A stretch of DNA of 64,000 nucleotides from Anaerolineales bacterium (GTDB lineage Bacteria > Chloroflexota > Anaerolineae > 4572-78 > J111). Below, piece after piece: positions 1 to 64,000 of the stretch (positions within the stretch are counted from its first letter, which is position 1; each line of letters opens with the position of its first letter). The notes beneath the pieces are model-generated. The model was not told where the DNA came from, did no database searches, and saw nothing but the letters and a program-made list of their open reading frames with translations. Made by a program: the position numbers and the translations under genes. The stretch spans positions 806,001-870,000 of the forward strand of contig JABTUK010000002.1 of the NCBI GenBank assembly GCA_015075405.1, in the 5' to 3' direction.

Positions 1-41
1 CACCGCTTCAATCTTTGATGTTTTGGACAAGGAGGTCCTCT

Positions 42-872
42 ATGGAAGTACGCTATGCCCCCGATCCCTCACGATTTGAGCGGATGAATACCGCCGAAAT
101 CAGACAGCATTTCTTGATTGAGGATTTGTTTGGGCCGGGCCAGATCAAGTTAGTCTATTGGCATACGGATCGCCTGATTATCGGCTCGGTGACGCCAACC
201 GATGCTCCTCTGGCGTTAGAAGCGGGCCGGGAACTGGCAGCCGCCTATTTTGCCGAACGCCGGGAAATCGGCGTTATCAACATTGGCGGCGAGGGACAGA
301 TCACCGTTGACGGTGTTACCTATAACCTGGGCAAAAAAGATACACTGTACATCGGGCGGGGCAGCCGCCAGATCGAGTTTAGCAGTCTGGCCGCCACCAG
401 TCCGGCCTCGTTTTACCTGATCAGTTTGCCGGCCCACCAGACCTATCCCACCCAATTGGCGCGGGCAGAAGCCGTCGAAGCGGTTGCCCTGGGCAGTCCC
501 GCCGAGGCCAACCAGCGCCGCCTCTACAAAGTAATTCACCCCGAAGGCATTCAAAGCTGCCAATTGGTTATGGGTTTTACCCAGTTGGCCGAAGGCAGCA
601 TCTGGAACACCATGCCGGCCCACACCCATGAACGCCGCAGCGAAGTTTATTTGTATTTTGACCTGGCCACCGATGCAGTAGTCTTCCACCTGCTGGGCCA
701 GCCCACCGAAACTCGGCACCTGGTTGTCCGCAACGGCCAGGCGGCCCTTTCGCCCAGTTGGTCTATCCATTCCGGGGCAGGCACTAAAAATTACACCTTT
801 GTTTGGGCGATGGGTGGAGAAAACCAGGCGTTTAGTGATATGGATGCTGTTAAAATGGAAGGCTTAGCATGA
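42..872 (+). CDS. kduI: 5-dehydro-4-deoxy-D-glucuronate isomerase
   Basis: KduI converts 5-keto-4-deoxyuronate (from unsaturated uronate released by pectin or glycosaminoglycan lyases) into 3-deoxy-D-glycero-2,5-hexodiulosonate in the cytosol. The 276-residue product has the family's two cupin halves and the metal-site region AHTHERRSE with a later SIHSG histidine. I chose the ATG at 42 because an excellent Shine-Dalgarno (AAGGAGG, 29-35) precedes it; an in-frame TTG/ATG further upstream at 15-20 would lie before that site. The stop overlaps the kduD start (ATGA), so the two are translationally coupled. The promoter lies outside the window. The isomerase call is secure; use of pectin rather than another polyuronate is inferred. 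Confidence 0.95.
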   Translation: MEVRYAPDPSRFERMNTAEIRQHFLIEDLFGPGQIKLVYWHTDRLIIGSVTPTDAPLALEAGRELAAAYFAERREIGVINIGGEGQITVDGVTYNLGKKDTLYIGRGSRQIEFSSLAATSPASFYLISLPAHQTYPTQLARAEAVEAVALGSPAEANQRRLYKVIHPEGIQSCQLVMGFTQLAEGSIWNTMPAHTHERRSEVYLYFDLATDAVVFHLLGQPTETRHLVVRNGQAALSPSWSIHSGAGTKNYTFVWAMGGENQAFSDMDAVKMEGLA

Positions 873-1636
873 TTCTCGATCAGTTTAAACTCGACGGCAA
901 AATAGCCCTGGTGACGGGCTGCAAACGCGGGTTGGGCCAGGCCATGGCCTGCGCTTTGGCCGAAGCGGGGGCTGACATTATCGGCGTGAGCGCCACCCTG
1001 GAGCCGTCGGGTAGTGAGGTTGAGCAAAAAGTTACCGCCCTGGGCCGCCGCTTTAAGGGCTATAGCTGCGATTTTGGCGACCGCCAGGCTTTATACGGTT
1101 TCATCCAGCAGGTCAAAAGCGATTTCCCCCGGATTGACATCCTGATCAATAACGCCGGGACGATCCTACGCCAACCGGCCGTCGAACATTCGGATGAATA
1201 CTGGGATCGGGTGATAAATGTCAATCTGAGCGCCCAATTTATTCTGAGTCGAGAGCTTGGCCGGGAGATGATCGCGCGCGGGCAGGGCAAGATCATTTTT
1301 GTGGCCTCGCTGTTAACCTTTCAAGGCGGCATCTATGTGCCCGGCTATGCGGCCAGCAAAGCCGGGATCGGCCAACTGACCAAAGCCCTGGCTAACGAGT
1401 GGGCCGCTAAAGGCGTCAATGTCAATGCCATTGCCCCCGGCTACATGGCTACTGACAATACAGCGCCTTTACGCGCTGACGAGCAGCGCAGCCGTTCCAT
1501 TATGGAACGAATTCCTGCCGGACGCTGGGGCCAGCCGGAGGATATGAAAGGGGCGGTCGTCTTTTTAAGCTCCAGGGCTTCAGATTACGTCCACGGGACC
1601 GTGCTGCTGGTTGACGGTGGTTGGATGGGCCGCTGA
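869..1636 (+). CDS. kduD: 2-dehydro-3-deoxy-D-gluconate 5-dehydrogenase (SDR)
   Basis: KduD reduces the diketo product of KduI to 2-keto-3-deoxygluconate (KDG) with NAD(P)H. The 255-residue protein is a classical short-chain dehydrogenase: cofactor motif TGCKRGLG (16-23), NNAG (94-97), and catalytic Ser147, Tyr160 and Lys164 (YAASK). The start overlaps the kduI stop by four bases. Gene order kduI-kduD followed by a KDG kinase and a KDPG aldolase makes the assignment much firmer than the SDR fold alone. The next gene starts 10 nt after this stop. Confidence 0.93.
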   Translation: MILDQFKLDGKIALVTGCKRGLGQAMACALAEAGADIIGVSATLEPSGSEVEQKVTALGRRFKGYSCDFGDRQALYGFIQQVKSDFPRIDILINNAGTILRQPAVEHSDEYWDRVINVNLSAQFILSRELGREMIARGQGKIIFVASLLTFQGGIYVPGYAASKAGIGQLTKALANEWAAKGVNVNAIAPGYMATDNTAPLRADEQRSRSIMERIPAGRWGQPEDMKGAVVFLSSRASDYVHGTVLLVDGGWMGR

Positions 1637-1646
1637 GGGAGAAACC

Positions 1647-2624
1647 ATGACCACGCCTTTCAAAGCAGTTTTGATTGACTACGATGAAGAACTTTTCACC
1701 CCGCCGGCCTGGATTGGCGGCGAACTGGCCCGCTCCGGGGTCGAGTGGCTGGAGGGCCAGCATCGCACCCCAGAACTGGCCCTGGCTGTGGCCCGCGAGG
1801 CGGATGTAGTCCTGGTGCAGTCGGTCCGTCCTCTGTTGACTCGATCCGTTATCGCTCAACTGGAGCGCTGCCGTTGCATTGTCCGGCTGGGCGTCGGCTA
1901 TGACAGCGTGGATGTGGCGGCGGCCACGGCCCACCAGATTCCTGTTTGTAACGTGCCAGCCTACTGTACCGACGACGTGGCCGACCATACCATCGCCTTG
2001 CTCATGGACAGTCTGCGGCATCTGGCCCGGCAGGACCGCTGGATTCGGGACGGCCGGTGGGACCGCCGCGCAGCCCGGCCGACCCGCCTATTGCAGGGCG
2101 GTACGCTGGGCCTGATCGGGCTGGGCCGGATTGGCCGGGCCGTGGCCCGCCGGGTGCGCGGTTTTGAGCTAACCCTGCTGGTGTCAGACCCTTACCTTGA
2201 CGCCGAAACCATTGCTCAATTTGGCGGTCAAAAAGTGGAACTGGACGAATTATTACAACGCTCCGACTTCATCTCGGCCCACTGCCCCCTCACTGACGAA
2301 ACCTACCACCTTTTGAGCCACCGGGAATTCGAGCAGATGAAAGAGACCGTCTTTATCGTCAACACCAGCCGGGGACCGGTTATTGATGAAGCGGCGCTGG
2401 TAGCAGCCCTGCGCCGTGGACAGGTCGGCGGGGCCGGGTTGGATGTGCTGGAACAGGAGCCGCTGCCCCCTGACTCGCCCCTGCGTGAGTTTGAGCAAGT
2501 TACCATTACCCCCCACGTCTCCGCCTGCGCTCCCGAAAGCCAGGAGAATCTGTATCGGACTGCTTGCGAGATTGTGCTGGATGTGTACAACAACCGCCGA
2601 CCTCCCGGCATCATCAATCAATAA
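1647..2624 (+). CDS. D-isomer specific 2-hydroxyacid dehydrogenase, CtBP-like
   Basis: Cytosolic NAD(P)-dependent oxidoreductase of the D-3-phosphoglycerate/C-terminal-binding-protein class. The 325-residue product shows a Rossmann motif GLGRIG near residues 160-165, an NTSRGP segment with the substrate-binding Arg, and the ITPHVSA segment with the catalytic His near the C-terminus. The opening IDYDEELF is typical of CtBP-like members. The ATG at 1647 follows a GAGGGAGA Shine-Dalgarno; an upstream in-frame ATG would overlap kduD. Its substrate is not evident. Within a uronate operon it may handle a keto or hydroxy acid side product. A second relative closes the operon at 5503. Confidence 0.85.
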   Translation: MTTPFKAVLIDYDEELFTPPAWIGGELARSGVEWLEGQHRTPELALAVAREADVVLVQSVRPLLTRSVIAQLERCRCIVRLGVGYDSVDVAAATAHQIPVCNVPAYCTDDVADHTIALLMDSLRHLARQDRWIRDGRWDRRAARPTRLLQGGTLGLIGLGRIGRAVARRVRGFELTLLVSDPYLDAETIAQFGGQKVELDELLQRSDFISAHCPLTDETYHLLSHREFEQMKETVFIVNTSRGPVIDEAALVAALRRGQVGGAGLDVLEQEPLPPDSPLREFEQVTITPHVSACAPESQENLYRTACEIVLDVYNNRRPPGIINQ

Positions 2625-2690
2625 TTTACGATTTTGGATTTACGATTAAGGCGCTTCCAATCGTAAATGGTAAATCATAAATCGTAAATC
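2623..2690. repeat. Micro-repeat hairpin, word TTTACGATT
   Basis: The left arm has two copies of TTTACGATT (about 2626-2648) and the right arm carries the inverse AATCGTAAAT words (about 2659-2690). The array starts on the last base of the preceding stop codon and ends about 18 nt before the kdgK start. A 23-nt stretch of the left arm recurs at 12062-12086. There is no T-tract, so a simple terminator is unlikely. Confidence 0.8.
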
Positions 2691-2708
2691 AAGTTGTGAG
2701 GTTCAAAG

Positions 2709-3746
2709 ATGAAAAGAAAAATCGTAACCTTTGGCGAGATCATGATGCGGCTGTCGCCGCCCGGTTTTTTGCGTTTTAGCCAGGCCAATACCTTTGATGT
2801 TATTTACGGCGGCGGTGAGGCCAATGTGGCTGTGGCGCTGGCTAATTTTGGCGAGCCGGTGGATTACGTGACCCGCCTGCCTAAAAACGATCTGGGCGAT
2901 GCCTGCATTCAATTTTTGCGACAGTATGGCGTAGGGGTAGACCAAATTATCCGGGGCGGCGAGCGGTTAGGCATCTATTTTCTGGAGATGGGGGCGGCCC
3001 AGCGCGGCAGCAAAGTAGTCTACGACCGCAGCCAATCGGCCATTGCCACCATCGAGCGGGGGATGGTGGATTGGGAGCGCGTCTTTGCCGGGGCCGACTG
3101 GTTTCACTGGACCGGCATCACCCCGGCCATTTCCGCCAACACCGCCGATGTCTGCCTGGAGGCCGCTCAGGCGGCCAAACGTCTGGGGTTAACCGTGTCG
3201 TGTGACCTCAACTATCGCAAAAACCTGTGGAAATGGGGCAAAAAAGCCGGCGAGGTCATGCCCGAACTGGTCAGCCAGTGCGATATTGCCATCGGCAATG
3301 AGGAAGACGCGGATAAAGTTTTTGGGATCAAAGCGCCCGAAACCGATGTCACCAGCGGCAAGGTTGAGGCTGATAAGTTCCGCCATGTCTGCGCCGGCCT
3401 GGCCGAGCGTTTCCCCAATTTGCAGACTATCGCCATTACTTTGCGTGGTTCGCTCTCAGCCAGCCACAATACCTGGTCGGGCGTGCTGTGGCAGCAGGAC
3501 GGCTTTTACATCGCCCCTACGTATGACATTACCCACATCGTGGACCGGGTAGGCGGCGGCGATGCCTTTGCCAGCGGGCTGATTTACGGGCTGCGTACCT
3601 ATTCCGGCGACCGCCAAAAGGCGCTCAATTTTGCCGTCGCCGCTTCCTGCCTCAAACACTCCATCTTTGGCGATTTTAATTTAGTCAGCGTAGATGAAGT
3701 GGAAAAACTGATGTCCGGTGATGCTTCAGGCCGGGTGTCGCGGTAG
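2709..3746 (+). CDS. kdgK: 2-keto-3-deoxygluconate kinase (PfkB family)
   Basis: Phosphorylates KDG to KDPG with ATP, linking KduD to the aldolase downstream. The 345-residue protein has PfkB/ribokinase signature 1 (GGEANVAVALANFG, about 35-48) and signature 2 (GGGDAFASG from 282, catalytic Asp285). The N-terminal TFGEIMMRLSPPG is characteristic of KDG kinases. Position between kduD and a KDPG aldolase supports the substrate. Other PfkB sugar kinases cannot be excluded from the fold alone. It has its own short leader holding a micro-repeat hairpin. Confidence 0.9.
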   Translation: MKRKIVTFGEIMMRLSPPGFLRFSQANTFDVIYGGGEANVAVALANFGEPVDYVTRLPKNDLGDACIQFLRQYGVGVDQIIRGGERLGIYFLEMGAAQRGSKVVYDRSQSAIATIERGMVDWERVFAGADWFHWTGITPAISANTADVCLEAAQAAKRLGLTVSCDLNYRKNLWKWGKKAGEVMPELVSQCDIAIGNEEDADKVFGIKAPETDVTSGKVEADKFRHVCAGLAERFPNLQTIAITLRGSLSASHNTWSGVLWQQDGFYIAPTYDITHIVDRVGGGDAFASGLIYGLRTYSGDRQKALNFAVAASCLKHSIFGDFNLVSVDEVEKLMSGDASGRVSR

Positions 3747-3751
3747 GCACT

Positions 3752-3827
3752 TAAAAAATAGAAATAAGAAATTAGAAATTAGAGGCAAATGGCCTTTCTT
3801 ATTTCTTATTTCTAAATTCTTTTTTTG
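3752..3827. repeat. Micro-repeat hairpin, word AAATAAGAAAT
   Basis: The left arm is an A-rich array of AGAAAT/AATAAG units (3753-3783). The right arm is the inverse TTCTTATTTC array (3794-3827), with a GC-richer loop between. It lies 5 nt after the kdgK stop and ends 36 nt before the aldolase start. The same word family recurs at 45799-45880. The T-rich right arm could also act as a terminator. Confidence 0.75.
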
Positions 3828-3862
3828 TTCCAGCTTGTCCGGGTTAGGAAAGGATAACTCCA

Positions 3863-4534
3863 ATGGCTCGTTTTACCAGATTAGAAGTGCTCAATGCGAT
3901 GATTGACCTGGGCTTGATCCCGGTGTTTTATCATAAAGATGTCGAAGTGGCCAAAAAAATTGTTACGGCGTGCGCCGAAGGTGGAGCGCGGGTGATCGAG
4001 TTCACCAACCGGGGCGACTTTGCCTACCATGTTTTTACCGAGTTATCGCGTCACTTTGCCACCACCGCACCCCAGATCGTTTTGGGCGTCGGCTCGGTGG
4101 TGGATGCGCCTACGGCGGCCATGTATATTGCCAGCGGGGCTAATTTTGTGGTTGGTCCGCTGCTCAACGCCGAAGTAGCCCGGCTGTGCAACCGGCGTAA
4201 GCTTGCCTATTCGCCGGGCTGCGGCAGCGTCTCGGAGATTGCCCAAGCCGAAGAGTTGGGTGTTGAGATTGTCAAAGTGTTCCCCGGTAGTTCGGTCGGT
4301 GGGCCGGGCTTTGTCAAAGCGGTGCTCGGCCCGTGCCCCTGGACGCGGATCATGCCCACCGGTGGCGTAGACGCAACTAAAGAAAGTATTTCCACCTGGT
4401 TCAAAGCCGGGGTAGCCTGTGTTGGCATGGGGTCAAATCTGATTACCAAAGAGGCTGTGGCGGCGGGCGATTTCGAGGCAATTACCCGCAACGTGGCCCA
4501 AGTGCTGGCCTGGATCAAAGAAGCGCGAGGGTAG
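3863..4534 (+). CDS. eda: KDPG (2-dehydro-3-deoxyphosphogluconate) aldolase
   Basis: Class I aldolase that cleaves KDPG to pyruvate and glyceraldehyde 3-phosphate, the last step of KDG catabolism. The 223-residue product carries the Schiff-base lysine in EIVKVFPGSS (Lys138) and the general acid/base Glu46 in VIEFTNRG, at the spacing normal for Eda. ATG at 3863 follows AGGAAAGGA. The next gene starts 5 nt after the stop. Activity on 4-hydroxy-2-oxoglutarate is common in the family and possible here. Confidence 0.92.
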   Translation: MARFTRLEVLNAMIDLGLIPVFYHKDVEVAKKIVTACAEGGARVIEFTNRGDFAYHVFTELSRHFATTAPQIVLGVGSVVDAPTAAMYIASGANFVVGPLLNAEVARLCNRRKLAYSPGCGSVSEIAQAEELGVEIVKVFPGSSVGGPGFVKAVLGPCPWTRIMPTGGVDATKESISTWFKAGVACVGMGSNLITKEAVAAGDFEAITRNVAQVLAWIKEARG

Positions 4535-4539
4535 ATTTT

Positions 4540-5358
4540 ATGAACGGACAAGAACTTTCGGCGGCGCTCAGGAGTGGTCAACGGGTTTATGGCACAGCAA
4601 TTCTCTCTACATCGGCCCGTTGGCCCAGGGTAGTGCAAAAACTCGGCCTGGATTTTGTTTTTATTGATACCGAGCACACCCCGATTGAGCGGGAACAATT
4701 GGCCTGGATGTGCCAGGCTTATGATGCCCTGGGCCTGGCTCCCATTGTGCGCATCCCTGCACCCGATCCATATCAGGCATGTGTGGTGCTGGATGGTGGG
4801 GCTAAAGGGGTGATTGCCCCCTATGTAGAAACTGCGCAGGAAGTGCAGGCTCTACGCGGGGCGGTCAAACTGCGACCGCTCAAGGGCCGGCGGCTGCACC
4901 AGGCCCTAACCGGTGAGGCCAATCTGCCCGGCGACCTGGTCGCTTACCTGGACCACTGGAACACCGGCAACGTCTTGATTATCAATATCGAAAGTGTGCC
5001 GGCGCTAGAGGCATTGGATGACATTCTAACCGTGCCCCAACTCGACGCCGTGTTAATTGGCCCGCACGACCTCTCGATCAGCCTGGGTATCCCGGAGCAG
5101 TATCGCCATCCGTTGTTTGATGAAACGGTCAAAACGATTATCAGCAAAGCCCGCCAGCATCAGGTGGGGGTGGGGATTCATTTTTCCACCGGGCGCGACC
5201 AGGAAATCGAGTGGGCCAAAGCCGGAGCCAACTTCATCGTCCACAGTACCGACCTCACCCTCTTTAGCCAGGCCATGGCCGCCGATCTAACGGCGATGAA
5301 AGAAGCCCTGGGCGCAGCTAACCCTCCCGGTGAGCAGCACGGTGAGGACATTATTTGA
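4540..5358 (+). CDS. HpcH/HpaI family aldolase
   Basis: Class II metal-dependent aldolase acting on 2-keto-3-deoxy acids such as 2-keto-3-deoxy-glucarate, -rhamnonate or 4-hydroxy-2-ketoheptanedioate. The 272-residue protein has the family motif FIDTEHTP (His46), a metal-binding Glu in INIESVPALE, and GPHDLSISLG. It sits 5 nt behind the KDPG aldolase gene, so the operon can cleave both phosphorylated and free keto-deoxy acids. The exact substrate cannot be read from sequence. Confidence 0.88.
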   Translation: MNGQELSAALRSGQRVYGTAILSTSARWPRVVQKLGLDFVFIDTEHTPIEREQLAWMCQAYDALGLAPIVRIPAPDPYQACVVLDGGAKGVIAPYVETAQEVQALRGAVKLRPLKGRRLHQALTGEANLPGDLVAYLDHWNTGNVLIINIESVPALEALDDILTVPQLDAVLIGPHDLSISLGIPEQYRHPLFDETVKTIISKARQHQVGVGIHFSTGRDQEIEWAKAGANFIVHSTDLTLFSQAMAADLTAMKEALGAANPPGEQHGEDII

Positions 5359-5391
5359 TTTGGATGTGTTCAATTTCAGTTAGGGAGGGAG

Positions 5392-5438
5392 GGAGTCCAA
5401 AGCTTGCTTTGGCCTTTCCAAACCAAGGTTTGGACTCC
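5392..5438. terminator. Intergenic hairpin GGAGTCCAAA...TTTGGACTCC
   Basis: A 10-bp stem GGAGTCCAAA/TTTGGACTCC encloses a second small pairing (GCTTTGG with CCAAACC) in the 144-nt gap after the HpaI aldolase gene. Only a weak T-run follows, so it may be a terminator, an attenuator or a repeat. Confidence 0.4.
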
Positions 5439-5502
5439 AATTTGCCCAATCGCCAACTCATGATGCCTTAGCCGGCACCAGCCAATAAGGAAAAGGAAAC
5501 TT

Positions 5503-6468
5503 ATGCAACCAAAAGTTTGGATTGATATGAAGATTGTGCCCGAAGCATTGGCCCAATTGACTCCAACCGCCGAGGTTATTGCCGAGGGAACGCTGGATAA
5601 CCTACCCGGCGCGGCAGCGGCCATTATGGGGGTCGAGAACCAGGCCGACGGCGTTTTTATGGATCGGGCCGGATTGTCATTAAAGGTCATTGCCCGGCAT
5701 GGCATCGGCGTGAACAACGTGGACATCCCGGCGGCTACCGAGCGCGGCATTCTGGTGGTCAACACGCCCGACGCTCCCACCGAGTCTACCGCCGAGCATA
5801 CAGTCGCCCTGTTGTTGGGCCTGGCCAAGCGAGTTGTCGCCGGCGATATGAGCATGCGTGGCGCTGCTATTTCTCGCGCTCAACTGATGGGCACAGAAGT
5901 TCGGGGGCGAGTGCTGGGGGTGATTGGCTGCGGGCGGATTGGCCGGCGGGTGGGCGAAATTTGCGCTCTGGGGCTGAAGATGCGAGTGCTGGCCTATGAT
6001 CCGAACTGCACCGACTGGACCTCGATCACGCCCCTGGGCATCGAGCCGGTAGACAGCCTGGACACGCTGCTGGCCCAGGCCGATTTTGTCAGCCTGCATG
6101 CCTCGCTGACTCCACAAAACTATCATTTAATCGGCGAGCGTGAGCTGCGGCTCATGAAGCCCGGCGCTTACCTGATCAATGCCAGCCGGGGGCCGCTGGT
6201 TAACGAAGCAGCTCTGGCCCAAGTTCTGGTCGAGGGCCACCTGGCCGGCGCGGCCCTGGATGTTTTCGACCCGGAACCCCCGCTGCCGACCAATCCCCTG
6301 CTCCAGATGACCAATGTGGTGATCACCCCGCACATTTCTTCCTATACCGACCTGGGCTATAGGGCGATGGGCATGGGCGCGGTCGAACAGGTGCTCCAGG
6401 TGCTGCGGGGTGAGCGCCCGCCCCACCTCTTAAACCCTGAAGCCTGGCCGGGCCGGCTCAAGAAGTAA
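5503..6468 (+). CDS. D-2-hydroxyacid dehydrogenase, phosphoglycerate dehydrogenase-like
   Basis: NAD-dependent dehydrogenase of the SerA-like superfamily, 321 residues. It has the Rossmann motif IGCGRIGRRVG, the NASRGPLVNE loop and the catalytic-His segment VITPHISSY. There is no ACT or other regulatory extension, so biosynthetic SerA is unlikely; a hydroxypyruvate, tartronate-like or 2-keto-acid reductase role in the uronate pathway fits better. ATG at 5503 follows an AAGGAAA site. The gene is 144 nt from the HpaI aldolase gene with a hairpin between, so it may be transcribed partly independently. Confidence 0.83.
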   Translation: MQPKVWIDMKIVPEALAQLTPTAEVIAEGTLDNLPGAAAAIMGVENQADGVFMDRAGLSLKVIARHGIGVNNVDIPAATERGILVVNTPDAPTESTAEHTVALLLGLAKRVVAGDMSMRGAAISRAQLMGTEVRGRVLGVIGCGRIGRRVGEICALGLKMRVLAYDPNCTDWTSITPLGIEPVDSLDTLLAQADFVSLHASLTPQNYHLIGERELRLMKPGAYLINASRGPLVNEAALAQVLVEGHLAGAALDVFDPEPPLPTNPLLQMTNVVITPHISSYTDLGYRAMGMGAVEQVLQVLRGERPPHLLNPEAWPGRLKK

Positions 6469-6638
6469 TTATCACAATCGTCGAGAAAAAATCGTAGAGA
6501 CAACGATTGCTTCTAACTTGTTCCATGCGGGCCACAGCCGAGTTTCACCAACACTTGCTCCAGTTTGTCGAGGAGTGCCACCGGCCTACCTCTCAAGGTG
6601 AGTGAACCGGAGCGAACCCGACCGAATAACCAAACTCA

Positions 6639-6728
6639 GTAGATCCAATTTTTCACCGTAGCTGGCGCATCCCTATGCGTCAGCGGGCGGCATAGGGATG
6701 CCACCCTACGGAAAATTTGGATCCACTG
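6639..6728. repeat. About 90-nt imperfect palindrome (MITE-like)
   Basis: The left arm starts AGTAGATCCAATTTTT and continues into CATCCCTATG. The right arm starts CATAGGGATG and ends GGATCCACT. The arms pair over about 37-40 nt with few mismatches around an 11-nt loop. The long arms and defined ends resemble a non-autonomous mobile palindrome rather than a terminator. No target duplication was resolved. Confidence 0.65.
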
Positions 6729-6913
6729 AAACTGGTCTTACTCCCCGGCAGCTTACCCACTCTGGTTCTCATTAAATCAGTCGTTCCAACAGTTCCAAAA
6801 TTGAAAATTTTGAGTCAATTTCGCTGAGAAAGGCACGTTTCGCGTTAGATGCCGAACGTCGCCGCATCTGAGGATGCTGGCTTCTCATATTTGAAATTGA
6901 TGTAATCGTTTAT

Positions 6914-6941
6914 TTGCGTTTCAAGGCCATCCAGTTATAAT
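6914..6941 (+). promoter_or_regulatory. Sigma70-type promoter for the BNR propeller gene
   Basis: TTGCGT (6914-6919), a 16-nt spacer and a perfect TATAAT (6936-6941). It predicts a transcript start near 6948 and a leader of about 120 nt before the ATG at 7071. Confidence 0.6.
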
Positions 6942-7070
6942 AACGCAATAGCACATTTGTTCGCATCTCCATTTTATCATGTTTGAGGGGCAGCTCAAGG
7001 TGAGCGACGGTTGCAAGTGGGGAGGCGACAACTTTATCACAGGTTCAGTACAAAATGAAAGGAGAGTACA

Positions 7071-8186
7071 ATGAGCAGTGTACGGGTATTGGTTGGCACT
7101 CGCAAAGGTGCATTTATTCTGACCTCAGATGGGAAACGCGAACAGTGGAACATCAGCGGACCCCACTTTGCGGGCTGGGAAATCTATCATCTCAAAGGCT
7201 CACCTGCTGACCCCAAGCGGTTGTATGCCTCCCAATCCACCGGTTGGTTTGGGCAGTTGATTCAGCGTTCCGACGATGGCGGTCAGAGTTGGGAACCAAT
7301 GGGTAACGAATTCGTTTACGAAGGCGTTCCCGGCACGCACCAGTGGTATGACGGCAGCCAGCATCCCTGGGAATTCAAGCGGGTCTGGTATCTCGAACCG
7401 TCGCCGACCGATCCAGAGACGGTTTACGCCGGGGTGGAAGATGCAGCCTTGTTTCGCTCCAGCGACGGTGGGAAGACATGGCAGGAGCTTTCGGGGCTGC
7501 GTAGTGTCAAAGGGCACCTCTGGCAGCCGGGGGCCGGGGGGATGTGCCTCCATACCATCTTGCTGGACCCAAGCAACCCCAACCGAATTTTTGTGGCTAT
7601 CTCGGCGGCAGGCGCGTTTCGCACTGACGATGGTGGGGAAACCTGGCGACCGGTGAACCAGGGTCTGAAATCCGAGTATGAGCTGCCTGACCCCCATGCC
7701 GAGGTAGGTCATTGTGTTCACGGGTTGGCCATGCATCCCTCACGTCCAGAAGTGCTGTTCATGCAGAAGCATTGGGATGTCATGCGCAGTGACAATGCCG
7801 GCGAGTTATGGCACGAGGTCAGCGGCAATCTGCCGAGCGACTTTGGTTTCCCGATTGCGGTGCATGCCCATGAACCGGAGACCATTTATGTCGTGCCCAT
7901 CAAAAGTGATTCAGAACATTATCCGCCCGATGGGAAACTGCGGGTATACCGCAGCCGGACAGGCGGGCATGAATGGGAGGCGCTCACCCAGGGGTTGCCG
8001 CAAAGCCATTGCTATGTCAACGTCCTACGCAGCGCCATGGCGGTCGACTCGTTGGACGAGAGCGGTGTTTATTTTGGCACCACCGGCGGGCAGGTGTACG
8101 TATCGGCAGATTCGGGCGATACCTGGAGGCCCATCGTCCGCGATCTACCCTCCGTGCTGTCCGTCGAAGTTCAGGTACTGCCATGA
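7071..8186 (+). CDS. BNR/Asp-box (sialidase-like) beta-propeller protein
   Basis: A 371-residue protein with repeated Asp-boxes ([32 protein letters not shown]) spaced along its length, the hallmark of sialidase/VPS10-type propellers. There is no signal peptide ([15 protein letters not shown]) and no clear sialidase Arg triad or Tyr/Glu site, so I read it as a cytosolic propeller, not a proven sialidase. ATG at 7071 follows AAAGGAGAG. Its last codons overlap a MoaD/ThiS-like gene (ATGA), implying coupled production and possibly a complex. Confidence 0.85.
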
Positions 8187-8479
8187 TCCGGGTGGTACTG
8201 CCGCCACACCTGCGCCGACTGGCGCGGGTCAGCGGTAAGGTCGAACTGGAAGTTAAAGGGCCGGTTACCCAGCGCTCGATCCTGGATGCCCTGGAGGCGA
8301 CTTATCCGATGCTGCGCGGGACAATCCGCGATCACGTCACCCGGCAACGACGGTCGTTTATCCGGTTCTTTGCCTGTGGGGAGGATTGGTCTCATGAGTC
8401 GCCAGATGCCCCCTTGCCCGACGCGGTCGCTACGGGCAAAGAGCCTTTTCTGATCGTGGGGGCGATGGCCGGGGGTTAG
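8183..8479 (+). CDS. MoaD/ThiS-family ubiquitin-like protein
   Basis: A 98-residue protein starting [10 protein letters not shown], with the beta-grasp pattern and the C-terminal Gly-Gly (GAMAGG) that is adenylated and thiocarboxylated in MoaD, ThiS and related sulfur carriers. The ATG at 8183 overlaps the propeller stop codon; longer in-frame extensions upstream are antisense-like readings of the propeller gene. No moaE, thiG or E1-like activating enzyme lies nearby, so a role in molybdopterin synthesis is not shown. A carrier or conjugation partner of the propeller is an open possibility. Confidence 0.82.
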
Positions 8480-8565
8480 CAGCCTGGATTCTTGGTAAAA
8501 CTAAACAAAATTTGACATTTTCGACCCTGATTGCTGACCCAACGCCGCAACTATATCCAGGCCCC

Positions 8566-9531
8566 CTACCAATTCTTGCGCCAATTGGCAGTGACAATAG
8601 ATTTGTCATAGGTCACTTCGATCTCGATGGGTTCGGAGAGGGTAGCTGTGGCGGTGCGCTGGTCGTCGGTGGTAACGACGGTGAGAATCCATTTGCACGG
8701 AATCGGCTTGGCGCCCAGGGTAATATCATAAAAACCGGGCGGCCAAAAAGCGCCTTCATTGTTTAGACCCCCTATAGGGCCGGAAGGATTAGAGATAACC
8801 GAGAAGCCGCCGCAACTGGCCTGAACGTAAACGCCGTTAACCGGATTGCCGGCCGGGTCGGTGATATTGCCCAGAAAGCGAGTCAAACCATAATTGGTGT
8901 CGTTGTACCAGCCGGTCGGCTCGAACTGGTATTTGGGTTTTTCGGGGGTCGGGGTGGCCTCCGGCGTTGGAGTCGCGGGTGGGGGTGGAGCAACCACCAC
9001 CGGCACATTGGCGGTATTGCTGGCCTGCACCACCGACCCGGCCACCCAGCCGGTCGCGCCCTCAGCATTGCTGATTTGCCACCACGAGGCTTCATTGTTG
9101 CGCCCAATAATCGGCACAGTTAAATTTGGCGGCAGAGCGGCCACCACCGGATAGTTAGTGCCCGGCCCACTCCGAACATTGACCGTATTGGCAGCAACCA
9201 ACTGCGGCCTCACCGGAGTGGGGGTGGGCGTCGGCGGCACGGGAGTCGGCGTGTCCGGCGGCAGGGTTGGGCTGGGGGTGGGCGAAGGCACAGCGGTTGC
9301 TGTGGGCAGCGGGGTAAGAGTCGGGAGAATGACGATGGTCGTTGCCGACGGCGCGGGGACAGGGGTAAAAGTGGGCGCGGGCGTCCGGGTAAGCTGGACC
9401 CGTTCACTGCGGACCCGAAACAGCCAGGCAAACAGGGCTGTTGCCGCCAAGTAAAGAATTAAAATGAGCAGGACTATCAGGCTGAGATAGCGGACTTTTT
9501 GCATCGTTAACCAGAATTCGGAATTTTCCAA
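8566..9531 (-). CDS. Membrane-anchored SH3b-domain surface protein
   Basis: A 321-residue protein: a membrane segment (about 15-38, YLSLIVLLILILYLAATALF), a Pro/Thr-rich linker (about 47-110), a bacterial SH3 domain (about 113-168, NTVNVRSGPGTNYPVV), a second Pro/Thr linker, and a C-terminal beta domain (about 200-321). The domains face outside the membrane, where SH3b domains often bind wall or surface polymers. The longest reading starts at TTG 9531; an ATG at 9504 (MQKVRYL) is equally plausible and neither has a strong Shine-Dalgarno. The two Pro/Thr tracts make the coding strand look repetitive. Confidence 0.8.
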   Translation of the reverse strand: MENSEFWLTMQKVRYLSLIVLLILILYLAATALFAWLFRVRSERVQLTRTPAPTFTPVPAPSATTIVILPTLTPLPTATAVPSPTPSPTLPPDTPTPVPPTPTPTPVRPQLVAANTVNVRSGPGTNYPVVAALPPNLTVPIIGRNNEASWWQISNAEGATGWVAGSVVQASNTANVPVVVAPPPPATPTPEATPTPEKPKYQFEPTGWYNDTNYGLTRFLGNITDPAGNPVNGVYVQASCGGFSVISNPSGPIGGLNNEGAFWPPGFYDITLGAKPIPCKWILTVVTTDDQRTATATLSEPIEIEVTYDKSIVTANWRKNW

Positions 9532-9533
9532 AT

Positions 9534-9681
9534 CGCACCCTTCGATACGCGCTCCCCTCGCCCTTCGACAAGCCCTTCGGCAAGCTCAGGACGTTGCTCA
9601 GGACGAGTTCCGCGCTACTCAGGATGCGATTATAAGCCGAAAATCATCCTGAGTAGGGCGTTAGCCCGTATCGAAGGGTGA
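9534..9681. repeat. Nested inverted-repeat element
   Basis: The outer arms CACCCTTCGATACG (9536-9549) and CGTATCGAAGGGTG (9668-9681) enclose inner arms CGCTACTCAGGATG and CATCCTGAGTAG. Between them is the CTTCGACAAG...AGCTCAGGA text, a form commonly dispersed in environmental genomes. It lies between two minus-strand genes. Confidence 0.65.
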
Positions 9682-9751
9682 TTTTCGAGCTAATTCCGAA
9701 CCCAGGTTCGTTAAGTTAGTTTAGCCAGCTACCTTCAAATCGGCAAATGCT

Positions 9752-10966
9752 TTACCGGCCCAGTTGTTCAGCCAGAACCCGGCCCAGGCGGGCGATACCT
9801 TCCCGAATTTGGGCGGGAGTGGCGTTGGAGAAGTTCAGGCGCAGGGTATTTTCGCCGCCGCCGTTGGGAAACATGGACGCACCGGGGACAAAGGCCACAT
9901 TGGCGGCCAGAGCAGCCGGCAGCAGCGCAACCCCGCTGATCCCTGGCGGCAACGTAACCCACAGAAAAAGGCCGCCGTCGGGGCGAGTCCAGTGGGTTTC
10001 GGGTGGAAAATGTTCGGCCAGGGCGGCCAGCATCACCTCGCGGCGCTCCCGATAAACCCGGCGGATAACAGGTAGATGCTGCTGCAAAAAACCATCTCGA
10101 ACCGCTTCGTAAGCAATCATTTGATTGAACGTGGCTGAGTGGAGATCGGCCCCCTGTTTAGCCTGGACCAGCTTGCGGATCACCTCCAGCGGAGCCACAA
10201 TCCAGGCCAGGCGCAACCCCGGCGCCAACGTTTTGGAAAAGGTACTGAGGTAGATCACACTGCCGTCGTAATCACCCCCACTCGAACCTGAACCGCCAAT
10301 TTCCAGAATTTTAGGAATCGGTTCGCCTTCAAAGCGCAGTTCGCCGTAAGCATCATCTTCGATAATGGGCACGCCGTAGCGCTGAGCCAGCTCGACCAGT
10401 TGCTGCCGCCGTTCCAGGGTGAGGGTTACGCCGGTTGGGTTTTGAAAGGTGGGCATGGTGTAAATCAGTTTGGGGCTGGCTTGCAGGGCCGGCTCCAGGG
10501 CGGCGGTAATCATGCCCTGCTCGTCGGAGGGAACGGCGACATATTCGGCTTCGTAGGGGTTAAAGGCCTGGAGCGCGCCCATATAAGTGGGCGCTTCGAC
10601 CACCAGCCGGTCGCCGGGGTTGATAAAAATTTTACCCAACAAATCGAGGGCCTGCTGCGAGCCGGAGGTGATGAGGATGTTATCGGGTGAGATAGTCAGG
10701 CTGGGAGCAGTATGCTGAGCCACCCACTCGCGCAGGGGACGATAGCCCTCGGTGGTGCTGTATTGCAAAGCCTGGGGACCAAAATCACGTAGCACCCGGT
10801 CGGCGGCCACGGCCATTTCTTCGACTGGGAAGATTTCTGGCGCGGGGAGTCCGCCGGCAAAAGAGATCATGTCAGGCTGCTCCGTCACTTTGAGCAGTTC
10901 CCGAATGGCTGAACTGGTCATGCGTTGAGTCCGCTGGGCGTAGCGATGAGTCCATGAAATAGGCAT
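9752..10966 (-). CDS. PLP-dependent aminotransferase, 2-aminoadipate/LysN-like (fold type I)
   Basis: A 404-residue aminotransferase of the class I/II group related to 2-aminoadipate transaminase and the catalytic half of MocR proteins. It contains the N-terminal ISFAGGLPAPEIFP motif, an ITSGSQQALDL cofactor loop, and the Schiff-base lysine in STFSKTLAPG. I chose the ATG at 10966 because CAGGAG lies just upstream; longer readings would translate the micro-repeat hairpin at 10981-11078. No regulatory wHTH domain is attached. Likely donor substrates are aromatic, branched or aminoadipate-type amino acids. Confidence 0.87.
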   Translation of the reverse strand: MPISWTHRYAQRTQRMTSSAIRELLKVTEQPDMISFAGGLPAPEIFPVEEMAVAADRVLRDFGPQALQYSTTEGYRPLREWVAQHTAPSLTISPDNILITSGSQQALDLLGKIFINPGDRLVVEAPTYMGALQAFNPYEAEYVAVPSDEQGMITAALEPALQASPKLIYTMPTFQNPTGVTLTLERRQQLVELAQRYGVPIIEDDAYGELRFEGEPIPKILEIGGSGSSGGDYDGSVIYLSTFSKTLAPGLRLAWIVAPLEVIRKLVQAKQGADLHSATFNQMIAYEAVRDGFLQQHLPVIRRVYRERREVMLAALAEHFPPETHWTRPDGGLFLWVTLPPGISGVALLPAALAANVAFVPGASMFPNGGGENTLRLNFSNATPAQIREGIARLGRVLAEQLGR

Positions 10967-10980
10967 AGTGAGTCTCCTGG

Positions 10981-11078
10981 AAGAATGGAAGATTGGAAGA
11001 TTGGAAGATTGGAGGGTTGGAGGGTTGAATAAATATACAACCTTCCAGCCTTCCAACTTTCCAACCTTCCAACTTTTC
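10981..11078. repeat. Micro-repeat hairpin, word GGAAGATTGG
   Basis: The left arm is a run of GGAAGATT/GGAGGGTT units (10981-11027). The right arm is the inverse CCTTCCAACTTTCC array (11040-11076). It lies immediately upstream of the aminotransferase Shine-Dalgarno and between two minus-strand genes. The same word family recurs at 47522-47598. Confidence 0.8.
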
Positions 11079-11112
11079 AGACAGCTTAGCATCAATAAGT
11101 TGGGTTGGGTAT

Positions 11113-11148
11113 AGCCAATTGGCTCAGTCCGCTTCGGACCAATTGGCT
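11113..11148. terminator. Hairpin AGCCAATTGG...CCAATTGGCT
   Basis: A strong stem of AGCCAATTGG paired with CCAATTGGCT, plus GTCC/GGAC around a GCTTC loop, sits 5 nt beyond the stop of the minus-strand AEC gene. No clear T-tract is seen on that strand. It could be a terminator or transcript end stabiliser. Confidence 0.45.
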
Positions 11149-11153
11149 TTAAT

Positions 11154-12062
11154 TTACATAACCAGCCAGAGCAAAACAGTCACGGTAGCAATGCTGGTCA
11201 GGGTGCTGACAAAGACAACGGCGGCGGTAAATTCGGCATCGGCCCCAAATTCGGCGGCCAGGACGCTGCTAATCACAGCAGTGGGCAGGCTGGCTTGCAC
11301 AATCACCACCTGTTGGGTGATGCCCGATATACCCAGGAAGGCGGCCAGCGGAAAAGCGATGAGGGGCGCAATTACCAGGCGGGCCGCAGTAGCCAGGACA
11401 ATGGGTCGCCACCGGCCCCTGACCGAGACGCGAGCCAGTTGCAGCCCCAGTACCACCAGCATGGCCGGCACGGTGGCCTGTCCCAATAAAGTAACGGCCC
11501 GTTCAAGGGGGAGCGGTAAGGTAATATCGCCCAGGTTGATGAAAAGCCCCAGGGCCGTAGCATAAGGTAAGGGGACGGTGAACATATTAAATAATGAGCG
11601 TTTGATCGAGGCCGTGCCGCGTGAGGCCAGAAAAACGCCCAATGTGTTCGCCAGAATTGCCGTAATAACAAAAAAAACAACGGCGCGCTGCAAGCCGACC
11701 GGTCCAAAGGCAAATTCGCTCAGCGGCAAGCCGTAGTTGCCGGCATTAATCACCACCACACTGAGCATAAACGCGCTTTCGAGTTTGCGGTCAAAGTGAA
11801 AAAGGCGGGCCAGAAGCCAACTGACGACGGCCATCAGCAGGTAAAAAATGACAATCATGGCCGCAATCGAGCCGATTTCGCCGGCGCGCAGATCAGATTT
11901 AGCAATACTGCCGATGATCAGAAACGGGTTGAACAGATAAAAGATAACACGGGACAAAACGCGGGGATCGGGCGAGCGGTAATGACCGAGCAAAAAGGCC
12001 AGGCCCACAATGATAAAAATGGGGGCGATGATGTTGTAGATGATGTTGAGTATGGATAACAC
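11154..12062 (-). CDS. AEC-family (auxin efflux carrier type) permease
   Basis: A 302-residue integral membrane protein with about nine to ten hydrophobic segments. It opens IIYNIIAPIFIIVGLAFLLG and has the helix-break asparagines typical of the AEC/bile-acid-like transporter fold (e.g. NAGNYGLP, residues about 106-113). Such carriers export small organic anions such as malate, or auxin-like compounds. The best start is the GTG at 12062, but the upstream bases are a micro-repeat array with no Shine-Dalgarno, so the start is uncertain by a few codons. Confidence 0.83.
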   Translation of the reverse strand: MLSILNIIYNIIAPIFIIVGLAFLLGHYRSPDPRVLSRVIFYLFNPFLIIGSIAKSDLRAGEIGSIAAMIVIFYLLMAVVSWLLARLFHFDRKLESAFMLSVVVINAGNYGLPLSEFAFGPVGLQRAVVFFVITAILANTLGVFLASRGTASIKRSLFNMFTVPLPYATALGLFINLGDITLPLPLERAVTLLGQATVPAMLVVLGLQLARVSVRGRWRPIVLATAARLVIAPLIAFPLAAFLGISGITQQVVIVQASLPTAVISSVLAAEFGADAEFTAAVVFVSTLTSIATVTVLLWLVM

Positions 12063-12100
12063 GATTTACGATTTTGGATTTACGATTTACGATTTTTAAC
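12061..12100. repeat. Single-arm micro-repeat array, word TTTACGATT
   Basis: Three to four TTTACGATT units abut the start of the AEC gene. A 23-nt stretch equals the left arm of the hairpin at 2623-2690, but no inverse arm is present here. It may be a half element. Confidence 0.7.
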
Positions 12101-12152
12101 AGATGCTTAAAGCTAATAGGGAAATCAATTTAGGGATACCAAATAGCCGGGG

Positions 12153-12287
12153 CTACCTGGGGGTGGTTTGGGGCGGCAGGTCGCGGGCGATGATGATCAC
12201 ATCAAAATCCGCCTCCAGCAGGCAAATCCCGCAGGTCAGGCCGGAGACGCCGCAGCCGATTACTACGACTTTGGGCTTAAGCTGCAT
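12153..12287 (-). pseudogene. N-terminal fragment of a D-amino-acid oxidase-like FAD protein
   Basis: The 44-codon reading from ATG 12287 begins MQLKPKVVVIGCGVSGLTCG and continues through a hydrophobic strand to IIIARDLPPQTT before a stop. This is the FAD-binding beta-alpha-beta unit (GxGxxG) and first conserved loop of D-amino-acid oxidase-like flavoproteins. The remaining 250 or more residues are missing, so it is a remnant. An inverted-repeat element lies 80 nt upstream of its start. The original gene may have been lost by deletion next to the AEC permease. Confidence 0.65.
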
Positions 12288-12367
12288 AGGTTAGGCTCGC
12301 AATTTCGCCAGCAGTTACAACGCTTCAGTACCATCGGTTATAGGACAAAAATTGGTAACCGCTCAAG

Positions 12368-12463
12368 CATGTCATTTCGACCGGAGGGAGAAATCTCCAA
12401 CTCCTTACTTTTCATTGTTGCGTCTTGGGGATTTCTCGCTCCTTCGTCGCTCGAAATGACATG
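12368..12463. repeat. Palindromic repeat CATGTCATTTCGA...TCGAAATGACATG
   Basis: The arms CATGTCATTTCGA with GGGAGAAATCTCC and GGGGATTTCTC with TCGAAATGACATG form a long imperfect hairpin. Close relatives are at 15757-15834 and 35434-35526. This text is widely dispersed in bacterial genomes from the environment. Confidence 0.75.
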
Positions 12464-12483
12464 AGCCTGAGTAGTAACAAAAA

Positions 12484-12511
12484 TTGTAATATTTGTGAAA
12501 ATTCGTATCAT
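12484..12511 (+). promoter_or_regulatory. Candidate promoter of the DUF2721 gene
   Basis: TTGTAA (12484-12489), a 16-nt spacer and TATCAT (12506-12511), 54 nt before the ATG at 12565. A reasonable but imperfect sigma70 match. Confidence 0.4.
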
Positions 12512-12564
12512 TCGGGGCCTAAAAACAGTTTACGAGAGGACCCTTAAATTCTGAATTTGAACTC

Positions 12565-12960
12565 ATGGAACTGACCCTAACCACCCCGGCCCTACTCTTT
12601 CCGGCTATTTCATTATTATTGTTGGCCTATACCAATCGCTTTTTAGCCCTGGCCGCCTTGATGCGCGAGCTTTATGCCCGTTACAAAACAGCGCCCGACC
12701 CCAAAATCAAAGGCCAACTGGCTAATTTGCGCTACCGGATTGTTATTATCCGCAATATGCAGGTCTTTGGGGTAGCCAGTTTTTTTGGCTGCGTTTTGTG
12801 CATGTTTCTGCTGTTTGCCGGGCAAAGCTTGGCCGGAACGTGGACCTTTGGCGGCAGTCTCATCCTGCTGCTGATCTCGCTGGGGCTGTCGCTGCGGGAA
12901 ATTCAGGTTTCGATTGATGCTTTGAGTCTGCAAATTCAGGATTTGGATGAAACTGTGTAG
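12565..12960 (+). CDS. DUF2721 family membrane protein
   Basis: A 131-residue protein with an N-terminal hydrophobic segment (about 8-30), a basic amphipathic cytosolic loop (about 35-60, including the LRYRIVIIRN segment), and two further membrane helices (about 67-110). This layout and the early LFPAISLLLLAYTNRFLAL segment match the DUF2721 family of unknown function. It stands alone between divergent repeats and the minus-strand response-regulator-like gene. No function is proposed. Confidence 0.75.
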   Translation: MELTLTTPALLFPAISLLLLAYTNRFLALAALMRELYARYKTAPDPKIKGQLANLRYRIVIIRNMQVFGVASFFGCVLCMFLLFAGQSLAGTWTFGGSLILLLISLGLSLREIQVSIDALSLQIQDLDETV

Positions 12961-13009
12961 GTCCGAATTAACCGCTTGACCTCACCCCACAACTGGGTGG
13001 AGGAGGTAC

Positions 13010-13420
13010 TCATTTCAGACGATATTTTCTTCTAAAAGCAGTGGCTTCACTTGGTTCAGAATGACCATATTTGCTTAGTACGTCTCTAACCGCATCTATT
13101 AGTTCTTCAGGACTGATGGGTATCCATAAATATCTGTCTATAAATTCCAGATGGACGCGTTCTTCATCAACCCCATATCTTTTTGTAACTAACCAAATTA
13201 CCCCAATCTTTTGTAGTTCCGGCTCTATTGCAACTAACTCTCGTCCATTATCCACCAAAGTTGCTCGAAAAAGTAATAAATCAATTGAGGAATTTTGTAA
13301 TAAAGTTACCACTTCTTGAAAATTTTCAACAAAAAGGCAATGATAACCACTACTCTTTAAGATAATCTCTATTAAGGCTCGTAGATCAGGTTCATTGCTA
13401 GCGACTACAATTTTTATCAT
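13010..13420 (-). CDS. Degenerate response-regulator receiver protein
   Basis: A 136-residue single domain with the alternating strand-helix pattern of CheY-like receivers: MIKIVVASNEPDLRALI, then IDLLLF at the end of strand 3, then PISPEELIDAVRDVL near the end. The phospho-acceptor Asp is absent: the strand-3 end reads LLLFRATL with Arg or Phe in its place, and the conserved Lys before the Pro is Ile. It probably does not undergo phosphotransfer. The gene is more AT-rich than its neighbours, hinting at a separate origin. ATG at 13420 has a GGAAG site upstream. Confidence 0.65.
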   Translation of the reverse strand: MIKIVVASNEPDLRALIEIILKSSGYHCLFVENFQEVVTLLQNSSIDLLLFRATLVDNGRELVAIEPELQKIGVIWLVTKRYGVDEERVHLEFIDRYLWIPISPEELIDAVRDVLSKYGHSEPSEATAFRRKYRLK

Positions 13421-13453
13421 TAGCTTCCGCTTATCGAAGACTGATCAAGCCAA

Positions 13454-15163
13454 TTACTCTTCACCTGCCCCGTCATTCCGCTGATCTTTCCCACCCGGCA
13501 GTTGAATTCCCAAACTATCGGCCACCGCCAAAATGCGGGCCAAAAACGTGGAAAGCGCATCAAACGCGCCGTCGCCGTTGCCGGTTTGCAGCACTTTTAG
13601 TTCGTGAACTTCGGGCATGTGGGCGGCCAGTTCGGGCAGCTTGTCCACCAGCCGGCCGGCCAGATCGCGCTCGTTCATCAGGTTGCGCACCTCCTGCTGC
13701 AAGCGAGCGATGTCGGTCTCGCCCTGGGCCAGGGCCAGTTTAACTCGATTGGCGGCTTCCTCCAACGCCAGCCGCGCCTCGCTCTCCTGCCGCCGCCGGA
13801 CCAGTTCGGCTTCCAGCTTGGCCGCTTGAAGCTGGTCGGTTTGGGTCTGGATCAGCAGCTTGTAGTCGGCTTCCAGCGTTTGCAGAGTGGTCTCGCGTTC
13901 CAGTCGCTGCTGGTCGGCCTGCAACTGGGCTTCGGCCAGCCGGATTTCTTCGGCCAGTTCTTTCAAGGCCTGCTCCACTTGCAGCGCTTTCTGGCGCGCT
14001 CTGGCCTCCGCATCGAGGCGAGCGCGTTCCAGGGCCTCTTCCTGCTCTCGCCGCAGCAGGGCCAGCTTCATAGCCTGCTCATCCTCCGCCGCTTGAATGC
14101 GCAGCCGCTGCTCCGATTCGCGCCGGGTCAGGGTGGTCTGCTCTTCGAGTTGAATTTTCTGGCGGGCCGTCTCCTGCTCCCTGGTAAAGCGGGTGCCTTC
14201 CTCGGCCAGCTTAATTTGTAAGGCTTCGGTCTGCTTGCTCTGCTTGATCCGCTCGATGGCGACCATCGTTTCGGCTTCGCTGGTTTCGGCCACCTGCCGG
14301 TTTTCCAACTCCTTCTGGCGGATTTCATCCTGGGCCAGCAAATAGCTGATGCGGGCCGTCTTTTCCTGATCGTAGCGGAAAGGCGCTTGCAAATGCTCCC
14401 ACAAACGCTGCGAGCTGACCAGCGCCTCTTTGATCTGCACGGTCACAATCTTGATACCCAGGCCCTCATCCCCGCCCCGGCCTTCGGCCACGGTTTTTAA
14501 GCGCGAGGTCAGCTCTTCGATGATCGGCTCCTTGTCGGCCAGCACCTCCTGCACGCTCATCGTGGCGATTTTGTCCTTGATGCCGGCTTCGGCCTGCTCC
14601 CGCAGTTGAGCATTGACAATGCCCAACGGATCACGGCTATCCGAAAAATCGAGCTTTTTGTAGGCCACGCCAAAATCATTGATCTGCCATTGGACGTAGG
14701 CCAGGATGTTGATGCCCTGCTTTTCCTGGCTGATGCAGTTGGCGACAATGCCGATAGTTTGCATCGCCGCCGGGACGACCAGGTAAGCGTCGGTGTAGGG
14801 GTTGTAATTGAACGAGACGCCCAGGCCCAACGTCACCGGCTCTTTGCGGCCCAGGCGGGTGTGGACCACATAGGCATTGGGCGGGACGATGATCCGCTTA
14901 AACATCCAAAAGCCGGTCTCGCGGACGCGGATGGGTTCTTTTTCCAGTTGCAGTTCTTCTGAAGTTTTCAGGCCGGAGGGCGGCGGGGGCGCACTTCGAG
15001 CCGGCTGCGGCGCATACCCCGGCGCGGGCGGCAGCGGCCCCCCGGCGCTCAGCGTCGCCGGAAGCGGGGCCGGCGCTTCGGCCATGGGCGGCTGCTCAGC
15101 CTCTCGCTGCTGAACAATATTCTGTTCCATAAACACATTAGCGGCGGCGCGGCGTTTTTCCAT
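13454..15163 (-). CDS. SPFH/Band 7 (flotillin-like) protein with long coiled coil
   Basis: A 569-residue scaffold-type protein. After a Pro-rich N-terminus (about 20-65) comes an SPFH domain (about 85-270) with alternating beta strands such as INILAYVQWQINDF. It is followed by a long Glu/Gln/Arg-rich coiled coil (about 275-500) and a short helical tail. Such proteins organise membrane microdomains. No obvious membrane helix is visible, so membrane contact is probably peripheral. The ATG at 15163 (MEKRRAAANV) follows a GGAG site; an upstream in-frame start would translate the micro-repeat hairpin. Confidence 0.82.
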   Translation of the reverse strand: MEKRRAAANVFMEQNIVQQREAEQPPMAEAPAPLPATLSAGGPLPPAPGYAPQPARSAPPPPSGLKTSEELQLEKEPIRVRETGFWMFKRIIVPPNAYVVHTRLGRKEPVTLGLGVSFNYNPYTDAYLVVPAAMQTIGIVANCISQEKQGINILAYVQWQINDFGVAYKKLDFSDSRDPLGIVNAQLREQAEAGIKDKIATMSVQEVLADKEPIIEELTSRLKTVAEGRGGDEGLGIKIVTVQIKEALVSSQRLWEHLQAPFRYDQEKTARISYLLAQDEIRQKELENRQVAETSEAETMVAIERIKQSKQTEALQIKLAEEGTRFTREQETARQKIQLEEQTTLTRRESEQRLRIQAAEDEQAMKLALLRREQEEALERARLDAEARARQKALQVEQALKELAEEIRLAEAQLQADQQRLERETTLQTLEADYKLLIQTQTDQLQAAKLEAELVRRRQESEARLALEEAANRVKLALAQGETDIARLQQEVRNLMNERDLAGRLVDKLPELAAHMPEVHELKVLQTGNGDGAFDALSTFLARILAVADSLGIQLPGGKDQRNDGAGEE

Positions 15164-15188
15164 GAGGGTTTCTCCGTGGTAAGTTATT

Positions 15189-15256
15189 GGGAGGCTAAGG
15201 CTGAGGCTAAGGCTAAGAAAGAACAATCCTCAGCCTTAGCCTCAGTCTCAGCCTCA
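15189..15256. repeat. Micro-repeat hairpin, word GAGGCTAAGGCT
   Basis: The left arm is a GAGGCTAAGGCT array (15190-15218). The right arm is the inverse AGCCTTAGCCTCAG array (15228-15256), with a loop of about 10 nt. It lies 25 nt upstream of the SPFH start. Confidence 0.8.
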
Positions 15257-15600
15257 AGTCTTCATCCCTGCCGCCATTGTAACACGATTCAGGGGAACAA
15301 ATCAACCGGGAAAATGGGATAGGTAGGGATCAACTCGTTGACACAAGAAGGGAGGGGTTTTATTATTGTAAGGGAAAAAGGCCCGTTTGGTCGTTAGCGT
15401 GACCGCGAGCAAGGGCGAGCGGGGGAGATAACTTCCAAATAAACAGCGCGGCTGAGAGGTTATTCGTAATCGAGTCTCAACCCATTCATGCGGTTGAAGC
15501 AAAGCGGGATAAAATCTGTGGCCGTAGTTGGCGTCTTCGCGTGAGATTTTACGGCCTGTTTAGTTCAACATCGTCTTGACAACTACAATTTTTTAGAAAA
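15257..15600. other. Gap with no supported gene
   Basis: Nothing convincing was found here. A 66-codon minus-strand reading at 15302-15502 has no Shine-Dalgarno, no recognisable family and an amino-acid mix unlike a real protein. Confidence 0.5.
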
Positions 15601-15751
15601 AATCTGCGAAGATCAGTTCGATCCGCGTCATCTGCGTTCTATAGATGTTCAGAAAAACATTTTGAATCTGTAGGGGCGTACCCTTGCGGTCGCCCCTGGT
15701 GGGGCAGGCGCAAGGCCGTGCCCCTACCCAAAACATTATCTGAATATCTAT
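15601..15751. repeat. Half micro-repeat plus 111-nt palindrome
   Basis: 15601-15641 is a single arm of the CTGCGTTC/ATCTGCG word family seen as a full hairpin at 19221-19310. 15641-15751 is a separate palindrome: left arm ATAGATGTTCAGA...TAGGGGCGTACCC, right arm GTGCCCCTACCC...CTGAATATCTA, pairing over about 50 nt. Defined ends make it MITE-like. Confidence 0.65.
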
Positions 15752-15756
15752 ATCTT

Positions 15757-15890
15757 GAGGCCGAAGGTCGAGAAATCCCCAGGGCGCAACAGTTAAAAGT
15801 AAGGTGTTGGGGATTTCTCCCTCCGGTCGAAACCTGTCCCACCCCTTCGGGTGCGCCGAAGGGCGTGAGCTTGTCGAATGGATGACATGC
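15757..15890. repeat. Palindromic repeats: GAAATCCCC family and CTTCGG text
   Basis: GGTCGAGAAATCCCC (15766-15780) pairs with GGGGATTTCTCCCTCC (15809-15824) around a short spacer. It is followed by CTTCGGGTGCGCCGAAG and a GAGCTTGTCGAA tail. It belongs with the elements at 12368 and 35434. Confidence 0.6.
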
Positions 15891-15927
15891 CTGAGCAGTT
15901 ACAATTTGGAAATTATCTCCAAACTTT

Positions 15928-16914
15928 CTACGCCCGGATCTCCTGCCGCTGGAACAGCACGTAGCCGATGGCAAACAGCAAGATAGTCGCCGCAATCAGG
16001 CCGGTCAGGTTAGGCCAGATGAGCAGCAAGCTCTGGCTCAGCGGCAAGGGCGCGCCCAGCACCGCGCCTTGCAGTTGCATGGGCAGGACAAAGCCCAACG
16101 AGCGTACCGCCGGGTTGAGCAAGGCAATCATCGCCTCGGCGTAAAGGGTGTTGGGCGACAGCCGGCTCAGAATAAGTTCCAGTTGGGCCTGGGCCAGGGC
16201 CGTTTCAGGCTGGCCGGGCCGGACAGGCTGCAAGACTTGGGCCAGCACCCCGGCAATGATGCCCCAGAAGACCATAAAGAAAAGCCAGACGGCCAGCGAG
16301 GCCAGCGCCGCTGTGGCCGGTTGGCGGAAGATGATGGAGAAGACCAGGGCCAGGGCCAACCAGATACCGCCGTAAAAGATGGTTACAACCAAAAACCACA
16401 AACTGCGGGCCACTTCTTCGCCGCCGGGCGGGACGCCCAGACCCAGCAAACCCAGACCCATAATCAGCAGCCAGATGGTGGTCAGCACCAGGGCCAGGGT
16501 GAAAAAGCCGGCCAGGAATTTGCCAAAGAGCAGTGCATCCCGGTAGATGGGCTGGGCCAGCAGCCGCGACATGGTGCGCCCGTTGAATTCGCCGTTGATG
16601 GCGTCAAAGGCCAGGGCAATGGCAATCAAAGGGACCAGGAAGCCCAAAAAGCCGACAAAGGCTGGCAGCGGCTCCTGCCCAGTGGTAAAAAGCTTCAGGA
16701 AAACAAAGGGGTCTTGCCCCACGCTGTCACGCAGCCGTTCGGTAGCCCCATAAACCGTACCGGCAGCGGTCAGCAAGATGAGCAGTTCCAGGATCAGCAT
16801 GCGGATGCTGCTCAGGGAGTCGGCCATTTCTTTGCCCACCACCGCCCACAGGCCGGTCCAGGGCGAACCTTCTCGAACTGCGTCAGTTTTGGCTTGTTTA
16901 AGCTGCGAGACCAT
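15928..16914 (-). CDS. ABC-2 type transporter permease
   Basis: A 328-residue integral membrane protein with about six hydrophobic segments and the ABC-2 pattern: a cytosolic N-terminus, a large loop after helix 1 (about 55-85), and paired C-terminal helices. It should form the channel of the exporter with the ATPase encoded just upstream. I place the start at ATG 16914 ([11 protein letters not shown]), which overlaps the ATPase gene by 17 nt; a longer reading would run far into the ATPase gene. Partner of the NEW3 protein in a three-gene operon. Confidence 0.85.
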
Positions 16915-17848
16915 GGGTTGCCTCCTGCTTGAAATAGCGAGTGTAAATTTCATCCAGGCTGGGCATCTCGATATTGAGCGACAACAGTTTGCCGCCTTTT
17001 TCGACCACCGTCCGGGCTGCCTCAGCCCGCAGGTCTTTCCTGGCTTCCAGGTCATAGCGGGTGTCGGCAATGCGTTTGACCTGCACCACCCCGGAAAGCT
17101 GGCCGAGGGCTTCTTCAAGCTGGGCGTCGCCTACCGCTTCCAGATGGATGCGGTAGGCGCCGCCCAGCACCTGTTGAGCCAACCCGGCCACCGTGCCTTC
17201 CAGTACCATTCGCCCCTGGTGGAACAGGCCGACCCGATCACACACGGCCTGCACCTGATGCAACAGGTGCGACGACAGCATGATGGTAATGTCGTCGGCC
17301 TTGAGGGCGCGAATGGTCTCTAAAAAATCGTGGGCCGCTTCGGGGTCAAGCCCCAGGGTTGGCTCGTCCATGATAATAAGTTGGGGCTGTTTGAGCAGCA
17401 CTTCGGCCAGGCCGAGGCGCTGGCGCATGCCGCGCGAGAAGGTCCCCACCCGCTTGTTGGCAACATCGCTCAAGCCCATTTGGGCCAGCACGGCGGTGAT
17501 ACGCCGGTCGGCTTCGTCACGGCGCAGCCCGTTCAACTTGGCAATGTAAGCCAGGTTTTCATAGGCGCTCAGCCCATCGTAAAAACCTATCTGGTCGGGC
17601 AGATAGCCAACCCGCGCTTTGACGCTCAACGGCTGGCGGGCCGGGTCGAAGCCCAACACTTCTACCTGCCCCGCCGTCGGCTCGGTCAGGCCCAGCAGCA
17701 TCAGAATGGTGGTGGTTTTCCCGGCCCCATTCGGCCCCAGCAGCCCAAAAACCTCGCCCCGGCGAAGGGTCAGGTTAAGATTATCCACGGCGACAAAGTT
17801 GCCGTAGTGTTTGCTTAAGTCACGGCTTTGGAGAACTACATCACTCAT
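16898..17848 (-). CDS. ABC transporter ATP-binding protein
   Basis: A 316-residue ATPase of the DRI/CcmA (drug-resistance-like) exporter family: Walker [10 protein letters not shown] (38-46), signature FSRGMRQR (137-144), Walker B LIIMDE (157-162), H-loop His shortly after (LSSHLLHQ). The C-terminal 90 residues form the usual small accessory domain. It starts at ATG 17848 behind AGGAGA. Cytosolic, coupled to the permease gene (17-nt overlap). Confidence 0.92.
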
Positions 17849-17866
17849 AGCTTATCTCCTCGTAAA

Positions 17867-17940
17867 AGACGCGATGAGACGTGAGGCGATGAGGCAAAGA
17901 ATCTTTCGCCTCACCGCGTCCTCGCGTCCTCGCCTCATTT
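17867..17940. repeat. Micro-repeat hairpin, word GAGGCGATGAGG
   Basis: The left arm GCGATGAGACGTGAGGCGATGAGGC (17870-17895) faces the inverse GCCTCACCGCGTCCTCGCCTCAT-type array (17907-17939). It fills the gap between the NEW3 gene stop and the ATPase Shine-Dalgarno. The word is shared with 34979-35046. Confidence 0.8.
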
Positions 17941-17943
17941 TCA

Positions 17944-19146
17944 TTACCGGCGGCCAAAGCGAGCCACCGCCACACCCACCACCACTACGGCGACGGCAAT
18001 CAAGCCAATGCCAACTACGCCCCACAGGGTTGAGGTAAGCACCGTTACCCTAAATTCAGCCGACTCGGCCGGACCGTCGTTGGGGGTAGCCCGCAGCGTG
18101 ACCACATAATCACCGGCCACCGCTTGTTCGGCGGGCTGAACATTCGCCGTCACTTCGATTTGCTGGCCGCTGCCGATTTCGGCAATTCGCTTCGGCTCAA
18201 ACTCAACCTGCCAGCCGTTGGGCTGCGAAGCCGTCAACTCGACATCATGGGCCGGGGCGCTGCCGGTATTTTGCACCACCAACTTGAGCGGGGTCCGGTC
18301 GCCGGCATACGCCTGGCCGGAGAGCCGGCCATCGGGGGCTGTGACCGTCAGTTCCGGTTGGCCGGTCACTTCGGCGGTTAAGGTGGTGGCTGCTTCTATC
18401 TCACCGCCCTGAGCCAGCACCTTAAATTGATAAGCGCCGGCGGGTATGTCCGGGAACGGTTTAATCTCGACATTCACGGTTTTGGTCTCATTGGCCGTGA
18501 GAGGAAGACTGGTTACGTCCTGACCGGATAATTTAAAGTTGATCTGAAAACCTTTAGGCGTCTCGGACAGCAAATTGACCGTCAAATCCTCGTCACTGGC
18601 GTTCTTCAACTTGGCCGTATAGCGGAAGGTCGTGCTGGATGTGCCTCTAAGGGTGGGTAAATCCACGTTCAATTCCAGGCTGGGCGGCAGTTTTTCTTTG
18701 ACCGTCAATTCAATCGGCAGGCTGATTTCGCCGGCATCGCTGCGGGCAATCACCGAAAAGTTGTAATCGCCTGGCTTCACATTCTGGGGCAGTTCAACTC
18801 GTAAATCCACTTTGGTATCTTTTTCCTCGTTGGGCACTACATAAGCCGCCTCGACTACCCGGCCGCCGCCTCTAAAACTGGCGGTCCAACCGGCGGGCAG
18901 GCCGCGAGTGTCGAACCGCACCAGCTGGGGCGCGGCAGCGGTGGTACGCAAGGTTAAATCAAACGTCACATCTTCGCCAATCGCCGTTTCCTGGGCTGGA
19001 TAACTGGTAAAAAGGGTCAGGTTCGGCTGAGTGGGTAAGGTATTTTGTTGTATCTGGCCTTCTTGAGCCAGGGCGGGCGAAACGCTGAATGTAAGCGCCA
19101 GCAAAACAAACGCCACAGTTAAGATGAGGGAAAATTTAGGTTTCAT
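17944..19146 (-). CDS. NEW3-domain exported protein with C-terminal membrane anchor
   Basis: A 400-residue protein: signal peptide (1-27, LTVAFVLLALTFSVSPALAQ), three or more beta-sandwich repeats of the NEW3 / NPCBM-associated type (about 45-370, each ending in PGDYxFxV-like strands), and a C-terminal hydrophobic helix (about 372-395) ending in Arg-Arg. It should sit on the outer face of the membrane. It is first in an operon with the ABC ATPase and permease, an arrangement seen in Chloroflexota and actinobacteria, so it may be the exporter's extracellular partner. AGGAGGAGAT upstream is a strong ribosome site. Confidence 0.82.
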   Translation of the reverse strand: MKPKFSLILTVAFVLLALTFSVSPALAQEGQIQQNTLPTQPNLTLFTSYPAQETAIGEDVTFDLTLRTTAAAPQLVRFDTRGLPAGWTASFRGGGRVVEAAYVVPNEEKDTKVDLRVELPQNVKPGDYNFSVIARSDAGEISLPIELTVKEKLPPSLELNVDLPTLRGTSSTTFRYTAKLKNASDEDLTVNLLSETPKGFQINFKLSGQDVTSLPLTANETKTVNVEIKPFPDIPAGAYQFKVLAQGGEIEAATTLTAEVTGQPELTVTAPDGRLSGQAYAGDRTPLKLVVQNTGSAPAHDVELTASQPNGWQVEFEPKRIAEIGSGQQIEVTANVQPAEQAVAGDYVVTLRATPNDGPAESAEFRVTVLTSTLWGVVGIGLIAVAVVVVGVAVARFGRR

Positions 19147-19220
19147 AGATCTCCTCCTGACAAAAAACTAAAATTGGGTGATAAGATTTTGCTGTCACAA
19201 CCTTTGCACTCTTTAAATAG

Positions 19221-19310
19221 AACGCAGATAAACACTGATGAACGCTGATTTGCGCAGAAAAATTTATAAAAAATCAGCGAAAATCAGTTGAATCTGCGTC
19301 ATCTGCGTTC
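19221..19310. repeat. Micro-repeat hairpin, word GAACGCAGATAAAC
   Basis: Left arm: GAACGCAGATAAACACTGATG and following units (19220-19254). Right arm: inverse AATCAGCGAAAATCAG...CATCTGCGTTC (19271-19310). A half copy is at 15601-15641. It lies upstream of the NEW3 gene on the minus strand. Confidence 0.8.
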
Positions 19311-19839
19311 AAATTTTGGCTGGTTATGAAAAGTGCAAACATAATGTTTGCTGTATGGTTATTCTCTTTGGAAGACTAAATTTCACCTTCGGCAACCACC
19401 CCCTTAAAGAGTTTAGTTCATAGGTTCACCCAAAACCCTACGAATAGGTTGGCGAGTGTTCAGGCAGGCCAGGCCAGATTAATAAGATCGGGAATTTGGC
19501 AGGCAAAGGGTAAGTTAGCTGCCTGACAATGGAGCAGGTTCAGGTGAAACCGTTTGAGGCTTAACTTCAGCGTGGATTTAAACTTAAGAAAAGTTCATTA
19601 AATAAATAAAGCAGACATAACCCTGTTGTCATCTGTTTTTTCTCAGAATATAACAGAATTTGGATGCTCCGTCTTTAATGCAACTTTAAGGGGAGCTTAA
19701 GAAAACTTTAAACCACCTTTATTCCTACCCAAAGATTATTAGAACTGTATTAGAGCAGTATAAGAGGTTTATTAGAAATAAGACAGGTGGAGATTCTAAC
19801 AAATCTCTAATACTTCTTTAATTTAATTCTAACAATCGT
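19311..19839. other. Gap without a gene; one small perfect palindrome
   Basis: No coding sequence was found. GCAAACA-TAA-TGTTTGC (19335-19351) is a perfect 7-bp-arm palindrome that could be a regulator site for the divergent NEW3 operon. The rest is AT-rich. Confidence 0.4.
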
Positions 19840-19868
19840 TTGATACGTCTAAAAATGTGGTCTATGGT
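19840..19868 (+). promoter_or_regulatory. Promoter of a predicted untranslated RNA
   Basis: TTGATA (19840-19845), an exact 17-nt spacer and TATGGT (19863-19868). No coding gene follows directly; an intrinsic terminator lies about 275 nt downstream at 20116-20146. Confidence 0.5.
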
Positions 19869-19874
19869 AGAGTC

Positions 19875-20147
19875 GGTAGACCGCAGCATCCTTCGGTATA
19901 TTTTACTATTGAGGGTGTTGCAATCTACCCGGCATAGGAATTGAATAGGAGGTTAATATAGGGGTGCTGGAAGATTATCAACCGGCCAGAAACCCGCGAG
20001 CAATAGAGCAGAAAGGGCAGATGAGTTAAATTTTGCCACGCGTGGCCGCCGCAAGCGGTAGATGGGTTTCTGGCAAACGTTAGCCATAGTCCAAATTCAA
20101 TAAATGTGTGGTTGAGACCCGGCCCCTTTCTGCCGGGTCTTTTTATG
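19875..20147 (+). ncRNA. Predicted structured RNA of about 270 nt
   Basis: The interval between a good sigma70 promoter and an intrinsic terminator holds no convincing gene but clear structure: an 11-bp perfect stem GCCAGAAACCC (19985-19995) with GGGTTTCTGGC (20064-20074), enclosing a CCGC-CGCAA-GCGG hairpin. It does not match tmRNA, RNase P, SRP or a riboswitch I recognise. A 21-residue reading (GTG 19964 to TAA 20029, behind AGGAGG at 19947) could make it a leader-peptide attenuator for the SPW/Hsp20 genes instead. Confidence 0.45.
20116..20146 (+). terminator. Intrinsic terminator
   Basis: An 8-bp GC-rich stem, GACCCGGC/GCCGGGTC, around CCCTTTCT, followed by TTTTTAT. It is a textbook terminator with no annotated gene upstream on this strand. 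Confidence 0.85.
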
Positions 20148-20200
20148 TAACGAAGTCGTTATAAGTTGTTTATGGTAAGCAAAGATAAGGAGGTAAGACC

Positions 20201-20560
20201 ATGAAAACGGCAAATTGGCTTAATTGGTTAGTGGCAGTGGCCGGCCTGTGGGAGCTATTGTCCCCCTTTGCTCTGGGCTACTCAGCCCTGACCGTCGCTA
20301 TGTGGAATGCGGTTATTGTCGGCGTGGTGCTGATTGCGCTGGGGGCATGGGCGGCTCTTTACAAAGAGGCCAAGACCGACCGGACCCTTGACTGGATCAA
20401 CGCCGTCCTGGGCGTGTGGTTGGTTATATCCCCCTTTGCTCTGGACTACTCGGCTACGGCAATGGCGATGTGGAACAACATCATTGTCGGCATCGTGGTC
20501 CTGGCGCTGGCCGGGTGGGCTGCCTTTGCTGTCAGCAAAGAAGTTAGCCCGCAAACATAA
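20201..20560 (+). CDS. SPW-repeat membrane protein
   Basis: A 119-residue membrane protein with two copies of the SPW repeat, each two helices, built on NWLNWLVAVAGLWELLSPFA (4-23) and LDWINAVLGVWLVISPFALD. The duplicated LSPFALxYS / ISPFALDYS motif is diagnostic. Function of the family is unknown; it often accompanies stress genes. ATG at 20201 follows AAGGAGG. The gene opens a group with Hsp20, a phosphoribosyltransferase and HtrA. An imperfect palindrome TAACGA-AG-TCGTTA (20148-20161) upstream may be an operator. Confidence 0.83.
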   Translation: MKTANWLNWLVAVAGLWELLSPFALGYSALTVAMWNAVIVGVVLIALGAWAALYKEAKTDRTLDWINAVLGVWLVISPFALDYSATAMAMWNNIIVGIVVLALAGWAAFAVSKEVSPQT

Positions 20561-20574
20561 CCCAATCAACAAGC

Positions 20575-20609
20575 CAGACCCTAAAGGTCTTGGAGACCTT
20601 TAGGGTCTG
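20575..20609. terminator. Long hairpin AGACCCTAAAGGTCT...AGACCTTTAGGGTCT
   Basis: A 15-bp perfect stem with a short TGG loop between the SPW and Hsp20 genes. There is no T-tract, so it may work as an mRNA stability element or be a dispersed palindrome rather than a terminator. Confidence 0.5.
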
Positions 20610-20640
20610 TGATCAAAATTAACGAAAGGAGACGGATATT

Positions 20641-21150
20641 ATGGCTATTACGGATTTAGCCCCCTGGAGATGGGGCGACAAGAAATTATCTATCAGGAAT
20701 GGAGACGAACAGGACCCCTTCTATGCCTTACAAAGAAGGATGGACCGCTTGTTTGATGATTTCTTTAACAGCTTTGGCCTGACCCGGTTTGGCGACTTTG
20801 GCGAGTCCTGGGGAGCGTTTAGCCCGCGGCTTGACCTGAGCGAAAACGAGAAAGAGCTTAAAGTCTCGGCGGAATTACCCGGCCTGGACGAAAACGATAT
20901 TGAAATATCTCTGGATCGGAATGCGCTCACCCTCAAGGGCGAAAAGAAGGAAGAGCAAGAAGACAAAGGCCAGAACTATTACCGCATGGAACGCTCCTAT
21001 GGCGCCTTCCAGCGGACCATCCCGCTTCCCTGTGAGGTAGAGAGCGACAAAGTTGAGGCCACCTTTAAGAAAGGCGTCTTAACCGTCACCCTCCCCAAAA
21101 CGGCCGAAGCGCAAAAACGGACCAAGAAGATCAGTATCAAGGCCGGATAA
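20641..21150 (+). CDS. Hsp20/alpha-crystallin small heat-shock protein
   Basis: A 169-residue ATP-independent holdase. An N-terminal helical arm with MDRLFDDFFNSFG (about 31-43) precedes an alpha-crystallin domain (about 58-165): PRLDLSENEKELKVSAELPG, then LTLKGEKKEE, and the terminal KKGVLTVTLPK. ATG at 20641 follows GAAAGGAGA. Neighbours (SPW, PRTase, HtrA) point to a stress regulon. No CIRCE-type operator is visible upstream. Confidence 0.93.
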   Translation: MAITDLAPWRWGDKKLSIRNGDEQDPFYALQRRMDRLFDDFFNSFGLTRFGDFGESWGAFSPRLDLSENEKELKVSAELPGLDENDIEISLDRNALTLKGEKKEEQEDKGQNYYRMERSYGAFQRTIPLPCEVESDKVEATFKKGVLTVTLPKTAEAQKRTKKISIKAG

Positions 21151-21165
21151 GACGGGTCAAGGGTT

Positions 21166-21201
21166 AAGAGGCGAAGCAGCCGGCCCTGTTTCGCCTCTTT
21201 T
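21166..21201 (+). terminator. Intrinsic terminator of hsp20
   Basis: AAGAGGCGAA pairs with TTCGCCTCTT around a 14-nt GC-rich loop and runs into a short T stretch, 15 nt after the hsp20 stop. Confidence 0.75.
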
Positions 21202-21365
21202 GAAAATTTTCTGAGCAATTTTTATTAATACCCCGGGGGCGGCGTATCGCCCGGCAAGCCAGACTCTCCGTCACCCGCTTCGCTTGCCGAGGAGGCGCCG
21301 CTTCTGCTTTTTGGGTTGCAAGGGGAGGCGCTGACCCCTACGGCCAGGGAAGGAGGTGAAAAAGA

Positions 21366-22100
21366 ATGGTCAAGGCCGGGTCTCTTTTCAAAGACAGAAA
21401 TGAAGCCGGCGTAAAGCTGGCTGCTAATTTGCTTGACGAACCTTTAATCAAAGCGGCGGCCCGAGAGGATTTGTTGGTGTTATCCATCCCCAGAGGCGGC
21501 GTAATCGTTGGCGCAGTTGTAGCTCAGGCATTGGGGTGTTCCCACGACATTATAGCCGTAAACAAGATCGGTTTTCCCGGCCAAAAAGAAACGATAATTG
21601 GCGCAATGGCCGAGGATGGATTGATGGTTTTAAATCGCCAGATATTGAATTGGAGCAACTCTTATATCAAACAAGCCATCAAACTGGCCAAAACCCGGCT
21701 AGAAATCAGCCTTCGGAAATTTCGGCCTGGTCGTGAACTCGACCTGCGCCCCAAGACGGTGATTGTTGTTGACGATGGTATCGTTACTGGCGAGACGATG
21801 AAAGCAGCCCTGATGTGGCTGGCCTTAAAAGAGAAGCCGAAACGTCCGACGCAGGTGTTGGCAGCGGTACCGGTTTGCGCTGCTCAGGCAGCCAGAGATT
21901 TTGAGAAATTGGCCGATAAGTTTATCTGCTTAAACACCCTCGACCAATTACCGGCAGTCGGTCAGGTTTACCAGAACTTTAATCCTATCGGCGACAGAGA
22001 GGTGCGGGACTACTTATCCCCAAGCCTGACCGTTCTGCCTCTATGGCAGTTTAAACCAAATGTTCCGGTCAACGATTTGGCTTACGCCGGATGTAATTGA
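21366..22100 (+). CDS. Phosphoribosyltransferase-fold protein
   Basis: A 244-residue protein with a type I PRTase core: the PRPP-binding loop VVDDGIVTGETMKAA (about 137-151), preceded by LSIPRGGVIVGAVVAQ (about 42-57). Members of this group occur beside hsp20 and other stress genes in many genomes; their substrate is not established. It starts at ATG 21366 directly after GGAAGGAGGTG. The 215-nt leader contains the hsp20 terminator. Confidence 0.85.
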   Translation: MVKAGSLFKDRNEAGVKLAANLLDEPLIKAAAREDLLVLSIPRGGVIVGAVVAQALGCSHDIIAVNKIGFPGQKETIIGAMAEDGLMVLNRQILNWSNSYIKQAIKLAKTRLEISLRKFRPGRELDLRPKTVIVVDDGIVTGETMKAALMWLALKEKPKRPTQVLAAVPVCAAQAARDFEKLADKFICLNTLDQLPAVGQVYQNFNPIGDREVRDYLSPSLTVLPLWQFKPNVPVNDLAYAGCN

Positions 22101-22224
22101 AGTTGAGAACAAAACTGTCAGGGATACAGCGACACGACTTACGCAAAATGTGTAACTACCGCCTTATTTGAAAAGTATTGGTTTTAGAACCCGATTATAA
22201 TTTATAGCTAAAGGAGGTATTCTT

Positions 22225-23520
22225 ATGAGAACTCGTATATCGTTATCCGCTGTTGTTATCGCTTTAATTGGCCTGGTAATCTTTTTGATAATAATCGTCG
22301 GCGCTTTTGCCGGCGGGGTGGTGCTGACCCCCTACCTGGCCGACCGGGTCCAGGCTGCCCCGGCTTCGCCGCTTGCCCCTGTTGCGCAACCGATGATGCG
22401 GCTGCCCGCGCCCGAAAATGACGTCCTTGCCGCCTATGAACAGGCTTTGAATGATATTTATGAGGCCGCGCTGCCGTCGGTGGTGAATATTCAGGTTGCC
22501 CAAAAAATAGAGCCACAAACAGGCAATACGCCTTACAACTTCTATAACGATCCCTTCGGCTTTGGGATGCCGTTTCCGCAAACGCCGGAAGAGTTTTACC
22601 GGCGCGGGCAAGGGTCTGGCTTTGTCTGGGATACCGAGGGCCACATTGTCACCAACTATCACGTCGTTGAAGACGCCGCCGATGTGGAGGTCATTTTTGC
22701 CGACGGTAAAACCGTCAAAGCGGAAGTGGTGGGCACCGACCGCGACGCCGACCTGGCGGTTATCAAGGTAGACCGGCCGGCGGCCGAGCTGCAGCCCGTT
22801 ACCCTGGGCGATAGTGATAAGCTGCGGGTAGGCCAGATAGTCATTGCTATCGGCAACCCGTTTGGGCAGGAATTTACCATGACCAGCGGCATCGTCAGCG
22901 CTGTGGGGCGTACCATTCGCAGCGGCAACAGCCCCTTTTCCATCCCGGAGGTCATCCAAACCGATGCAGCCATCAATCCGGGCAATTCCGGCGGCCCGCT
23001 GCTCAACCGCCAGGGCGAAGTGATCGGTATCAATACGATGATTATCAGCCGCAGCGGGAGCAATGCCGGGGTCGGATTTGCCGTACCCATTAACATCGCC
23101 CGGCGAGTTGTCCCAACCCTGATCAAGGGTGAAACTTATGAATATGCCTGGCTGGGCATCAGCGGGGCAACGCTCACCTCCGAAGTAGCTGACTTTATGA
23201 AGCTTCCGTCTGACACAAAAGGCGCCCTGGTGGTTGAGGTGGCCCAAGACAGCCCGGCCGATGAAGCCGGCTTGCAGGGCAGCGACAAGATTTTGAAAGT
23301 GGCCGGCCAGGAGTATCAGCTGGGCGGTGATGTGATTGTGGGCATTAATGACCGGCCGGTAGAAACAATGGATGACCTGATTGCCTACCTCACGGATGAA
23401 ACTCAGCCCGGCGACCGGGTTAAGCTCGACCTCATCCGGCCTAATGGCGAACGCGAGACGGTTGAGATCACGCTGAAGGCTCGACCGGGAACCGGTGAGG
23501 TCACTCAAGAAAATAAATAA
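22225..23520 (+). CDS. HtrA/DegP-type serine protease with PDZ domain
   Basis: A 431-residue envelope protease: an N-terminal membrane anchor (about 8-33), a trypsin-like domain with the catalytic triad His146 (NYHVVED), Asp176 (DADLAVIKV) and Ser255 (NPGNSGGPLL), then one PDZ domain (about 305-425, AWLGISG...GSDKILKVAG). It degrades or refolds misfolded envelope proteins. ATG at 22225 follows AAAGGAGG. A perfect TATAAT at 22196-22201 lies just upstream, without a well-spaced -35 box. It completes the proteostasis group. Confidence 0.93.
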   Translation: MRTRISLSAVVIALIGLVIFLIIIVGAFAGGVVLTPYLADRVQAAPASPLAPVAQPMMRLPAPENDVLAAYEQALNDIYEAALPSVVNIQVAQKIEPQTGNTPYNFYNDPFGFGMPFPQTPEEFYRRGQGSGFVWDTEGHIVTNYHVVEDAADVEVIFADGKTVKAEVVGTDRDADLAVIKVDRPAAELQPVTLGDSDKLRVGQIVIAIGNPFGQEFTMTSGIVSAVGRTIRSGNSPFSIPEVIQTDAAINPGNSGGPLLNRQGEVIGINTMIISRSGSNAGVGFAVPINIARRVVPTLIKGETYEYAWLGISGATLTSEVADFMKLPSDTKGALVVEVAQDSPADEAGLQGSDKILKVAGQEYQLGGDVIVGINDRPVETMDDLIAYLTDETQPGDRVKLDLIRPNGERETVEITLKARPGTGEVTQENK

Positions 23521-23534
23521 GCCTTTCACTCAAA

Positions 23535-23596
23535 CGCTCAGACGCAGAGGGCGCTCAAAGATTTAACATCACCGCGCCGTCTCTGCGTCTGGGTGG
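23535..23596. repeat. Micro-repeat hairpin, word CAGACGCAGAG
   Basis: CTCAGACGCAGAGGGCGC (23538-23555) faces GCGCCGTCTCTGCGTCTGGGTGG (23574-23596). It has the same architecture as the other micro-repeat hairpins and sits 15 nt after the htrA stop. Confidence 0.65.
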
Positions 23597-23626
23597 TCAT
23601 AACCCCACCTAAGCAAGCAAGTCCGG

Positions 23627-23738
23627 CGCACAAGGCTAAAGCCATCGTGCTGAGAGAGCGAAGCCCTAACGGGCTAAAATTCTAGCTCAAAGAGCTTTGC
23701 CCTTTTAAAGCGATGGCTTCAGCCTTGCTCATGGGCAC
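23627..23738. repeat. Inverted repeat GCACAAGGCTAAAGCC...GGCTTCAGCCTTGC
   Basis: The arms CACAAGGCTAAAGCCATCG (23630-23648) and CGATGGCTTCAGCCTTG (23711-23727) pair almost completely. They enclose an inner AGCCCTAACGGGCT hairpin. It is probably a dispersed palindromic element. Confidence 0.6.
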
Positions 23739-23796
23739 GATTATCAGGCTTGAATGATAAACCCATAGATAGAGTATTACAAGGAGATAAGAGCCT

Positions 23797-26145
23797 ATGC
23801 TGAAAGAAAATCAATCTAATGGACATCTAAACAGAAGCCGCGGAAACTCACCGCCGCGCCAGATTGCCTTTATTGGCAACTATCTGCCGCGCCAGTGTGG
23901 CATTGCCACCTTTACCACCGACTTGTGCCAGGCGGTTGCCGCCGCATACCCGGAAACAACCTGCTTTACCATCGCCGTGAATGATATACCCACCGGTTAT
24001 AACTATCCTCCCCAGGTCCGCTTTGAGCTGGCCGAACAGGACCTGACTTCTTACCAACGAGCCGCCGATTTCTTAAACGTAAACAATGTTGACCTGGTCT
24101 GTTTGCAGCATGAATACGGTATCTTCGGGGGACCGGCGGGCAGCCACATTTTAGCCTTGCTGCGCGAGTTGCGCATGCCCATCGTTACCACCCTGCACAC
24201 CGTGCTCCGTGAACCGGAGGCGAACCAACGCCGGGTGATGAAGGAGTTAACCAACCTCTCCGACCGGCTGGTAGTCATGAGCCGGCGGGCCTCAGAATTT
24301 TTGCGCGATATTTATCAAGTCTCTGCTGAGAAAATTGATCTGATTCCCCATGGCATTCCCGATGTTGCCTTTGTAGACCCCAATTTCTACAAGGACCAGT
24401 TCGGGGTAGAGGGCAAGCAGGCGCTGCTGACCTTTGGTCTGCTCTCGCCCAATAAAGGCATTGAAAACGTTATCAAGGCCCTGCCAATCATCCTGCGCCG
24501 CCATCCCAACGTGGTCTATCTTATCCTGGGGGCGACGCATCCCCACGTGAAGCGGCATGCGGGCGAGATGTATCGCCTCAGTTTACAGCGGCTGGCCCGA
24601 GAAAGTGGGGTTGAAGAAGCCGTAATTTTTCACAATCGCTTTGTCAGCCTGCAGGAACTGGTCGAGTTCATCGGCGCAGCCGATATCTACCTGACGCCCT
24701 ACCTCAACCCGGCTCAAATCGTCTCCGGCACACTGGCCTATACCCTCGGCGCAGGCAAGGCCGTAGTTTCGACGCCCTATTGGTACGCCGAAGAGTTGCT
24801 GGCCGAGGGGCGAGGGCGGCTGGTTCCCTTTGGCGATCCCCAGGCCATTGCCCGGCAAGTCATTGACCTGCTGGATAACGAAGCCGAGCGCCACGCCATG
24901 CGTAAACGCGCCTACACCTTTGGCCGGGATATGGTCTGGTCTCAGGTAGCCTACGGTTACATGCAGAGTTTTGAACGAGCGCGCCAGGAGCGGCGATTGC
25001 ATCCGCGTCCGGTCTTTGTGGCTCGCCATCTGGGCGACAGCCGGGATGATTTGCCGGCTTTGACGTGGGATCATTTGCTGCGCCTGACCGACGATACCGG
25101 CTTACTTCAACACGCTATTTTCACCGTTCCCAACTACAACGAAGGCTATACCACCGATGATAACGCCCGCGCCTTGGCGTTAACCGTCTTCATCGAAGAA
25201 ATGGAGGGCGAAATGCCGGTGGAGGTAGATCGGCTGGCCTGCCGCTACCTGGCCTTCTTGTGGCATGCCTTTGATCCACAAACCGGACGCTTTCGCAACT
25301 TCATGGCCTATGATCGTCGCTGGTTGGAGGAGGTAGGCTCCGAAGACAGCCACAGCCGGGCCTTGTGGGCATTGGGAACAGTGTTAGGACGCTCTAACAA
25401 CGATGGGCTGCGTGGTCTGGCCGGACGGCTCTTCGACAAAGCGCTCTCGCCGGTGCTGGAATTTACCAGCCCGCGAGCCTGGGCTTTTACCCTGATAGCC
25501 ATTCATGAATACCTGCGTCGCTTCTCCGGCGACCGGGCCGCTCGCCATATTCAAGAAGGGCTGGCCGCACGACTGCTGGATTTGTACCGCCGGCACAGCA
25601 CTGCCGATTGGCCCTGGTTTGAAGGTATTGTCAGCTATGACAACGCCAGCCTACCGCATGCGCTCCTATTGGGTGGTCAAGAATTGGGACAGCCCGAAAT
25701 GATTGATACAGGTCTCAACTCTCTGAGATGGTTAGCCGACATTCAATGCGCTCAACGCGGCCACTTTATCCCTATCGGCAACCAGGGCTTTTATCGCCGG
25801 GGAGAGACAAAGGCCCGCTTCGACCAGCAGCCCATCGAGGCCCAGGCCATGGTTTCGGCCTGCCTCGAAGCTTATCGCCTAACAGACGACCCACGCTGGT
25901 ATCAAGAGGCGCAGCGCGCCTTTGAATGGTTCCTGGGACGCAATGACCTGGGGCTGCCGCTTTATGACTCGGTGACCGGGGGCTGCCGGGATGGCTTGCA
26001 CCCTGACCGGGTGAATCAAAATCAAGGAGCGGAGTCGACCCTGGCCTTTCTGCTGGCGCTGGTCGAAATGCACCTGGCCAAACAGGTTTTGAGCCTGGTT
26101 CGAGATAAAGCGCTGGTCGAACCGCGCCTGTCCCAATTGGCTTAG
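23797..26145 (+). CDS. GT4 glycosyltransferase fused to a C-terminal alpha/alpha-toroid-like domain
   Basis: A 782-residue cytosolic protein. Residues about 20-395 are a GT-B family 4 glycosyltransferase (PRQCGIATFTTDLC near the start, LTFGLLSPNKGIENVIKALP in the middle, and a TPYWYAEELL segment at the nucleotide-sugar site). Residues about 410-775 are helix-rich with repeated Trp/His/Asp motifs (TTDDNARALALT, HSRALWALGTVLG) resembling six-hairpin glycosidase or cellobiose-epimerase folds. Such fusions occur in gene sets for mannosylated glycans. Two enzymes next door (GT4, GH130) support beta-mannoside metabolism. Substrate is inferred. Confidence 0.85.
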   Translation: MLKENQSNGHLNRSRGNSPPRQIAFIGNYLPRQCGIATFTTDLCQAVAAAYPETTCFTIAVNDIPTGYNYPPQVRFELAEQDLTSYQRAADFLNVNNVDLVCLQHEYGIFGGPAGSHILALLRELRMPIVTTLHTVLREPEANQRRVMKELTNLSDRLVVMSRRASEFLRDIYQVSAEKIDLIPHGIPDVAFVDPNFYKDQFGVEGKQALLTFGLLSPNKGIENVIKALPIILRRHPNVVYLILGATHPHVKRHAGEMYRLSLQRLARESGVEEAVIFHNRFVSLQELVEFIGAADIYLTPYLNPAQIVSGTLAYTLGAGKAVVSTPYWYAEELLAEGRGRLVPFGDPQAIARQVIDLLDNEAERHAMRKRAYTFGRDMVWSQVAYGYMQSFERARQERRLHPRPVFVARHLGDSRDDLPALTWDHLLRLTDDTGLLQHAIFTVPNYNEGYTTDDNARALALTVFIEEMEGEMPVEVDRLACRYLAFLWHAFDPQTGRFRNFMAYDRRWLEEVGSEDSHSRALWALGTVLGRSNNDGLRGLAGRLFDKALSPVLEFTSPRAWAFTLIAIHEYLRRFSGDRAARHIQEGLAARLLDLYRRHSTADWPWFEGIVSYDNASLPHALLLGGQELGQPEMIDTGLNSLRWLADIQCAQRGHFIPIGNQGFYRRGETKARFDQQPIEAQAMVSACLEAYRLTDDPRWYQEAQRAFEWFLGRNDLGLPLYDSVTGGCRDGLHPDRVNQNQGAESTLAFLLALVEMHLAKQVLSLVRDKALVEPRLSQLA

Positions 26146-26157
26146 GAGGTTTCCTTG

Positions 26158-27180
26158 ATGCGAATTGGCATGCTCGCGCCAATTTCATGGCGCGTTCCCC
26201 CCCGGCATTATGGGCCGTGGGAACGGGTGGTTTCGCTGCTCACCGAAGGGCTGGTGGCGCGGGGGCTTGACCTGACCCTCTTTGCCACCGCCGATTCGCT
26301 CACCCGGGCCAGGCTGGCGGCGGTCTGCCCGCGCCCCTACTCAGAAGACCCCACCCTTGACCCCAAGGTGTGGGAATGTTTGCACATTGCCCACGCCTTT
26401 GAGCGGGCGGCTGAGTTTGACCTGATCCACAACCATTTTGATTTTCTGCCGCTTTCCTACAGCGGCCTGGCGCAAACGCCGGTGCTGACCACCATCCACG
26501 GCTTTTCTTCGGAAAAGATTTTGCCGGTCTACCAAAAATATAACACTTCCACTTATTACGTGGCTATCAGCAACGCCGACCGCCATCCGAGCCTCGACTA
26601 CGTGGCTACGGTTTATCATGGCATTCCCCTCGACGAATTTACCCTGCGGACGGACCCCGGCGACTATTTGCTCTTTTTCGGGCGCATCCATCCCGACAAA
26701 GGAGTGGTGGAAGCCATTGAAGTGGCCCGCCGGGTGGGACGGCGGCTGATGATGGCCGGGATTATCCAGGATCGCACCTACTTTGACCACCAAGTTGCCC
26801 CCCACCTCGACGGGGATAATATCCGTTACATTGGTTCCGTGGGACCTGAGCAGCGCAATGAACTTCTGGGAGGCGCTTACGCTTTACTCCATCTGATTAA
26901 TTTCGCCGAGCCTTTTGGCTTGAGTCTGATCGAGGCCATGGCCTGCGGCGTCCCGGTCATTGCTTATCCTCGTGGCTCCATCTCGGAGATTATCCGGCAC
27001 GAAGAGACAGGTTTCATTGTGAATGGGCTTGATGAGGCCGTGGCTGCGGTGCAGCACATAAGCGAGCTGGACCGCTCCCGTATCCGCCGCCACGTCGCCG
27101 AAAATTTTAGCCGCGAGCGGATGGTTGATGAGTATATCGAAGTCTACCGGCAAGTGCTGCGTAAATATAACACCTGTTAA
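26158..27180 (+). CDS. GT4 glycosyltransferase
   Basis: A 340-residue GT-B family 4 transferase: N-terminal ISWRVPPRHYGPWERVVSLL acceptor domain, DLIHNHFDFLPLSYSG, LFFGRIHPDKGVVEAIEVAR, and the donor site with the Glu pair in EPFGLSLIEAMACGVPVIAY. The C-terminal part is short but complete. ATG at 26158 follows TTAGGAGG, which overlaps the preceding stop; the in-frame TTG at 26155 is less likely. Likely acts with its neighbours on one oligosaccharide. Confidence 0.9.
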   Translation: MRIGMLAPISWRVPPRHYGPWERVVSLLTEGLVARGLDLTLFATADSLTRARLAAVCPRPYSEDPTLDPKVWECLHIAHAFERAAEFDLIHNHFDFLPLSYSGLAQTPVLTTIHGFSSEKILPVYQKYNTSTYYVAISNADRHPSLDYVATVYHGIPLDEFTLRTDPGDYLLFFGRIHPDKGVVEAIEVARRVGRRLMMAGIIQDRTYFDHQVAPHLDGDNIRYIGSVGPEQRNELLGGAYALLHLINFAEPFGLSLIEAMACGVPVIAYPRGSISEIIRHEETGFIVNGLDEAVAAVQHISELDRSRIRRHVAENFSRERMVDEYIEVYRQVLRKYNTC

Positions 27181-27230
27181 CTTCATGACATTGACTGACA
27201 ACTGATGACTATTCTCAGGAGATATGCCGC

Positions 27231-28676
27231 ATGCAAGTCAAACGAACCGGAATTCTCATCAAACCTAATCCCCGTCGAGTGTTCTTCCGCCCTTTTAACC
27301 CCAGCGGTGAGGGCCGGATCATGAAAATATTAGCTCGAATTATGACCATTCCAGAAGAGGAAGTCGAGCAGCAGCTTCAACAAGTGTTGGCTGAATTTGC
27401 GGAACGTCACCAAAAATTGAGCCAGTTTTTTCTCAAACGTTTTGAACAAGTCCGGCCATATTTGCTGACCGATCAGCCTGTGAGCGAAGCGCGCCGCTTG
27501 CTGATTGGGGCTTACTTTACCCAGGAGTACTCGCTCGAATCGGCGGCGCTGTTCAACCCCGCGATGGTCTGGCATCCCGACCAATCCGACTTGCCGGAGG
27601 GCAGCCGCCGCTTTATCTTGAGCCTGCGGGCCACCGGCGAAGGTCACATCTCCTCGATAACTTTCCGCAGCGGGGTGATTGACGCCGCCCACAATATCAC
27701 CATCAACGAACCAACCCCGTTTGTCACCGCGCCGGAGCTTATACCCAATCCTACCTATGAGAAAGCGCTCTTTGAGCGAAAGCTGTTTGAGCTGGGCTTA
27801 GCGAATGATTTTTCTGAGCGGGTGATGGCCGGCCTGGGCGAATCCTTTACCATGAGCGAACTGGAGGCAGATATTCGCGCCGCCCTACGCCAGAGTCGCC
27901 CGGAGGGGCAAAATCGGGTTACGGCCAAGGGCATGCTCTCGCTGGCTCAATCCAATTACGAAGTTATTTATACCCCCGAGCAGCGTCTTTCCGAGCGAAT
28001 CATCTTCCCTTCCACCCCGGCCGAGATTAACGGCATCGAGGACGCCCGGTTTGTGCAATTTCAGCACGATGATGGCCGGATGACTTATTACGCTACCTAC
28101 ACCGCCTATGATGGGGAAGTCATCTTACCACAGCTATTGGAAACCCCTGATTTTTTGCATTTTGAGATCCATACCCTAAACGGCCCGGCGGTGCAAAATA
28201 AAGGCATGGCCCTTTTCCCCCGTAAAATCAACGGCCTTTATGTGATGCTCTCCCGCCAGGACAACGAAAATATTTTTCTGATGTATTCAGACCAGATTCA
28301 CTTCTGGTATGCCAAAGAGGTCCTACTCAAACCGACCTATCCCTGGGAATTTGTGCAGCTGGGGAATTGCGGTTCCCCGATTGAAACTGAAGCCGGCTGG
28401 CTGGTCCTCAGTCACGGGGTAGGACCGATGCGTAAATACGCTATCGGCGCATTTCTGCTGGATTTACACGATCCGGCTCGTGTCATTGGCCGGCTGCGCG
28501 AGCCGCTCCTCAGCCCTAACATAGATGAACGGGAAGGCTACGTGCCCAATGTGGTTTACAGTTGCGGGGGGTTGATCCATGGCCGCGAATTGATTATTCC
28601 TTATGCTATCTCAGATTATGCCAGTACCTTTGCCACGGTTAATCTTGATGACCTGCTCACTGAATTAACCAAATAA
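27231..28676 (+). CDS. GH130 family beta-mannoside phosphorylase
   Basis: A 481-residue protein with an N-terminal helical extension (about 35-110) and a five-bladed GH130 propeller (about 125-480). Recognisable elements are GIEDARFVQFQ (the Glu-Asp pair that holds the catalytic Asp), LFPRKINGLYVMLSRQD and LVLSHGVGPMRKY. GH130 enzymes phosphorolyse or hydrolyse beta-mannosides such as mannosyl-glucose or mannobiose; the exact linkage cannot be read. It closes a three-gene operon with two GT4 enzymes, so synthesis and turnover of the same glycan are linked. Confidence 0.87.
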   Translation: MQVKRTGILIKPNPRRVFFRPFNPSGEGRIMKILARIMTIPEEEVEQQLQQVLAEFAERHQKLSQFFLKRFEQVRPYLLTDQPVSEARRLLIGAYFTQEYSLESAALFNPAMVWHPDQSDLPEGSRRFILSLRATGEGHISSITFRSGVIDAAHNITINEPTPFVTAPELIPNPTYEKALFERKLFELGLANDFSERVMAGLGESFTMSELEADIRAALRQSRPEGQNRVTAKGMLSLAQSNYEVIYTPEQRLSERIIFPSTPAEINGIEDARFVQFQHDDGRMTYYATYTAYDGEVILPQLLETPDFLHFEIHTLNGPAVQNKGMALFPRKINGLYVMLSRQDNENIFLMYSDQIHFWYAKEVLLKPTYPWEFVQLGNCGSPIETEAGWLVLSHGVGPMRKYAIGAFLLDLHDPARVIGRLREPLLSPNIDEREGYVPNVVYSCGGLIHGRELIIPYAISDYASTFATVNLDDLLTELTK

Positions 28677-28749
28677 TCGCAGGACAAACTAACAGGTTGT
28701 CCTACATTTCCAACTCATTTTAATCACACTCTAATCGTTTTGCCGGCTT

Positions 28750-28778
28750 TTGACACGGTTTGGGAGCTATGCTAAAAT
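28750..28778 (+). promoter_or_regulatory. Strong sigma70 promoter of the FadR-type regulator gene
   Basis: A perfect TTGACA (28750-28755), a 17-nt spacer and TAAAAT (28773-28778). The predicted start near 28785 is about 32 nt before the ATG at 28817 and overlaps the operator, a geometry suited to repression. Confidence 0.8.
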
Positions 28779-28791
28779 GGTCTTACCATTT
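28775..28791. promoter_or_regulatory. GntR/FadR-type operator AAATGGT-CTT-ACCATTT
   Basis: A perfect palindrome with 7-bp arms and a 3-nt centre overlapping the -10 box and +1. It fits the TnGTnnnACnA pattern of FadR-subfamily regulators, so autoregulation is expected. No second perfect copy was noticed before the Mo-hydroxylase genes. Confidence 0.75.
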
Positions 28792-28816
28792 GACCAAATT
28801 CTCCTCCTACAGAATT

Positions 28817-29527
28817 ATGGACAAAACCTTCGAGCCGTTCGCCAAAGATGTCCTCCCAAAAAAAATTGCTACCCGTCTGCTTTCCCTGATTAAAGAAAAA
28901 CATCTCCGGGCAGGTGACAAACTACCGCCCGAGCGTGAACTGGCGGCGATGATGCAGGTCAGCCGGCCCTCGCTGCGGGAGGCGCTGCAAGCCCTGGCCC
29001 TGATGAATATCATCGAAATGCGCCAGGGCGATGGCACCTATGTCACCTCGCTGGAGCCGGAGCTGCTGGTTGAACCCCTCGATTTTGTCTTTTCGCTGGA
29101 TGACTCGACCCTGCTGGAACTTTTTGAAGCCCGCAAGATTGTGGAAGTTGGCCTGGTAGGTCTGGCGGCGCAGCGAATTACGGCTGAAGAAATGGCCGAC
29201 CTGGAATGTTGTTTAGCCAAATCCCTGCAAAGCGCCGACGACCCCGACGCCTTTCTCCTGGCCGACCTGGAACTCCATAAAAAAATTGGCCTGGCCGCCC
29301 GCAATCCAATTATGCAGCGTTTTATGGACTCGATCAGCCAACTTGGCCGGGTGAGCCGCGCCAGAACCACCCATATTCCCGGCCTGACCCAACAGAGCGC
29401 CGAAGATCACCGGGCCATTGTGGCTGCGCTCAAAAACCACGATGTGGAGGCGGCCCGCCAGGCCATGCTGCAACATTTAGACAGTGTTGAACGACGACTC
29501 AAAGATTTGGTTTCGTCGCAAAAATGA
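28817..29527 (+). CDS. FadR/GntR-family transcriptional regulator
   Basis: A 236-residue repressor: winged helix-turn-helix (about 12-72) with the signature GDKLPPERELAAMMQVSRPS and a wing ending RQGDGTYV, then an all-helical FCD effector domain (about 85-225) with metal/ligand His residues (LELHKKIG, DHRAIVAAL). I start it at ATG 28817 (MDKTFEPF) because an upstream in-frame start would lie before its own promoter's -10 box. It probably controls the downstream catabolic genes; the effector is likely the pathway's carboxylate substrate. Confidence 0.9.
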   Translation: MDKTFEPFAKDVLPKKIATRLLSLIKEKHLRAGDKLPPERELAAMMQVSRPSLREALQALALMNIIEMRQGDGTYVTSLEPELLVEPLDFVFSLDDSTLLELFEARKIVEVGLVGLAAQRITAEEMADLECCLAKSLQSADDPDAFLLADLELHKKIGLAARNPIMQRFMDSISQLGRVSRARTTHIPGLTQQSAEDHRAIVAALKNHDVEAARQAMLQHLDSVERRLKDLVSSQK

Positions 29528-29594
29528 CCGGGGACCGGAGACCGAAGACCGGCGCTTTCTATTGTTCCCAGTCTCCCGTCCTCCGTCTCCGGTC
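29526..29594. repeat. Micro-repeat hairpin, word GACCGGAGACC
   Basis: The left arm GACCGGGGACCGGAGACC (29526-29543, continuing to 29552) faces an inverse CAGTCTCCCGTCCTCCGTC array ending CCGGTC (29594). It begins inside the regulator's stop codon (TGA) and ends 13 nt before the next ATG. The word is shared with 30047 and 42778. Confidence 0.85.
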
Positions 29595-29607
29595 AATGGT
29601 TTACCTT

Positions 29608-30048
29608 ATGAAAATCGCCAACCACTACACCTTTACCGTACCCAGAGAACGCATCTGGCCTTTGATTTATGATCCGGCGGCGCTGGCGGGCTTGATCCCC
29701 GGCTGCGAAAAGCTGGAGCAGGTCAGCCCCGACGAGTATCGCGGCCAAATCCAACTCCGGCTGCCGGCAGTGGTGGGTACATACCAAACCTACGTAAAAC
29801 TGGTCGAACGCGAAGAACCGAATTATTGTCTTTTTGAAGGTGAAGTGAGCGGCGCGCCCGGTTCTGTCAAGGGCACAGCCTCCTTCAAATTAGAGTCTAT
29901 CAGTGAGGCTGAGACTTTGATGACTTACGAAGGCCAGGGCGTTATCAGCGGCCCGCTGGGCCAGTTAAATTCACGTTTTATTGAAGGCATTGCCAACACC
30001 CTGATCAAGCAGGGGTTGCACAAGTTGAATCAGCAAGCGCAAGAATGA
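29608..30048 (+). CDS. CoxG-like SRPBCC protein
   Basis: A 146-residue protein of the CO dehydrogenase subunit G / SRPBCC (START-like) family: MKIANHYTFTVPRERIWPLI start, then DPAALAGLIPGCEKLEQVSP (about 16-35), and the typical MTYEGQGVISGPLGQLN near the end. CoxG-like proteins help mature or recruit molybdenum hydroxylases and accompany their genes, as here. No Shine-Dalgarno is obvious, since the upstream bases are a repeat hairpin. An ATG at 29596 four codons earlier is possible. Confidence 0.87.
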   Translation: MKIANHYTFTVPRERIWPLIYDPAALAGLIPGCEKLEQVSPDEYRGQIQLRLPAVVGTYQTYVKLVEREEPNYCLFEGEVSGAPGSVKGTASFKLESISEAETLMTYEGQGVISGPLGQLNSRFIEGIANTLIKQGLHKLNQQAQE

Positions 30049-30110
30049 CCGGAGACGGGAGACCGAAGACCGGGGATATTGCTCCGGTCTCCCGTCTCCG
30101 GTCCCCGGTC
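30047..30110. repeat. Micro-repeat hairpin, word GACCGGAGACC
   Basis: GACCGGAGACGGGAGACCG and following units (30047-30074) face the inverse CCGGTCTCCCGTCTCCGGTC array (30083-30110). It starts on the coxG-like stop codon. It is one of three loci with this word. Confidence 0.85.
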
Positions 30111-30140
30111 GGGATATTTTGAGATAATCTGGAGGCACTT

Positions 30141-30809
30141 ATGCCCCGCATCGTTGACTTATCCGTCGAAATCGGCGAGGCCACACTCAGCCCGCCGTCG
30201 GTTAACCAGCAGCTCAAGCTGACCAGTTTTCATCGCGGCCCCGGCTTCTGGCAGGCCAGCAAGGTGGAAATGGTGCTGCACACCGGTTCGCACGTGGATT
30301 TTACCAAGCACGTCCAGGCCGACGGCGAAACCGCCGCCGATGTCTCGCTCGACCGGGTCTTTGGCCAGGCCCTGGTGGTGGATTTGAGCTTTGCCCAGGC
30401 CAATCACCAAATTTCGGTGGCGGATATGGAAGCGCACGCCCAGATGGTCCAAAAAGGGGATATTGTGCTGGTCCGCACCGATTGGACCGAGAAGCAGTGG
30501 GGTAACTTTCCCACCTACTACCTGGAGTCGCCCTACTGCGCCCCCGAAGCGGCCCAATGGCTGATTGATCGCGGGGCCAAAGCCATCGGCTTTGACTGCT
30601 TCAGCGAATACTGCGCCCGCCTGCCCGACTTCACCTCGGAGGAGTTTATCATCCATAAAATTATCCTGGAAAATGGGGCCATTTTGATGCAGCAGTTGAC
30701 CAACTTCTCCCAACTACCCGTTGGCCGCCGTTTTCAATTTTTCGCTCCTTTCATTAAAATGAGGGGGGCGGAGGGATCGCCGGCGCGGTTTTTTGCGTTG
30801 CTTGAGTAA
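30141..30809 (+). CDS. Cyclase family protein (kynurenine formamidase-like metal hydrolase)
   Basis: A 222-residue metal-dependent hydrolase of the cyclase superfamily. The motif HTGSHVDFTKH (about 49-59) supplies the usual His and Asp metal ligands, and the late His/Glu region (SEEFIIHKIILENGAI) is also present. Relatives are kynurenine formamidase and isatin hydrolase, which open amide or lactam bonds. Placed between CoxG and the Mo hydroxylase genes, it may act on the hydroxylated N-heterocycle. ATG at 30141 follows CTGGAGG. The stop codon lies in the left arm of the next repeat element. Confidence 0.85.
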   Translation: MPRIVDLSVEIGEATLSPPSVNQQLKLTSFHRGPGFWQASKVEMVLHTGSHVDFTKHVQADGETAADVSLDRVFGQALVVDLSFAQANHQISVADMEAHAQMVQKGDIVLVRTDWTEKQWGNFPTYYLESPYCAPEAAQWLIDRGAKAIGFDCFSEYCARLPDFTSEEFIIHKIILENGAILMQQLTNFSQLPVGRRFQFFAPFIKMRGAEGSPARFFALLE

Positions 30810-31271
30810 CAAGTAGCAGGGTAGCAGGTAGCAGGGTAGCAAAAGAGAGAGAAGTGTATGTCCAGTTATGAAGACTCAGAGCTTTATAAATTGGCTAAGC
30901 AAATGGCGGTTGAGATTCATAAGATGACGCTGGACGAACTCCCAAAATTTGAGATGTATGAGCAAGGTTCTCAAATTCGCCGTTCCAGCAAATCTATTGT
31001 TGCCAATTTCGTTGAAGGGTACGGGCGGCGGCATTACAAAGCTGATATATCAAGTTCATGACTTACGCCCTTGCTTCTTGTGATGAGACAAAAGCTCACT
31101 TGGAGTTATTGCACGAAACTGGCTCACTGTCTCCCGAAAGATTTCAATATTTTTACGGCAATTATCGTAAAATCGGCGCAATGCTCTACAATTTACGCCA
31201 ATCCGTCATAAGCGGACACGCAAACTAACATTTAATCTGCAACCCTGCTACTCTGCTACCTTGTTACTCTG
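30804..31271. mobile_element. Micro-repeat inverted element carrying a four-helix-bundle gene
   Basis: The left arm is an array of the GTAGCAGG word from GAGTAACAAG to GGTAGC (30804-30840). The right arm, CCCTGCTACTCTGCTACC followed by TTGTTACTC (31243-31269), is its inverse complement over about 30 nt. Between them is only the S23-type gene. The left end overlaps the cyclase stop codon; the right end is 10 nt before the next Shine-Dalgarno. The layout resembles 23S rRNA intervening sequences, which have paired arms around a four-helix-bundle ORF, but here it is between protein genes. Confidence 0.65.
30858..31228 (+). CDS. Four-helix-bundle protein, S23/IVS type (one frameshift)
   Basis: The start [20 protein letters not shown] and the segment [20 protein letters not shown] are diagnostic of the 23S rRNA intervening-sequence / Avd-like four-helix-bundle family. 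The reading breaks near 31045 (GATATATC) and resumes in another frame from about 31050 ([19 protein letters not shown]) to the stop at 31228. Restoring one T gives a normal protein of about 123 residues. Avd-type relatives bind nucleic acid or reverse transcriptase; no such partner lies nearby. Start ATG 30858 follows GAGAGAGAAG. Confidence 0.75.
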
Positions 31272-31294
31272 ATTTCACCAAAGGAGGTGTCAAT

Positions 31295-32134
31295 GTGTCT
31301 GTAAAAGAATACTTTCTGCCTCAATCATTAACTGAGGCGACCGGACTGCTGGCTAAACATGGCCCTTCGCTGCTGGTCATGGCCGGTGGAACAATTGCCA
31401 TGCCGCTGATCAACGAGGGCGTTTCCATGCCCGAACGGGTCATGGGGCTACGCCAGGCCGGTCTCAACTACGTTAACCGTAGCAACGGCACGGTGGCGAT
31501 TGGCGCAACCACCACGTTAACCCAAATTTTGGGGGTGGAAGCCTTGCCCCTGCTCCAAACTGCCGCCGACAATGCCGGAAGCTGGTCCATCCGCAATATG
31601 GGTACGATTGGCGGCAACATCTTTGCCCCGCCGCCCGCCGGCGATGTGGCCGTCGCCCTGCTGGCCCTGGATGCCCAGGTCAAATTGGTCAGCCAGAGCG
31701 GCGAACGGCTGCTGCCGCTGGCCGATTTCTACACCGGCTTTATGACCAACGTGCTGGAACCGGGCGAACTGCTGGCCGAAATTCAAGTACCGGCGGCTGC
31801 CGGTCAAACTGCCTACCTCAAGTATGGCCGCAAACACGCCGTTACCCCCGCCATTGTGACCGCCGCCGCCCGCGTGGTTTTGGACGGTGGGCAAGTTAAG
31901 GAAGCACGGCTGGCCCTGAACGGCGTCGGGCCGCACCCGCTGCGGGCCAAACAGGCCGAAGCGGCGCTGGTGGGTTCGGCGCTGACCCCCGACTCGATTG
32001 CGGCGGCGGCCCAGGCGGCCAGCGCCGAGTGCGACCCCTTCACCGATGCGATTGCCAGCGAGTGGTACCGGCGCAAGATGGTCGGGGTGTATGTCAAGCG
32101 GGCGCTTTATCAAATTGCCGGATTGGAGGTTTAA
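31295..32134 (+). CDS. Molybdenum hydroxylase FAD-binding subunit (CoxM/NdhF-like)
   Basis: A 279-residue medium subunit of a xanthine dehydrogenase-family enzyme. It has the two FAD-binding motifs GGTIAMPLIN (about 31-40, a variant of AGGTDL) and TIGGNIFAPPPAGD (about 105-118), then the CO-dehydrogenase flavoprotein C-terminal domain (about 175-275). It passes electrons from the Fe-S subunit to the acceptor. The GTG at 31295 is preferred: AAAGGAGGTG lies just upstream and the overlapping ATG at 31293 hits an immediate stop. The next gene starts 3 nt after the stop. Confidence 0.9.
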   Translation: MSVKEYFLPQSLTEATGLLAKHGPSLLVMAGGTIAMPLINEGVSMPERVMGLRQAGLNYVNRSNGTVAIGATTTLTQILGVEALPLLQTAADNAGSWSIRNMGTIGGNIFAPPPAGDVAVALLALDAQVKLVSQSGERLLPLADFYTGFMTNVLEPGELLAEIQVPAAAGQTAYLKYGRKHAVTPAIVTAAARVVLDGGQVKEARLALNGVGPHPLRAKQAEAALVGSALTPDSIAAAAQAASAECDPFTDAIASEWYRRKMVGVYVKRALYQIAGLEV

Positions 32135-32136
32135 CT

Positions 32137-32625
32137 GTGGCATCCAAAATTGTCAGTTTTACTCTGAACGGTCGAGAGACCGAAGTGATGGTCAAACCGC
32201 TGACCACCTTGCAAACCGTGCTGCGCGAGGGGTTGGACCAGACCGCCACCAAAACCGGCTGCAAACAAGGCGGCTGCGGCAGTTGCACGGTGCTGCTCAA
32301 CGGCGAGCCGGTGCTGTCGTGCCTGTTACCGGCCGAGGATGTGGCCGGGCAGAATGTGACCACTTTGGAAGGAATTACCCCGGTGGAGGGGCTGCACCCG
32401 CTGCAAGCCGCCTTTTTTGATAACTTTGCGGTGCAGTGCGGCTACTGCTCCCCCGGCATGATTATGGTCTCCAAAGCCCTGCTGGACCGCAACCCCAACC
32501 CGTCGCGCGAAGAAATTGTCCACGCGCTGACCGGCAATCTCTGCCGCTGCACCGGCTACGAGCCGATCATCAAGGCGGTCGAAGATGCGGCCGAGCGGCT
32601 GAAAGGAGCACACAATGGGCGCTAA
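32137..32625 (+). CDS. Molybdenum hydroxylase [2Fe-2S] subunit (CoxS/NdhS-like)
   Basis: A 162-residue two-cluster electron-transfer subunit. The plant-ferredoxin-like N-terminal cluster uses Cys42, Cys47, Cys50 and Cys62 (GCKQGGCGSC...LSC); the C-terminal all-helical domain binds the second cluster with Cys101, Cys104, Cys136 and Cys138 (QCGYC...CRC). The GTG at 32137 is chosen over upstream readings because GGAGGT precedes it and residues start MASKIVSFTLNG. It overlaps the next gene by 11 nt. Confidence 0.94.
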   Translation: MASKIVSFTLNGRETEVMVKPLTTLQTVLREGLDQTATKTGCKQGGCGSCTVLLNGEPVLSCLLPAEDVAGQNVTTLEGITPVEGLHPLQAAFFDNFAVQCGYCSPGMIMVSKALLDRNPNPSREEIVHALTGNLCRCTGYEPIIKAVEDAAERLKGAHNGR

Positions 32626-33985
32626 AGATGTCGAAAAAGCCATCGAGAAAAAGCACAATGTCGTCGGGCAGTCGGTGCTGCGCCGCGACGGTCTGGGCCA
32701 CGTGACCGGCAAAACCGTTTTTATTGATGACCTCAAATTCCCCGGCATGCTGCATTTGAAGATGGTGCGCAGTCCGCTGCACCACGCCAAAATCAAGGGG
32801 ATTGACTTCTCCGAAGCCGAGAAAACGCCCGGCTTTGTCAAGGCGCTGACCTACAAGGACGTGCCCAAGAATATCTACACCATCCTCTGTCTGATTGGCG
32901 TTGGCCCTGACGATGAGCCGGTGCTGGCCCAGGACCGGGTTCGCTTCAAAGGCGAGCAAATCGCCGCCATCCTGGCCGAAAGCGAAGAGGCGGCGCTGGA
33001 AGCGGCGGCCAAAGTCAAGCTGGATTTGGAAGAACTGCCAGCCGTCTTTGATATGGAAGAGGCGCTCAAACCCGGCGCGCCGATTGTGACCGACTGGGGC
33101 ACGAATTACTTTGTTTACGAAGGCCATCACTGCCGCCGGGTGCGTTACGGCGACGTGGAAAAGGGCTTTGCCGAGGCCGATTTTATTGTCGAGGAGCGTT
33201 ACAGCACCAGCCCCATCGAGCACGCCCCGACCGAAACCACCGCCTGTGTGGCCAAGCCGGAGCCGGATGGCCGGATCACCGTCTACACCAACACCCAGGC
33301 CATCTTTTTCAGCCTGGACAATGCCGCCCTGATCCTGCAAGTTCCCTTCAACAAGCTGCACTTTGTCGGCGGCACGGTGGGCGGCGGCTTTGGCGGCAAG
33401 GTGGATGTGATCACCGAGCCGATTGCGGCCCTGGCGGCTATGAAAACGGGCCGGCCGGTCAAGTACAAATACAGCCGCAGCGAGGAGATGCAGGTTTCTT
33501 CGACCCGCAGCGCCTGGATCATCTACATCAAGGATGGCGTGACCAAAGATGGGCGGATCATCGCCCGGCAGGTCACTTCTTACGCCGACGCGGGCGCGTA
33601 CAACCGCCACACTCCCTACGCTGTGACCAAGCACGCGGCCAACGCCGCCGGGCCTTATGCCATCCCCAATGTCTCGATTGACGTCCACTGCGTTTACACC
33701 AACCGCCAGCCGACCAGCGCCTTTCGCGGCTTTGGGGTGACGATGGCCTCGTTTGCCCTGGAAGTGCAGATGGACAAGATTGCCGAGACGGTGGGCCTGG
33801 ACCCCTGGGAAATCCGCCTGATCAACGCCTATCGCAACGGCGATATCAAGCCGCACCGTAAAGTCACGGAGGATGCCACCCTGGTCGAGACCATTCAGGC
33901 GGCGGCGGAACTGGTCGGCCACGAGCTGCCCGACCACCTCAAGGCGATGAATTCCTGGGACAGAAATGGAGGCAAGCATGGCTAA
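32615..33985 (+). CDS. Molybdenum hydroxylase large Mo-cofactor subunit, N-terminal part (NdhL-like)
   Basis: A 456-residue subunit corresponding to the first part of a xanthine/aldehyde dehydrogenase Mo subunit: the a/b hammerhead domain (about 15-135), then cofactor-binding motifs GGTVGGGFGGK (about 250-260) and TSAFRGFG (about 367-374). It ends where canonical single-chain subunits would continue. The following gene supplies the rest, with its own ribosome site, so the split seems natural and matches nicotinate dehydrogenase (NdhL + NdhM). Substrate is probably an N-heterocycle or aromatic aldehyde. Confidence 0.87.
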   Translation: MGAKDVEKAIEKKHNVVGQSVLRRDGLGHVTGKTVFIDDLKFPGMLHLKMVRSPLHHAKIKGIDFSEAEKTPGFVKALTYKDVPKNIYTILCLIGVGPDDEPVLAQDRVRFKGEQIAAILAESEEAALEAAAKVKLDLEELPAVFDMEEALKPGAPIVTDWGTNYFVYEGHHCRRVRYGDVEKGFAEADFIVEERYSTSPIEHAPTETTACVAKPEPDGRITVYTNTQAIFFSLDNAALILQVPFNKLHFVGGTVGGGFGGKVDVITEPIAALAAMKTGRPVKYKYSRSEEMQVSSTRSAWIIYIKDGVTKDGRIIARQVTSYADAGAYNRHTPYAVTKHAANAAGPYAIPNVSIDVHCVYTNRQPTSAFRGFGVTMASFALEVQMDKIAETVGLDPWEIRLINAYRNGDIKPHRKVTEDATLVETIQAAAELVGHELPDHLKAMNSWDRNGGKHG

Positions 33986-34982
33986 AAAACGCGGCGTCGG
34001 CATGGCCGCCGTCAATTATCCTACCGGCATGAACCTGGGCGGCGACCCGTCCCAGGCGTTGATCCACTCGACTACCACCGGCACCTTTGTCATCAGCCTG
34101 TCCAGCACCGATTTGGGCCAGGGCCTCAAAACAGTCATCGCCCAGATTGGAGCCGAGGCGCTGGGCGTGCCCTTTGAAAACGTGCTGATTGACACCGCCG
34201 ACTCCGATACCGGCCCGCACTGCATGGGTACCTTCGCCAGCCGGGCCACCCACCGGGTCGGCAATGCGGTCATCGCCGCCGCCCAAGAAGCCCGCAAGGT
34301 GATGCTGGAAGTGGCCGGCGACGAGCTGGAGGTCAGCCCCGACGACCTGGAAACCGACGGCCAGGGCAATATCCGGGTCAAAGGCTCGCCCGACCGTTCG
34401 ATCAACATCGTTAACCTGGCCCTGGCCGCCCACTTCAAGTACGGCAAAACCATCTCCGGGCGGGGCATGTTCATGAAGCCCAAGAGCGAGGTGGACCCCG
34501 AAACCGGGGCCATGGATCCCGACTCGACCGAGGCCCACGCCTGCACCGTGGCCGAGGTGGAGGTGGATACCGAAACCGGCGAAGTGACCGTGTTGAGCCT
34601 CAAAAGCGCCTACGAAATCGGCTGCGAGGTCAACCCGGCGCTGGTCAAAGGGCAGATCACCGGCGGCTCCTTTATGGGTATGGCTCACGCCCTGTACGAA
34701 ACCACCGCGCCCTATTATCCACTCCAGGAGCACAACCCTAGCAGCTTCAGCGAGTACGTGCTGCCTGGTCCCACCGAACTGCCGGTCATTGAAAGTGTCG
34801 TTTTGGAATATCCCTCGTCCAACGGCCCGTTTGGGGTCAAAGGCGTCGGTGAGATGACCGCCAACCCGCCCATCCCGGCCATTGTCAACGCCATTTATAA
34901 CGCTATCGGCGTGCGCATCACCAGCCTGCCGGTCACGCCGGAGAAGATACTAAGGGCGTTAGAGGAGAAAGAAGAAACGTGA
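33978..34982 (+). CDS. Molybdenum hydroxylase Mo-cofactor subunit, C-terminal part (NdhM-like)
   Basis: A 334-residue subunit equal to the C-terminal part of a xanthine dehydrogenase-type Mo subunit. It has the cofactor loop SSTDLGQGLKTVIAQI (about 33-48) and the GVKGVGEM motif with the catalytic Glu (about 292-299). The ATG at 33978 follows TGGAGG and overlaps the upstream gene by 8 nt in a different frame. A fresh start with Shine-Dalgarno argues for translational coupling rather than a sequencing frameshift. Its stop codon (TGA) is the first base set of a micro-repeat hairpin. Confidence 0.87.
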   Translation: MAKKRGVGMAAVNYPTGMNLGGDPSQALIHSTTTGTFVISLSSTDLGQGLKTVIAQIGAEALGVPFENVLIDTADSDTGPHCMGTFASRATHRVGNAVIAAAQEARKVMLEVAGDELEVSPDDLETDGQGNIRVKGSPDRSINIVNLALAAHFKYGKTISGRGMFMKPKSEVDPETGAMDPDSTEAHACTVAEVEVDTETGEVTVLSLKSAYEIGCEVNPALVKGQITGGSFMGMAHALYETTAPYYPLQEHNPSSFSEYVLPGPTELPVIESVVLEYPSSNGPFGVKGVGEMTANPPIPAIVNAIYNAIGVRITSLPVTPEKILRALEEKEET

Positions 34983-35046
34983 GGCGAGGAGGCGAGGAGG
35001 CGAGTTTCTTTTCATCGCGTCTTCGCCTCACTTGTCCTCGCCTCAT
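34979..35046. repeat. Micro-repeat hairpin, word GAGGCGAGGA
   Basis: GTGAGGCGAGGAGGCGAGG and one more unit (34979-35004) face TCTTCGCCTCACTTG and CCTCGCCTCAT (35020-35046). The array includes the Mo-subunit stop codon. The word is shared with 17867-17940. Confidence 0.85.
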
Positions 35047-35084
35047 CTCTACAAAATCTATTTTCATTCGGAGAAAAAACACCT

Positions 35085-35396
35085 ATGCTAAAAGTAATTT
35101 CCCTCATGAAACGACGCGACGATATGACTCTGGAAGAGTTTCGTCATTGGGCTACGGTGGAGCATCCGCCGTTTGGGCTGAAACTGCCGGGCATCCGGCG
35201 TTATTTTATGAGTGTGGTCACTGAAGACAGCCCCGATTTGCCCTACCACGCCGTGTCGGAGTTTTGGTTTGACGACAAGGAAGCGATGCTGGCCGCCTTC
35301 GCCACCCCCGAAGGCAAAGCCGCCGCCGAAGACGCCATCGCCCACTGCTCGCAGCGAACGCGGCTGCTGACGGAGGAGACGACGATTCTGACGTAA
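35085..35396 (+). CDS. EthD-domain protein
   Basis: A 103-residue ferredoxin-like alpha+beta protein of the EthD (dimeric alpha/beta barrel) family: MLKVISLMKRRDDMTLEEFR start, HWATVEHPPFGLKLPGIRRY (about 21-40) and SEFWFDDKEAMLAAFATPEG. Members act as small dehydratases or isomerases or as accessory proteins in degradation pathways. It is the last intact gene of the Mo-hydroxylase set, separated by a repeat hairpin. ATG at 35085 follows a GGAG site. Confidence 0.87.
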   Translation: MLKVISLMKRRDDMTLEEFRHWATVEHPPFGLKLPGIRRYFMSVVTEDSPDLPYHAVSEFWFDDKEAMLAAFATPEGKAAAEDAIAHCSQRTRLLTEETTILT

Positions 35397-35433
35397 GGCG
35401 AAGAACAACCCTGCATTAATTCGTGACGATATT

Positions 35434-35526
35434 ATGTCATTCCGACCGTAGGGAGGAATCCTCGCTACCATTGCTTAAAATGTTATGGTGGACAAAAAGA
35501 TTTCTCGCTGGCGCTCGAAATGACGT
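35434..35526. repeat. Palindromic repeat ATGTCATTCCGACC...GCTCGAAATGACGT
   Basis: The left arm is ATGTCATTCCGACCG with GGAGGAATCCT. The right arm is AGATTTCTCGC with GCGCTCGAAATGACGT. It is the third copy of the family at 12368 and 15757. It ends 12 nt before the hicB fragment. Confidence 0.7.
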
Positions 35527-35538
35527 GCAAAGTAAAAG

Positions 35539-35745
35539 ATGCGTTATCCGGTTGTGATTCACAAAGATCCGCAGAGTGATTACGGGGTGAGCATGCCTGA
35601 TTTGCCGGGCTGTTTCAGCGCCGGCGAAACGCTCGATGAAGCCCTGACACAGGTGGTCGAGGCCATCGAATGTCACCTGGAAGGGATATTGGCCGATGGC
35701 GAGCCGATTCCCCCACCCCAGGAGATTGAGGTTCACCAGGCCAAG
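35539..35745 (+). pseudogene. hicB: HicB-type antitoxin, 3' end replaced by IS remnant
   Basis: The first 69 or so residues are a clear HicB N-terminal partial RNase H-like domain: MRYPVVIHKDPQSDYGVSMP, DLPGCFSAGETLDEAL and the terminal ADGEPIPPPQEIEVH. From about 35745 the sequence becomes the antisense of a transposase, and the open frame that continues to 35808 is an artefact of that junction. No HicA toxin precedes it (the upstream 140 nt hold a repeat). The gene was probably interrupted by the insertion sequence. Confidence 0.75.
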
Positions 35746-36131
35746 GTATTCCACCGAAGTTTTGTCAGGCAAGCGCCGCTCGGCTCTGACCATAACCAGG
35801 GTGTGTAAGTTGACCCAGTCGGTCCCATTGCGTAAAAACGGGAAGTAGTCAGGATGGGCGGTGGTCCAACAGTCCCGAATTTCGACCCGGCCGTGATCTT
35901 TCTCCACAGTTTGGTGATGATCACAGTCGACAAAGTTGAGTTCAGCGGCATAGGCAAACAGGTCTTGGACATCTTCAAACAGCCCGCTTTGGTTGCCTTT
36001 GAGGGCCAGGACATAATCCGCCTCTTGAGCCACGATCTGAGCCGCAATGTTCTTCTGGCAACCCATGCCCGCTACGGTTGGGAGGATAATTTTACCTCAA
36101 TTTGCTGAGTATGCGATTGCCCTAGAACAAC
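35745..36131 (-). pseudogene. ISAs1-family transposase remnant
   Basis: The minus-strand reading MGCQKNIAAQIVAQ, ADYVLALKGNQSGLFEDV and HGRVEIRDCW is the catalytic core of ISAs1-type transposases. It stops matching at DKTSVEY, where it joins hicB antisense. Upstream, EVVLGQSHTQQIEVKL (about 36072-36131) is the preceding part in another frame, with a stretch missing before MGCQK. So the copy lacks both ends and is frameshifted: dead. Confidence 0.75.
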
Positions 36132-36344
36132 TTCACCCTTGATTTGCTTCACCAAGCTATCGTCAATGTCGGTCAAGGGGTGATCAAGGTGCTGGTGCTG
36201 GATCGGGGTTTTCTGGATGGAGAAACGCTGTGGACACTCAAACACAGCTATGAGGTAGATTTCGTTATCCCCAGCAAGGACGATATGCGGGTGACGACGG
36301 AAGCGCGGGCCTTTCGCCAGCAAAAACAATTGACCAACCCTTGA
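36132..36344 (+). pseudogene. DDE transposase fragment (IS4-like)
   Basis: A plus-strand reading with VIKVLVLDRGFLDGETLW and VDFVIPSKDDMRVTTEARAF matches the second catalytic Asp region of IS4-type DDE transposases. It has no start, N-terminus or C-terminus. It abuts the ISAs1 remnant head to head. Confidence 0.6.
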
Positions 36345-36415
36345 CCATTCTCGATACCTACGACTTGCGCTCGTTGATTGAAAACCGTCCTCTACAGAGG
36401 TTTTCGGATAGGCAC

Positions 36416-37794
36416 TTAATTCAACAAGTCAAGCTTCTCCCGGCTGTACCAGCCGATATCCTCGGCCCCGCACTGTCTGAATGTAGAGCGGGTCGGTGGG
36501 GGTGGTTCGATTTTGTCACGCAGCCGCTTGACCAGTTGAGCCAGCCGTTCATCGCTGATCCCTGCGGCCTGGTAGTCGTTAGGCCACACAGCATAAATGA
36601 GGGTATCTTTTGGCAAATCTCGCCTGGATGTTCCAACAGGAAGGAAAGCAGGCGGTCTTCGGAAGGGGTCAATTCGACATTTAAGGCTATGCCGCCCCGC
36701 AGCACCGCCCGCGTTTTGGGATGCAGTTCGAGCAGTCCGGCTGTTTCTCCACGCTGCTGGGCAATATACGCGGCAAAAATTGGCGAAAAAATGCTTTTTT
36801 TCTCGTCAAGCAGCCCCATATTTTGCAGGTAAACCAGTGTATTCCCATCCAATGTGCTGGCATCACCCCCAGTTTGTAAGACCAAGAGTGTGTGCTGTTC
36901 CTCCGGGGTCAGATCGCGCCAAATCTCCTGACAGTTCCGCTGAAACTCGGGGCGATTTAATAATTGTCTGACCCACCCCTGACTTGATTGCGCCTGATCG
37001 AGTTCTCCCTGGGCCAGCGCGAGACAAGCGCCCTTCAAAAAGCCGGTAAACCGCCGGTCATCGTTATCAATTGGGTCACAACCGGCTCGGCAAACGTAAC
37101 GTTGCACCGGGCTGCCAGGTATTGCGCCATCCAGCGCGAATCGGCTTCAACCATCGGCCCCAGCCAACAGGTGTTGGCGGCGACAATTTCGTAGAACTCA
37201 TCAATTTCACTCAGCGAGCGCAGGCGTGCCAGGGGCTGGCGGGTGAACAAAAGATAAGTCAAATCACCCTTAAACTGGTCGCGCAAGCCACGCAAACTAT
37301 TCAGGGTTTGCGCATCCAGGTAGCGACAGGCTTCATCAAAGCGGTCGAGCAGCCAGACAACCTTTTTTCGGCCTGCCGGATAAAAAGCCGGTGCGCCTTT
37401 GCAGTAGCGTCAGCACGGCAAAAGTGTCATCCCAATTGAGCGATTGAGCCTGGAGAGCCTGCACGGTGCGAAATAACTCAGTCCACCTGCTCTGCGGCAT
37501 CGCTTAAACTTTGAAATAAACCGCGATAAAAACGGGTACGGTCAGCGCCGGCAGGGCATTTATATCCAGCAGCAGGAAACAGTAGCGCTCCGGCTGGCGA
37601 GCAATACGTGTCGCCATCACGTCGGGCCGGTTCATCAGAAAGCCCACCAGGTTCGACTTGCCAGCCGCGCCGCTGCTGCCGATGATCATGCCGCTTTCTC
37701 CTCCGGCTAACCACCGAGCGATGAGGGCTACTTGCTCGGTTCGGAAAGTGTCTGGAAATCTGGGCCAGTTGTCGGAAGTGGCTTTGTTCTCCAT
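36416..37794 (-). CDS. P-loop ATPase with C-terminal winged-helix domain (frameshifted)
   Basis: Read across several frames, this is one protein of about 460 residues. The N-terminus MENKATSDNWPRFPDTFRTE leads to a P-loop IIGSSGAAGKSNLVGFL. Mid parts (LARLRSLSEIDEFYEIVAAN; FAEPVVTQLITMTGGLPAF) recall the ATPases at 53-58 kb, and the C-terminus is a Trans_reg_C-like winged helix (VELTPSEDRLLSFLLEHPGE, then DTLIYAVWPNDYQ...LVKRLRDKIE). At least four frame breaks occur (near 36600, 37085, 37300 and 37490). In the organism it may be an intact STAND-like regulator. Confidence 0.65.
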
Positions 37795-37824
37795 TGTTGA
37801 ACATCCTCTAATTGATTGACACGA

Positions 37825-40240
37825 TTATACCCTGATCCGCTCCCCTTTCGGATCCCACAGCGGCTCACTGGCAACCACGGCCTCAATTCGCTCACCCAAA
37901 ATTTCCACATTCAATCCCGTGCCAACAGCAGCGTACTCGATGGGCAAATAGCTATAGGCGATACTTTGCCCACCGAATAACCATATCCGCCTGATGTCAC
38001 CCAACTGACCACTTGATTACCTATACGAACAGGTTCGTTGCCGATAGGGATGGCGACGGGATCGGCCAGGGTCAGACAGCACAATTTGCGCCGCAGGCCT
38101 GCCGCTTTTTGCTTGACCAGCGCCTCACGGCCAATAAATCGCCCTTATTCAGCTTGACCGCAAAACCCAGCCTCAGCCTCAGGGGTGTAATCGGGGCCAA
38201 TGTCGGCGCTCCAGTAGCGGTAGCCCTTTTCCAGACGCAGCGTATCAATGGCCCGGTAGCCCCCAGCCACCAATCCTTCCGGCTGGCCGGCTGCCCACAG
38301 TGTATCCCACAGCCGCTGGCCGTACTCCATGCCACAGTAAATTTCCAGCCCAGTTCGCCCACATAAGTAACCCGCAGAGCCAGCGCCGGCACATCGCCGA
38401 TGGTCAAAGCTTGAGCGGTCAGATAGGGAAAAGCCGCGTTGGACACATCGCTTTTGGTCACTTTTGCAAAATAGCGCGGGCGCAGTCCCCACAGGCCAAA
38501 ACAAGCTCGTGTTGAGGTCACGTCGTCCACCAAAACCGAACCGTCTTCGGGCATATTCAGCCGAATCCACGACAAATCGTGCTGGCCGAAAGCTGTGCCG
38601 GTGACTATCATAAAACGGTTTGTTTCAGGCGGGTCACGGTGAAATCGCACTCGATGCCGCCACGCGGGTTGAGCATCTGGGTATAGATGACCCGGCCCAC
38701 CGGCTGGTCAATATCATTGGCGCAGAGGCGTTGCAGCAAGGTCAGCGCGCCTGGCCCCCGCAGTTCGATTTTGCTGAACGAGGTTTCGTCAAACAGCCCG
38801 GCCCGCTCCCGCGTACCCAGGTGCTCCACCCCAATCGCGGGCGACCAATGATGGCGCGCCAGCCTCGCGGCTCGTGGGCGTGAGCGGCCTGCTGCTCGTA
38901 GGACGCAAACCAGTTGGGCCGTTCCCAGCCGGTCTTTTCGCCAAAAACCGCGCCCAACTCCTTGAGGCGATGATAGGCCGGCGAGAGACGCAGCGGACGG
39001 GCCGACTGCCGCTCCTCGTTGGGGTAGTGAATATCGTAATATTTGGCGTAGGTTTCGACGGTGCGGGCCAGGGTGTAAGCCTGGCTGGCATAATTGGCAC
39101 CCAAAACGGCGCACGTCGAGCCGCCACAAATCCCACTCGGGTGGCCGTCAACAATCCACTCGGCCATAGCCTTGCCGATGCCGCCTGCCCCGGCCAGCCC
39201 GTGGGCGCAAAAGCAGCCGCCACCCAAAAGCCTTTCACGGTGGTGGGACCGAGCAGATATTCACCATCGGGGGTGAAGCCCTCCGGCCCGTTGAGCAGGG
39301 TCACAATTTCGGCGTTTTCCAGGGCCGGAACGCGGCGGATGGCGTTTTCCATCAGCGGGTGAAGCGATCCCAATCCGGCTCCAGCAGCTTGTTGTTGAAA
39401 TCGGCCGGGATGCCGTCCAAAGCCAGGGGGCGGCTGGCGCTCGTAGCCGCCCATAATCAGCCCGCCGACCTCCTCACGGAAGTAGACCAACAAATCGGGG
39501 TCGCGCATGGTCGGAAAATCGTGGCGCACGCCCTCGATGGGCTTGGTGATGAGGTAGAGGTGAGCCATAGGGATAACCGGCAAATTCAGGCCGACCATCG
39601 CCCAATCTCGCCGGCCCACTGCCCGGCGGCGTTGACCACAATTTCGGTCTGGATGCTCCCTTTATCGGTAACAACCTCGCTCACCCGGCCCTTTTTCAAG
39701 GTAATGTTTGGACGCGGGTGTGGGTAAGGAACTGCGCTCCTCGTTCCCGCGCCCCGGCAGCCAGAGCCATCGTCAGCCCGGTCGGGTCAATAAAACCATC
39801 GGTGGGCAGATAGACCGCGCCATGCACGTCGTCGAGGGTCATCAGCGGGAAAAGGTCTTGCGCTTCCTGGGGCGTAATCAGTTCCAGCGGTAGGCCAAAA
39901 GAGCGGAGACGGCCACCAGCCGCTTCAATTCCTCCAGCCGCTCCGGCGATGAGGCCAGGCGCAAACTGCCCACCTCGCGCCAGCCGGGGTCGCGCCCGGT
40001 TTCGACGTGGAGGCGGCGGTACAGGTCGGTGCTGTAGCGAATCATCTTGGTCAGGTTGCTGCTGGTGCGCAACTGGCCGACCAGTCCGGCGGAGTGAAAA
40101 GTCGAGCCGCTGGTTAGGTCGTTCCGTTCCAGCACCACCACATTTTTCCAGCCCAGCAGGGTCAGGTGGTAGGCAATGCTGCACCCACCCACACCCCCAC
40201 CGATGATAACCACTTGCGCGTGTGAGGGGAAATTGGACAC
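37825..40240 (-). CDS. FAD oxidoreductase-GcvT fusion, dimethylglycine/sarcosine dehydrogenase-like (frameshifted)
   Basis: From ATG 40240 the protein starts MSNFPSHAQVVIIGGGVGGC, a DAO-type FAD-binding domain, with LTSGSTFHSAGLVGQL. It later enters a GcvT-like tetrahydrofolate domain (KIELRGPGALTLLQRLCAND; LRVTYVGELGWKF) and ends near 37825. Total length (about 805 codons) equals an intact dimethylglycine-dehydrogenase-like enzyme, but the reading moves between frames at least six times. Such enzymes demethylate N-methyl amino acids and load the one-carbon unit on folate. A second divergent copy is at 47808-50234. Confidence 0.75.
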
Positions 40241-40275
40241 GATAGGTTAGCTCCTTTGTAATGCTGTGATAAAAA

Positions 40276-40337
40276 TGATACGTGATACGTGATGCGTGAG
40301 GATAAGAGACTCACGTATCACGCATCACGTATCACGC
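40276..40337. repeat. Micro-repeat hairpin, word ATACGTGAT
   Basis: TGATACGTGATACGTGATG (40276-40294) faces the inverse TCACGTATCACGCATCACG array (40311-40337). The right arm encodes the last residues (VIRDA) and stop of the minus-strand kinase gene, so the element overlaps coding sequence. Confidence 0.85.
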
Positions 40338-41236
40338 CCCGCGTCACTTCTTTCAACCACTGCTCACAGCGCGGGTCTTGAAAATTCACCGTCATCCGTT
40401 TGAAATGCTTGTCGGCGTACTCACGGAAGTCGAAATCAAGCTGAGAAATACCAATTTGGACCGATGCCCCCTGATGGCTTCGCGGAAATCGGACATGATT
40501 TTCATCAGTTTGAGCCGAGCCAGGCGGGCGGGGTGGCTTCGCCAAAGTAGGCTTGCAGCAGCAGACGGTCTGGCTCATCCCCAAAATTGTGGTTGACCGA
40601 GAAGTTGGCCAGGTCAAAAAAGCAGTCGCCCATGCCGGCGTATTCCCAATCGAGAATGCGGACCTGGCCGTCGTCTAAAAAGTTGGCGTTGAGCAAATCG
40701 TTATGGCAGGGGCAGGGGGTGAAGGGGTCTTGCAAAAGGCAGCTTCGATGTCACGCATGCGGGCCAGCAGCCAGTCGAAATTATCCGGGAAAGCTACGTT
40801 GTAACGTTGAGCGGTCTGGGTGTAATCCTCAACCACGCGGAAGGGCGAAAATGTGCCGGGGATAGCGGGCATAGTATGCACCTGCCGCAGCACTGCCCCC
40901 ATCTGTTGAATACGCTCCGGCTGGGCCATCTCCTCCGGCGGAATCGGCTTACCGCTGATGAAGCGCGACACGAGGTAGCCCTCCGGCTCGATGAAATAGA
41001 GGATTTCCGGGGCGATGCCCAACGCGGCTGCTGCCTGGTGAGCCGCATGTTCGTTGTGGCGGTCAATGCCCAACAACTCGGTATTGGCCCGGCAATACGC
41101 AGCACAAAGGACTCACCGCCTACCTCAATCCGGTAGTTTTGATTGGTGATGCCGTCGGTTAGCAGGGTGGTTTCAAATCGCTCAGGCCGGCCCAGTCGGG
41201 TACGCGGGCCAGGGCTTCTGCGAGGGAAAGCGTCAT
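40318..41236 (-). CDS. Choline/aminoglycoside kinase-like phosphotransferase (frameshifted)
   Basis: From ATG 41236 (GGAGG site upstream; MTLSLAEALARVPDWAG) the reading, with several one-base breaks, gives a protein of about 305 residues of the APH/choline-kinase fold. The catalytic loop HNDLLNANFLDDGQVRILDW (near 40640-40700) contains the Asp and Asn, followed by the Asp-Trp-Glu metal site. The N-terminal lobe has YRIEVGGESFVLRI. Likely phosphorylates a small amino alcohol such as choline or ethanolamine, consistent with the neighbouring demethylating oxidoreductases. Confidence 0.72.
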
Positions 41237-41337
41237 TGATTTACCTCCACTGTACACATTGCTTTGAAAGAGCGGCCATTATGCTACACAATGGCACATA
41301 AGATTGATTAATCACCCAGCAGAAAGGCCGCTAACTG

Positions 41338-41560
41338 ATGATAGAAACTTCTCGTGGGCCGCAAACGGCTTTAAAATATGAAGTTGAAGTATTGGAAGAA
41401 GGCCGGGTGGAACTTCAAGTTCCTTTCCTGCTGGCGCCCAGGTCATTGTTTTGTAATTAAAGAGAGTGCCGATACCTTCGATGATTTATTATCCGCCGCT
41501 CAAAGCAGCCTGGACTTTTGGGACAATCCTTTTGACGATGAGGATTGGAACAATGCCTGA
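41338..41560 (+). CDS. Putative antitoxin partner of MazF-like toxin (frameshifted)
   Basis: The start MIETSRGPQTALKYEVEVLE (ATG 41338) and the end ESADTFDDLLSAAQSSLDFW lie in different frames. Adding one G near 41430 and one T near 41450 yields about 75 continuous residues ending DDEDWNNA. It has an N-terminal beta part and an acidic C-terminal tail, as expected for an antitoxin that wraps a toxin. Its stop overlaps the toxin start. Family not identified further; AT-rich compared with neighbours. Confidence 0.55.
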
Positions 41561-41900
41561 ACAGGGTGATATTTTACTCATCCCAATCCCGTTTACTGAT
41601 CTATCCTCTCAAAAAAGAAGACCTGTTATTGTGATTTCCAATGATATCTACAACCGAAAACCTCTGATATTGTCGTTGTAGCTTTGACTTCCAATCCGGC
41701 TACAGTAGCTTACAGTTTCACCATTACCTCATCGGATTTGGAGCGAGGTAAGTTGAACCGTCCAAGTAAAGTCCGTGTTGATAAAATTTATACCCTGTCT
41801 CAGACTATTGTGGTCGCAACTTTGGACGAGTTAATTCGAATGTGCTGGATCGTGTTCGAAACGAATTACAAGCTTTAACCGCCTCAAATACCTCTTTCTA
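41553..41900 (+). CDS. PemK/MazF-family toxin (frameshifted)
   Basis: The start MPEQGDILLIPIPFTDLSSQ with KRRPVIVISND is the hallmark N-terminus of MazF/PemK endoribonucleases. The rest continues in other frames (VVALTSNPATVAYSFTI, then KVRVDKIYTLSQTIV) after a lost A near 41660, and a second loss near 41835 restores VLDRVRNELQAL to the stop at 41900. Length about 116 residues, normal for the family. The ATG at 41553 overlaps the antitoxin stop. It would cleave mRNA. Confidence 0.75.
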
Positions 41901-41943
41901 AATGCCCTTAAAATAAACTGCCCACCAGACTAGCAATGACATT

Positions 41944-42755
41944 TTACTTTACTTCCCGCCAGACCGACCCCGGCTCGGCCATTTCGGCCACGATATCGGA
42001 AGTAGAGATGAGGCCCAGCGGCATGGAGTTAGGCTGGTCGAGATTGACCACCAGCAGACGGTGAATGTGATGCTGGATCATCTTGTCGGCGGCTTCGCGC
42101 AGGCTGGCGGTGGGATGAATGGTAATGGGCGGATGCATTACGGCTGAAACCGGCTGACCGGCCTGACCCGCTTCAAAAAAGGCCAGCAGGTCAAAGCCGG
42201 TGACAATCCCAACCGGCTGGCCCTGAGCCTCAACCACCACCACCGACCGGGAACGGCGCTCGGTCATGGCCCGCGCCACGGCAGTCAAAGGTGTATCGGC
42301 CAGGCAGACGACAATTCCCTGCGACATCACCTCGGCGACGGTGTGGCGCTCGGTGGAGGTGTGGGCCAGACTGGCCACCAGGTCGGAAACCGAAATCACG
42401 CCTACCGGCTGATCTTCTTCCATCACGACCAGACGATGCAAATGTTCAAGCTGCATTCGAGCGGCAGCTTGGCTGGCCGACGCGTCGGCTTCGATAGTAG
42501 CCGGCGGGCTGCTCATCAGGGTGCTGACGCTCATCGTGCCGATGGTCGCCAGATTAACCGAGTCAGTAGACAGCCATTCACCGGTCAGCAGGTCAATATC
42601 GGAAATAATCCCCAGTAGTTGACCTGTGGCGTCGGCCACACAATGAGGGCATGCAGACGATGCTTCGCCAGCAGAACGGCGGCTTCGCCCAGAGTGGCGT
42701 CAGGCGGGCAGGCAATCAACGCCGGGCGCATGAGATCACGAACGAGGGTTGTCAA
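41944..42755 (-). CDS. Protein with four CBS domains (frameshifted)
   Basis: Two tandem CBS pairs: LVRDLMRPALIACPPDATLG (first), IGTMSVSTLMSSPPATIEAD (second), AEVMSQGIVVCLADTPLTAV (third) and VSAVMHPPITIHPTASLREA (fourth). CBS pairs bind adenine nucleotides. The frame breaks once near 42615, where one G is missing from the codons for LIV-A-DATGQ. The start is probably TTG 42755 (behind AGGAG at 42764-42768). A stand-alone nucleotide sensor; partner unknown. Confidence 0.78.
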
Positions 42756-42777
42756 GGTTGAGTCTCCTAAGAAAATA

Positions 42778-42842
42778 GACCGGGGACGGGAGACCGGAGA
42801 CCGATGATAGATACCGGTCATCGGTCTCCGGTCTGCGGTCAT
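42778..42842. repeat. Micro-repeat hairpin, word GACCGGAGACC
   Basis: GACCGGGGACGGGAGACCGG and further units (42778-42808) face the inverse CCGGTCATCGGTCTCCGGTC array (42814-42842). It lies just upstream of the CBS gene Shine-Dalgarno. Third locus with this word, 12.7 kb from the others. Confidence 0.85.
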
Positions 42843-42970
42843 CACCACAAAGGATTTTCATTCTCGGCAGTATACCAGAGGCTCGTGCCGGTCCCTTAGA
42901 TGGTTCAATTACTTTACTTCATCCACATCTTTGTACCACTTGATTCTATCACCCACTCTGGCCCGAAGTT

Positions 42971-43693
42971 TCAGGCTAAGGGTTTGGGTTCGGCTTCGAG
43001 GCGGGCCAAGGCGGTATCTACTTTTTGGGTCACGGTGGCTTTGTCGGCGACGGATAGTTGGGGGTAGGTTTGGGCAATCTGTTTGACCTTTCCAGGTTCA
43101 TCGTGGTGGTGCGCCACAGGCCCAATCGGCGGCGCACAGCCGGGCGGCCTGGGCCAAGTTGATCGTTTCGGCATCGCTGTCGCCCAGTGGATGCTCGAGC
43201 AAAAGCATGATCGTATCAATCAAATCTTTTCGTTGATTTTGACAATCTGCATCTTTTCCAAAAGCATCTCAGTATATGGGGATGGTGGGCCAATCGGCTT
43301 CGAGGCGGCCATTCCAGCGAATGACGTGGCAGAAGTCGAGTTTTTCATAAAAACATCCACGTGGATGCCGTTGGCGGGGTTTTCAAAATGGCCCGGCTGC
43401 CTTCGGTCAGACACAAAATTTCGCGGTCTTCATGATACCCCAGACTGGCCAGCATCTCGCTGATAGTTTTGGCCTGTTTGCCGTATCCGGCAAAGTCAAT
43501 ATCGGTATAGGCCCGGCCCAATTTGGCCTGCAAAACCATACTGGGGGCATGCATCTGAAAAGCCAGCGAGCCTAACAGACGCAGCATCAAACCGCCCTGC
43601 CGGGCCGCTTCGGTAATCCGCCAAAACCTCGTTTTCAAACTTTTCCCGCTCGGCGCTGTCCTGAGCGCCCATTCCAACCGCATTGTTTGACAT
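42971..43693 (-). CDS. Nucleotidyltransferase-fold protein, AbiEii-like (frameshifted)
   Basis: Read across frames from MSNNAVGMGAQDSAEREKF (ATG 43693), the protein shows RLLGSLAFQMH (the GS motif) and YTDIDFAGYGKQAKTISEML, the Asp-x-Asp metal site of nucleotidyltransferases. These are followed by a variable C-terminal region ending EAEPKPLA at 42971. About 240 residues, similar to AbiEii/AbiGii toxin-like or orphan NTase proteins. No AbiEi antitoxin is recognisable beside it. At least four frame breaks. Confidence 0.6.
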
Positions 43694-43708
43694 GGGTCTG
43701 CCTGGGAT

Positions 43709-43779
43709 AGGTAGACGGTAGACGGTAGACGGTAGACGGGGAAAACTCTGACTACTGACTACTGGCTACTGACTACTTG
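43709..43779. repeat. Two facing word arrays: GGTAGAC and CTGACTACTG
   Basis: Four GGTAGAC copies (43710-43739) are followed after 8 nt by a CTGACTACTGACTACTGG-type array (43748-43779). The arms pair only partly (GTAGnC against GnCTAC), so the two words look diverged. The second word also occurs alone at 44757-44792. Confidence 0.65.
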
Positions 43780-43835
43780 TTGGGGGATGTTTACTATAGG
43801 GAACAGTTGCCAATTATAAGAGATGCAATGAAATT

Positions 43836-43863
43836 TTGCAAAACCGGACAGATTCTATATAAT
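43836..43863 (+). promoter_or_regulatory. Sigma70 promoter of the DeoR-type gene
   Basis: TTGCAA (43836-43841), 16-nt spacer, perfect TATAAT (43858-43863). Transcript start near 43870, about 54 nt before the GTG at 43924. Confidence 0.65.
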
Positions 43864-43923
43864 TGGCAGGCCCAATCAGTCAAAATCAATCATTCCTGTG
43901 CAGAATACCTTTAGGGGTCTAGG

Positions 43924-44731
43924 GTGACCAAGGTTCTTATTCCGGCACAACGACGCAAACAAATCCAGGAATTGCTGGAGCTTCATCAGGTGGTTCAATG
44001 CACCTTTTTGAGCGAAATGCTCCAGGTTTCGGAGGCGACCATCCGGCGCGATTTGGAATGGATGGAAAGTCAAGGCACATTAGAGCGTACCCATGGCGCG
44101 GGCGACGCTGAGCCGGCGCATGCCGGTCGAACCGGAATATAACCACAGCGCCCAGACTCATCCGCTGGAAAAGCAGTGGATTGGGGCCAGGGCCGCCGCG
44201 CTGGTGGAGGATGGCGATACCATCTTTGTCAACAGCGCACCACGGCCACCCAGGTGGTGCGGCACATCCGCGACCGGGCCAGGGTAACGGTGATCACCAA
44301 CAACGTCAATGCAGCCCTCGAAGCGCAGGACGCCGACTGCGAGATTATTGCTGGGCGGCTCCTTTCGGGCGCGGGCCAAATCGGTGGTGGGACGTTTTGC
44401 CAGCATGAGCCCTGCGCCAGGTTTACGCCAGCAAAACCTTCATCGGCGTGGATGGCCTGAGTCTGAAATACGGCTGCACCACCCCGATCAATGCTGAAGC
44501 CGAGTTGGCCCGGCTGATGATTGAGCGTACCCACGGCCAGGTGATTGTGGTAGCGGACCATAGCAAGTGGGGGATTGTTTCCAATTTTGAAATGGCCCGG
44601 CTCGACCAAATTCATCTGCTTGTCACCAACGAAGGTTTTGAGACCAGGCGCGGGCAGAACTGGCGGCCCGCTTCATCGAAACAATCATTGCCGGGCCGGA
44701 AACCAATGGACGCCATACCAGCGGAGTTTGA
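43924..44731 (+). CDS. DeoR/GlpR-family transcriptional regulator (frameshifted)
   Basis: The GTG at 43924 begins an N-terminal DeoR helix-turn-helix: RRKQIQELLELHQVVQCTFL and SEMLQVSEATIRRDLEWMES, the diagnostic IRRDL. The sugar-phosphate-sensing DeoRC domain follows in other frames: DGDTIFVNS, VTVITNNVNAALEAQDADCE, FIGVDGLSLKYGCTTP and VVADHSKWGIVSNFEMARL. About 265 codons in total with at least four one-base losses. It has its own promoter and probably regulates the phosphoesterase-permease-oxidoreductase genes downstream. Confidence 0.77.
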
Positions 44732-44756
44732 ATAAAAAGCTATTTCGGCCAACGCT

Positions 44757-44792
44757 ATCTGGCTACTGGCTACTGACGACTGACTACTATCT
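44757..44792. repeat. Single-arm word array CTGGCTACTGGCTACTG
   Basis: Tandem (T)GGCTACT/GACTACT units with no inverse arm, ending just before the phosphoesterase Shine-Dalgarno. Same word as the right arm at 43748-43779. Confidence 0.6.
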
Positions 44793-44804
44793 TTGAGGAA
44801 GTCG

Positions 44805-45797
44805 ATGAAATTCTTCCAAAAGAAGCCCCCAAAAACTGACCCCGCCTCTTTTTGCCACCGACCTGCACGGGTCGCAGCGCACCTTCCGCAAATTTGTTAA
44901 TGCCGGCAAATTTTACGAAGCTAATGTCATCATCATGGGTGGCGACATCCTGGGCAAAATCGCTGTACCGATCATTCATGAAGGCAATGGGCATTACCGG
45001 GCCACGCTGCAAGGCCGCACCGAGCGGGTCGAGACTGAGGCCGAGCTAAAAAATCTGCTGGATAAAATTGGTATCCTCGGTTTTACAGCAAGGTGCTGGA
45101 AGCGGATGAATTTCAGGCGATCCAGTCCGACCCGGCGGCGATTGACGCGCTGTTTCACCAATTGGCCCGCGAGCGGCTGGAGGAGTGGGTTGAGCTGGCC
45201 GAAACCCGCCTGGCCGGGACGGGCATCAAATGTTTTGTCACCGGCGGCAACGACGATTACCCCGATGTGCTGGAAGCCTTGCAGTGCCCCCCGGCGCGCA
45301 GTCCATCTTTGGCTGCGAGGGGCAGTTGGTGCAGGTGGACGACGAGCACACCATGATCAGTATGGGCTTCAGCGGGCCGACTCCCTGGCGCACCCCCGCG
45401 AAGTGCCCGACGGGGAGCTGGGGTGATGATCGAACAGATGATTGGCCGGGTGGCCGACATGAGCCACTGCATCTTCAATTTCCACGACCCACCGGTTGAC
45501 TCGACCCTCGATACTTGCCCGATGCTGGATTGGAATACCGACCCACCCAGCCAGATTATGCGCGGTGGCCAGTTGGTGTTGTTTGGGGCGCGGCAGCGCC
45601 TCGGTGCGGCGGGCCATTGAAACCCACCAGCCGCTGCTGGGGCTGCACGGCCATATTCACGAATCGCCGGGGGTGATAAAATCGGCCGGACCACCTGCAT
45701 CAATCCCGGCAGCGAGTACGGCGAGGGTATTCTGCGAGGCTGCCTGGTCACCCTGAGCAACGGCAAGGTGGAAGGGTATCAGATGACGACAGGGTAG
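44805..45797 (+). CDS. Metallophosphoesterase (frameshifted)
   Basis: From ATG 44805, read across frames: LFLATDLHGSQRTFRKFV (metal motif D-x-H), NVIIMGGDILGKIAVP (GGD), VTGGNDDYPDVLEAL (GND-like), FNFHDPPVDSTLD and the C-terminal LLGLHGHIHESPG (GHxH). These five blocks in order define the calcineurin-like phosphoesterase fold. About 330 codons; at least five one-base losses. It sits between the DeoR-type regulator and an amino-acid permease. Substrate unknown. Confidence 0.77.
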
Positions 45798-45798
45798 C

Positions 45799-45880
45799 AA
45801 AATAAGAAAAAAGAAATAAGAAGGAGGTGAATAAGCGCAGAATTTTCATTCTAATTTCTCATTTCTTAATTTTATTTTAG
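45799..45880. repeat. Micro-repeat hairpin, word AAATAAGAAAT
   Basis: AAAATAAGAAAAAAGAAATA (45800-45819) faces the inverse CTAATTTCTCATTTCTTAAT array (45850-45880). It starts 2 nt after the phosphoesterase stop and ends just before the permease Shine-Dalgarno AAAGGAGGG. Same word as 3752-3827. Confidence 0.75.
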
Positions 45881-45897
45881 TAAAGGAGGGATTAACG

Positions 45898-47500
45898 ATG
45901 ACTGTGGCAACAGCAAAACCTGAGGTCTTCACCCGTAAAGCTTCCGGCCTGGTGCGGGTGATGTCGCCTTATTCGGCCTTTATTTACAATATTTTGACCA
46001 TGGGCTTAATTTTCCCTGGACGTATCTGTGGGCGCCGGGGGCTTTGCCGGGCGGCAATTTGTTTTGGGGATTATTTTAGCCACGATTATTGAAATCCCCA
46101 TCGCCTTTACCTATGTCTGGCTCTCCACGGCCTTGCCGCGCTCCGGGGGCGATTACGTGTTTCAAAGCCGGGTTTTGGGGGTGGGATTGCCTTTACTGTA
46201 GTCATGTCGGGCTTTGTCATCTGGATTTTGCAGTGGGTGGCCCTATCGGGCTGGCTGCTGGCCTACCTGGGTTTTGCGCCGCTGTTTTTGGGCCTGGGGG
46301 CCACTTTTGGGCAACGCCGCCCTGTCTAATATCGGCGTCTGGTTCACCACCTCGACCGGCATCATCATTACCAGCTTGTTGAATGGGTTGGCGGCTATGC
46401 TGTTATTGACCAGCGGCTTCAAAAATTACGTCAAATTTCAGTATGTGATGTGGTATGGCACACTGCTGGCTTTTGCCACCATGTTGGTTGTGCTCTTTAC
46501 CGCCTCGCCGGCCATCTTTGCCGAGCGTCTCGATGCCTTTGCCATCGCTTCCGGCGGCGCGGCCAACTTTTACCAAACCGCCGTAGATGCTGCCAGGGCC
46601 GCCGAAATAAACCTGAACCCCCCGTTCAGCCTGTTGGCTACCTTACTGGTTGCCCCCATTGCCTGACCTCGCTGCAATGGGCCACCTACAGCGTCCAACA
46701 AAACGGCGAAATCAAAGACGCCCGTTCCTTTAAAAATCAGGCTTTTATTATTGTTGGCTCGTTGATTGTGACCGGTTTGCTGTTGGCTGTGCTGGCGCTG
46801 GCTTTGGAACGCGCCGTTGGCAATGAGTTTCTGTACGTGGCCGGGGGCGGCTATTGGGCCGGGTTGGAAGAGGCCACCATCTCTGGCTTCTGGCTGTGGC
46901 CCAATATGATTGCCGTAGCTCTCAGCGCCAACCCATTGATTGTTCTCATCATTGGTGTGGGTTATATCCTCAACTCCTTCCAGATTGTCAATAACTGCTA
47001 TATCGGCATGACCCGGGTCATGGTCGCTATGTCGCTCGACCGGCTGCTGCCGGAGTGGGTCAGCCGGGTCAGTGAGAAACTGCACACCCCGGTTAACGCC
47101 CATCTGCCTATTTTCTGGCCAGTATTCCGGTTATTCTGGTTTACAACCTGTGGGATCAGTGGGCGGCGCTGACTCTGGGCGTCACCTTTGCCTGCGGCTA
47201 TGTTTTGTCATCACCTGTCTGGCCGGGGCTTTATTGCCCTACCGAGCCAAAGAGCTATACGAGGCCTCGCCAGGGGCGCAGTATAAATTAGGCAACATTC
47301 CTCTCATTACAATTATGGGCTTGATCGGCACCCTGCTGGGCGGTATCTTTGTGCTAATGTTTATGTTCTATGATGTCCTGGGTTTGACCAGCAGCCTGGC
47401 CTATACCGTTGTATTTGGCGTGCTGCTGGTTTCGGCTATCTGGTATTTTCTGGCCAAGAGCGCCCAAAAGTCTCGCGGCATCAATGTTGAATATGCCTAA
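45898..47500 (+). CDS. APC-family amino-acid permease (frameshifted)
   Basis: ATG 45898 follows AAAGGAGGG. Read across frames it is an integral membrane protein of about 535 residues with 12 or so helices: SPYSAFIYNILTMG (helix 1), STALPRSGGDYVFQSRVLG (the APC motif after helix 2), and later VAMSLDRLLPEWVSRVSEKL and HTPVNAHLPIF, both typical of APC transporters. One-base losses are seen at 46015 (CCC for CCCC) and about 46185 (GGGGG for GGGGGG), plus two to three further. It probably imports an N-methylated amino acid or betaine for the oxidoreductases. Confidence 0.8.
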
Positions 47501-47521
47501 GGAGATCCCGCCGGAATGATG

Positions 47522-47598
47522 GGGAAAAGTTGGAACGTTGGAACGTTGGAAGGTGGAAGGTTAATAGAAAACCTTCCGGCCTTCCATTCTTCCAAAAT
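47522..47598. repeat. Micro-repeat hairpin, word GTTGGAACG/GGTTGGAAG
   Basis: GTTGGAACGTTGGAACGTTGG and two more units (47529-47562) face ACCTTCCGGCCTTCCATTC and following (47571-47596). Same family as 10981-11078. 22 nt after the permease stop. Confidence 0.75.
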
Positions 47599-47698
47599 AC
47601 GTTCTAATTCATCCAACCTTCATCCAAGGCGTGATCACATCGAGGCCGGAGATCAATGGCGCTCTCCGGCCTATTATTAATCGTCCACAGAGGCACAC

Positions 47699-47790
47699 AG
47701 ATAGACGCAGATGAGATGGATGGGGTGGCGGATAAAACTGGCAAACAACTACCTCTTCTATCTTCCATCCTCTATCTTCTATCCCCATCA
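47699..47790. repeat. Probable micro-repeat element, word ATCTTCTATCC
   Basis: An AGATAGACGCAGATGAGATGG arm (47699-47720) and a TCTATCTTCCATCCTCTATC array (47757-47788) end 18 nt before the ATG at 47808. Pairing is weaker than in the others. Confidence 0.5.
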
Positions 47791-47807
47791 AATAACGGGA
47801 GTTCTGG

Positions 47808-50234
47808 ATGCAAAGTCAAGCGCGAGTGGTCATCATCGGCGGGGGATTACCGGGTGCAGTATTGCCTATCACCTGGCCAAGATGGGCTGGACCGATGTGC
47901 TGTTGTTGGACAAGGGCGACCTGACCAGCGGCTCGACCTGGCACGCCGCCGGGCTGGTGACGCAGTTCCACACCTCGCCCACATTGATGCGCGATCATTT
48001 ACAGCGTCAACCTGTACCGCCAATTACAGGCCGAAACCGGCCCTACGGTCGGCTGGCACGAGGTGGGCAGCTTGCGCCTGGCCTCCAGCCCCGACCACTT
48101 CAAATTCTTGCAGCGCCAAATCGGGCAGGCCAAAGCGTTGGGCATGGAGGTCGAAATGATCTCGCCCGGCGAAGCGCTGCGTATTTTCCTTATATGTCTG
48201 AAGCCGACCTGTACGGCGCGCTCTACATTCGCGGCGACGGCCACCTTGAACCCAGCGGCGTCACCCTGGAACTGGCCCGCCAGGCCAAACAAATGGGTGT
48301 TGCCATGCAGACCGGCGTCCGCGTGACCGGCTTCGAGTTCGGCCCCACCGGCGAAGTGCGGCAGGTCCACACCGACCACGGCTCGATCACCACCGAAATT
48401 GTGGTCAATGCCGCCGGCATGTGGGGCCGGCAGGTGGGGGCGATGGCCGGGGTCAATTTGCCCATTACCCCGCTGGTTCATCAGCACTTGACCACCAAAC
48501 CCATCCCCGGCCATGAACTGCCGCCCGATACTCCCGTGCTGCGCGACCCCTATCACCTGTTTTACCTGCGCGAAGAGGTGCGTGGTTTTCTCATCGGCGG
48601 GTTTGAGGTGCAGCCGCAGGCCTGGGCGGTAGACGGCGTGCCCTGGGATTTTACCCAAAAGCTGTTTCCCCGATTGGGCTTTGTTCGACCCGATTATGGA
48701 GGGAGCCATCCGGCGGATTCCCTGTTGGCCCAAGCCGAGTTAATGCACCTGGTCAACGGGCCGGAGGGCATCACCCCGACAGCCGCCCGCTGGTGGGACC
48801 CGTACCGGGCCGGGCCGGCTTTTTGTAGCCTGCGGCTTGTCGCACACCGGCTTTGGCGCGGGCGAGCCTTGGGTGATATTGTGGCCCAGTGGATTGTCAA
48901 CGGCGAGCCGGGCAGCAATGTCAGCGAACTGAACGTGCGCCGCTTTGGCCCCATTTACGAAGACCGAACCTACGCCGCCGAACGCGCCCGCGAGTCGTAC
49001 AAATATTATTACGAGCTGCGTTACCCTCACGACGAAAACGAGTGGGCGCGGGAGCGCCGCCTCAGCCCGCTGGATGGGAGGCTGCTCAAACTGGGCGGAG
49101 TCTTTGGCGAAAAGAACGGCTGGGAGCGGGTCAACTATTTTGAGCCGGGCCGAACCGGCCGGCGGGCCGGAGCCGAACAGAAAAAATGGGGGCTGGGGCA
49201 AACCGCCCTTTTTTGAACAGGTGGGCCTGGAACACCGGGCGGTGCGGGAGTTGGCCGGGTTATTTGATCTGACTTCGTTTGGTAAAATCGAAGTGAGCGG
49301 CCCCCGCGCCCTGGCTTTCTTGCAGCGGTTGGCCGATAACAATGTAGACCGGCATATCGGCAGCCTGATTTATACCCAACTGCTCAACCCGGCCGGCGGC
49401 ATCGAAAGCGACCTGACTATTACCCGCCTGGGTGAGGCGCATTTCCGGCTGGTGACCGGCAGCAACTTTGTGGCCGGCGATTTAGGCTGGCTGACCATGC
49501 GCATGCCTGCCGACGGCTCGGTGACGGTGCGGGATGTGACCGATGAGTGGGCCTGTATTGCCTTGTGGGGACCTCGCGCCCGCTATGTCCTACACAGGGT
49601 GACGCGGCGAATGTCTCTAACGAAGCTTTCCCTATATGACTGCCCGCGTTATCGAAATTGGCGGGGTTGAGGTTTGGGCGGGACGGGTTAGTTATGTGGG
49701 CGAGCTGGGCAGGAGTTATATGTCGCCCCGGAGCAGGCGGGCCGGGTATGGGACCGGCTTATTCAGGCAGGCCATGATTTTGGCTTGCAGCCCTGTGGCT
49801 ACAAGGTGCTGGACTCGCTGCGGCTGGAGAAAGGCTATCGCTACTGGAGCGCCGATATCACCCCGACCGATAATCCACTTGAGGCGGGCCTGGGTTTTGC
49901 GTCCGCTTTGACAAGGGCGACTTTATCGGCCGGGAAGCCCTGCTAAAACTCAAAGCCGCCGGGTTAAGCCAAAACTTTGCACCCTGGCTATCGGCGGCGA
50001 ACCGGGCTTGCTATATGGCGGCGAACCCATTTTGCCGAAGGGCGCATTGTCGGGCGGATTCGCAGCGGTGGGTATGGCTACAGCGTTGACCACAACATCG
50101 GCCTGGCTTACCTGCCGCCGGAACTAGCAGCCAAAGGAACGCGGCTTGAAGTGGAACTGTTTGGCGAGCGGGTTAGAGCCGAGGTCACGGCGGATGTTTT
50201 GTACGATCCGCAGGGGGCGCGGCTGCGGGCTTAG
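47808..50234 (+). CDS. FAD oxidoreductase-GcvT fusion, second copy (frameshifted)
   Basis: MQSQARVVIIGGG from ATG 47808; a missing base then hides GITGCSIAYHLAKMGW. The FAD domain continues with DLTSGSTWHAAGLVTQF and EVRGFLIGGFEVQPQAW; the GcvT domain has FGKIEVSGPRALAFLQRLAD and VSYVGELG, ending RVRAEVTADVLYDPQG. Total length (about 809 codons) is intact, with at least five one-base losses. Like the copy at 37825-40240, it resembles dimethylglycine or sarcosine dehydrogenase. It follows the APC permease, so uptake and demethylation are probably linked. Confidence 0.77.
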
Positions 50235-50269
50235 GGATGAGATTAATAACTTAGTGATTGTCCAAAAAT

Positions 50270-50328
50270 AAGTTCCCCCAAGTTCCTACGAGTTCCCAGG
50301 GAACTAAAGGAACTCGTAGGAACTCAAA
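50270..50328. repeat. Micro-repeat hairpin, word AGTTCCTACG
   Basis: AAGTTCCTACGAGTTCCC (50280-50297) faces GGGAACTAAAGGAACTCG and TAGGAACTC (50298-50326). Same word as the array inside the coding gene at 50873-50942, 600 bp away. Confidence 0.8.
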
Positions 50329-50426
50329 ACGGGAAGTAAATTTTAGATGTTTACTTAGGCTCGGCCTGGATTTGGCAATCCGCCGGGAGCAATTAAGCAG
50401 ACATCCTCTGCGTTCCCAACCGCTAT

Positions 50427-51941
50427 TCACCTGCGAGCAAAAACGGTTGCCATCTTATCCTGGTAGAGGGTATCCCAGGCAGGGTCGCCCTTAAGAAATC
50501 GGGCCAGGGTGCTATCGCTCTCTATCAACACCAGATTAACCCCATCCTCAGCCAGCGCCTGCTGCCAGCCCTCGCCGCCGGAAACCACGTCGAGATAGCG
50601 CCGGATGAAGACATCATCGTATAAATCGGTGCGGCCATCAATGTAGACCGGATAATCCGGCCATAGTTTGAAGATGAGATACCCGCCCCAATTATAACTG
50701 TTGAAAAGCGGGCCGGCCGGCCTGGTTTGCTGGATAAATTCGACGGCTTTGGCCGGCAGCCCCTCTTGTTCCGCTTTGATGGCCTCCTGTGGATTCAGGG
50801 CTATGCCTATTTTCAACAGCGCAGCGAAGACAACCAACCCCAACAAAATCCAATTGAGGCGAGAGGAAGAAAGGGAACTGGTAGGAACTGAGGGAACTAA
50901 AGGAACTTGGGAAGTTTCCTCAGTTCCCTCAAGTTCCCTTGAGACCCTTTTTCTCTCTCCCGGCAGATACTGCCCCCAGGCCGCATCGGTGGAGCGGGCC
51001 AGGGCGGGCACGGCCAGCAGGCCAAACAGGCCGATGTTGCGGGCCGCAAAAAGGCTCCAAAATGTCCACAGGCCCAATACAGCCAGGTCGGTCCAATCGG
51101 CCCGGCGGGTCGAGCGGCCCAGCGCCGCCAGGGTCAGCAGCAGCATGCCAATAAACGGCCAGGTAAAAAGCAGGTGGAAATCGGGGCTGCGCCACTCCTG
51201 GATAAAATCGCGCAGCGCGCCAATACCGACGGTGCGGAAAGGGTAAAGCCACATCTGCCAGCCGTGCGGGTTGACCACCACCAGGGCAAAACCGATAGCC
51301 CCCACCACCAGCAACGGGCCAAGCTGCGGCCAGGCGACCACCGGGTCTTCGCTGTGACCGGTCAGATTGTTGAAAATTTCTCCGACGATGTAAACACCTA
51401 GCAGCATAAAGGCAATAGCATAGCCGCCGTGAATGTTGACCCACAGCAGCACAATCAGCGGGAAGGCGTAAATCCAGCGCGAGCCGGCCCGCTTGTACTT
51501 TTCGAGCAGCACCAGCACCAGACCGGCCAGCAAGAAAGAAACCATCTGCGGCCGGGCCACCCAAATGACGGCCGAGGTAATCGCCCCCAAAATCATGACA
51601 AAGGCACGGATGTATAAATTGCCCGGCGTCACCTGCCAGACCAGCCCAAAGGTCAGCGTGACCAACGCTGCCAGCCCCAGGCTCAGGCCCGGCCAGCCGC
51701 CCAGGGCGTATAGGCTGTACCAAAAAACCTGGGCCAGCCAGCCGTGATCAATCCAGGCTGCGCCGGCGCGGGTGTGGGAAAAGGGGTCGGTGGTGGGCAC
51801 GGTTTGATTTTCCAGGATATATTGGCCGGAGCGCAGATGCCACCAGGTATCGGTGTCGGCGGGCAGACGGACGGCCATGGTGAAGATGGCGATAAAGACA
51901 ATCGCTATCAGCAGACGGGGGAGGGTCAAAGACCTGTTCAT
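50427..51941 (-). CDS. Polytopic membrane protein, possible glycosyltransferase-C-like
   Basis: A 504-residue protein with about ten to eleven membrane helices and an early periplasmic loop rich in Asp and Trp (LPADTDTWWHLRSGQYILE, then DHGWLAQVFWYSLYALGGWP), reminiscent of GT-C/PMT-type proteins, though no family motif is certain. Helices run to about residue 390; the C-terminal ~110 residues form a soluble domain (YIDGRTDLYDDVFIRRYLDV). Residues about 334-357 (RELEGTEETSQVPLVPSVP) are encoded by a micro-repeat hairpin inserted in frame. Start ATG 51941 overlaps the upstream DUF5615 gene end. Confidence 0.72.
   Translation of the reverse strand: MNRSLTLPRLLIAIVFIAIFTMAVRLPADTDTWWHLRSGQYILENQTVPTTDPFSHTRAGAAWIDHGWLAQVFWYSLYALGGWPGLSLGLAALVTLTFGLVWQVTPGNLYIRAFVMILGAITSAVIWVARPQMVSFLLAGLVLVLLEKYKRAGSRWIYAFPLIVLLWVNIHGGYAIAFMLLGVYIVGEIFNNLTGHSEDPVVAWPQLGPLLVVGAIGFALVVVNPHGWQMWLYPFRTVGIGALRDFIQEWRSPDFHLLFTWPFIGMLLLTLAALGRSTRRADWTDLAVLGLWTFWSLFAARNIGLFGLLAVPALARSTDAAWGQYLPGERKRVSRELEGTEETSQVPLVPSVPTSSLSSSRLNWILLGLVVFAALLKIGIALNPQEAIKAEQEGLPAKAVEFIQQTRPAGPLFNSYNWGGYLIFKLWPDYPVYIDGRTDLYDDVFIRRYLDVVSGGEGWQQALAEDGVNLVLIESDSTLARFLKGDPAWDTLYQDKMATVFARR
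50873..50942. repeat. Micro-repeat hairpin inside a coding gene
   Basis: GGGAACTGGTAGGAACTGAG and further GGAACT units (50874-50909) face TTTCCTCAGTTCCCTCAAG and TTCCC (50915-50938). The length keeps the reading frame of the membrane protein gene. Same word as 50270-50328. Confidence 0.8.
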
Positions 51942-52314
51942 CTAAACTCTGTCAGATAGCGAATGGTATTGACCATTTCGCCAGCGGAGACGGTGTTCAG
52001 AAATCTTAACACCCGACGCAATAATTCACCTAATTGCCGCCGGGTAAACTGATCGGACAGCAAGATACCGGCATGTTGACGACCTTCGGCTACCCACCGC
52101 TGGGCCAATAGCACAAAATCACGCTCGTTAAAGGTTAACAGAACCATATCATGTGTAGCGCATAGATTAGGTGCGCCTCATCGAGTTGTTCCATCATCCC
52201 AACTTCATAGGCGCTGTGAGCCTTGAAGCCACGCTGACGTATCAGGACTGCCAGTTGGCTGGTCACATCCTCATCGGTGTACAAGGAGGCGAACAGAGGA
52301 ACTTGTTCAGGCAT
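51938..52314 (-). CDS. DUF5615 PIN-like toxin component (one frameshift)
   Basis: ATG 52314 gives MPEQVPLFASLYTDEDVTSQ and LAVLIRQRGFKAHSAYEVGM, the N-terminus of DUF5615 PIN-like proteins with the early acidic residue. It breaks near 52155. The rest reads MVLLTFNERDFVLLAQRWVA to the stop at 51938, including the NERDF motif. About 125 residues together. It overlaps the DUF433 gene by 8 nt. DUF433-DUF5615 pairs are predicted toxin-antitoxin modules, with the PIN-like part a possible RNase. Confidence 0.72.
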
Positions 52315-52741
52315 AGGAGTCAGAGAAGGTAATTACTCCATCCTCATCCATCTTGGCCCTGGTATCGGCTAACACCTGCCCGATCCGGTTTTCCATAATC
52401 TCAGCTTCAACCTCTTTCTGATGATCGAGATAATAACTGATAGCATCATAGATAGCGGCTGGTTCGAGGTGCGGATAACTCTGCCCAATTTCTTCCGGGC
52501 TATCTCCGGCTTTCCACATAGCCGCAATGAGCCAAACAGGGATGTTGCTGCCACGCAAGATAGGCCGCCCTCCCCGAAATCCCTCCCGGCGCAGGATATA
52601 AGGATGATCGGTCAATTGCACATGGGCAAGGAGCATTTCGTCGGCTAATTCCTGCAGGGGGCGCTGAGTAGCCTGAGCGCGTTGCTCCAGTAATTCATAA
52701 GTTATCTGTGATACGGTCAAGGTTGCAGCCATACGCGACAT
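52307..52741 (-). CDS. DUF433 antitoxin-like protein
   Basis: A 144-residue protein. The N-terminal region (about 1-55) may be a ribbon or helix DNA-binding segment (VSQITYELLEQRAQATQRPL). Residues about 56-115 are a DUF433 winged helix: YILRREGFRGGRPILRGSNI, PVWLIAAMWKAGDSPEEIGQ and LEPAAIYDAISYYLDHQKEV. It starts at ATG 52741 behind CTGGAGAT and overlaps the DUF5615 gene. Likely the antitoxin and autorepressor. Confidence 0.8.
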   Translation of the reverse strand: MSRMAATLTVSQITYELLEQRAQATQRPLQELADEMLLAHVQLTDHPYILRREGFRGGRPILRGSNIPVWLIAAMWKAGDSPEEIGQSYPHLEPAAIYDAISYYLDHQKEVEAEIMENRIGQVLADTRAKMDEDGVITFSDSYA

Positions 52742-53112
52742 AGAATATATCTCCAGATAAATTGATTGGGTGACAACTCAAATTATAACATTCTCAAAGG
52801 AGAGTACAAAATGCCAAACCTGATGCGAACCAAGATTTTCGACAATAGATTGCACCCCTTAAGGTTCATTGATAAAATGATGGGGTAAGGGTTTGCCGGT
52901 CCGACCTGTTTGGATCAGTCCTGATTTAAACACGTCAAAATCCCTTTAAACCTCTCTAAACTATTGCAAATCGAATAGTTTTGGAATGAAATTGAAATGT
53001 TATCGGCGCAAATTTGTGGTATGATAATTAAAGATACGGCTTGTTGTGGTTTTTACCGATAACGAAACGTTTAAAGTAAACCCGTGTTCCTTCAAGATGC
53101 AGGAGCGAAACG
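52742..53112. other. Gap upstream of the ATPase cluster
   Basis: Contains a 25-codon reading (52811-52888, MPNLMRTKIFDNRL) behind a good AAAGGAGAGTA ribosome site, possibly a small peptide or truncated gene, and an extended -10 box TGG-TATGAT (53020-53025) that may drive the ATPase cluster. No repeat hairpin was seen here. Confidence 0.4.
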
Positions 53113-55623
53113 ATGAGTGAAACTTCTCCACCTCAAGCCAATAACCCGTACATTGTAGGTAGACCGGTTGAACGTGAGACCTTGTATGGCCGGGACGATG
53201 TTTTTAGATTTGTTTACGACACCCTGGCCTCTTCGCGACAAAATGCCGTCGTATTGTATGGTCAAAGACGGTCGGGCAAAACTTCGATCCTGCGCGAATT
53301 GCCCCATCGCTTGCCGCCGGAAAAATTTCGCTTTACCTTTTTTGACCTGCAAGGCCAGGCCAAGCTCGATCTGGCCGAGGTGTTGTTTAATTTAGCCGGG
53401 GCCATTGCCGAAACGCTCCAGCTTACCCCGCCCAATAAACAAGATTTTCAAGCCGACAAAGATTATTTTCGCAAAATTTTTCTACCCATTGTCTGGCAAA
53501 AACTGGCCGGACGGCGGCTGTTATTATTATTTGATGAATTTGAGGTTCCCAGCGAAAGCGCCGACAAAGAGATAAAGGATAAAGCCGAACAAGAATTTTA
53601 TCCCTACATGCGGGATTTGCTGGATAAAGAAAAACGCCTTTCTTTTGTTTTTGTGGTGGGCCGGCGTATTGACGATTTAGCCCATTGGGTTAAGCGGGTT
53701 TTCAAAGAGGCGCAGTACAAAAAAATTGGCCTGCTGCAAAAATCAGAAGCCATTGACCTGATTACCCGCCCGGCCGATATGCTTTTAAATTACAACCCGG
53801 AGGCCATTGAAGCCATTCTAAACCTCACCTCCGGCCACCCCTTTTTTACCCAATTAATCTGTTTTGAATTATTCAATTATGCCCAAAAACACAACATTAA
53901 AACAATTGTGGCTGCCGATGTAGCTGCTATTGTCAGTTCGGCCCTTGAATCGGGCAAACCGGCCTTTACCTGGTTGTGGGACGCTATTTCAACCTCCGGC
54001 CAGATTTACCTGGCCGCTATCGCTCATCTTCATGCCGAAAATCAAAAAGCCAATAAAGACGCTATTCAGGCCGCGCTCGACAAATTTAGAATTAGACGCG
54101 GCGCAGATTGGAGCAACGCGCCCCGTGAGTTGACCGATTGGGATATTCTACGGGATAACAGCAGTGATGACCTGCAATTTGTGGTCAGGCTCATGGAATT
54201 GTGGGTGCAGGAGTCGCACGGCCTGCGAGAAATGAAGGCCACCCTGACTCAAGAAGGTGAGGGGGACTTTAAAAAAGCCAGAGCTTTAGTTCAAAACGGC
54301 CAGCCTGAACAGGCTGTTAAAGCCTTGCGCGATTTGCTGACCATGAACCCCAATCACTTGGGCGCTCAATTAGCCCTGGCCCGACTTTTGCTCGATCAGA
54401 AAAAGATTAAAGAGGCGGTTGATGCTTTTGAAGATGCTTTTTGGCTGGATGAGGATGTAGGGCGCGATGGCCTGGTTGACGCCCGGCTGGCCATGGCCCA
54501 GGCCCTTGAAGAAAATCAGCACTATGTTGAAGCCGCTTTACATTACCGGCGGGTTTTAGAATTAAAGCGCGACGAATACCGGGTACAGGAAAAACTACGC
54601 GTTTTGTACGATCAGGGCCGCAAAGCCGCCGCCGCCGGAGATTGGGCCAGGGCTGCTCACTTTCTGGAGCGCGTCACCGATATTGATAAGCAATACAAAG
54701 ACGCTCATCACCGCCGTGACAGCGCCTATCACCGGGCCAAAACTTCCTCCCAACCGCTCGAACCCACCATTTCTACGGCGCCCCCTACCTCAACCACGCT
54801 CAGGGCGCTTATGCCCATACTGGGTTCCATAGCCGTTTTGCTGCTTTTATTAGGCGGCGTAAGTGGTTGGCTTATTTTGAATGGCTTTGTTCTGGCGCCC
54901 CCAACAGCCACCCAGGCTATCGCTCTGGTCAGCGAAACTCCGCCGGCAGTGTTGCCTACGCCCAGCGCAACCCCGGAGCCGACCCAAACTCCCATGCCAG
55001 CCAGTACCGATACGCCGACCCCTACTGAAATCCCTGCTTCACCCCCCCCTGATACGCCAACACCGACCCCAACCGATACGCCAACGCCGACCCCAACCAA
55101 TACGCTGACCCCAACCCCTACCAAAACCCCGCTTCCATCACCAACTGCTACCCCCCAGCCAACTCAAACACCGATAATTATTCAAGTAGTGGTTACCGCT
55201 ACCCCTACCGCCACCCCATCACCACTGCCAACCTTACCACCGCCCCAACTGCTCTCACCGCCAAACCTGGACTTGCAAACAGGCACGGGGGTGTTTAACG
55301 GTCGGGCCAACCAACCGCGTCTGGAGTGGTCGCCTGTGCTAAATTTGGGTCAAAACGACTTTTACACGGTTTCCGTATCTTTTCCCTCGGCCAAGGGAGA
55401 AGGGGGAATGTTTTTTGGCGGGGTAACCACCAAAGCTACTTTTTGGGATGTGCCGCAAAGTTTTTATGATGATGTCAGCGGCGCTCAACGCGATTTTACA
55501 TGGTCTATTGTTATTTCTCGCTTTCAAGAGGTTAAACCAAACGCCCAGGGCGGAGTTGACCCGGTGGGAGACGGCCAGGAAGTGAGCCAGCGCAGCCAGG
55601 AACGCACCTTCCGCTGGAATTAA
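53113..55623 (+). CDS. Membrane-anchored P-loop ATPase-TPR protein with outside beta domain
   Basis: An 836-residue protein. The N-terminal motif NPYIVGRPVERETLYGR (11-27) leads into a STAND/AAA_16-like ATPase: Walker A GQRRSGKT (50-57), Walker B LLLLFDE (136-142), a VVGRR sensor, and a winged-helix part with SGHPFFTQLICFEL. TPR-like repeats follow (about 385-555), then one membrane helix (about 565-590), a Pro/Thr linker (about 596-690), and a C-terminal beta domain (about 695-836). The ATPase and TPRs are cytosolic, the beta domain outside. First of three related genes; 115 nt to the next. Function unknown; a transmembrane sensor is the best guess. Confidence 0.75.
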   Translation: MSETSPPQANNPYIVGRPVERETLYGRDDVFRFVYDTLASSRQNAVVLYGQRRSGKTSILRELPHRLPPEKFRFTFFDLQGQAKLDLAEVLFNLAGAIAETLQLTPPNKQDFQADKDYFRKIFLPIVWQKLAGRRLLLLFDEFEVPSESADKEIKDKAEQEFYPYMRDLLDKEKRLSFVFVVGRRIDDLAHWVKRVFKEAQYKKIGLLQKSEAIDLITRPADMLLNYNPEAIEAILNLTSGHPFFTQLICFELFNYAQKHNIKTIVAADVAAIVSSALESGKPAFTWLWDAISTSGQIYLAAIAHLHAENQKANKDAIQAALDKFRIRRGADWSNAPRELTDWDILRDNSSDDLQFVVRLMELWVQESHGLREMKATLTQEGEGDFKKARALVQNGQPEQAVKALRDLLTMNPNHLGAQLALARLLLDQKKIKEAVDAFEDAFWLDEDVGRDGLVDARLAMAQALEENQHYVEAALHYRRVLELKRDEYRVQEKLRVLYDQGRKAAAAGDWARAAHFLERVTDIDKQYKDAHHRRDSAYHRAKTSSQPLEPTISTAPPTSTTLRALMPILGSIAVLLLLLGGVSGWLILNGFVLAPPTATQAIALVSETPPAVLPTPSATPEPTQTPMPASTDTPTPTEIPASPPPDTPTPTPTDTPTPTPTNTLTPTPTKTPLPSPTATPQPTQTPIIIQVVVTATPTATPSPLPTLPPPQLLSPPNLDLQTGTGVFNGRANQPRLEWSPVLNLGQNDFYTVSVSFPSAKGEGGMFFGGVTTKATFWDVPQSFYDDVSGAQRDFTWSIVISRFQEVKPNAQGGVDPVGDGQEVSQRSQERTFRWN

Positions 55624-55738
55624 TAACCCTGGCAAAAAGTACCGCGCCATACCCTAGACAGAGGGATGGCTTTAATTTACAATAAAGGCAGCTTCTGTTT
55701 TTGCAGATGTTCCTTAAAACCAGGTCCCGCGAAGCAGC

Positions 55739-58700
55739 ATGTCTAACGAGTTAACCAGTAACCCTTACGTTGTTGGCCCTCCCGTATCGGGCGAGAGCCT
55801 TTATGGCCGCCAGGAAGTTTTTCGATTTGTTCAGGAGTCTTTGACCGGCCCTACCAATCGAGTCATCGTCCTGCATGGCCAGCGCCGGGTTGGCAAGAGT
55901 TCGGTGCTGCAAGAACTGTACCTGCATCGTTTACCGCCGGAGAAATATTGCGCCGTCCGGTTGGATGTCCAAGGCCAGGCCCATACCCCATTTGATGCCG
56001 CCGTTTACGATCTGGCCGTCCAAATTGCCGAAGGGGTTGGCCTGCCCGAACCCACTCCGGCGGATTTTGAGGATAATCCCGCCTATTTTCTGCGCACATT
56101 TCTCCCCACCGCCCTGGCCTCGTTGGGCCAGCGCCGCCTGGTGATTATGATGGATGAGTTTGATGCGCTCATCAACGACAGCGATGGGGCGTTACCCCTG
56201 GACGAAGCCAGCACCGGGATGCGCTTTTTGCCTCTGTTACAACATATCCTCGACAACCACGCTTTTGAAAAAATGGTGTTTGTGCTGGTAATTGGGCGCA
56301 GCCTGGAAAAGTTACCTCCTTCGTTCAATCAACTTATTCGCGGGGCGCGCTTCAATCACATCTGGCTCCTCTCCACCAATGAAGCGGTGGCCTTGATCAC
56401 CAAGCCCATTGCCGGCGTCTTAACCTATGAGCCGCCCGCCATTGAGCGGATTTTGCGCTATACCTCGGGCCATCCTTATTTTACCCAATTGCTCTGTTAC
56501 GAACTTTTCAACCGGGCCAAGCGACAGCAGCGAAACATTATCGAAGCTGATGATGTGGAACAAGTTATTGATACAGCCCTGGAAACGGGTGAGCCGGCTT
56601 TTGTGTGGTTGTGGGATGCCCTGAGCATTGCCGAACGCTTGCTGGTTTCAACCATCGGCTCGGTTACAACCGAGGGCGGCATAGCCCGGCGAGACAATAT
56701 TCAAGCGATCTTAAACGACAACCGCATCCGCCTGGGCAGCGTGGATTTGGTTGAGGCGACCAATCACCTGGTTGGAGAAAACGTGCTCGAATTTGCCGAA
56801 CAGGATGGGGTGCGTTTTAAGGTGGAATTGGTGTGTCGCTGGGTCAGGCAGAATCACCACCTCAACCTGGAAAAATTAAAAATTTCCGAAATGAGCCGCA
56901 CCGCCAGCCAGGCTTACACAAAAGGCCGGCTGGCCCACGAGCAGGGCGATTTGGACGCGGCCAGCGAGGCTTATCGCCTGGCCCTGCGTGATAACCCCAA
57001 TCATTTCAACGCCCAGTTGGGCCTGGCCCAGGTCCTCCAGCAGCAGGGCAAATTGGAAGAAGCGGTCAAAGAGTTTGAAAACGCCTACTGGTTAAATGAA
57101 GATTCCAGCCGGGAAGCCCTGGTTGAAGCCCGGCTGGCCCTGGCCGAAAGCCTGGAGGAAAAGGCCGAAACCATCGAAGCAGCCGTTCATTACCGGCGTA
57201 TTTACAAAATAGCGCCCCAAAATCGCCGCTTGCAGGAAAAATTAAAAGTTCTGTTTGAAAAAGGTCGTCAGGCTTGCAGCAAGGGTCTCTGGCCCGAAGC
57301 GGTTGAACATTTTGAGCGCGTACTGGATATTGACCCCACCTATCCTGACGCCGGGCAAAACCTGGTGGATACCCTCCAGACCCAGGGGCGGGCCGCTGAA
57401 AAGGCGGCTGATTGGTTTCAGGCCGCCCAGGCCTTTCGACGGGTGACCGAGCTTGACCCGCAGAATGAAGAAGCCATTCAACGTCGAGACGCCGCGGAAG
57501 CCAGGCTCCCTAAACCCAAAGCGACCTCGGTTAAACCACCCCGTCCTCGAAACTGGGCAACGGCGGGGATTATCGCCGTGCTGGCTTTGTTCGCTTGCTT
57601 AATCGCCTGGTTCCTGGCAGATAGCAATATCTTTAACCCTCCTCAGACCACAACTTCTGTCGCGATGGTTGACACACCGCTTCCGCCGCCAGCCACCCCA
57701 ACCCCAAAACCAACCCAAGTTCCAACACTCCCACCCCCGCCAACCGCCACCTCTTCACCAACCCCATCCACCGCCGCCGCCCTGCCCGAATCACCCACCC
57801 GCCCACCGGCAACTTTAACGCCAACACTCACCCCGACCCCAACAGCTACGGCTACGGCTACGGCTACGCCGACACCCACTTCCACGGCCACTCACACCGC
57901 CACCCCCACCTCAACCCCAACTCACACTGCCACGCCTACCCCTATACCTGCGCCTCTCCCTCCCGGCGAAGCCTTGGATATAGATTTGAACCCGCAAAAT
58001 CCGGCAGAGCTATGGGCGCTGTTAAAAAACGGCAGCGTTTATCGCACCCGAGATGGCGGCCATATTTGGGTTGAGGTCCCGCTTGTCCTGCCGGCCGGGG
58101 GTCTGAGCATGCTGACTTTTGCGCCCGGCCAGACTAAGGTGATCTATATTGGCGCCACCGGGAAAATTATTAAATCGGTAGATGGGGGCGAAACCTGGCA
58201 AGCCTATCCTTTACCCGGCGGCCTGGTTCAAGTTAATGATCTGGCGATTGCCGGAAGTAACCCCAGCCTTGTCTACGCCGCTACCGCCGGGGGCATGCTG
58301 ATTAGCCTGGATGGCGGCGCAACCTGGGTTAACGGCAAAAAAGCCGACGGCGCGGCTTTACAAACGCCGCTGTATACCGTAGCCATTGAAGCAGGTCAAG
58401 ATAGCCCCATTTATACCGCCGGAGAAGGCGATGTGATTTATCGCGCCGATGGCCCGCAACATAGCTGGCAAGCTTTTCAATGCCCGGATTGCCGGCAGGC
58501 CATCTACGCTCTGGCCGTCAGGGGTGACACAGTTTACGCCGGCGGCGCTTTGGCTACATTGGTACGGAGCGACAATCAAGGCAGTAGTTGGAGTAAAGTT
58601 AACAGCGGCATTCCCACCGCTTTAGTGCCCACCCTTAATATTTCCAGGATTGTCCCCGGCCCGGCTGACATCCTTTATGCCGGCACAGGATTCAAGGCCA

Positions 58701-58900
58701 GCAATGATGATGGTTTGGGGGCTATCCAGAGTATAAATGGCGGTGGTCGTTGGACTTACCTGCCCTTACCGGAGCCAAGAAACACCTATCACGTTCAAAA
58801 TATTGTCCTTGATCCCACCCATCCCAACATCATTTACATCGCCGGTTTTGGCGGAGTCTATAAATTTGAAGTTGACAGGCAAATTTGGATCAAGCAATAG
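55739..58900 (+). CDS. Membrane-anchored P-loop ATPase-TPR protein with outside BNR propeller
   Basis: A 1053-residue paralogue of the preceding gene. NPYVVGPPVSGESLYGR (8-24), Walker A GQRRVGKS (47-54), Walker B LVIMMDEFDAL, SGHPYFTQLLCYELF, TPRs (about 385-590), membrane helix (about 605-625) and a Pro/Thr linker (about 645-740). The outside domain is different: a propeller (about 745-1053) with five Asp-box motifs (TRDGGHIW, SVDGGETW, SLDGGATW, SDNQGSSW, SINGGGRW). So the ATPase core is conserved while the outside part is swapped. The next gene begins 11 nt after the stop. Confidence 0.77.
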   Translation: MSNELTSNPYVVGPPVSGESLYGRQEVFRFVQESLTGPTNRVIVLHGQRRVGKSSVLQELYLHRLPPEKYCAVRLDVQGQAHTPFDAAVYDLAVQIAEGVGLPEPTPADFEDNPAYFLRTFLPTALASLGQRRLVIMMDEFDALINDSDGALPLDEASTGMRFLPLLQHILDNHAFEKMVFVLVIGRSLEKLPPSFNQLIRGARFNHIWLLSTNEAVALITKPIAGVLTYEPPAIERILRYTSGHPYFTQLLCYELFNRAKRQQRNIIEADDVEQVIDTALETGEPAFVWLWDALSIAERLLVSTIGSVTTEGGIARRDNIQAILNDNRIRLGSVDLVEATNHLVGENVLEFAEQDGVRFKVELVCRWVRQNHHLNLEKLKISEMSRTASQAYTKGRLAHEQGDLDAASEAYRLALRDNPNHFNAQLGLAQVLQQQGKLEEAVKEFENAYWLNEDSSREALVEARLALAESLEEKAETIEAAVHYRRIYKIAPQNRRLQEKLKVLFEKGRQACSKGLWPEAVEHFERVLDIDPTYPDAGQNLVDTLQTQGRAAEKAADWFQAAQAFRRVTELDPQNEEAIQRRDAAEARLPKPKATSVKPPRPRNWATAGIIAVLALFACLIAWFLADSNIFNPPQTTTSVAMVDTPLPPPATPTPKPTQVPTLPPPPTATSSPTPSTAAALPESPTRPPATLTPTLTPTPTATATATATPTPTSTATHTATPTSTPTHTATPTPIPAPLPPGEALDIDLNPQNPAELWALLKNGSVYRTRDGGHIWVEVPLVLPAGGLSMLTFAPGQTKVIYIGATGKIIKSVDGGETWQAYPLPGGLVQVNDLAIAGSNPSLVYAATAGGMLISLDGGATWVNGKKADGAALQTPLYTVAIEAGQDSPIYTAGEGDVIYRADGPQHSWQAFQCPDCRQAIYALAVRGDTVYAGGALATLVRSDNQGSSWSKVNSGIPTALVPTLNISRIVPGPADILYAGTGFKASNDDGLGAIQSINGGGRWTYLPLPEPRNTYHVQNIVLDPTHPNIIYIAGFGGVYKFEVDRQIWIKQ

Positions 58901-58911
58901 AGAGAGAACTT

Positions 58912-60534
58912 ATGCCCACCCGTTACCATTTAAAGAGGATACGAACCCTGTTGATTGAAGGATTTACCGCTGAAGAACTGCGCCGGTTCTGCTTTTACGA
59001 ACCCGAGTTTAACCCTGTTTATGACGAATTAGCCGAAGGGGACGGCAAAGCCGACATTGCCGATAAAGTTATTGAATTTGCCGCGCAAAAATTTAAGCTT
59101 GACCTCGTGCTGGCCTGGGCTAAAGAAAATAATTCAACCCGCTATGACCAACATCAGCCTTATCAGGAGCTAATCCCCGCCGCAATAACGGGCGCTGAAA
59201 CGCCTCAAAACTCCCCAAGAATAAGGGCAACTCCGGTTCGGGCCTTCCAGGAAACTAACCCGGCCAACCCCTTCATTGACGGCCCCCCTGTGCCCCCGGA
59301 AAAGTTTATTGGCCGGGAAAGAGAGATTGACATTATTTTAGACCGCCTGGCCAACCACTATAATCGCGGCGGCAGCACCGTCAGCGGCCCGTTTGGGGTC
59401 GGCAAAACCTCTTTGTTACATTACCTCCGTAACGAAACCACTCGAAAGTCCTGGGCGGCCCTCAGCCCTGAAACAGCAAAATTTATTTATATCCCTTCGG
59501 GCCTCATCTTCCCTTTTTCCGAACTGGGGTTCTGGGAATATCTGTTTAGTGAGTTAGATGAGTGGCTCGGCCCCAGCTATGGCACAGACAAAATTATCAG
59601 CACCTTAGAATCGGGCAAACTTCCCTCAAGGGTGAATATTACCCGCTTCTTCACCAAATTGGGTGAAAGCAAAGAAAATAAATTTGTGGTGGTGCTGTTG
59701 GATGGCTTCGACCTGCTGATGGGCGAAATTAACAAAAGCGGGGTAGAAGCGGGCTTGGGGTTTTTGCACACCCTGCGCGCCTTGCTAAACCTGCCCGCCC
59801 CGCGAGGGTTTTCGCTTATCACCTCCAGCGAGCGCGAACTTTTTGACCTGTTTGCCAATGTGCCCTGGTTTGGCTCCGGCTTTTACAGCAACATGGCTAA
59901 TCTACCCCTCGCCCCCTTTGATGATAGGCAGATTGATACCTTAATAGACTCCTACCTGGCCACTACCGAGATCAATTTTGATGAGCATGATCGAAATTAT
60001 TTAAAGAAAACCAGCCAGGGCCATCCCAAAAGATTACAGCAGGAAGCCTTTGCTTTATTTGAAAAAAAAGTAAATACCACAGGAGAAACAAAAATGACTA
60101 CACCCGAACAGAGCATGTTTGCCATGGGCGTTTTAACCCAAGCTGTCAGCTTTCTCTTTGACGAGGCCCGTAAAATTCTGGCCGAGCGGCGCGAACGGCG
60201 TCAAAAAATGGAAGAACCCGACGATAGGCCGGCCTTGCCGGATGGGGTGCAGGCCAGCGCCAAAGAGAAATTTTTGGAACTAAAACCGGCCAATTTTGAC
60301 GATGAAACCAGAAAAGAAGTTGATCATCTGCTAAAACTGATCGCCATTCAACAAGATCATCGGCGCAAGGCTGAGGTAAAAATTAATAAGTTAGGCGGTA
60401 TCTTATTCGTGCCGCCCAATGTTCGGGTTGAACTGGAAAGCGCCGAAGACGAGATATTAACTCATACCCAAAAACTCAAAAAACTGCTGGAAAAGGTGTA
60501 TAACCAACCTATCCACCTTGACGGCCTGGGCTGA
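58912..60534 (+). CDS. P-loop ATPase with N-terminal death-like (effector-associated) domain
   Basis: A 540-residue soluble protein. Residues 1-80 are a helical domain (RTLLIEGFTAEELRRFCFYE, DGKADIADKVIEFAAQK, LDLVLAWAKENN) like the effector-associated/death-like domains of bacterial conflict NTPases. Then comes the same entry motif as its neighbours (NPFIDGPPVPPEKFIGR), Walker A GPFGVGKTS (about 160-168) and Walker B VVVLLDGFDLL. The C-terminal 145 residues are charged and helical, probably a coiled coil. I use ATG 58912, not the overlapping upstream frame. It may receive a signal from the two membrane ATPases and recruit an effector. Confidence 0.75.
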   Translation: MPTRYHLKRIRTLLIEGFTAEELRRFCFYEPEFNPVYDELAEGDGKADIADKVIEFAAQKFKLDLVLAWAKENNSTRYDQHQPYQELIPAAITGAETPQNSPRIRATPVRAFQETNPANPFIDGPPVPPEKFIGREREIDIILDRLANHYNRGGSTVSGPFGVGKTSLLHYLRNETTRKSWAALSPETAKFIYIPSGLIFPFSELGFWEYLFSELDEWLGPSYGTDKIISTLESGKLPSRVNITRFFTKLGESKENKFVVVLLDGFDLLMGEINKSGVEAGLGFLHTLRALLNLPAPRGFSLITSSERELFDLFANVPWFGSGFYSNMANLPLAPFDDRQIDTLIDSYLATTEINFDEHDRNYLKKTSQGHPKRLQQEAFALFEKKVNTTGETKMTTPEQSMFAMGVLTQAVSFLFDEARKILAERRERRQKMEEPDDRPALPDGVQASAKEKFLELKPANFDDETRKEVDHLLKLIAIQQDHRRKAEVKINKLGGILFVPPNVRVELESAEDEILTHTQKLKKLLEKVYNQPIHLDGLG

Positions 60535-60630
60535 GCATAAAGCGCAAACGTTCAATTGTATTTTAGCCTAACATAATGTAGGATATAAGGAGTGAGCCAC
60601 CCAACGAGGATTACGAGAGGACATTCGTAA

Positions 60631-62790
60631 TTGATCCCACTCATCCACCCTACCCCCGGCCAACCGCTGCCCCTGGGCGCAACCGTCACCGCCGAGGGGA
60701 CCAACTTTGCTATCTTCAGCCGCCACGCCACGCGGGTCTGGTTGATGCTGTTTGACCAGCCGATGGCCAGCACCCCCACCCACGAATTTGAACTGCATCC
60801 CCTTGATAACCGCACTGGCGATATCTGGCATATCCATTTATCCGGGGTAAAACACGGCCAATTGTACCTGTACCGCATGGATGGGCCGTACCAACCGGAA
60901 CGAGGCCATCGCTTTAACCGCCATAAACCCCTGCTTGACCCGTACACCAGAGCTTTGACCGGCGGTCCCAATTTTCATTGGGATTTTAGCCGGGCTTACG
61001 GCTACGACCGCAACTCACCGCTGGCCGACCTTTCATTTTCCACTACCACCCACCTGGCCGGCATGCCCAAATCCATTGTTTACGGCGACGACGGTTTTGA
61101 TTGGCAGGGCGACCGCCCGCTCAACCGCCCCCTGCATGAAACTATTATCTACGAAACCCACGTCCGTAGCTTGACCTATCACCCCAGCGCCGGGGTGAAC
61201 CATCCCGGCACGTACATGGGTGTGGTCGAAAAAATCCCCCACTTCAAAGAGTTGGGGGTTACGGCCATCGAGCTACTGCCCGTCCATCAATTTGACGAGT
61301 GGGAATTTCGACGCTTTAACCCCAAAACCGGCGAGCGACTGCGTAACTACTGGGGTTACAACACGCTCTGCTTCTTTGCGCCCAAAGGCCACTACAGCCA
61401 CCTGGGCGCAGACGCCGGCCAGCAGGTTGTCGCCTTTAAAGAAATGGTGCGGGCGCTGCATCAGGCCGGGTTGGAGGTCATTTTGGATGTGGTCTTCAAC
61501 CACACAGTCGAGGGCAACCACCTCGGCCCGACCCTCAGTTTTAGGGGCATTGACAACAGCATTTATTACATCCTGGCCGACAACCCGCGTTACTATCAAG
61601 ATTTTACCGGCGTCGCCAATACCGTCAATGCTAACCATCCGGTAGTGCAGGATTTTATCCTCGACTGCCTGCGCTACTGGGTGCTGGAAATGCACGTGGA
61701 CGGCTTTCGCTTTGACCTGGCCACCAGCTTGACCCGCCAACCGGGCGGTCACATTTCGGGCAACCCGCCCCTGACCACCCGTATTGCCGAAGACCCTTTA
61801 CTGCGCACAGCCAAGCTTATTGCCGAACCGTGGGACATTGCCGGCTATCAGGTGGGCCGCTTTCCCGGTGGGGTGCGCTGGGCCGAGTGGAACGACAAAT
61901 ACCGCGATGATGTGCGCCGTTTTTGGCGCGGCGACCCCGGCCTGACCGGCGCGCTGGCTACCCGGCTGGCCGGCAGCGCCGACCTGTACTACGCCGATGG
62001 CCGCCCGCCCAACGCCAGCATTAATTATGTCACCGCCCACGACGGCTTTACCCTGAACGACCTGGTCAGCTACAACACCAAGCACAATGAGGCCAACGGC
62101 GAACATAACCAGGATGGCAGCAGTAATAACTCCAGCTATAACTACGGCGTTGAAGGCCCCACCACCAACCCCCAAGTTGAGGCGGTTCGGTCGCGCCAGG
62201 TTAAAAATTTTCTGGCTACCCTGATGCTATCACAGGGCACGCCTATGCTCCTGGGTGGCGACGAGTTCCGGCGCAGCCAACAAGGTAACAACAATGCCTA
62301 CTGCCAACACAACGAGATTTCCTGGTACGACTGGCGCTTGCTGGAAAAGCATGCCGATGTTTTCCGCTTTGCCCGGCACGTCATTGCTCTGCGCCAGGCC
62401 CACCCGGTTTTTCGGCGCACCACCTTTTTTACCGGGCACGACCTGGATGACGACCAGTTTCGCGATGTGCATTGGTACGGCCCCAGTGGCCTCGATGCTA
62501 CCTGGGATCCTGCCAGCAAATGGCTGATGTTTACCATGGACGGTTCCTGCCAGGAAACGGGCGCGGCCAGCAACGATGTGGATTTCCTGGTGATGTTAAA
62601 CAGCGACATTCGCGCCCGTCTCTTTTACTTGCCGCCTGCGCCTCACAACGGCCGCTGGCGTCTCGTCCTCGATACCGGCCAGCCTTCCCCGCTGGATATT
62701 CACCCCCCCGGTAAAGAAATTGAATTAGAGCCAACCATTGCCTACCCGGTCAAGGCTCGCTCCATCGTCGTGATGCTTTCAAAGTGGTAA
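60631..62790 (+). CDS. glgX: Glycogen debranching enzyme, GH13 isoamylase type
   Basis: A 719-residue enzyme that hydrolyses alpha-1,6 branches of limit-dextrin glycogen. CBM48-like N-terminal domain (about 8-110), then a GH13 barrel with DVVFNHTVEGN, the nucleophile Asp in DGFRFDLATSL, the acid/base Glu in IAEPWDIAGY, and TAHDGFTLNDLVSYN. The C-terminal beta domain ends near 719. The best start is TTG 60631 (MIPLIHPTPGQPLPLG), with GAGAGGA 10-15 nt upstream; no ATG gives the complete domain. Not obviously linked to the ATPase genes before it. Confidence 0.93.
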   Translation: MIPLIHPTPGQPLPLGATVTAEGTNFAIFSRHATRVWLMLFDQPMASTPTHEFELHPLDNRTGDIWHIHLSGVKHGQLYLYRMDGPYQPERGHRFNRHKPLLDPYTRALTGGPNFHWDFSRAYGYDRNSPLADLSFSTTTHLAGMPKSIVYGDDGFDWQGDRPLNRPLHETIIYETHVRSLTYHPSAGVNHPGTYMGVVEKIPHFKELGVTAIELLPVHQFDEWEFRRFNPKTGERLRNYWGYNTLCFFAPKGHYSHLGADAGQQVVAFKEMVRALHQAGLEVILDVVFNHTVEGNHLGPTLSFRGIDNSIYYILADNPRYYQDFTGVANTVNANHPVVQDFILDCLRYWVLEMHVDGFRFDLATSLTRQPGGHISGNPPLTTRIAEDPLLRTAKLIAEPWDIAGYQVGRFPGGVRWAEWNDKYRDDVRRFWRGDPGLTGALATRLAGSADLYYADGRPPNASINYVTAHDGFTLNDLVSYNTKHNEANGEHNQDGSSNNSSYNYGVEGPTTNPQVEAVRSRQVKNFLATLMLSQGTPMLLGGDEFRRSQQGNNNAYCQHNEISWYDWRLLEKHADVFRFARHVIALRQAHPVFRRTTFFTGHDLDDDQFRDVHWYGPSGLDATWDPASKWLMFTMDGSCQETGAASNDVDFLVMLNSDIRARLFYLPPAPHNGRWRLVLDTGQPSPLDIHPPGKEIELEPTIAYPVKARSIVVMLSKW

Positions 62791-62903
62791 AAATCTGGGC
62801 GAAGCGATTCTTTCGTTTCTGGGCTATCTGTTTCAGGTAGCCGGTACGCCGGGTCTCTTGGTGCAGTGCCATCGCAAGAAGGGCTGAACCAAGCGCCCGG
62901 CGC

Positions 62904-63782
62904 TTATTTTATGTCTCTGTCCAGCCGCCAAATTAGCCAACCCTGCCAGAGCCACTTACGCCGTAAATTAATCGAGTAGCCGCGCCCCGCTAGATTTTGA
63001 GCACTGGCCCCAAACCATTGGCGCAGCCCCCACCCTTTATAAGCTTGTGTTTCCTGGGCCGCGGCCTTCCAGGCGGCAAAAAAATCATAAATTGCTTCGC
63101 CCGGAACCATGCGATGGATATAATTTTTGGGCAACACCGTTTGCAATTGGCCGGGGTCAAAGCCTGCCCGAAAGTTAATACTAAACACCAGGGCTTCGGC
63201 CTGCCAGGGAATTTCAGCCTCCTGACCCGAGGGACGGCGCAGCACATTGGCCGCCCAAATCCGGCCAAAAGGGTCAGACGTGCCTTCAATCAACAGCCCA
63301 CCGGGCAAAACATACTGAGCCAACCGCTTGTATACCTGAGCCACTGCGCTTTCCTCATACTGGCGCAGCACATTAAAGGCCCGGATCAGCCGCACCGTTT
63401 CCGGCTGGCCGTCCGGCCACTTTTGCAGGGGCAAGTTAAAACCACCCAGGCGAAAAAATGTCAGGGCATCGGCGTAAGGTTGGGCTTTAGCCACTCGTTC
63501 AGGGGCAATTTCAACACCTAACACCGGTAACCGGGGGTTGAGCCGGCGCAGGCGGTCTGCGCTCTCCAGGGTAGTCATCGGTTCAGCCCCAAAGCCCAGG
63601 TCTACATAAAACGCCCTGGCATACAGGCCATCGCTTCGGCTCAATAAAGCGGGGTCATATTGCAGCAAAAAATTATCTACCCGGCGTAAGCGATTGTGCG
63701 CCGTTTTACCCCGCGTGGCCTGTCCTTCGGGCTTGCGCGGAACCCGATTAGGGGGAACCTTGCTTTTCACCTCTAACCTCAT
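62904..63782 (-). CDS. SAM-dependent class I methyltransferase-like protein
   Basis: A 292-residue protein. After a basic N-terminus (about 1-35) comes motif I VDLGFGAEPMTT (about 61-72), an acidic strand-2 end (VLGVEIAPERVAKA), and a motif-III-like VLPGGLLIEGTSDPFG (about 150-165). The C-terminal half is a variable helical region rich in Trp. The fold is a Rossmann methyltransferase; substrate unknown. It is convergent with glgX, ending 114 nt beyond the glgX stop. Confidence 0.78.
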   Translation of the reverse strand: MRLEVKSKVPPNRVPRKPEGQATRGKTAHNRLRRVDNFLLQYDPALLSRSDGLYARAFYVDLGFGAEPMTTLESADRLRRLNPRLPVLGVEIAPERVAKAQPYADALTFFRLGGFNLPLQKWPDGQPETVRLIRAFNVLRQYEESAVAQVYKRLAQYVLPGGLLIEGTSDPFGRIWAANVLRRPSGQEAEIPWQAEALVFSINFRAGFDPGQLQTVLPKNYIHRMVPGEAIYDFFAAWKAAAQETQAYKGWGLRQWFGASAQNLAGRGYSINLRRKWLWQGWLIWRLDRDIK

Positions 63783-64000
63783 CCAACTTACCCACGCTGG
63801 GGAGAAATGTTTTTATAACCATTTCTTTTTTATCACCTTCACTATACCAATTAAACGTTAAGGAGGTTTTTCTCATTGATCAGATGGGGAACCAGTTGCA
63901 ATGAAGGGGTATCCAGCCCCATCAAAAGAAACCGCACGAACCACCAGGGCTACAAGCCCAATTGATTGTTTCATCGTATCGTTGGAAGTGATGACCGATT
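63783..64000 (+). other. Window end: possible start of a new gene
   Basis: A strong AAGGAGGT ribosome site (63860-63867) is followed by short readings. An ATG at 63902 stays open to the window edge (MKGYPAPSKETARTTRATSP and on), but it lies 35 nt from that site. A TTG at 63877 is better spaced but stops after 29 codons. A frameshift or an incomplete gene is possible; no product can be named. Confidence 0.3.

Follow-up and report, generated by a model that had tools for sequence, protein, structure and literature searches.

Our study found arrays of CTAAYA hexamers, repeated every 11 bp and standing at a constant spacing from a -10 element, upstream of chaperone genes in the genome under study and in related bacteria. 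Two such arrays lie beside a candidate RNA (19840-20147 of the 64-kb stretch of DNA analysed here, the window). Our results suggest that an orphan regulator of the OmpR family activates dnaK, groESL, clpB, hsp20 and lon through these repeats, which stand nine bases ahead of the -10. The regulon would extend over one order and occur sporadically in the rest of the class, and at the present locus the regulator would also drive a terminated leader RNA gating a second stress operon; we put the odds of all this at about even. As for the interval itself, we favour its being the terminated 5' leader of a stress operon of the chaperone regulon, with SPW, Hsp20, HtrA and glycosyltransferase genes (probability roughly 0.5), and possibly an attenuator. 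The chaperone regulon is the more interesting find. The RNA alone makes a modest case, that of a leader which ends in a terminator and owes its strongest fold to a repeat.

Repeat arrays and chaperone genes

The interval was originally predicted to start at an orphan promoter, TTGATA (19840-19845) and TATGGT (19863-19868) on the plus strand with a 17-nt spacer. The letters are as claimed, and TTGATA is also in 11-bp register with one of the arrays. Yet sigma-70-like promoters of this type are at chance level (4 matches found for 3.4 expected), and the match therefore has no weight on its own. Nor is the promoter an orphan, because repeat arrays common to chaperone genes in related bacteria lie directly upstream. 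These two back-to-back arrays had been overlooked. The leftward one, on the minus strand, reads CTAATA-N5-CTTATA-N5-CTAATA(-N5-CTAATA) and points toward a NEW3-domain gene (17944-19146); its repeats occupy 19737-19775 (19733-19775 with the -10), and the -10, TAATCT, stands nine bases past the third repeat. The rightward one (CTAACA-N5-CTAATA-N5-TTAATT-N5-CTAACA, 19796-19834, plus strand) points toward the candidate RNA and the SPW and Hsp20 genes, keeps the 11-bp register throughout and matches with zero mismatches. The array pattern has 4 matches in the window for 0.02 expected. Nine nucleotides after the last CTAACA, where chaperone arrays have TAnnnT, the rightward array has TACGTC (19844-19849, plus strand), in which the last T is missing. 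Hence, the strict pattern of array, N9 and TAnnnT is passed by the leftward array and failed by the rightward one, and this imperfect -10 is a point against the latter.

Similar arrays recur at chaperone genes. When one mismatch was allowed, the window's own genome had 5 array matches (control 0) at three places: before groES (with groEL and three hsp20 genes), before clpB and at the present locus. In the 25 genomes of the order, 47 matches were found, the reversed control giving 5. Among 25 array loci examined, 14 are followed by chaperone or protease genes (groES, clp, hsp20, dnaK, lon), two by a glycosyltransferase gene like that at 23797 and nine by other genes. These labels were read from the beginnings of the proteins, and Pfam agreed with all of them for the 10 downstream proteins submitted to it (one being the genome's own dnaK product); the own GroEL, ClpB and Hsp20 proteins were also run against Pfam. 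The original link between the interval and the stress genes downstream is thus backed by upstream arrays that chaperone genes have in common.

The arrays keep a constant geometry. Once aligned on their last repeat, 17 of the 18 chaperone and glycosyltransferase arrays have T[AT]nnnT nine bases on, as do 23 of all 28 array rows; other offsets give at most 2/18 or 5/28. This fixed distance to the -10 suggests an activator sitting at the -35 position. Across the 396 genomes of the class, the strict pattern matches 20 times (control 0) in 16 genomes, 10 of them among the 25 of the order and 6 among the 371 outside it. Of these matches, 19 stand before dnaK, groES, clp or hsp20 genes, and the remaining one is the window's leftward array. 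Among 121 genomes drawn from the phylum, the array with its -10 was found in the own genome only. The array set has the direct repeats every 11 bp and the fixed -10 distance of an OmpR/PhoB-type operator, the rightward window array having these with an imperfect -10.

Other repeats with this spacing were seen. Some of the nine arrays before other genes consist of TTAACA/TTTACA repeats, and such arrays stand, by eye, before PstS-like and rhodanese-like genes (L074 and L058 in G003, L057 in G002). They suggest sister regulators with related operators, and those near the PstS-like gene (L074) may be the true Pho version in these bacteria. The window has a third array (19675-19712) of CTTTAAG-type repeats every 11 bp (2 matches for 0.00 expected), which is possibly a phosphate-type operator; similar repeats were seen by eye upstream of relatives of the NEW3-domain gene in three genomes (G002, G003 and G004).

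A candidate for the regulator comes from gene neighbourhoods. At three of seven loci where an array precedes dnaK (L103, L104 and L105), the gene of an OmpR-family response regulator ends just upstream, on the same strand; contig ends truncate some of the remaining loci, and the one in G020 has a receiver protein only. The protein of L105 has the domains PF00072 and PF00486. The own genome has one clear counterpart (C5:1211883-1212569; L122 5881-6591), which is 69% identical, the next best being 45%, and no kinase gene was recognised by eye beside it. This orphan adjoins a diacylglycerol-kinase-like gene (named by eye). From gene adjacency only, at these three of seven loci, we infer that the OmpR-family regulator binds the CTAAYA arrays. 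An OmpR-type regulator also adjoins the best relative of the SPW gene, in G017.

The candidate leader RNA

The interval ends in an intrinsic terminator, as originally claimed. It lies at 20114-20146 (plus strand) and is strong, with 10 pairs, 7 of them G-C, followed by a T run. Shuffling the 4-kb region 200 times produced an equally strong plus-strand terminator only once, and the stem has a probability of 1.0 in the predicted ensemble. It is the only strong plus-strand terminator in 18000-22000, and none was found in 20147-24000. We agree that no gene lies between promoter and terminator. We found no nearby upstream gene on the plus strand for the terminator to serve, and no sigma-70-like site between it and the SPW gene. 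Among the leaders of 18 other array genes, terminator-like stems are present in four and have only 6-8 pairs, so that strong termination of the leader sets the present locus apart.

At its other end, the RNA has a hairpin (19875-19929, plus strand; fold z -5.14) whose first base is the start predicted from the sigma-70-like match. In a covariance-model search, the hairpin matched another site of the own genome, L015, with 21.5 bits, and plain alignment of the two gave 38 identical positions out of 55, equalled by none of 2000 shuffles. L015, considered as a relative of the RNA, proved to be the repeat hairpin. Together with L032, it belongs to a dispersed palindrome, CCYTTCGRTAC...TACTCAGG, which has 153 pattern matches in the own genome (reversed control 0). 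One copy lies within the window (9648-9678), and the palindromes often occur in facing pairs. The hairpin at 19875-19929 is too decayed to match the pattern itself; its sequence match to L015 beyond chance is that of a REP-like genomic copy. Given this match and the family of 153 matches, the most stable element of the RNA is an old repeat. It is a decayed copy of a palindrome dispersed in its own genome, and the idea of a new RNA fold fails for the strongest structured piece. REP palindromes, as outlined in PMC3733652, are short, dispersed and located in non-coding DNA, in Chloroflexi among others. The hairpin resembles them in being a short dispersed palindrome in non-coding DNA, and differs from that outline in being decayed and inside a presumed transcript.

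The rest of the RNA is less structured. The whole candidate folds better than all of 200 shuffles (z -4.26), but this stability comes mainly from the repeat hairpin and the terminator. The middle (19930-20112, plus strand), predicted to form a long-range rod, has a z of only -2.39 on its own, which is not exceptional: among 240 random 188-nt windows from the 64 kb, 15 reach this value and 6 reach -4.26. The perfect 11-bp stem of the original prediction does exist within it (19985-19995 with 20064-20074) and is marginally beyond chance, stems of at least 11 bp being found in 2 of 150 shuffles of the whole RNA and 1 of 200 shuffles of the middle part.

Searches for relatives were negative. At gathering thresholds, none of the 4227 Rfam models matched in the window, and relaxed thresholds gave nothing credible (the best, isrO, scored 25.3 for 42 bits required, mainly on the terminator), in line with the claim that the RNA belongs to no known class. 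Similarity searches with the interval returned itself alone in the own genome and nothing in the other 11 of the 12 family genomes or in phages; plasmids gave 8 records with short matches (~10-11% of the query, E 0.8). A single-sequence covariance model found no credible homologue in the 396 class genomes. Three matches in other genomes of the class were judged chance (E ~0.5), and a match in L087 (17.4 bits), whose length points to a heavily deleted alignment, was not accepted either. The regions upstream of four SPW relatives (L003-L006) have no leader of this kind. What survives of the predicted structured RNA is a plausible non-coding transcript of the plus strand that ends at 20146; its fold is largely repeat, its middle unexceptional, and no credible homologue was found in the 396 class genomes.

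The possibility of a leader-peptide attenuator, in which translation of a 21-codon frame would control formation of the terminator, had been left open. The frame is there (19964-20029, plus strand), starting with GTG 11 nt after AGGAGG (19947-19952), and within it lies GCAGAAAGGG (20008-20017), a complement of the terminator loop region (20124-20133). We nevertheless regard this mechanism as highly improbable. A 21-codon frame with a ribosome site appears in 64 of 2000 shuffles (~3%), and this one is probably due to chance. Its ribosome site is predicted to be paired inside the rod, it has no diagnostic run of codons, and no credible relative of the leader was found among the 396 class genomes. 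Pairing of 20008-20017 with 20124-20133, the only strong alternative, is ~18 kcal/mol worse than the terminator fold, and no mutually exclusive terminator and antiterminator structures, in which the terminator would melt, were found. An RNA thermometer at the start of SPW or Hsp20 also appears unlikely: SPW has a paired start codon but a mostly open Shine-Dalgarno sequence, and the Hsp20 site, too, is mostly open.

Neighbouring genes and readings of the locus

Five plus-strand genes follow the terminator. They encode an SPW-repeat protein (PF03779, 20201-20560), an Hsp20 (PF00011, 20641-21150), a phosphoribosyltransferase-domain protein (PF00156, 21366-22100), an HtrA/DegP-like protease with Trypsin_2 and PDZ domains (22225-23520) and a glycosyltransferase (23797-26145) whose lookalikes in two related genomes lie directly behind an array. 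Relatives of the SPW gene were found in 3 of the other 24 genomes of the order, and its own genome contains a paralogue. A search of further genome contigs gave no SPW relative and 10 Hsp20 loci, none of them useful for the leader. In those contigs, the nearest relatives of the Hsp20 are in Nitrospirae-type and Deferribacteres bins (58-60% identical), and horizontal transfer of the gene is possible. A 16-bp hairpin between SPW and Hsp20 (20575-20609), devoid of a plus-strand T run, may stabilise the mRNA or terminate transcription of the opposite strand.

Under the reading we favour, an OmpR-family response regulator would bind the repeats at 19796-19834 and activate rightward transcription, with a start near 19856 or 19875. 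The transcript would cross the repeat-derived hairpin and a loosely folded middle, and most transcription would stop at the 20146 terminator, leaving a non-coding RNA of ~270-290 nt. The fraction reading through would become the mRNA for SPW, Hsp20, the phosphoribosyltransferase, HtrA and the glycosyltransferase (20201-26145). Expression of these genes would thus depend on read-through, which may itself be regulated.

This stress-operon leader agrees with the excess of arrays in the window, with the position of 19 of 20 strict matches before dnaK, groES, clp or hsp20, and with the two genomes where an array directly precedes a glycosyltransferase gene like the last of the row. It also accounts for a terminator beyond chance that has no close upstream gene to serve, no promoter-like site between it and SPW, and no strong successor up to 24000. 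On the other side stand the imperfect TACGTC, a terminator strength that other array leaders do not share, SPW relatives lacking such a leader, and the lack of a fold that would melt the terminator. Alternatively, the array promoter might make only the terminated RNA, a free-standing small RNA induced by stress and acting elsewhere, with SPW and Hsp20 under a promoter of their own. The strong terminator, the fold that beats all shuffles and the sigma-70-like match that sets the start exactly at the hairpin all speak for it. We find it unlikely, since its stable fold is mainly repeat hairpin and terminator, credible homologues are missing from the class genomes, the 12 family genomes and phages, plasmids offer only short matches, and nothing like a promoter was found past the terminator.

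Another possibility, with the imperfect rightward -10 in its favour, is that the arrays serve mainly the NEW3-domain gene, the right side having decayed and the terminator only shielding SPW and Hsp20 from spurious transcription. That the leftward array alone passes the strict pattern, that the 5' hairpin derives from a repeat now decayed and that the middle is not conserved in the 396 class genomes all fit such an insulator surrounded by debris. Yet the rightward array keeps every repeat in register without mismatch, and the row downstream contains Hsp20, HtrA and glycosyltransferase genes, two of these types being driven by arrays elsewhere. We consider this explanation quite unlikely.

Comparison with known systems

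Control of a chaperonin gene by an orphan response regulator has a precedent in Myxococcus, where MXAN_4468 is described in PMC9040617 as exerting negative control on duplicate groELs. Our candidate would resemble it as an orphan response regulator of a chaperonin gene, and differs in that the control there is negative and of duplicate groELs, and in that the part of that paper available to us describes no 11-bp array. We found no report of the CTAAYA operator or of the leader RNA in the titles and abstract openings of the open-access literature on heat shock in Chloroflexota/Anaerolineae, CIRCE/HrcA, REP and small RNAs, and orphan OmpR regulators.

Terminated leaders and attenuators have a promoter, a folded leader and an intrinsic terminator, and then an operon. 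The locus has this same order, but no antiterminator, ligand site or diagnostic peptide was found in it. The chaperone operators of CtsR and HrcA (CIRCE) are repressor sites. The CTAAYA arrays resemble them in being one operator common to groES, clpB, hsp20 and dnaK, and differ in consisting of 3-5 direct repeats that precede the -10 by a constant spacing, a layout that suggests an activator. The arrays also resemble the Pho box of PhoB/PhoP-type response regulators, where tandem hexamers every 11 bp stand beside the -10 and replace the -35; the likeness lies in this arrangement, and the difference in the CTAAYA repeat and in the chaperone genes. A shared chaperone operator with a two-component-type regulator predicts which genes respond together and provides a candidate for their regulator. 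If true, this would be a heat-shock control circuit, in mostly uncultured bacteria, unlike the known repressors and sigma factors.

What the first reader, a model, noticed from the sequence alone, without database searches (positions are those of the whole stretch)
30804..31271. A four-helix-bundle (S23-type) gene cradled between the two arms of a micro-repeat hairpin
Seen: the GTAGCAGG arms at 30804-30840 and 31240-31271 are inverse complements, and the only thing between them is an IVS/Avd-type four-helix-bundle gene. Known: in 23S rRNA intervening sequences, paired arms flank the same protein family, and Avd proteins assist reverse transcriptases in diversity-generating retroelements. Inference: the full element is arms plus gene, and the other hairpins are gene-less derivatives; the protein may help create or spread the arrays.
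Basis: partly seen in the sequence, partly recalled or inferred. Interest (0 to 1): 0.85.

Follow-up and report, generated by a model that had tools for sequence, protein, structure and literature searches.

The report
Mobile S23 genes in matching micro-repeat arms
Across many bacterial phyla, small S23-type genes sit inside a pair of mirror-image arms of roughly 7-letter repeats that travel with the gene, insert and vanish as a block, and leave gene-less hairpins, which offers a source for the long-unexplained 7-letter repeats of bacterial genomes.

Summary
In detail: the GTAGCAGG arms (30804-30841, 31237-31269) are inverse complements flanking an S23 (PF05635) gene, which is frameshifted. 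In the same genome 20 of 21 S23-type genes have such arms, each gene with its own micro-repeat. In 205 S23 genes from about 18 phyla, 164 have matching inverted flanks, against 58 of 735 control ORFs. The arm motif follows the S23 protein lineage between unrelated loci. Gene-less hairpins in this genome carry its own S23 motifs. Nostoc-type plasmids with 98%-identical flanks differ by exactly arm+gene+arm (about 430 bp), so the element is a discrete insertion. A second, unrelated family (GxxExxY, PF13366) shows the same architecture with 8-10-nt units. Best reading: a REPIN/RAYT-like family of mini mobile elements with S23 as recognition factor. Insertion as a unit is shown; an active role of S23 is inferred. 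The 23S rRNA IVS, which in Coxiella carries heptamers cut by RNase III, is probably the rRNA-resident form.

The parts
30804..30841 (+). 5' arm: tandem GTAGCAGG/GTAGCAG micro-repeats, G-rich strand first; overlaps the stop codon of the upstream ORF
30858..31228 (+). S23 / four-helix-bundle gene (PF05635, TIGR02436), frameshifted near 31047: frame 1 30858-31058, continuing 31049-31228
31237..31269 (+). 3' arm: inverse complement of the 5' arm (CCTGCTACTCTGCTACCTTGTTACTC)
29526..29595 (+). gene-less GGAGACC-family hairpin (motif shared with the S23 element L012 of this genome), upstream of a CoxG-like ORF
30046..30110 (+). second gene-less GGAGACC-family hairpin, downstream of the same ORF
2624..2689 (+). 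gene-less TTTACGATT hairpin (family of S23 element L015)
3759..3814 (+). gene-less AGAAATTA hairpin (family of L017)
15191..15255 (+). gene-less GAGGCTAAGGCT hairpin (family of L009)
34971..35039 (+). gene-less GGCGAGGA hairpin (matches the motif of L011 by eye)
   Evidence: L011 flanks
42785..42840 (+). gene-less GGAGACC hairpin (family of L012)
50871..50940 (+). gene-less GGGAACT hairpin (family of L014)

Best explanation
The locus is a decayed copy of a compact mobile element: inverted arms of about 7-nt tandem repeats plus one gene for an S23 four-helix-bundle protein, together about 430 bp. SHOWN: arms and gene are inherited as one unit between loci, are gained or lost as one block, and co-occur in this genome with gene-less hairpins of the same motifs. 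INFERRED: S23 recognises its own lineage's repeat (as hairpin DNA or as RNA); each subunit of its pentamer may contact one heptamer, since arrays have about 5 units. By binding, it lets host replication or repair enzymes copy the palindrome to new sites, in cis with the gene and in trans as gene-less hairpins, much as RAYT serves REPINs. In RNA the arms pair and RNase III can cut the element out of the host transcript (shown by others for the Coxiella IVS), so insertion between operon genes or in rRNA is tolerated. S23 genes survive mainly downstream of a co-directional gene, whose read-through transcription presumably expresses them.
For: Specific association: 164/205 against 58/735 controls; mismatched up/down pairs look like background. 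Period 7 in 118 of 164; median about 5 units per array; PDB relatives 2gsc and 2rld each have 5 chains. Co-inheritance: proteins 70-79% identical without shared flanking genes share the arm motif in 50% of pairs, against 0.1-0.3% for pairs under 50% identity. Window family: 82% and 73% identical homologues in G006 and G003 at unrelated loci with GTAGCA-type repeats, clearest in the 3' arm. Insertion: filled and empty plasmid sites, flanks about 98% identical. Gene-less derivatives: Wilcoxon p 4e-9; argF site: G000 and G003 filled, G001 one hairpin, G004 half an array; Brasilonema. Upstream co-direction 115/123 against 382/538 controls, p 9e-9. Gene-less hairpins show no orientation bias (13 against 18), consistent with orientation-free DNA insertion plus selection for S23 expression. 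RNase III and heptamers in the Coxiella IVS: PMC4990558.
Against: No movement was observed in real time. S23 has no known catalytic residues, so the strand-transfer activity is unidentified. Insertion junctions are not uniform: 5-bp duplication at site A, 1-bp loss at site C, about 16-bp loss at site D, about 3 bp plus filler at pNsp_c. Most S23-bearing genomes sampled have few or no gene-less hairpins; only G000 has many. About 20% of S23 genes lack detectable arms. Gene-less hairpins may arise by loss of the gene rather than by copying in trans. The orientation count for hairpins is small. GxxExxY elements share the design without S23.
Confidence: 0.6

Rival explanations
1. RNA element, not a mobilising protein: the arms are RNase III processing and/or S23 autoregulation sites in mRNA. 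The unit spreads passively by horizontal transfer and homologous recombination between dispersed repeats, and S23 only regulates or protects the RNA.
For: Sense orientation downstream of genes, strong RNA folding of the window element, RNase III excision of the Coxiella IVS (PMC4990558).
Against: Clean insertions at unrelated sites with flanks about 98% identical and a different motif for each S23 lineage with matching gene-less hairpins call for more than passive recombination. Gene-less hairpins are not oriented with transcription.
Confidence: 0.2
2. S23 genes home into pre-existing micro-repeat hairpins that arise by polymerase slippage and fold-back copying.
For: The argF site has one hairpin when empty and hairpin-gene-hairpin when filled. 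Some loci have full hairpins on both sides (32 of 158 on at least one side).
Against: At plasmid sites A and C the empty site has no array at all; arms and gene arrive together. Most loci (126 of 158) have the simple arm-gene-arm form.
Confidence: 0.1
3. One reading: S23 assists a reverse transcriptase encoded elsewhere in the genome, as Avd does in DGRs.
For: Weak similarity of S23 to the Avd profile (30 bits, cut-off 80).
Against: No PF00078 hit in G082 (22 S23), G073, G168, G097, G009, G039 and G154. The true DGR Avd has no arms.
Confidence: 0.03
4. Chance: low-complexity intergenic DNA that happens to surround S23 genes.
For: The window arms alone are short, and some genomes are rich in heptamers.
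Against: Control ORFs of the same loci: 58/735 against 164/205. An unbiased scan of 1268 ORFs gave 18 hits, most of them 74%-GC noise and two of them GxxExxY genes.
Confidence: 0.01

Closest known systems
23S rRNA intervening sequences (IVS) with S23 ORF (Leptospira, Coxiella, Salmonella)
   Same: S23 protein family, inverted flanks that pair in RNA, about 430 nt. The Coxiella IVS even has GACAGAT heptamers just before the ORF, with RNase III cutting at the first repeat (PMC4990558).
   Different: The loci read here lie in protein-coding neighbourhoods, mostly between operon genes, not in rRNA. The arms are tandem micro-repeats specific to each S23 lineage, and gene-less copies exist.
REPIN/RAYT (TnpA-REP) systems
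   Same: One protein gene per motif family flanked by its own palindromes, plus many gene-less palindromes of that motif between genes (RAYT background: PMC8049555, PMC3116915).
   Different: No HUH/Y1 transposase. The palindrome arms are degenerate tandem heptamers, and about 20 families coexist in one genome.
Cyanobacterial STRR and other bacterial heptamer repeats (TAACTGA, GGGNATC)
   Same: Intergenic heptamer arrays, often inverted pairs (70-75 convergent pairs in Xanthomonas, PMC4692102); TAACTGA (PMC4679880) also appears in the arm of S23 element L115.
   Different: Those reports named no associated gene or spreading mechanism; S23 is not mentioned in either.
DGR accessory protein Avd
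   Same: Same four-helix-bundle superfamily.
   Different: Avd sits beside an RT, scores over the NF033474 cut-off and, in this genome, has no arms.
MITEs / insertion sequences
   Same: Discrete insertion bounded by inverted repeats; gene-less derivatives.
   Different: No transposase, no fixed terminal sequence, no constant target duplication.

Membership tests
S23 / four helix bundle family (PF05635, TIGR02436) | profile match over cut-off | tested here: met
   P0001 53.2 bits (cut-off 33.8); P0002 33.5 bits to PF05635, just below, but 36.1 to TIGR02436 (cut-off 24)
23S rRNA IVS | lies in a helix of 23S rRNA | tested here: not met
   the window element lies between two protein-coding ORFs; S23 loci on annotated plasmids lie between CDSs
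23S rRNA IVS | excised by RNase III at paired flanks | not testable with these tools
   the arms can pair in RNA; needs RNase III assays
REPIN/RAYT | HUH/Y1 tyrosine transposase in the gene-bearing copy | tested here: not met
   the only gene between the arms is S23
REPIN/RAYT | gene flanked by its own palindrome family, with many dispersed gene-less copies | tested here: met
   in this genome; few gene-less copies in other genomes
Diversity-generating retroelement | adjacent reverse transcriptase | tested here: not met
Diversity-generating retroelement | Avd equivalog score | tested here: not met
   arm-flanked S23 of L004 30 bits, DGR Avd 96 bits, cut-off 80
Insertion sequence / MITE | constant-length target duplication | tested here: inconclusive
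   5 bp at site A; other junctions differ

The most novel reading that the evidence does not exclude
A bacteria-wide class of minimal mobile elements that lack both transposase and reverse transcriptase: a non-catalytic pentameric S23 protein (or, in a sister class, the PD-(D/E)XK-type protein GxxExxY) reads its own tandem micro-repeats and uses host enzymes to copy palindromes around the genome. These elements would be the origin of heptamer repeat arrays in bacteria and of rRNA intervening sequences.
Probability: 0.4. Interest if true: 0.95.

Novelty: categorically new. Interest (0 to 1): 0.85.

Why it matters
Heptamer repeat arrays of cyanobacteria, Xanthomonas, Beggiatoaceae and others have had no accepted source (PMC4679880 notes horizontal transmission but 'no mechanism is evident'; polymerase slippage was proposed). 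The origin and function of 23S rRNA intervening sequences are also called unclear (PMC4990558). One element class that carries an S23 gene in cognate micro-repeat arms, inserts between genes, and leaves gene-less hairpins would address both, and it gives a concrete function to test for one of the commonest 'four helix bundle protein' annotations. It would also be a mobile element with no recognised recombinase. The matching GxxExxY architecture predicts a wider class.

Tried and rejected
The RT-partner hypothesis was rejected. Chance/low complexity was rejected with same-locus controls and mismatched pairs. A first hairpin count seemed to show many periodic hairpins in S23-free genomes; they were 74%-GC coding noise in G078. 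A fixed target-site duplication looked likely from site A (GTAAT) but did not hold at sites C and D or pNsp_c. Orientation-dependent insertion was rejected because gene-less hairpins are unoriented. A diverse S23 alignment gave no pattern for the collection scan. A Gammaproteobacteria survey, to test whether Xanthomonas XCC0516 lies in GGGAATC arms, was not possible. Phage records hold no S23 match. Literature searches in the open-access library found no paper linking S23 genes outside rRNA to micro-repeat arms; subscription papers and preprints were not searchable. Within-element arm similarity exceeds that between related elements (0.65 against 0.50, 219 of 287 pairs), suggesting homogenisation of arms, but the measure selects periodic segments and I do not lean on it.

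Full report
OBSERVATION. The window (G000:C2:806001-870000, a 9.0-Mb genome in 7 contigs) holds GTAGCAGG-type arms at 30804-30841 and 31237-31269, inverse complements of each other, with only an S23 gene between. The gene is broken by a one-base frameshift near 31047: both halves match PF05635/TIGR02436 in different frames. The 5' arm overlaps the stop codon of the upstream ORF (30141-30809). As RNA the arms pair (z -4.0).

THE SAME GENOME. A PF05635 search found 23 matches, i.e. 21 genes (two are split by frameshifts). Reading their flanks shows that all but one sit between inverted micro-repeat arms, each with its own motif: TAGGGTC, CAGTAGT, GTAGACG, CAGTGAT, GGAGTAA, GTGTCAA, GGCTAA, TTGGAAGG, GGCGAGGA, GACCGGA, GGATGAA, GGGAACT, TTTACGA, GGTGCGT, AAATTAG, GGAGCAGG, GGCGAAT and others. 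The exception, L023, is next to the only reverse transcriptase of the genome and is a true DGR Avd (NF033474 96 bits against cut-off 80; an arm-flanked S23, that of L004, scores 30).

SURVEY. I collected S23 loci from Chloroflexota genomes and 80 named records, chosen without regard to flanks. Of 205 distinct genes, 164 have an up/down inverted match of score 18 or more, against 58 of 735 control ORFs of the same loci (Fisher p 4e-92). Mismatched pairs behave like controls: median 12 against 23. Named records with arms come from about 18 phyla by record title, including Acidobacteriota, Bacteroidota, Cyanobacteriota, Nitrospirota, Planctomycetota, Verrucomicrobiota and Desulfobacterota. Unit length is mostly 7 (118/164), then 8, 9-10 and 6. 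The arm nearest the start codon is G-richer than C in 145 of 164. Arrays have a median of about 5 units per side.

THE ARMS BELONG TO THE GENE. S23 proteins 70-79% identical in different genomes and without a shared flanking gene share the arm motif in 50% of pairs, against 0.1-0.3% for pairs under 50% identity; divergent S23 genes within one genome do not share arms. For the window gene, homologues 82% and 73% identical over the N-terminal part lie at unrelated loci of G006 and G003 and carry the same kind of GTAGCA repeats, clearest in the 3' arm.

GENE-LESS HAIRPINS. In 464 kb of this genome there are 51 micro-periodic hairpins, 42 of them intergenic. 46 of 51 score higher against this genome's own S23 arms than against those of other genomes (Wilcoxon p 4e-9). 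Four S23-free genomes have essentially none between genes except GC-rich noise in G078. Other S23-bearing genomes have from 0 to 60 per Mb, so high copy number is a feature of this lineage and not of every host.

INSERTION AND LOSS. At the argF-upstream site of relatives G000 and G003 have the GGCTAA element, G001 one hairpin without gene, G004 half an array, and G008 a different S23 element with TTTACGA arms, whose protein resembles that of L015, the TTTACGA element of this genome. At the window's own site G001 (about 82-84% identical) has a different gene-less hairpin, and G009 another. The sharpest case is on cyanobacterial plasmids: Trichormus variabilis plasmid C and Scytonema carry AAATCAG...S23...TTCTTCTTT; Fremyella and Nostoc linckia, with flanks about 98% identical, lack exactly that block. 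The empty site AAAAAGTAATTAACAAATA becomes AAAAAGTAAT-[element]-GTAATTAACAAATA. In Brasilonema the same site holds a gene-less GGAGTCA hairpin; in Nostoc C052 a decayed element. Nostoc plasmids give a second family of filled and empty sites. Junctions vary: 5-bp duplication at A, 1-bp loss at C, about 16-bp loss at D, about 3 bp plus filler at pNsp_c, so no standard transposase signature can be claimed.

ORIENTATION. Among S23 elements with near neighbours the upstream gene is co-directional in 115 of 123 (controls 382/538, p 9e-9), and the arm typically starts at its stop codon (median -5 nt). Gene-less hairpins, oriented by the G-rich arm, show no such bias (13 same, 18 opposite). The bias therefore probably reflects selection for read-through expression of S23, not the insertion step.

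NO RT NEEDED. PF00078 is absent from G082 (22 S23 genes, 99% complete), G073, G168, G097, G009, G039 and G154.

A SECOND FAMILY. Recalling repeats near GxxExxY genes, I tested PF13366 in 12 genomes: 19 of 25 genes have inverted micro-repeat arms with 8-10-nt units, against 9% for mismatched pairs. An unbiased scan of 1268 other ORFs found only 18 with such arms, mostly noise from one GC-rich genome, plus two GxxExxY genes recognised by their sequence.

MECHANISM. Shown: arms plus gene form a discrete, heritable, insertable and losable unit; gene-less hairpins share its motifs. Supported by others' experiments for the rRNA form: paired arms are cut by RNase III, and tandem heptamers vary in number before the S23 ORF (Coxiella, PMC4990558). 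Inferred: S23 recognises its cognate repeats. The two solved relatives (2gsc, 2rld) have five chains each, and arrays have about five units, which suggests one unit per subunit. Host enzymes are presumed to do the DNA chemistry. Unknown: the copying step and whether it is DNA- or RNA-borne.

COMPARISON AND NOVELTY. It works like REPIN/RAYT but lacks the HUH transposase; it is related to rRNA IVSs but does not lie in rRNA; it shares the protein superfamily but not the RT of DGRs. Ralph and McClelland (1993, cited in PMC4990558) had proposed that IVSs were once mobile with the ORF needed for mobility, so that idea has precedent; the genome-wide, arm-specific, gene-less-hairpin-producing system was not found in the searchable literature.

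LIMITS. Samples were chosen by protein similarity, not at random; many are MAGs; named phyla come from record titles; no expression or mobility data exist here.

Noticed in passing
L318-L347; L174:5934-6300; L200:3632-4028: GxxExxY (PF13366, PDDEXK_3) genes also lie between inverted micro-repeat arms, with 8-10-nt units such as CACAGAGGA, CGCAGATTA and CACAAAGGA. The two ORFs in L174 and L200 are assigned to this family by eye.
   Followed up: partly
L024 / L023 (G000:C5:632014-633198): A diversity-generating retroelement RT with a true Avd gene directly downstream; this Avd has no micro-repeat arms.
   Followed up: partly
window 29526-30110: A CoxG-like ORF (29593-30048) sits between two complete GGAGACC-family hairpins although it is not an S23 gene.
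   Followed up: no
L352 (Picosynechococcus PCC 7003 plasmid), L359, L360: An S23 element lies between cas10 and cmr3 of a type III-B CRISPR operon; PCC 7002 lacks it, and Synechocystis PCC 7338 has a Uma2-family gene at the same spot. Such insertions could explain apparent CRISPR linkage of S23 proteins.
   Followed up: partly
L115 5' arm: Its reverse complement reads TAACTGATAACTGATAACTGA, the TAACTGA heptamer reported as an unexplained repeat in Beggiatoaceae and cyanobacteria (PMC4679880).
   Followed up: no
L358 around 1000-1080: Brasilonema plasmid: the loop of the gene-less GGAGTCA hairpin holds CCCGCCCACGGCGCTGCC, not related by eye to the arm repeats.
   Followed up: no
L276 (G008:C111): Downstream of the TTTACGA-type S23 gene, the arm region and the end of the gene are repeated in tandem several times.
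   Followed up: no
window 40276-40336: A TGATACGTGATGCGTGAG hairpin whose motif has no clear S23 partner in this genome: an orphan family or a lost gene.
   Followed up: no
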